Below are positions 1 through 9,028 of a stretch of DNA of 9,028 bases, piece after piece (the stretch's first letter is position 1; the number at the start of each line of letters is the position of its first letter). Below the pieces are notes generated by a model. That model had not been told where the DNA came from and did no database searches. It saw only the letters and a program-made list of their open reading frames with translations. Origin of the DNA: Candidatus Tayloriibacteriota bacterium (lineage in GTDB: Bacteria > Patescibacteriota > Minisyncoccia > Phycocordibacterales > PALSA-1337); NCBI GenBank assembly GCA_023269245.1, contig JAHFMB010000002.1:1-9028 (forward strand). The letters are read 5' to 3'. The translations under genes and the position numbers were made by a program.

Positions 1-1
1 T

Positions 2-55
2 GTAATGCTTGAAGCGAAACAACTAAAGCAGGAAATTGAGACACTTATTAGTTAG
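2..55 (+). CDS. C-terminal end of an upstream gene (partial)
   Basis: An open frame enters from the left edge and ends at TAG 53-55. It encodes about 17 residues ending in LKQEIETLIS, a helical, charged tail. This is too short to identify. The tail does not look like the end of a DGR variable protein, which would normally finish in a C-type-lectin-like strand. Its stop overlaps the 3' end of the minus-strand avd gene by 8 nt, so the two genes converge. Whether this frame is a real gene cannot be decided from the window. Confidence 0.35.
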   Translation, partial: VMLEAKQLKQEIETLIS

Positions 56-404
56 AACCATTGTGTTGCATCCAGCCATAGGCCATCTTTGAAATCTCTT
101 GTAGTTTACCCTCAAGAGCAATATAGATTTTTTGGTCAATGATCTTAAGTTCGTGAGAGATCCTTACAAAATGCTTGAGGGTCTCTACCTTGGTGCGTAG
201 TTGCTGCAGGGAGGGCTTTTTCTCCTCTTTCGTTTTCAACGCGGCTTCTATCCCAAGAGTAAGTATATCGAGAGAGCATTGCTCGATTTTCGATTGAATA
301 CCGTACTTATCACGCTTGGACATGTTAGTGCCCAGTCTATAAACGTCCTTGTAAAATTCTGTAATTTTATGAACAATCGGCAAATCAGTGAGGGAAGTGG
401 CCAT
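48..404 (-). CDS. avd: Avd-like four-helix-bundle protein of a diversity-generating retroelement
   Basis: This 118-residue, almost wholly helical protein has the pattern of the Avd / 23S-rRNA-intervening-sequence four-helix-bundle family. Seen in the sequence: an N-terminal LPIVHKITEFYKDVY helix, a basic turn with KRDKYGIQSKIE, a long middle helix (ILTLGIEAAL), then LRTKVETLKHFVRISHELKIID, and a final helix ending in MAYGW. In DGRs Avd forms a pentameric barrel that binds the reverse transcriptase and template RNA and is needed for mutagenic retrohoming. The adjacent DGR-type RT supports this role. The orientation is odd: avd usually lies upstream of the RT on the same strand, whereas here it is divergent and its first 36 nt overlap the start of the RT frame. 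No Shine-Dalgarno sequence is evident. The family call is fairly firm; activity is inferred. Confidence 0.8.
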   Translation of the reverse strand: MATSLTDLPIVHKITEFYKDVYRLGTNMSKRDKYGIQSKIEQCSLDILTLGIEAALKTKEEKKPSLQQLRTKVETLKHFVRISHELKIIDQKIYIALEGKLQEISKMAYGWMQHNGSN

Positions 405-1448
405 AGTCTTTATAGTAAAGTTATTTCTCTTAAGAATCTATTCAGCGCATGGGCCGAATTCCGCCAAAACAAAAATAATAAAATCGACGTCCAAGAGTTT
501 AAATTCAATCTCGAGGATAATATATTTGAGTTACATAAACGGCTAAAGGATCGTGTCTGGACCCCTGACGAATACATCGCCTTTTACATAAAAGATCCCA
601 AACTGCGGCATATACACAAGGCAACGGTAAGGGATCGTGTTTTCAATCAGGCGCTGTTCAGGGTATTGTATCAAATTTTTGACCCAATCTTTATTTTTGA
701 TTCATACTCGTGTCGAAATGGTAAAGGAGTTCACCAAGGATCTAAGAGGCTAGGAGAGTTTGCAAAGAAGTTGAGCGGTAATTACCACAAGCCAATCTAC
801 GCTCTTAAATGTGATGTGCGAAAGTTTTTTGACAACATCTCACATGAAAAAATGTTTTCTTTAATAAAAAGAAGAGTCTCAGATCCTGAAGTGTTACGTC
901 TGATAGATTTAATTATAAAGAGTTTTGAAACAAAGCCGGGAGCCGGGCTACCTCTTGGAAATGTGACTAGCCAACTATTTGCAAATGTTTACTTAAATGA
1001 ATTAGATCAATTTGTTAAGCATCAAATAAAGGCAAAGTATTATTTACGTTACTGCGATGATTTTATAATTTTACATCCAGACAAAAAGTTTCTCGTCGAA
1101 TCCGTAAGTAAGATAGAAGTCTTTTTGAAAGAGGAGTTGGACTTAATCCTTCATCCAAATAAAATAATCATCCGCCACTTGAGTGAGGGGATTGATTTCC
1201 TAGGGTACGTAACGCTCCCTCATTTCAAAGTTGTTAGGAATAGCACTAAAAAGAGAGTGTTGAGAAAAATAAAAGTCGCGCAGGATCGATTAAGTAAGAA
1301 GATGATATCTGAGGAAACTTTCGATCATATTATTAACTCCTACATGGGAATATTAAAACACTGCAAAGGGTTCAAAGTAGAGCAGGAAATATTAAAAATT
1401 GTTCCTCAATTTAAGCTTAAAAATAAGGATATTTTGGAAGCAAAATGA
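369..1448 (+). CDS. DGR-type reverse transcriptase
   Basis: This RNA-directed DNA polymerase of 359 residues begins at the ATG at 369. Numbered from there: the N-terminal RT0-like region SLKNLFSAW lies at 20-28, RDRVFNQALFRVL at 88-100, KCDVRKFFDNI with catalytic Asp149 at 147-157, the SQ motif LPLGNVTSQ at 194-202, and the YCDD box with Asp230 and Asp231 at 228-231. GIDFLGY lies at 274-280 and is followed by a basic helical thumb. The LGNxTSQ form, in place of QGxxxSP of group II introns, is typical of DGR enzymes, as is an Avd partner. No maturase or HNH domain follows. Upstream in-frame ATGs back to 201 lie inside the antisense avd gene and add no conserved sequence, so they were not used. 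The ATG at 369 still overlaps avd by 36 nt. The gene is AT-rich, has no clear ribosome binding site, and no TR/VR pair was found beside it. Confidence 0.92.
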   Translation: MNNRQISEGSGHSLYSKVISLKNLFSAWAEFRQNKNNKIDVQEFKFNLEDNIFELHKRLKDRVWTPDEYIAFYIKDPKLRHIHKATVRDRVFNQALFRVLYQIFDPIFIFDSYSCRNGKGVHQGSKRLGEFAKKLSGNYHKPIYALKCDVRKFFDNISHEKMFSLIKRRVSDPEVLRLIDLIIKSFETKPGAGLPLGNVTSQLFANVYLNELDQFVKHQIKAKYYLRYCDDFIILHPDKKFLVESVSKIEVFLKEELDLILHPNKIIIRHLSEGIDFLGYVTLPHFKVVRNSTKKRVLRKIKVAQDRLSKKMISEETFDHIINSYMGILKHCKGFKVEQEILKIVPQFKLKNKDILEAK

Positions 1449-1484
1449 TACTATCTCATTAGAATTCCACACTTAGCCCTATTC

Positions 1485-1513
1485 TTGACAGAATGTGTTA
1501 AGTGTGATAGGCT
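1485..1513 (+). promoter_or_regulatory. Sigma70-like promoter of the ATPase operon with flanking inverted repeat
   Basis: TTGACA at 1485-1490 is a perfect -35 box, followed by a 17-nt spacer and a weak -10 TAGGCT at 1508-1513. Transcription should start near 1520, giving a leader of about 105 nt. Inverted arms CACACTTA (1469-1476) and TAAGTGTG (1499-1506) bracket the -35 and touch the -10, as an operator would. A near-complementary pair AGCCCTAT / ATAGGCT lies beside them. The promoter call rests on the -35 and spacing; the regulator is unknown. Confidence 0.5.
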
Positions 1514-1538
1514 TATAGCCGGTACGGATAGGTCATTG

Positions 1539-1553
1539 AAATGTGAGAGTTCT
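1539..1553 (+). repeat. 15-nt segment complementary to the operon's 3' end
   Basis: AAATGTGAGAGTTCT in the leader is the perfect reverse complement of 4340-4354, immediately at the operon's final stop codon. The two copies form an inverted pair bracketing the complete operon. Its last two bases overlap the 5' arm of the leader hairpin. Confidence 0.6.
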
Positions 1554-1575
1554 GCCATCCTATGTGGGATGGTAG
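1552..1575 (+). promoter_or_regulatory. Leader hairpin in the 5' UTR of the ATPase operon
   Basis: CTGCCATCC (1552-1560) pairs with GGATGGTAG (1567-1575) over 9 bp with one G-U pair and a 6-nt loop. It lies between the predicted transcription start and the AAAGGAG site (1611-1617) of the first gene. No U-tract follows, so it is not a terminator. It could stabilise the mRNA or bind a protein. Confidence 0.4.
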
Positions 1576-1624
1576 CTAAACTGCAATATAGTCAAACGTC
1601 AACAAGTCAGAAAGGAGACATCCC

Positions 1625-1885
1625 ATGCCTGAAGTACAGACCAGGCGGCATAACGGTTATGTCGTCGGTCAAAACAACAGCGGAAGTAAGGGTCAACCTT
1701 ACTGGACGGTCAGGGTCAAAGATCCTGAAAGTCCGCACAACGGCAAGAAGTTCCCCGTGGTTTCAACCCGCGAAGGAATCACTCTTGCGCAAGGTCTGAA
1801 CGTGAACTTTGTCATCGGCTCTGTCGATGGCGAGAACGGTCAGAAAGTAATGAAAGCGGTGGACGTGTGTCCCTCGCAATCGTAG
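1625..1885 (+). CDS. Small beta-rich protein, first gene of the ATPase operon (unknown function)
   Basis: This 86-residue protein belongs to no family I recognise. AAAGGAG at 1611-1617, 7 nt from the ATG, fixes the start. The composition suggests a single beta-barrel: short strands such as GYVVGQN, YWTVRVKD, KKFPVVST and LNVNFVIGSV alternate with Gly/Asn/Pro turns. There is no signal peptide, membrane segment or metal motif. An OB-like or Sm-like fold is a guess from this pattern. It is cotranscribed with the Mpa/ARC-like ATPase gene, 39 nt upstream of it, and shares the GC-rich composition and SD style of that gene. A role as an adaptor or nucleic-acid-binding partner of the ATPase is possible but not shown. 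Its stop codon overlaps the first bases of a repeated leader motif (1884-1897). Confidence 0.8.
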   Translation: MPEVQTRRHNGYVVGQNNSGSKGQPYWTVRVKDPESPHNGKKFPVVSTREGITLAQGLNVNFVIGSVDGENGQKVMKAVDVCPSQS

Positions 1886-1897
1886 TCAACCAGTCAA
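1884..1897 (+). repeat. Leader motif AGTCAACCAGTCAA, copy upstream of the ATPase gene
   Basis: This is the second exact copy of the 14-nt motif, starting within the stop codon of the preceding gene and lying 28 nt before the ATPase start. Internally it is a GTCAA(C) repeat, and a further CGTCAA occurs just before the Shine-Dalgarno sequence. Confidence 0.6.
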
Positions 1898-1924
1898 CCC
1901 AAAACGTCAAAAGGAGAACAAGTC

Positions 1925-3610
1925 ATGTCTAGTAATACTGTTGAGCGTCACGAGCTCGAATCACTGCAGGAAGCGCTTCGGTCGGCCAAAGAGGCCATCA
2001 TGAAGCAAGGAGAGATCATCGGCCGCCTCACCTCGCGTCCCTTCGCTTATGCGACGGTCGTGCAGGTCGGCAGCGTTGCCCCTCACACCCTTCTCATGAA
2101 GAAGGGCGCCCAAGTCCGGATTCGTCCGGACAGCCAGTACGCCGATACCGACGAAATCGGTACCGTCGTCAACCCGAAGCACGATCACGGTTGGGTCAAG
2201 GTCAAGTTCCCGACATACGGGAGCGAAGCCTACCGAATCGGTCTGCCCGATGTTGAAGATGGAGCGTGCGACCTCGAGTTGGCAGATGGAACCAGCGGCA
2301 AATTCGCCGTCATTTCCGTCGAAAACCAACTCCTGGAAGTCAACGCTCCGGAGATCAGCATTCAGCCTGGCGACACCGTCAAGCTGAACGCCGAGACGAT
2401 GCAAATCGTCGGAGTGGCAGCAGTCAGTGCGGCGGGTGATGTGGCAGTCGTTCAGAACGTGCACGACAAGACGTTCTGCGAAGTGAGCTATCAAGGCTCG
2501 GTGCGTGTCGTTTTCAACGGCAAGCATGGTGACAAAGTGGAAAAGGGCGACCGGGTCATTCTGGACGCAACTGCCATCGTCGTCATTCGCAACCTGGGCA
2601 AGGAAGACAAGCGGTTCGCCTTCACCGGCAAAACCAATGTCACCTGGGACAGCATCGGCGGACTCGCTGATGCCAAGCGTGAGCTCATCGAAGCAGTGGA
2701 ACTGCCCCATCAACGGGCGGACCTCTACAGCTTCTACGGGAAGAAACCGCCGAAGGGCATTCTCCTGTACGGCCCTCCGGGCTGCGGCAAGACTCTGCTC
2801 GCCAAGGCAACCGCCACGGCTCTGCAGAAAATCTACGGCACGCAGAACGCTGACTCTGGTTATCTGTACGTCAAAGGTCCCGAAATTCTCGACAAGTATG
2901 TCGGGGAAACCGAGGCTGCGATTCGTCGGCTCTTCGAGCAGGCGAGACAGCACCAGAAAGCGCACGGTTCACCGGCAGTCATCTTCTTGGATGAAGCCGA
3001 CGCCGTCCTGGGGAAACGAGGTTCGGGCATCAGCTCGGACATCGAGAGGACCATCGTTCCGATGTTCCTCGCCGAGATGGACGGACTTCACGAGTCCGGC
3101 GCCCTGGTGATTCTCGCAACGAATCGCCCGGACACTCTCGACTCCGCCGTTGTTCGCGACGGTCGCATCGATCGCAAGATCAAGGTGACCCGACCGACGA
3201 TGGAAAGCTCCATCGACATCTTCCAAATCCACTTGGCGAATGTGCCGCTTAACAACGGCTACACAACCAGGCAGATCGCGGAAAAGGCGAGCCATGAGCT
3301 CTTCGGTGCAAACCGAGTGCTCTACAAGGTCGAACGCAAAGGCGCAGACCCGCTCGACTTCAAGTTGTGCAACCTCCTGAACGGTGCAATGATCGCCGGT
3401 ATCGTCGACCAGGCCACTTCGGCCGCAATGCGACGGGACCTCAGCGAAAAGAAGCCCCAAGGGATGAAGCTGGATGATGTGGTGACGGCGGTGGACACTG
3501 TCTTCCGTCAGAACCTGGACACCGATCACTCGGACGACCTCGCGATGTTCGTGGAAGATTTCCGTGACCAAGTCACGGCGGTCCGACGCGTTCACAGCCT
3601 GGCCAACTAA
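1925..3610 (+). CDS. Proteasome-associated AAA+ ATPase, Mpa/ARC type
   Basis: This 561-residue ATPase has the architecture of the bacterial proteasomal ATPase Mpa/ARC. A short coiled coil (about 6-36) is followed by tandem OB-like domains (about 38-165 and 168-226). The AAA+ domain contains WDSIGGL (241-247), Walker A GPPGCGKT (283-290), pore loop Y325-V326-G327 and Walker B FLDEAD (354-359). GSGISSD (366-372) and sensor-1 Asn400 follow, then RDGRIDRK with candidate arginine fingers. FKLCNLLNGAMIAGIVDQA (479-497) is the Mpa-like C-terminal helical segment. Family members form hexamers that unfold substrates, recognising Pup through the coiled coil. AAGGAG at 1911-1916 sets the start. Oddities: the coiled coil is shorter than in Mpa, RPGR is changed to RDGR, and the C-terminus ends in HSLAN with no QYL/HbYX-type docking motif. 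No 20S subunits are nearby. The family call is strong; partner and substrate are unknown. Confidence 0.92.
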   Translation: MSSNTVERHELESLQEALRSAKEAIMKQGEIIGRLTSRPFAYATVVQVGSVAPHTLLMKKGAQVRIRPDSQYADTDEIGTVVNPKHDHGWVKVKFPTYGSEAYRIGLPDVEDGACDLELADGTSGKFAVISVENQLLEVNAPEISIQPGDTVKLNAETMQIVGVAAVSAAGDVAVVQNVHDKTFCEVSYQGSVRVVFNGKHGDKVEKGDRVILDATAIVVIRNLGKEDKRFAFTGKTNVTWDSIGGLADAKRELIEAVELPHQRADLYSFYGKKPPKGILLYGPPGCGKTLLAKATATALQKIYGTQNADSGYLYVKGPEILDKYVGETEAAIRRLFEQARQHQKAHGSPAVIFLDEADAVLGKRGSGISSDIERTIVPMFLAEMDGLHESGALVILATNRPDTLDSAVVRDGRIDRKIKVTRPTMESSIDIFQIHLANVPLNNGYTTRQIAEKASHELFGANRVLYKVERKGADPLDFKLCNLLNGAMIAGIVDQATSAAMRRDLSEKKPQGMKLDDVVTAVDTVFRQNLDTDHSDDLAMFVEDFRDQVTAVRRVHSLAN

Positions 3611-3622
3611 GGAGACACTGCC

Positions 3623-3892
3623 ATGATATTCGATAACATCAAACGCAGGCGCAAGCCTGGCAGTGAGAATGGCAACAGTCCGCTGACGCTGCAAGGCGTG
3701 GAAGTGGAAGCCCCTCCTGTCCAGGAAATCATCGGCGAGATCAATAGTGCTCTCGGCGACAACAATGCTGGGTCTAACGATTCCAGCGCAGGTGAAGTGG
3801 ATACCGACAATGTCCTCGATGCGATTGACCGAGCCTTGGAGAAATCCGAGCAACTCGTGCAAAAGCTCCCGAGCGACAGGTGCCGGTGCTAA
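3623..3892 (+). CDS. Acidic 89-residue protein with a Pup-like C-terminal helix
   Basis: The start is supported by AAGGAG at 3609-3614, which overlaps the ATPase stop codon, so the genes are translationally close. The protein has a basic N-terminus (IKRRRKPGS), a low-complexity middle rich in Gly, Asn, Ser, Asp and Glu (about 44-63), and a helix VLDAIDRALEKSEQLVQKL (64-82). That helix resembles the LLDEIDDVLEENAEDFV segment of Pup, the part that docks on the Mpa coiled coil. Like Pup, the protein appears largely disordered, acidic and lacking hydrophobic core outside the helix. Unlike Pup or UBact, it ends in DRCRC, not Gly-Gly-Gln/Glu, and neither alternative reading frame restores such an end. 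It could be a non-conjugated substrate, an adaptor or a regulator of the neighbouring ATPase. The similarity was judged by eye. Confidence 0.8.
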   Translation: MIFDNIKRRRKPGSENGNSPLTLQGVEVEAPPVQEIIGEINSALGDNNAGSNDSSAGEVDTDNVLDAIDRALEKSEQLVQKLPSDRCRC

Positions 3893-3927
3893 CCTGAAAC
3901 CCTTAACCGACTGAAAGGAGTTTGACT

Positions 3928-4341
3928 ATGGACGTACAAGCGTTCCTGACTGCAGTGATCCTCGCGATCGCTGTGGCGGCAGTCTCGATGACCATTGGCC
4001 GGGCCAAGGTCTCGGAGGGTTTCAGGAGTTGGGCGGACAACAAATCCGCCTGGCTCGGGAAGCTCGTCAACTGCCCGTATTGCATCAGTCACTGGATTGC
4101 GTTCGTTGCAGTCGCGTGGTACAGACCGAGGGTGATAAGCTCAAGCTTCATCATCTTCGACTGGATCGTCTCGCTCTTCCTGATTGTCGCCCTGGCCTCA
4201 TTGGCCTCCGGCGTCATCAAGATGGCATCGTTTCCCGATAAGGGGAATGGCAGCCAACCAGAGCGTGAGCCGCGACGGCCCGAACGTCCTCCGGTGGATG
4301 AAGAACGACCCTTGCGCAACCGCGCTCGGGCCGAGGTGTAG
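3928..4341 (+). CDS. DUF1360-like membrane protein with a CPYC motif
   Basis: This 137-residue protein ends the operon. GGAG at 3917-3920 points to the ATG at 3928, 7 nt away; a TTG two codons upstream is too close to the SD. Three hydrophobic segments lie at about 4-23, 53-66 and 76-97. The loop before the second contains KLVNCPYCISHWIAF, with Cys49 and Cys52, the signature layout of DUF1360 membrane proteins, whose function is not known to me. The last 35 residues form a Pro/Arg/Glu-rich, likely cytosolic tail. Cotranscription with the Mpa/ARC-like ATPase suggests a membrane anchor, a membrane substrate or a redox or metal site linked to that system; this is inference. The stop codon sits in the arm of an inverted repeat just ahead of the terminator. 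Confidence 0.85.
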   Translation: MDVQAFLTAVILAIAVAAVSMTIGRAKVSEGFRSWADNKSAWLGKLVNCPYCISHWIAFVAVAWYRPRVISSSFIIFDWIVSLFLIVALASLASGVIKMASFPDKGNGSQPEREPRRPERPPVDEERPLRNRARAEV

Positions 4342-4374
4342 AACTCTCACATTTGGTCTTTCGTAAGTTCTACA
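4337..4374 (+). repeat. Inverted repeat spanning the operon's last stop codon
   Basis: TGTAGAACT (4337-4345) and AGTTCTACA (4366-4374) are perfect 9-bp complements around a 20-nt loop. The left arm contains the TAG stop of the DUF1360-like gene. The segment 4340-4354 is also the exact reverse complement of 1539-1553 in the 5' leader of the same transcript (15 of 15). The mRNA could therefore form either a local stem or a 5'-3' pairing. Confidence 0.6.
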
Positions 4375-4381
4375 AACAAAT

Positions 4382-4416
4382 GGGCCTGTCACTTCGGTGG
4401 CAGGCCCTATTTTTTT
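4382..4416 (+). terminator. Strong intrinsic terminator of the ATPase operon
   Basis: GGGCCTGTCAC (4382-4392) and GTGGCAGGCCC (4397-4407) form an 11-bp GC-rich stem with one G-U pair, capped by a TTCG tetraloop and followed by TATTTTTTT. It lies 40 nt after the last stop codon of the operon. Confidence 0.95.
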
Positions 4417-4438
4417 ATTAGCCGCTTCAGCGCAGAAC

Positions 4439-4458
4439 ACCCAGGGCATGCCCTGGGT
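4439..4458. repeat. Perfect 20-nt palindrome
   Basis: ACCCAGGGCATGCCCTGGGT is self-complementary across all 20 bases. No T-run follows, so it is not a normal terminator. It is the first of three hairpin-forming sequences between two convergent transcription units. Confidence 0.85.
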
Positions 4459-4484
4459 TGAATGAATATTTTGCTCCAGTAGAT

Positions 4485-4498
4485 CTCACGTCAGTGAG
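4485..4498. repeat. Short hairpin in the palindrome cluster
   Basis: CTCAC and GTGAG form a 5-bp stem around the loop GTCA. It is preceded closely by GTAG (4479-4482), a tetranucleotide that often flanks REP hairpins; that resemblance is weak. Confidence 0.4.
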
Positions 4499-4517
4499 TA
4501 AGTGTTGATCCTAAGGA

Positions 4518-4535
4518 CCACGGGTTTACCCGTGG
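4518..4535. repeat. REP-like hairpin CCACGGGT/ACCCGTGG
   Basis: CCACGGGT and ACCCGTGG form an 8-bp stem separated by TT. It lies about 60 nt from the 20-nt palindrome and shares its GC-rich, loop-poor form. Such paired hairpins occur in REP/REPIN elements and in ends of IS200/IS605 elements. No transposase is present here. Confidence 0.6.
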
Positions 4536-4556
4536 GTATCTATTTAATTTTTATAT

Positions 4557-4593
4557 AAAAAACAGATCCCTGGAGCGCAAGGCTACAGGGATC
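4557..4593 (-). terminator. Intrinsic terminator of the minus-strand CxxC gene
   Basis: Read on the minus strand, GATCCCTG (4593-4586) pairs with CAGGGATC (4572-4565) over 8 bp, with a 3-bp inner stem in the 13-nt loop. It is followed by TG and a T-run (4562-4557). It lies just past the stop of the gene at 4622-4948. Confidence 0.8.
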
Positions 4594-4621
4594 AGTGATA
4601 GGTCCGCTTTCGCTGACCAGG

Positions 4622-4948
4622 TTAGTTCAAATGGATCTTGTCCATCGCTGTGCGACGACTCACGGGATCGTTTGGAACGATCTCGGAGAGAGCGCTGGCG
4701 AGGATTCCAAGAAGTGCCATCGGAAGCATCGACGAGGATGAGAGTGGGGAATCGTGAATTTGTTTTCTCACGACTCCAACTTCCACATCGAGGAGCTTTC
4801 CATCCTTGCGTGCCTGCTCGAGTTGAGCAAGCGCCTCGGATTCGGCGGCAACTTCTTTTCCTTCTGAACCGTCTGAGAAGACGATATGGCCGTGATGGCC
4901 ACAGTTCTCGCAGACTTTGAAATGAGCAGGCAGAATGATCTTCTTCAT
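4622..4948 (-). CDS. Small CxxC/His-cluster protein (unknown function)
   Basis: This 108-residue protein has its ATG at 4948, supported by AAAGGAG (4962-4956) 7 nt upstream. The N-terminus carries Cys13-x-x-Cys16 followed by His18, His19 and His21, which could bind one zinc ion or other metal. A charged, Ala/Glu-rich helical stretch follows at 31-50. A hydrophobic stretch (about 74-91, MLPMALLGILASALSEIV) could be a weak membrane helix or a buried helix. I recognise no family. The gene is convergent with the ATPase operon and has its own promoter and terminator. Its leader carries the same AGTCAACCAGTCAA motif as the leader of the ATPase gene, and codon and GC usage are similar. This hints that the two units arrived together or share regulation. 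Confidence 0.75.
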   Translation of the reverse strand: MKKIILPAHFKVCENCGHHGHIVFSDGSEGKEVAAESEALAQLEQARKDGKLLDVEVGVVRKQIHDSPLSSSSMLPMALLGILASALSEIVPNDPVSRRTAMDKIHLN

Positions 4949-4960
4949 CGGTAATCTCCT

Positions 4961-4974
4961 TTGACTGGTTGACT
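4961..4974 (-). repeat. Leader motif AGTCAACCAGTCAA, copy upstream of the CxxC gene
   Basis: The minus-strand sequence AGTCAACCAGTCAA runs directly into the AAAGGAG site. An identical 14-nt copy lies at 1884-1897 on the plus strand ahead of the ATPase gene. A looser version (GTCAAACGTCAACAAGTCAG) precedes the first operon gene at 1591-1610. Confidence 0.6.
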
Positions 4975-5004
4975 GTTTGACGGATGTTTTGGAACTCAGA
5001 CCAT

Positions 5005-5033
5005 ATCATACCATACACTATTGTATTGGTCAA
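5005..5033 (-). promoter_or_regulatory. Promoter of the minus-strand CxxC gene
   Basis: On the minus strand, TTGACC (5033-5028) and TATGAT (5010-5005) are separated by exactly 17 nt, a good sigma70-type promoter. The leader is about 50 nt. A dyad ATACA-CTAT-TGTAT (5013-5026) fills the spacer and could be an operator. It shares TACACTA with the inverted repeat at 6713-6734. Confidence 0.7.
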
Positions 5034-5119
5034 ATGATGTTTGAGCCTCCCTGCAAAGCTTAAAATTTAACAAAGAAAAAGTAAATGAGTAATAGAGTCT
5101 CCACTTTGTACTCAAAAAT

Positions 5120-5128
5120 TGCTATACT
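5120..5128 (+). promoter_or_regulatory. Extended -10 promoter of the yerC-like gene (probably leaderless)
   Basis: TGC-TATACT is an extended -10 box with no convincing -35. A start about 7 nt downstream falls at 5135, only 4 nt before the ATG at 5139. There is no Shine-Dalgarno sequence, which fits a leaderless or near-leaderless mRNA. Confidence 0.6.
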
Positions 5129-5138
5129 TGAATGAAGT

Positions 5139-5450
5139 ATGATTCCAGAAGAAGAAAAAAATGGAATATGGAAAGAAATTGATAAGGTCTCACCAGATCT
5201 ACTTCAGACTATTTTGTCGCTCAAAAATGAAGAAGAAGCAAAAGCATATCTTCGAGATTTACTTAGTGAAAGAGACCTCCGGGAATTGGCTATGAGGTGG
5301 GAAGTGGCGAAGAAGCTCGATGCCGGTGTTTCTATGTCTGAAATTCAAGATGAGTATAAGCAATCTTATACAACTATTACAAAAATAAATCGCTGGCTCA
5401 AAGAGGGTTGTGGTGGCTATAAAATGATGATCGAGAGATTCAAGAAATAG
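5139..5450 (+). CDS. yerC: YerC/YecD-type TrpR-family DNA-binding regulator
   Basis: This 103-residue helical protein fits the TrpR superfamily, YerC/YecD branch. Diagnostic blocks are LLSERDLRELAMRWEVAKKLDAGVS (41-65), which forms the dimer core and leads into the helix-turn-helix (SMSEIQDEYKQSYTTITKINRWL, 65-87), and the C-terminal GCGGYKMMIERF (90-101). The length is usual for the family. Members are dimeric DNA-binding proteins, mostly of unknown regulon. No tryptophan-biosynthesis gene is nearby. The gene is AT-rich and lacks an SD, like the RT and recombinase and unlike its GC-rich neighbours. A role in controlling this region is possible. Dyads at 5013-5026 and 6713-6734 are candidate operators, but nothing ties them to this protein. 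Confidence 0.88.
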   Translation: MIPEEEKNGIWKEIDKVSPDLLQTILSLKNEEEAKAYLRDLLSERDLRELAMRWEVAKKLDAGVSMSEIQDEYKQSYTTITKINRWLKEGCGGYKMMIERFKK

Positions 5451-5505
5451 TAAAGAAAAAATAAAGTTTTTATTAGCAAACTGAGCTGTAAAAAGTTAAA
5501 CTGGT

Positions 5506-5529
5506 GACTGATGTCGTCAGTTCTTTTCA
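5506..5529 (+). terminator. Weak hairpin with T-rich tail after the yerC-like gene
   Basis: ACTGA (5507-5511) pairs with TCAGT (5517-5521), extended by a G-U pair, and is followed by TTCTTTT. The stem is short and poor in GC, so termination here is uncertain. It may instead structure the leader of the next gene. Confidence 0.25.
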
Positions 5530-5556
5530 TAACAATTCAACCAAAAGGAGGGTCCC

Positions 5557-6558
5557 ATGCAAACAGTCCAACCGACTCGTCATGGGACCTACGTGGTTAC
5601 CTATGACGTGGCAAGTCGTCTTCAGGCATTCCGCCCGAAGACTCTCACAATTCCACGCCCGGACGATCAGTTGTTCGAGCGCTTCCACATGGGCCTGTTT
5701 CAAAAGATACAGCAGGCCCTACCTGGTATCAATATTGATACCATCGAAATGAGCGAGCTACGGCGCAAAATTTGGGAGCAAGTTGATGCCCGGATCACTG
5801 ACCTCGGTCAGCAAGCGGTGCTCAGCACATGCCTAGAAATTGCCGACTCGAATCCGAAAAGCGAAGGTCTCCTGCTCAACATCAACCGGCTCTTCAATGC
5901 AGACGGACAGTTGATCGGGCATGGCCCTCGTCCTGGCTTCAAGCCCCTAGCCGAGCAATTCGATGACCTGGCAAAGAAGATCGCTGGACGTTCCGTGGTC
6001 TTAATCGAAGACGGAGCATTCAGTGGTGGCACAATGCGTTATGTGCTTCATGAACTCAATAGTCGTGGCCTCACAGTTACGGCTATGGTGATCGGGTTCT
6101 GCTGCACTAGGGCAGAGTTTGTCCTCGACCAGATCTTCAAAGGCGAGCTTGTCATTGTGCATCCGATTGAGAACCTTCTCGACTGGATTCCCGATCACGA
6201 TCTCATTCCGTTCATTCCGAACTGTGGCCGAGTCCTTGGCGAACCTGTGGACGGAGCCTTTATGCCGGTCCGGAGCTCGGATGGCTTCAGCTGCGCTTTT
6301 CCTTACATCTTGCCGTTCGGCAAAATCGAGGAATGGGCCAGCTTGCCACTTGAAGGTGCTGAAGATTTATCCAGGCTATGCCTTGATATCAGCATCGAGA
6401 TCTTCGGCCGTGTGGGGCCTAAAATGACGATAGGGGAGCTTCTGGCAGCGAATCCCAGGGTCTCAATGCCTATCGAAATTCACGCTCCGGAAGCCAGGCT
6501 TGCCTTGGATACGGAGATCCTCGGTCTTTTGGAAAAAACTAGAAAAAGGCTCGGATAG
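5557..6558 (+). CDS. Phosphoribosyltransferase-like protein (unknown substrate)
   Basis: This 333-residue soluble protein has an AAAAGGAGG site (5543-5551) 5 nt before its ATG. Residues 146-179 match the central strand and PRPP loop of type I phosphoribosyltransferases: SVVLIEDGAFSGGTM, with Glu151-Asp152 and the SGGT turn, then a helix and the next strand TVTAMVIGF. Downstream, DWIPDHDLIPFIPNCGRVLG (209-228) could form the hood region that selects the substrate. The N-terminal 140 residues are mostly helical with no domain I recognise, and the C-terminal 75 are also unassigned. The likely chemistry is transfer or removal of a ribose-5-phosphate group. No pathway gene sits nearby to name the base. 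The gene stands alone, GC-richer than its flanks, and ends at a strong terminator. The PRTase call is moderately confident; the role is unknown. Confidence 0.75.
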   Translation: MQTVQPTRHGTYVVTYDVASRLQAFRPKTLTIPRPDDQLFERFHMGLFQKIQQALPGINIDTIEMSELRRKIWEQVDARITDLGQQAVLSTCLEIADSNPKSEGLLLNINRLFNADGQLIGHGPRPGFKPLAEQFDDLAKKIAGRSVVLIEDGAFSGGTMRYVLHELNSRGLTVTAMVIGFCCTRAEFVLDQIFKGELVIVHPIENLLDWIPDHDLIPFIPNCGRVLGEPVDGAFMPVRSSDGFSCAFPYILPFGKIEEWASLPLEGAEDLSRLCLDISIEIFGRVGPKMTIGELLAANPRVSMPIEIHAPEARLALDTEILGLLEKTRKRLG

Positions 6559-6582
6559 TACCGCTCCTTCTTCATGAAAAAC

Positions 6583-6617
6583 AGTCGCATCGTTCAAAAG
6601 ACGGTGCGACTTTTCTT
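6583..6617 (+). terminator. Intrinsic terminator after the PRTase-like gene
   Basis: AGTCGCATCGT (6583-6593) pairs with ACGGTGCGACT (6601-6611) over 11 bp with one G-U pair and a 7-nt loop. TTTTCTT follows. It lies 24 nt past the stop codon. Confidence 0.9.
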
Positions 6618-6698
6618 GTGAGTTCCTAAAAAACCCTTATTTTAATTGACTTTTTTGATGTTTTGCTTTGCATTTCACTATCCAATGAATTATCCTTG

Positions 6699-6734
6699 TT
6701 GACAATAGACACTCACTACACTAGAGTGTAGTGA
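6699..6734 (+). promoter_or_regulatory. Promoter with 22-nt operator-like inverted repeat over the -10 box
   Basis: TTGACA (6699-6704), a 17-nt spacer and TAGAGT (6722-6727) form a good sigma70-type promoter. Perfect 10-bp arms TCACTACACT (6713-6722) and AGTGTAGTGA (6725-6734), separated by AG, cover the -10 and the expected start site at about 6734. A bound dimer there would block transcription. The AT-rich stretch 6618-6698 upstream shows no gene. Confidence 0.75.
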
Positions 6735-6958
6735 CAACTGAATATGATTCCATTGTCCCGAAAGGGGTCAGGTCATTAATTGGCCTGATGCTAGCAATGG
6801 ACTTTGCCCAGGCATCAGCTTGCTATGTCCCAAGAGGATAGAGTAAAATGATAATACGAGCTCGAAAGGGTTCGTATCCCAAGCTTGGGAATGGCTGAAA
6901 ACTCTTTAGTAAGAGGCCACTAAAAAGTCCACTTTGACTAGCATCGAGTGGACTTTTC
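6734..6958 (+). ncRNA. Candidate structured RNA or attenuator leader before the recombinase
   Basis: A unit of about 225 nt with its own promoter and a terminator contains no convincing reading frame but many hairpins. CCATTG (6750-6755) pairs with CAATGG (6795-6800) and encloses CCC-GAAA-GGG (6757-6766) and TCAGG/CCTGA (6768-6788). CTGATGC (6785-6791) can instead pair with GCATCAG (6812-6818), and TAGCAA (6792-6797) with TTGCTA (6820-6825), so the 5' half has competing folds. Next come ATACGAGCTC-GAAA-GGGTTCGTAT (6854-6877; 10 bp, two G-U), CCCA-AGCT-TGGG (6878-6889) and CTCTT-TAGT-AAGAG (6902-6915). I recognise no known family: not tmRNA, SRP RNA, RNase P, 6S or a standard riboswitch. It ends 12 nt before the recombinase, so it may be a free ncRNA or a regulated leader. 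Confidence 0.6.
6923..6957 (+). terminator. Intrinsic terminator at the end of the structured RNA
   Basis: AAAAGTCCACT (6923-6933) and AGTGGACTTTT (6947-6957) form a perfect 11-bp stem with a 13-nt loop. The T-run is within the stem and is mirrored by an A-run, so it could work in both directions. It lies directly before the recombinase start at 6970. Confidence 0.75.
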
Positions 6959-6969
6959 AGTTGGCTAAT

Positions 6970-8109
6970 ATGAAATTAAGCCAAGCAATAGAAGAATTTA
7001 AAAACTGGAGAGGGTTTAAAGTGACGGGTCACACGGTGGTCCGCTACGATAGTGCCCTTCGAATTTTCAGTCTGGTAATGGGTGATCCTGAAATCGAACA
7101 AATTCAGATACAGCACATCCTCCATTACTTAAAGGAAATGGAGCGAATGGGTTGGAAACGAAACGGAATCAACATCGTGGCACTTGCGCTACGTAAGCTT
7201 TTTGAATATTACAATCTGCGCGGATATAATTGCGTGAACGAGTCACTCATTCCTCTGCCGAAAAAAGAATTTAACATTCCTCGAGTTGCGAATGAGGATG
7301 ATTTTAAGAAGTTGGTGAAGTCTATACCAAAAGATGATGATCCGGTCCACATACGTAATAGAGCGTTGATTCACATCATCTGGGATTCCTGGGCCCGTGC
7401 CGGTGAAATAATTTCACTTGATGTAGACGATCTACAATTTAATAAAGACCACTCCGGAAGTGCAATTATAAAAACCGAGAAGTCGAGAGGGCGTCGGCCG
7501 ATACGAGAAATATTCTGGACTGCCCAGACTGGCAAGTACATAAAGGCTTGGCTGAAGAAAAAAGAGGAGATCCAAAAAGACATGGTCTACGAAGATATTG
7601 GTGCAGTATTTACCTCTATTAGAAAATGTGGGAAGTACGACGTGCGTGGCCGAAGAATGTCAGGTCGCGGTGTATGCGAAGCATTTAGAGTCGCTTCGAA
7701 CCATGCCGGACTACCATTAATATTCAACGCTCACTCAGCGCGTCATTACGGCGGCCGAAAGATTATTAAAGAAGGTGGAGCGAGTGCCGACGTTACAAAC
7801 ATACTCGGTCACTCGAACCTCGAGAGCTCACAATTCTATACGATGATGTGGGGTAATGACCTTAAAGAGCGATGGAACCTCTTTCAGAACAAAGGTCCTG
7901 GTAATCCAAAACAAGATAAGGCAAGACTTAATAAAAATCTCAAAAGCCTCACGCATATGAAGAATATGGATAATGCAGAAGAACTTCTCGGATCATTTAT
8001 CGAATTTATGCAAAATGGAAACGTAGAGTCACGACCCGAATTTAGTAATGCTCCGAAAAGAAGCACGACAGTTCGTACTCAAGGCGGTGGTAAGTATACA
8101 AAATTCTAA
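6970..8109 (+). CDS. Tyrosine recombinase / integrase
   Basis: This 379-residue tyrosine recombinase starts at the ATG at 6970. An upstream in-frame TTG lies inside the terminator loop and was rejected. Residues 1-95 form a SAM-like core-binding domain (SQAIEEFKNW, TVVRYDSALRIF, ILHYLKEMERMGW, NIVALALRKLFEYY). The catalytic domain carries all expected residues: Arg143 (WARAGEI), Lys171 (TEKSRGRRP), His255 and Arg258 (NAHSARHYGG), His281 (LGHSN) and the nucleophile Tyr290 (QFYTMMW). The roughly 80-residue tail beyond it is basic and extended and may be element-specific. Such enzymes integrate, excise or resolve DNA circles at short core sites. There is no Shine-Dalgarno sequence. A gap 3' fragment 460 nt downstream makes an integrase role attractive; XerH-like dimer resolution is the alternative. 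Confidence 0.93.
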   Translation: MKLSQAIEEFKNWRGFKVTGHTVVRYDSALRIFSLVMGDPEIEQIQIQHILHYLKEMERMGWKRNGINIVALALRKLFEYYNLRGYNCVNESLIPLPKKEFNIPRVANEDDFKKLVKSIPKDDDPVHIRNRALIHIIWDSWARAGEIISLDVDDLQFNKDHSGSAIIKTEKSRGRRPIREIFWTAQTGKYIKAWLKKKEEIQKDMVYEDIGAVFTSIRKCGKYDVRGRRMSGRGVCEAFRVASNHAGLPLIFNAHSARHYGGRKIIKEGGASADVTNILGHSNLESSQFYTMMWGNDLKERWNLFQNKGPGNPKQDKARLNKNLKSLTHMKNMDNAEELLGSFIEFMQNGNVESRPEFSNAPKRSTTVRTQGGGKYTKF

Positions 8110-8138
8110 TTCCTGCTTCTCGGTTCTGTAAAATCGAA

Positions 8139-8144
8139 TATTAT
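8139..8144 (+). promoter_or_regulatory. Possible -10 box of the small HTH gene
   Basis: TATTAT ends 7 nt before the ATG at 8152, so a start at the usual distance would again give a leaderless mRNA. No clear -35 is visible. Read-through from the recombinase gene, 42 nt upstream, is equally possible. Confidence 0.3.
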
Positions 8145-8151
8145 TGATATC

Positions 8152-8391
8152 ATGGCAAATAAAGCACACCAAGAAAGAAATGATGAGATCGTCATGCTGC
8201 ATGATTTTGACCCGATACAGTATTCGTTTGCGAGTCTTGCAAATCGATATACTAATAGTAGGACAGGTAAGTCCCTCACGAGGTCCACGATCCATGAGAT
8301 TTACATGCGAGAAAAGGCAAAAAAGGGTGATAAAAAAGCCCAGTCTTCAGGGGTGGTAAAAGCGAAATATCCTTCTTTAAGAACTTGTTAA
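8152..8391 (+). CDS. Small basic protein with a possible helix-turn-helix
   Basis: This 79-residue basic protein lies 42 nt after the recombinase on the same strand. A stretch SFASLANRYTNSRTGKSLTRSTIHEIYMREK (about 24-54) reads as two helices joined by a turn, as in resolvase-type or Mor-like helix-turn-helix domains. The tail is Lys-rich and ends KAKYPSLRTC. I recognise no family. Small DNA-binding proteins next to tyrosine recombinases often act as recombination directionality factors or regulators. This position supports that guess but the sequence does not prove it. There is no Shine-Dalgarno sequence, in keeping with the AT-rich genes of this window. A shorter frame-shifted reading beginning at 8144 was not preferred. 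Confidence 0.6.
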   Translation: MANKAHQERNDEIVMLHDFDPIQYSFASLANRYTNSRTGKSLTRSTIHEIYMREKAKKGDKKAQSSGVVKAKYPSLRTC

Positions 8392-8473
8392 CAGGGTCCT
8401 TTTTGTTGCTTGCTATGTGTCAGGAGTTCCAGTAAAATTGCTGTGTAGGTCCTTTGACAAAGAAATTAAACAC

Positions 8474-8540
8474 CTCGCCCGCCTGCCGAGCTTCTGAGAT
8501 TTTCTCGGAATTTCAGCAGGTGAGCGAGCGGGGGGTTTTT
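8474..8540 (+). terminator. Two-tier hairpin terminator downstream of the recombinase module
   Basis: CTCGCCCGCCTGC (8474-8486) pairs with GCAGGTGAGCGAG (8516-8528) over 13 positions with one G-U and one C-A mismatch. After a 5x5 internal loop, TTCTGAGA (8492-8499) pairs with TCTCGGAA (8503-8510) around a 3-nt loop. A G-run and TTTTT follow. The stem is unusually long for a terminator and could also serve as a recombination-associated fold. Confidence 0.7.
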
Positions 8541-8552
8541 CCTCCTAAATTT

Positions 8553-8561
8553 TGATATACT
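8553..8561 (+). promoter_or_regulatory. Extended -10 promoter before the gap fragment
   Basis: TGA-TATACT is an extended -10 box matching TGC-TATACT at 5120-5128. The expected start, about 7 nt downstream, coincides with the ATG at 8568, implying a leaderless message. It may serve the gene at 8678, with the fragment included in the transcript. Confidence 0.5.
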
Positions 8562-8567
8562 ATGACC

Positions 8568-8675
8568 ATGAAAGGTCCACAAAGCAAAAAATCGGCCTGC
8601 TGGTACGACAACGAGATGGGGTATACACATACGCTTGTTGACCATGTGCTAAAAGCTGGAAGTCATATTAAGTAG
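8568..8675 (+). pseudogene. gap: C-terminal fragment of glyceraldehyde-3-phosphate dehydrogenase
   Basis: A 35-residue open frame contains CWYDNEMGYTHTLVDHVLKAG (11-31), which matches the highly conserved WYDNExGY helix at the extreme C-terminus of GAPDH. The NAD-binding domain, the catalytic cysteine and the rest of the roughly 330-residue enzyme are absent, and the first 10 residues (MKGPQSKKSA) do not look like GAPDH. A TGA stop at 8553-8555 closes the frame upstream, so this is not a long gene with a frame error visible here. An ATG at 8562 is also in frame. The likeliest explanation is the displaced 3' end of gap left at the boundary of an integrated element, with homology starting near 8600. 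A small independent gene is unlikely. Confidence 0.75.
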
Positions 8676-8677
8676 TT

Positions 8678-9028
8678 ATGAAAATTCTTCATAAGGTATC
8701 TCGACTTGAAGTAAAGCGTTGTTTTGTATTAGGTGATTTATGTTCAAAATGGACACGAAAGAAAGAAAATGTAAAAAAAGTTGAATCAAAAGAACATTTT
8801 TTGAGGCGTGTCGAACAAATTAAGATAAAAATTCTACACACAAAAGAAATTGATTTAGATAAATTTATTACCTACAAAAAACGACTTAATGCATACAACA
8901 ATTCTAAATGGTGTGTTGTAGAAGTTAGTCCTTCTGAGATCGGAGTTTGGAGTAAGGCTGGTGAACTTCCACTTAGCTGGACAAATCATTCCCTCAAAGA
9001 GACTGCAGATAAAGTCAGGCGTGCTCTG
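8678..9028 (+). CDS. Unrecognised protein, N-terminal part (runs off the window)
   Basis: An open frame of 117 codons starts at the ATG at 8678, 2 nt after the gap fragment, and continues past the right edge. The N-terminal half is very Lys-rich and helical (KWTRKKENVKKVESKEHFLRR), followed by KRLNAYNNSKWCVVEVSPSEIGVW and SWTNHSLKETADKVRRAL. There is no signal peptide, membrane helix or family motif I can name. Codon use is strongly AT-rich, like the backbone genes and unlike the ATPase operon, so it is probably host sequence just outside the element boundary. No Shine-Dalgarno sequence is visible; it is probably cotranscribed from the promoter at 8553-8561. Confidence 0.65.
   Translation, partial: MKILHKVSRLEVKRCFVLGDLCSKWTRKKENVKKVESKEHFLRRVEQIKIKILHTKEIDLDKFITYKKRLNAYNNSKWCVVEVSPSEIGVWSKAGELPLSWTNHSLKETADKVRRAL

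Follow-up and report, generated by a model that had tools for sequence, protein, structure and literature searches.

Pup is known as a tag that depends on enzymes, and Mpa as the motor of its proteasome. About half of actinobacteria have lost their 20S genes, according to an excerpt of PMC6466877, so that a missing 20S core would not be novel on its own. Here, we examined a stretch of 9,028 bp (the window), which is an entire contig, so that missing neighbors within it mean little alone. It encodes an Mpa/ARC-like ATPase in a cassette with three small proteins, of which one is Pup-like and one belongs to the DUF1360 family. No description of such a cassette was found in a literature search limited to open-access papers; in the same literature DUF1360 is mentioned in one paper only, and the excerpt of PMC7824862 mentions neither Pup nor Mpa and contains 'proteasom' once, within its references. 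Our leading explanation, in which we place roughly as much belief as doubt, is an Mpa/ARC-like unfoldase that acts without a proteasome or a Pup ligase and uses a Pup-like adaptor, whose cysteine tail would grip a partner, likely DUF1360.

Results

The operon and its ATPase

The ATPase and the three small open reading frames (ORFs) form one operon, as the initial annotation had proposed, with the ATG of each gene preceded by an AGGAG-type site.

1625..1885, plus strand: p86, an 86-aa small protein and the first cassette gene (ORF with AGGAG site)
1925..3610, plus strand: Mpa/ARC-like AAA+ unfoldase, 561 aa, C terminus SLAN (TIGR03689)
3623..3892, plus strand: Pup-like small protein, 89 aa, ending in CRC (weak TIGR03687 match, profile-profile alignment)
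3928..4341, plus strand: DUF1360 small membrane protein, 137 aa (PF07098, 25.2 bits against a cut-off of 21)
4382..4407, plus strand: intrinsic terminator at the operon end (11-pair stem, 8 of them G-C, then a T run)

The strong stem confirms the terminator that had been annotated. The annotated promoter was not confirmed, as a scan of the plus strand from 1400 to 5100 found no sigma-70-like site. For p86, no match was found in Pfam, NCBIfam, or PHROG at the limits used; a homologue with 52.6% identity adjoins the ATPase upstream in another genome of the same phylum, G366 (L166, positions 5839-6069).

The ATPase is real and intact, with a coiled coil, an OB region, and an AAA+ motor, in agreement with the earlier claim of a full Mpa/ARC-like enzyme. 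It matched TIGR03689 (pup_AAA) across residues 12-538 with 323.8 bits (E = 1.9e-96; below the curated cut-off of 504.75 bits), versus 207 bits for CDC48 and 205 bits for PAN, the runner-up families. All motifs were present (Walker A, pore loop KYVGE, Walker B, sensor, and an Arg-finger-type motif). The AF2 model had a pLDDT of 81 and a pTM of 0.57, and DSSP assigned an N-terminal helix followed by strands across residues 40-225. The best 30 Foldseek matches of this model were all Mpa structures, over 455-567 aligned columns, headed by Mpa 7px9_B (E = 2.8e-35; TM 0.54 by query length).

1931..2032, plus strand: predicted N-terminal helix, residues 3-36 (DSSP on the model; conserved L..AL..AK.KL.EQ pattern)
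2894..2908, plus strand: pore loop 1, KYVGE, residues 324-328 (motif inspection)
3596..3607, plus strand: C-terminal SLAN, without the GxYx 20S-docking motif (tail comparison)

The position matching helix 3-36 is occupied in Mpa by the Pup-binding coiled coil. Pore loop KYVGE corresponds to K340-E344 of Mtb Mpa (excerpt of PMC8755798). The lack of a docking tail, also reported initially, holds: a penultimate Tyr is absent from this C terminus and from all 47 rows of the ATPase family set, versus its presence in 62 of 79 cellular loci, those without it including Corynebacterium L030, L068, and L082. Identity to 80 cellular genome loci was 32-40% (best segment). In a quick tree, rooted at the midpoint and run without bootstrap, the ATPase fell outside the canonical ARC group, and ARC and its kin formed a separate set of 20 rows (SH-aLRT 99).

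A Pup-like small protein with a cysteine tail

The 89-aa ORF lies directly behind the ATPase, as does a small Cys protein in L166.

3797..3862, plus strand: Pup-like helix, residues 59-80, VDTDNVLDAIDRALEKSEQLVQ (hhalign to canonical Pups)
3881..3889, plus strand: C-terminal Cys-Arg-Cys, residues 87-89, where canonical Pup has GGQ/GGE (alignment)

The protein matched TIGR03687 with 15.9 bits (E = 0.0099), below the cut-off of 41.45, and it was the only one of 31 diverse members of the small-protein family to do so. Alignment to 22 canonical Pups with hhalign, over 23 helix columns only, gave P values of 3.7e-5 (profile of 7 close sequences) and 2.3e-5 (31 diverse sequences). None of 200 column shuffles reached either score; reversed profiles scored 18.2 versus 28.8 for the real one with the 7 close sequences, and 22.7 versus 27.9 with the 31 diverse ones. 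Because the match is short, and given the latter pair of scores, the likeness may reflect convergence of amphipathic acidic helices, and we regard homology to Pup, judged from sequence, as suggestive and not proven. Each of the 7 close sequences, counting that of the window, retained both tail cysteines and ended in C-x-C with R or G in the middle.

A small-protein HMM built from 15 seeds produced 15 non-seed matches at E <= 1, of which 14 adjoined the ATPase, one of these (L098) being nearly a copy of a seed. The canonical Pup of L172 also matched this HMM weakly, at the same position (E = 3.6).

Proteasome and pupylation genes

The window genome (813,792 bp, 83.4% complete) had no match to the Pup-ligase family (PF03136) or to the proteasome family (PF00227), and no 20S subunit, PafA, or Dop was found in it. 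Within this 83.4% complete assembly, a hidden proteasome or ligase was rejected. The initial annotation had listed prcA/prcB, pafA, dop, and pup as all absent; at this level of completeness the claim stands for the proteasome and ligase families genome-wide, and it fails for pup, which the 89-aa ORF resembles. Among 46 records, PF00227 was matched in none and PF03136 was absent from 45, the exception being MT835496.1, a canonical Pup locus carrying a phage label. Across the phylum, PF03136 was matched in 4 of 360 genomes and TIGR03690 in 1 of 360 (weakly, below cut-off), with the window genome among neither.

Distribution and genomic context

All four window genes recurred in the same order in G366, where the block adjoins genes that, judged by us from their sequence, resemble purD and maf. 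The ATPase was detected in 3 of 379 genomes of the phylum, and most cassette relatives came from contigs classed as viral by IMG/VR. Our viral set for this ATPase branch comprised 57 contigs: 40 from a first search, 16 from a later search, and L219 from a DUF1360 scan. From the first set we dropped L126-L165, lower rows that matched mostly the AAA part and were presumed to be other AAA families; L126, truncated by a contig start, was left out as well. The later set was stripped of contigs seen already, L275 and L276 (GQYL tails), L281 (on the contig of L126), L285, L292, and lower rows. Within the final set, L114 stops at the ATPase, and L093 and L098 seem to be copies. By inspection, 30 of the 57 carried a three-gene core of the ATPase, a small protein with a close Cys pair, and DUF1360, and half of these roughly thirty contigs were longer than 100,000 bases. 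The gene set is thus recurrent beyond the window.

This distribution raises an explanation that concerns location only and is compatible with our leading one, namely that the contig is a mis-binned viral or plasmid piece and the cassette belongs to that element, not to the host genome. We treat this as a real possibility that falls short of an even chance. The GC mosaic of the contig (0.37 / 0.57 / 0.43), the tyrosine integrase and RT encoded on it, the viral relatives, and the rarity of the ATPase in the phylum all point that way, whereas the mean GC of the window (0.468) fits that of three further contigs in its genome (0.474-0.499) and the block in G366 sits next to the purD-like and maf-like genes.

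Tail type and DUF1360

A small protein with CC, CxC, or CxxC lay between the ATPase and DUF1360 in 30/30 viral contigs by inspection, a sorting into these three pair types that was done by eye with DUF1360 status known and with L227 doubtful. The ATPase contigs without DUF1360 carried a Cys-knuckle version instead in 12 of 27 cases (likewise by inspection). Under a fixed rule, short Cys tails were found in 20/30 contigs with DUF1360 versus 0/27 without (Fisher p = 2.6e-8), the rule missing 10 of the 30 and counting one chance ORF (L100) among its 20; Cys-knuckles were found in 1/30 versus 8/27. When tail type was tested against DUF1360 with correction for the tree, three supported pairs only were available. 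The CxC was internal, not terminal, in L219, L277, and L283. Among 50 contigs found via DUF1360, the HMM matched a small protein in 13 of the 16 with the ATPase, most of them also sources of HMM seeds, and in 0 of the 34 without; a two-Cys filter picked ORFs in 7 of these 34, none of which the HMM matched. ATPases accompanied by a small protein and those lacking one showed no significant difference in coiled-coil strength (p = 0.063).

The same data bear on an explanation that we consider unlikely, in which the small protein serves as an adaptor that recruits targets of the host or the virus, its tail (CxC or Cys-knuckle) picks the clients, and DUF1360 is a mere co-travelling membrane gene in host takeover or superinfection exclusion. 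Such a role would suit L096, L104, L105, L106, and L117, each with two such proteins whose ends differ, as well as L091 and L118, where a second protein combines a similar helix with a different C-terminal portion, and it would suit the viral classification of most relatives. The segregation of tail type with DUF1360 under the fixed rule argues against it, and we continue to prefer an adaptor that binds DUF1360.

The DUF1360 protein

The window's DUF1360 protein also matched phrog_781 (E = 2.3e-8), and its model was all-helical with a pLDDT of 86.

4072..4092, plus strand: CPYCISH motif (C49, C52, H55), putative partner of the Cys tail (21-row alignment)

These three residues were invariant in 21 aligned DUF1360 rows, which had been picked by the pattern C-x-x-C-x-x-H-[WY]. 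In a scan that searched for the motif, 34 of the 50 contigs had DUF1360 with CxxC and no ATPase nearby, so that the DUF1360 cysteines serve something else too. The His as a cassette-specific extra metal ligand was rejected, since the same motif occurs in the 34 ATPase-free contigs; in L246, L260, and L282 the cassette is present but this His is replaced.

That DUF1360 is the cargo appears distinctly unlikely. The Cys-tailed protein would then mark DUF1360, or a complex holding it, for the ATPase to extract or remodel in the membrane, a ligase-free tagging that acts like pupylation. Co-occurrence data are the same for cargo as for anchor, and the pore of Mpa takes in the N terminus of bound Pup and translocates it (excerpt of PMC8755798); however, a dedicated machine that clears its own operon partner would be odd, and the ATPase-free DUF1360 contigs count against it. 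We favor DUF1360 as a membrane anchor for the unfoldase. The weakest alternative, which we judge slightly less probable again, is an ordinary diverged Mpa/ARC serving as a proteasome-free remodeller, as may be the case in actinobacteria without the 20S core, with unrelated metal binders whose Pup likeness is chance: ARC is known to be retained after loss of the 20S core (excerpts of PMC6466877 and PMC8755798) and the Pup similarity is weak, but 20S-less actinobacteria retain pupylation enzymes (excerpt of PMC6466877), none of which was found in the 83.4% complete window genome, the ATPase lies outside the canonical ARC group in the quick tree, and ATPase and small protein keep company.

Discussion

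Our preferred reading remains a proteasome-free unfoldase with a Pup-like adaptor. By analogy with Mpa and Pup, we predict that the small protein docks on the coiled coils of the ATPase, where its helix 59-80 would pair with helix 3-36 and its basic N terminus, disordered-looking by appearance only, would thread into the pore. With the pair of cysteines at its C terminus, the small protein would grip its partner, here DUF1360, directly, and if this CxC tail joins the DUF1360 CPxC by a disulfide or by sharing a metal ion, no ligase would be needed. With the adaptor on the ATPase and its tail on DUF1360, the unfoldase would work at the membrane. The initial reading, a proteasome-independent unfoldase with small dedicated partners and a possible membrane link through DUF1360, fits the data and had missed what is probably the decisive piece, the Pup-like partner; since the small protein is Pup-like, the cassette resembles a kin of the Pup/Mpa pair that has been rewired to do without a ligase.

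A broader formulation, which we regard as doubtful, is that large phages have spread a counterpart of pupylation that needs no ligase. The GG-Glu end would be replaced by a self-attaching Cys tail (through a disulfide or shared metal ion with a membrane protein's CPxC), which delivers a target to a proteasome-free Mpa-type unfoldase or anchors it, and interchangeable tails (CxC, Cys-knuckle) would set the target. Partner choice is then predicted to be set by the cysteine tail alone. What was observed is a widespread, mostly viral branch that kept a motor and a Pup-like putative docking protein, with no ligase, depupylase, protease, or docking tail seen. If our reading is true, the Pup-Mpa pair is able to act as a plain adaptor-unfoldase, phages have a compact, re-targetable unfolding machine, and DUF1360 gains a functional lead.

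Comparison with known systems

The window ATPase shares with Mpa/ARC (TIGR03689) the N-terminal helix, the OB region, the AAA+ motor, and the pore loops K-aromatic-V-G-E and (I/V)SS; it differs in lacking the GQYL tail, and its genome has no match for 20S, PafA, or Dop. With Pup (TIGR03687), the 89-aa protein shares its small size, the D-x-(L/V)-L-D-x-I-D-x-x-L-E helix, the distance from that helix to the C terminus, and a gene near the ATPase. In contrast to Pup, it has CRC for GGQ/GGE, a basic N terminus, and an extra APPVQEIIGEINSAL stretch, with no ligase found and family matches below cut-off. The ARC of 20S-less actinobacteria (e.g., C. glutamicum) is likewise an Mpa-type ATPase without a 20S partner (excerpts of PMC8755798 and PMC6466877). 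Those actinobacteria retain pupylation enzymes (excerpt of PMC6466877), whereas the window genome has no PF03136 match and its cassette adds DUF1360. This last protein stands above the Pfam cut-off for its family (PF07098, phrog_781) and shares the CPxCxSHW motif with the viral set.

ATPase identity and phylogenetic placement

The gene at 1925-3610, initially annotated as a full Mpa/ARC-like ATPase, bore out that assignment: its product matched TIGR03689 (pup_AAA) over residues 12-538 with 323.8 bits, clearly above CDC48 (207) and PAN (205) and below the curated cut-off of 504.75. The following motifs were located in the protein.

Residue 283 onward, Walker A
Residue 324, pore loop KYVGE
Residue 354, Walker B FLDEAD
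Residue 369, second-loop ISSD
Residue 398, ATNR
Residue 411, RDGRIDRK

The AlphaFold model (pLDDT 81, pTM 0.57) contained a helix at residues 3-36, strands through 40-225, and then the AAA+ module, and Mpa structures filled the first 30 places of the Foldseek ranking, the top one with E 2.8e-35 and a TM of 0.54 (by query length). A survey of 379 genomes from the phylum found this ATPase at E ≤ 1e-60 in three: that of the window, G366, and G142. In a quick tree (midpoint root), these three grouped with viral rows, and cellular ARC rows and their kin formed a separate 20-row group (SH-aLRT 99). The tree favours a position outside canonical ARC for the viral-contig ATPases. In the genome_contigs scan, the top-scoring cellular ATPase (40%) came from the Nanoarchaeota contig L006 and branched beside canonical ARC. 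Kerfeldbacteria occurred among the named ATPase relatives, which, together with the small genome sizes in the phylum, points to Patescibacteria.

Cassette layout and genomic context

The window is one entire 9,028-base contig of a genome of 813,792 bases in 108 contigs (83.4% complete). All operon genes had an ATG start preceded by an AGGAG-type site; of the two operon signals annotated initially, the terminator (4382-4407, after the genes) stood, and a scan detected no promoter. Avd and reverse transcriptase genes lie upstream of the cassette; downstream are genes for a TrpR-like protein, a phosphoribosyltransferase, and a tyrosine integrase. Annotated flanking features were:

48-1448, bAvd-family four-helix protein (minus strand) and reverse transcriptase (plus strand), back to back with overlapping starts
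4622-4948, 108-aa Cys-containing protein, GC 0.52, AGGAG-type site
5557-6558, phosphoribosyltransferase-like protein, GC 0.53, AGGAG-type site
6934-8109, tyrosine integrase (PF00589), AT-richer than the cassette

A diversity-generating element at 48-1448 was unsupported, because a search for a long repeat fit as a template/variable pair gave none. The AT-richer integrase region agrees with a mosaic or mobile contig. Cassette GC was 0.573, versus 0.37-0.43 in the Avd/RT, TrpR-like, and integrase parts; the phosphoribosyltransferase-like and 108-aa genes were closer to the cassette than to the remainder of the contig, and possibly share its origin.

The four-gene order did recur: G366 holds a p86 homologue (52.6% identity), the ATPase, a small protein ending NCGCLGENDYGGF, and DUF1360, in order. 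This block was flanked by ordinary-looking chromosomal genes (by eye), quite different from the window flanks. Since the neighbours differ and cassette GC stands out, the block seems to move as a unit. In G142, neither DUF1360 nor a small Cys protein was found adjoining the ATPase.

Recurrence in viral contigs and association with DUF1360

We assembled 57 contigs, viral by IMG/VR classing: 40 usable ones from an IMG/VR scan with the ATPase alignment, 16 from a second scan, and L219 from a DUF1360 scan. phrog_2, which we take to be large terminase, matched 23 of 44 records, but also 11 of 14 control genomes. DUF1360 adjoined the ATPase in 30 of the 57 contigs, and by eye all 30 had a small protein with CC, CxC, or CxxC between the two (the cysteine pair was internal in L219, L277, and L283, and the short tail doubtful in L227). 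Among the 27 contigs without DUF1360, 12 had by eye a small protein bearing a longer Cys knuckle, e.g., ICICGNPGCGIGP; none was seen in the other 15, one of which (L114) stops at the ATPase. To check this visual sorting, a fixed rule was applied, which recovered short tails in 20/30 contigs with DUF1360 versus 0/27 without (Fisher p 2.6e-8), and knuckles in 1/30 versus 8/27. The quick tree needs at least 10 DUF1360 changes, and a phylogenetically corrected test rested on just three supported independent pairs. At L104, L117, L227, and L258, an additional Cys-rich small protein adjoins the ATPase, with a GCxCxxCxxxxCxGH-like pattern in three of the four.

In the reverse direction, searching viral contigs for DUF1360 returned 50, 16 of them with the ATPase. 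The small-protein HMM matched 13 of these 16 and 0 of the 34 without ATPase, a comparison in which most of the 16 contribute HMM seeds, the 34 contribute none, and seven of the 34 hold <1.5 kb upstream of DUF1360.

A Pup-like small protein

The initial view that no pup gene is present needed revision: the ORF at 3623-3892, directly 3' of the ATPase, weakly matched Pup (TIGR03687; 15.9 bits, E 0.0099, cut-off 41.45). Four of seven close sequences (the window's counted) gave such a weak match and all seven had a C-x-C end. The final 28 residues aligned gap-free with canonical Pups drawn from cellular ARC loci, with CRC where GGQ stands (DNVLDAIDRALEKSEQLVQKLPSDRCRC versus, e.g., DSLLDEIDEVLEDNAEEFVRNYIQKGGQ from L007). 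When a profile of 31 diverse small proteins was compared with one of 22 canonical Pups, P was 2.3e-5 over 23 columns; the score of 27.9 was reached by none of 200 column shuffles (top 12.5). The reversed profile scored 22.7, and part of the score is therefore due to a roughly palindromic, acidic, amphipathic helix. TIGR03687 matched only one of the 31, the window's own. The product is termed Pup-like rather than Pup. Second proteins with a similar helix and different, longer C-terminal parts occur at L091:12057-12467 and L118:3949-4377, where the helix looks as if it were a portable docking module.

Proteasome, ligase, and docking tail

The proposed independence from a proteasome fits the genome data, PF00227 (proteasome) and PF03136 (Pup ligase) being without match in the 83.4% complete genome. 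The 46 records behind the ATPase loci gave no PF00227 match, and a single one, MT835496.1 (L172), had PF03136. Labelled 'Bacteriophage sp.', it carries a canonical ATPase-pup-ligase set with a Pup ending VQKGGQ and two PF03136 proteins, and is likely a bacterial piece under a phage label. The lack of a docking tail extended to the family: a penultimate Tyr occurred in 0/47 family-set rows (the L172 row being a run-on ORF) versus 62/79 cellular loci. PF03136 proteins were present in four of 360 phylum genomes (G311, G265, G327, and G031; loci L293-L296).

Proposed mechanism and comparison with known systems

The cysteine tail is the sole conserved new feature, its form tracks DUF1360, and DUF1360 is a small helical membrane protein carrying a CPxC motif. 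By analogy, the simplest reading is that the small protein may be an adaptor between motor and partner: its helix would bind the motor and its cysteine tail the partner, perhaps joining the CPxC of DUF1360 through a metal or disulfide. Against an adaptor stand the weak Pup profile and the 34 of 50 contigs in which DUF1360 occurs without the ATPase. DUF1360 could alternatively be cargo, a reading we prefer less than that of an anchor.

ARC without a 20S core is already known. Among the open-access papers searched, one of which mentions DUF1360, we found no account of an Mpa-type ATPase, whether viral or from Patescibacteria, accompanied by Cys-tailed Pup-like proteins, nor was such an ATPase/Pup-like pairing found in the excerpted text of the jumbo-phage survey PMC7824862. 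In mycobacteria, excerpts of PMC8755798 describe Pup as helical on the Mpa coiled coils, its disordered N-terminus toward the pore. Compared with that system, the cassette shows neither ligase, depupylase, nor protease, but it is alike in having an N-terminal helix, a motor, and a Pup-like helix after a basic N-terminus.
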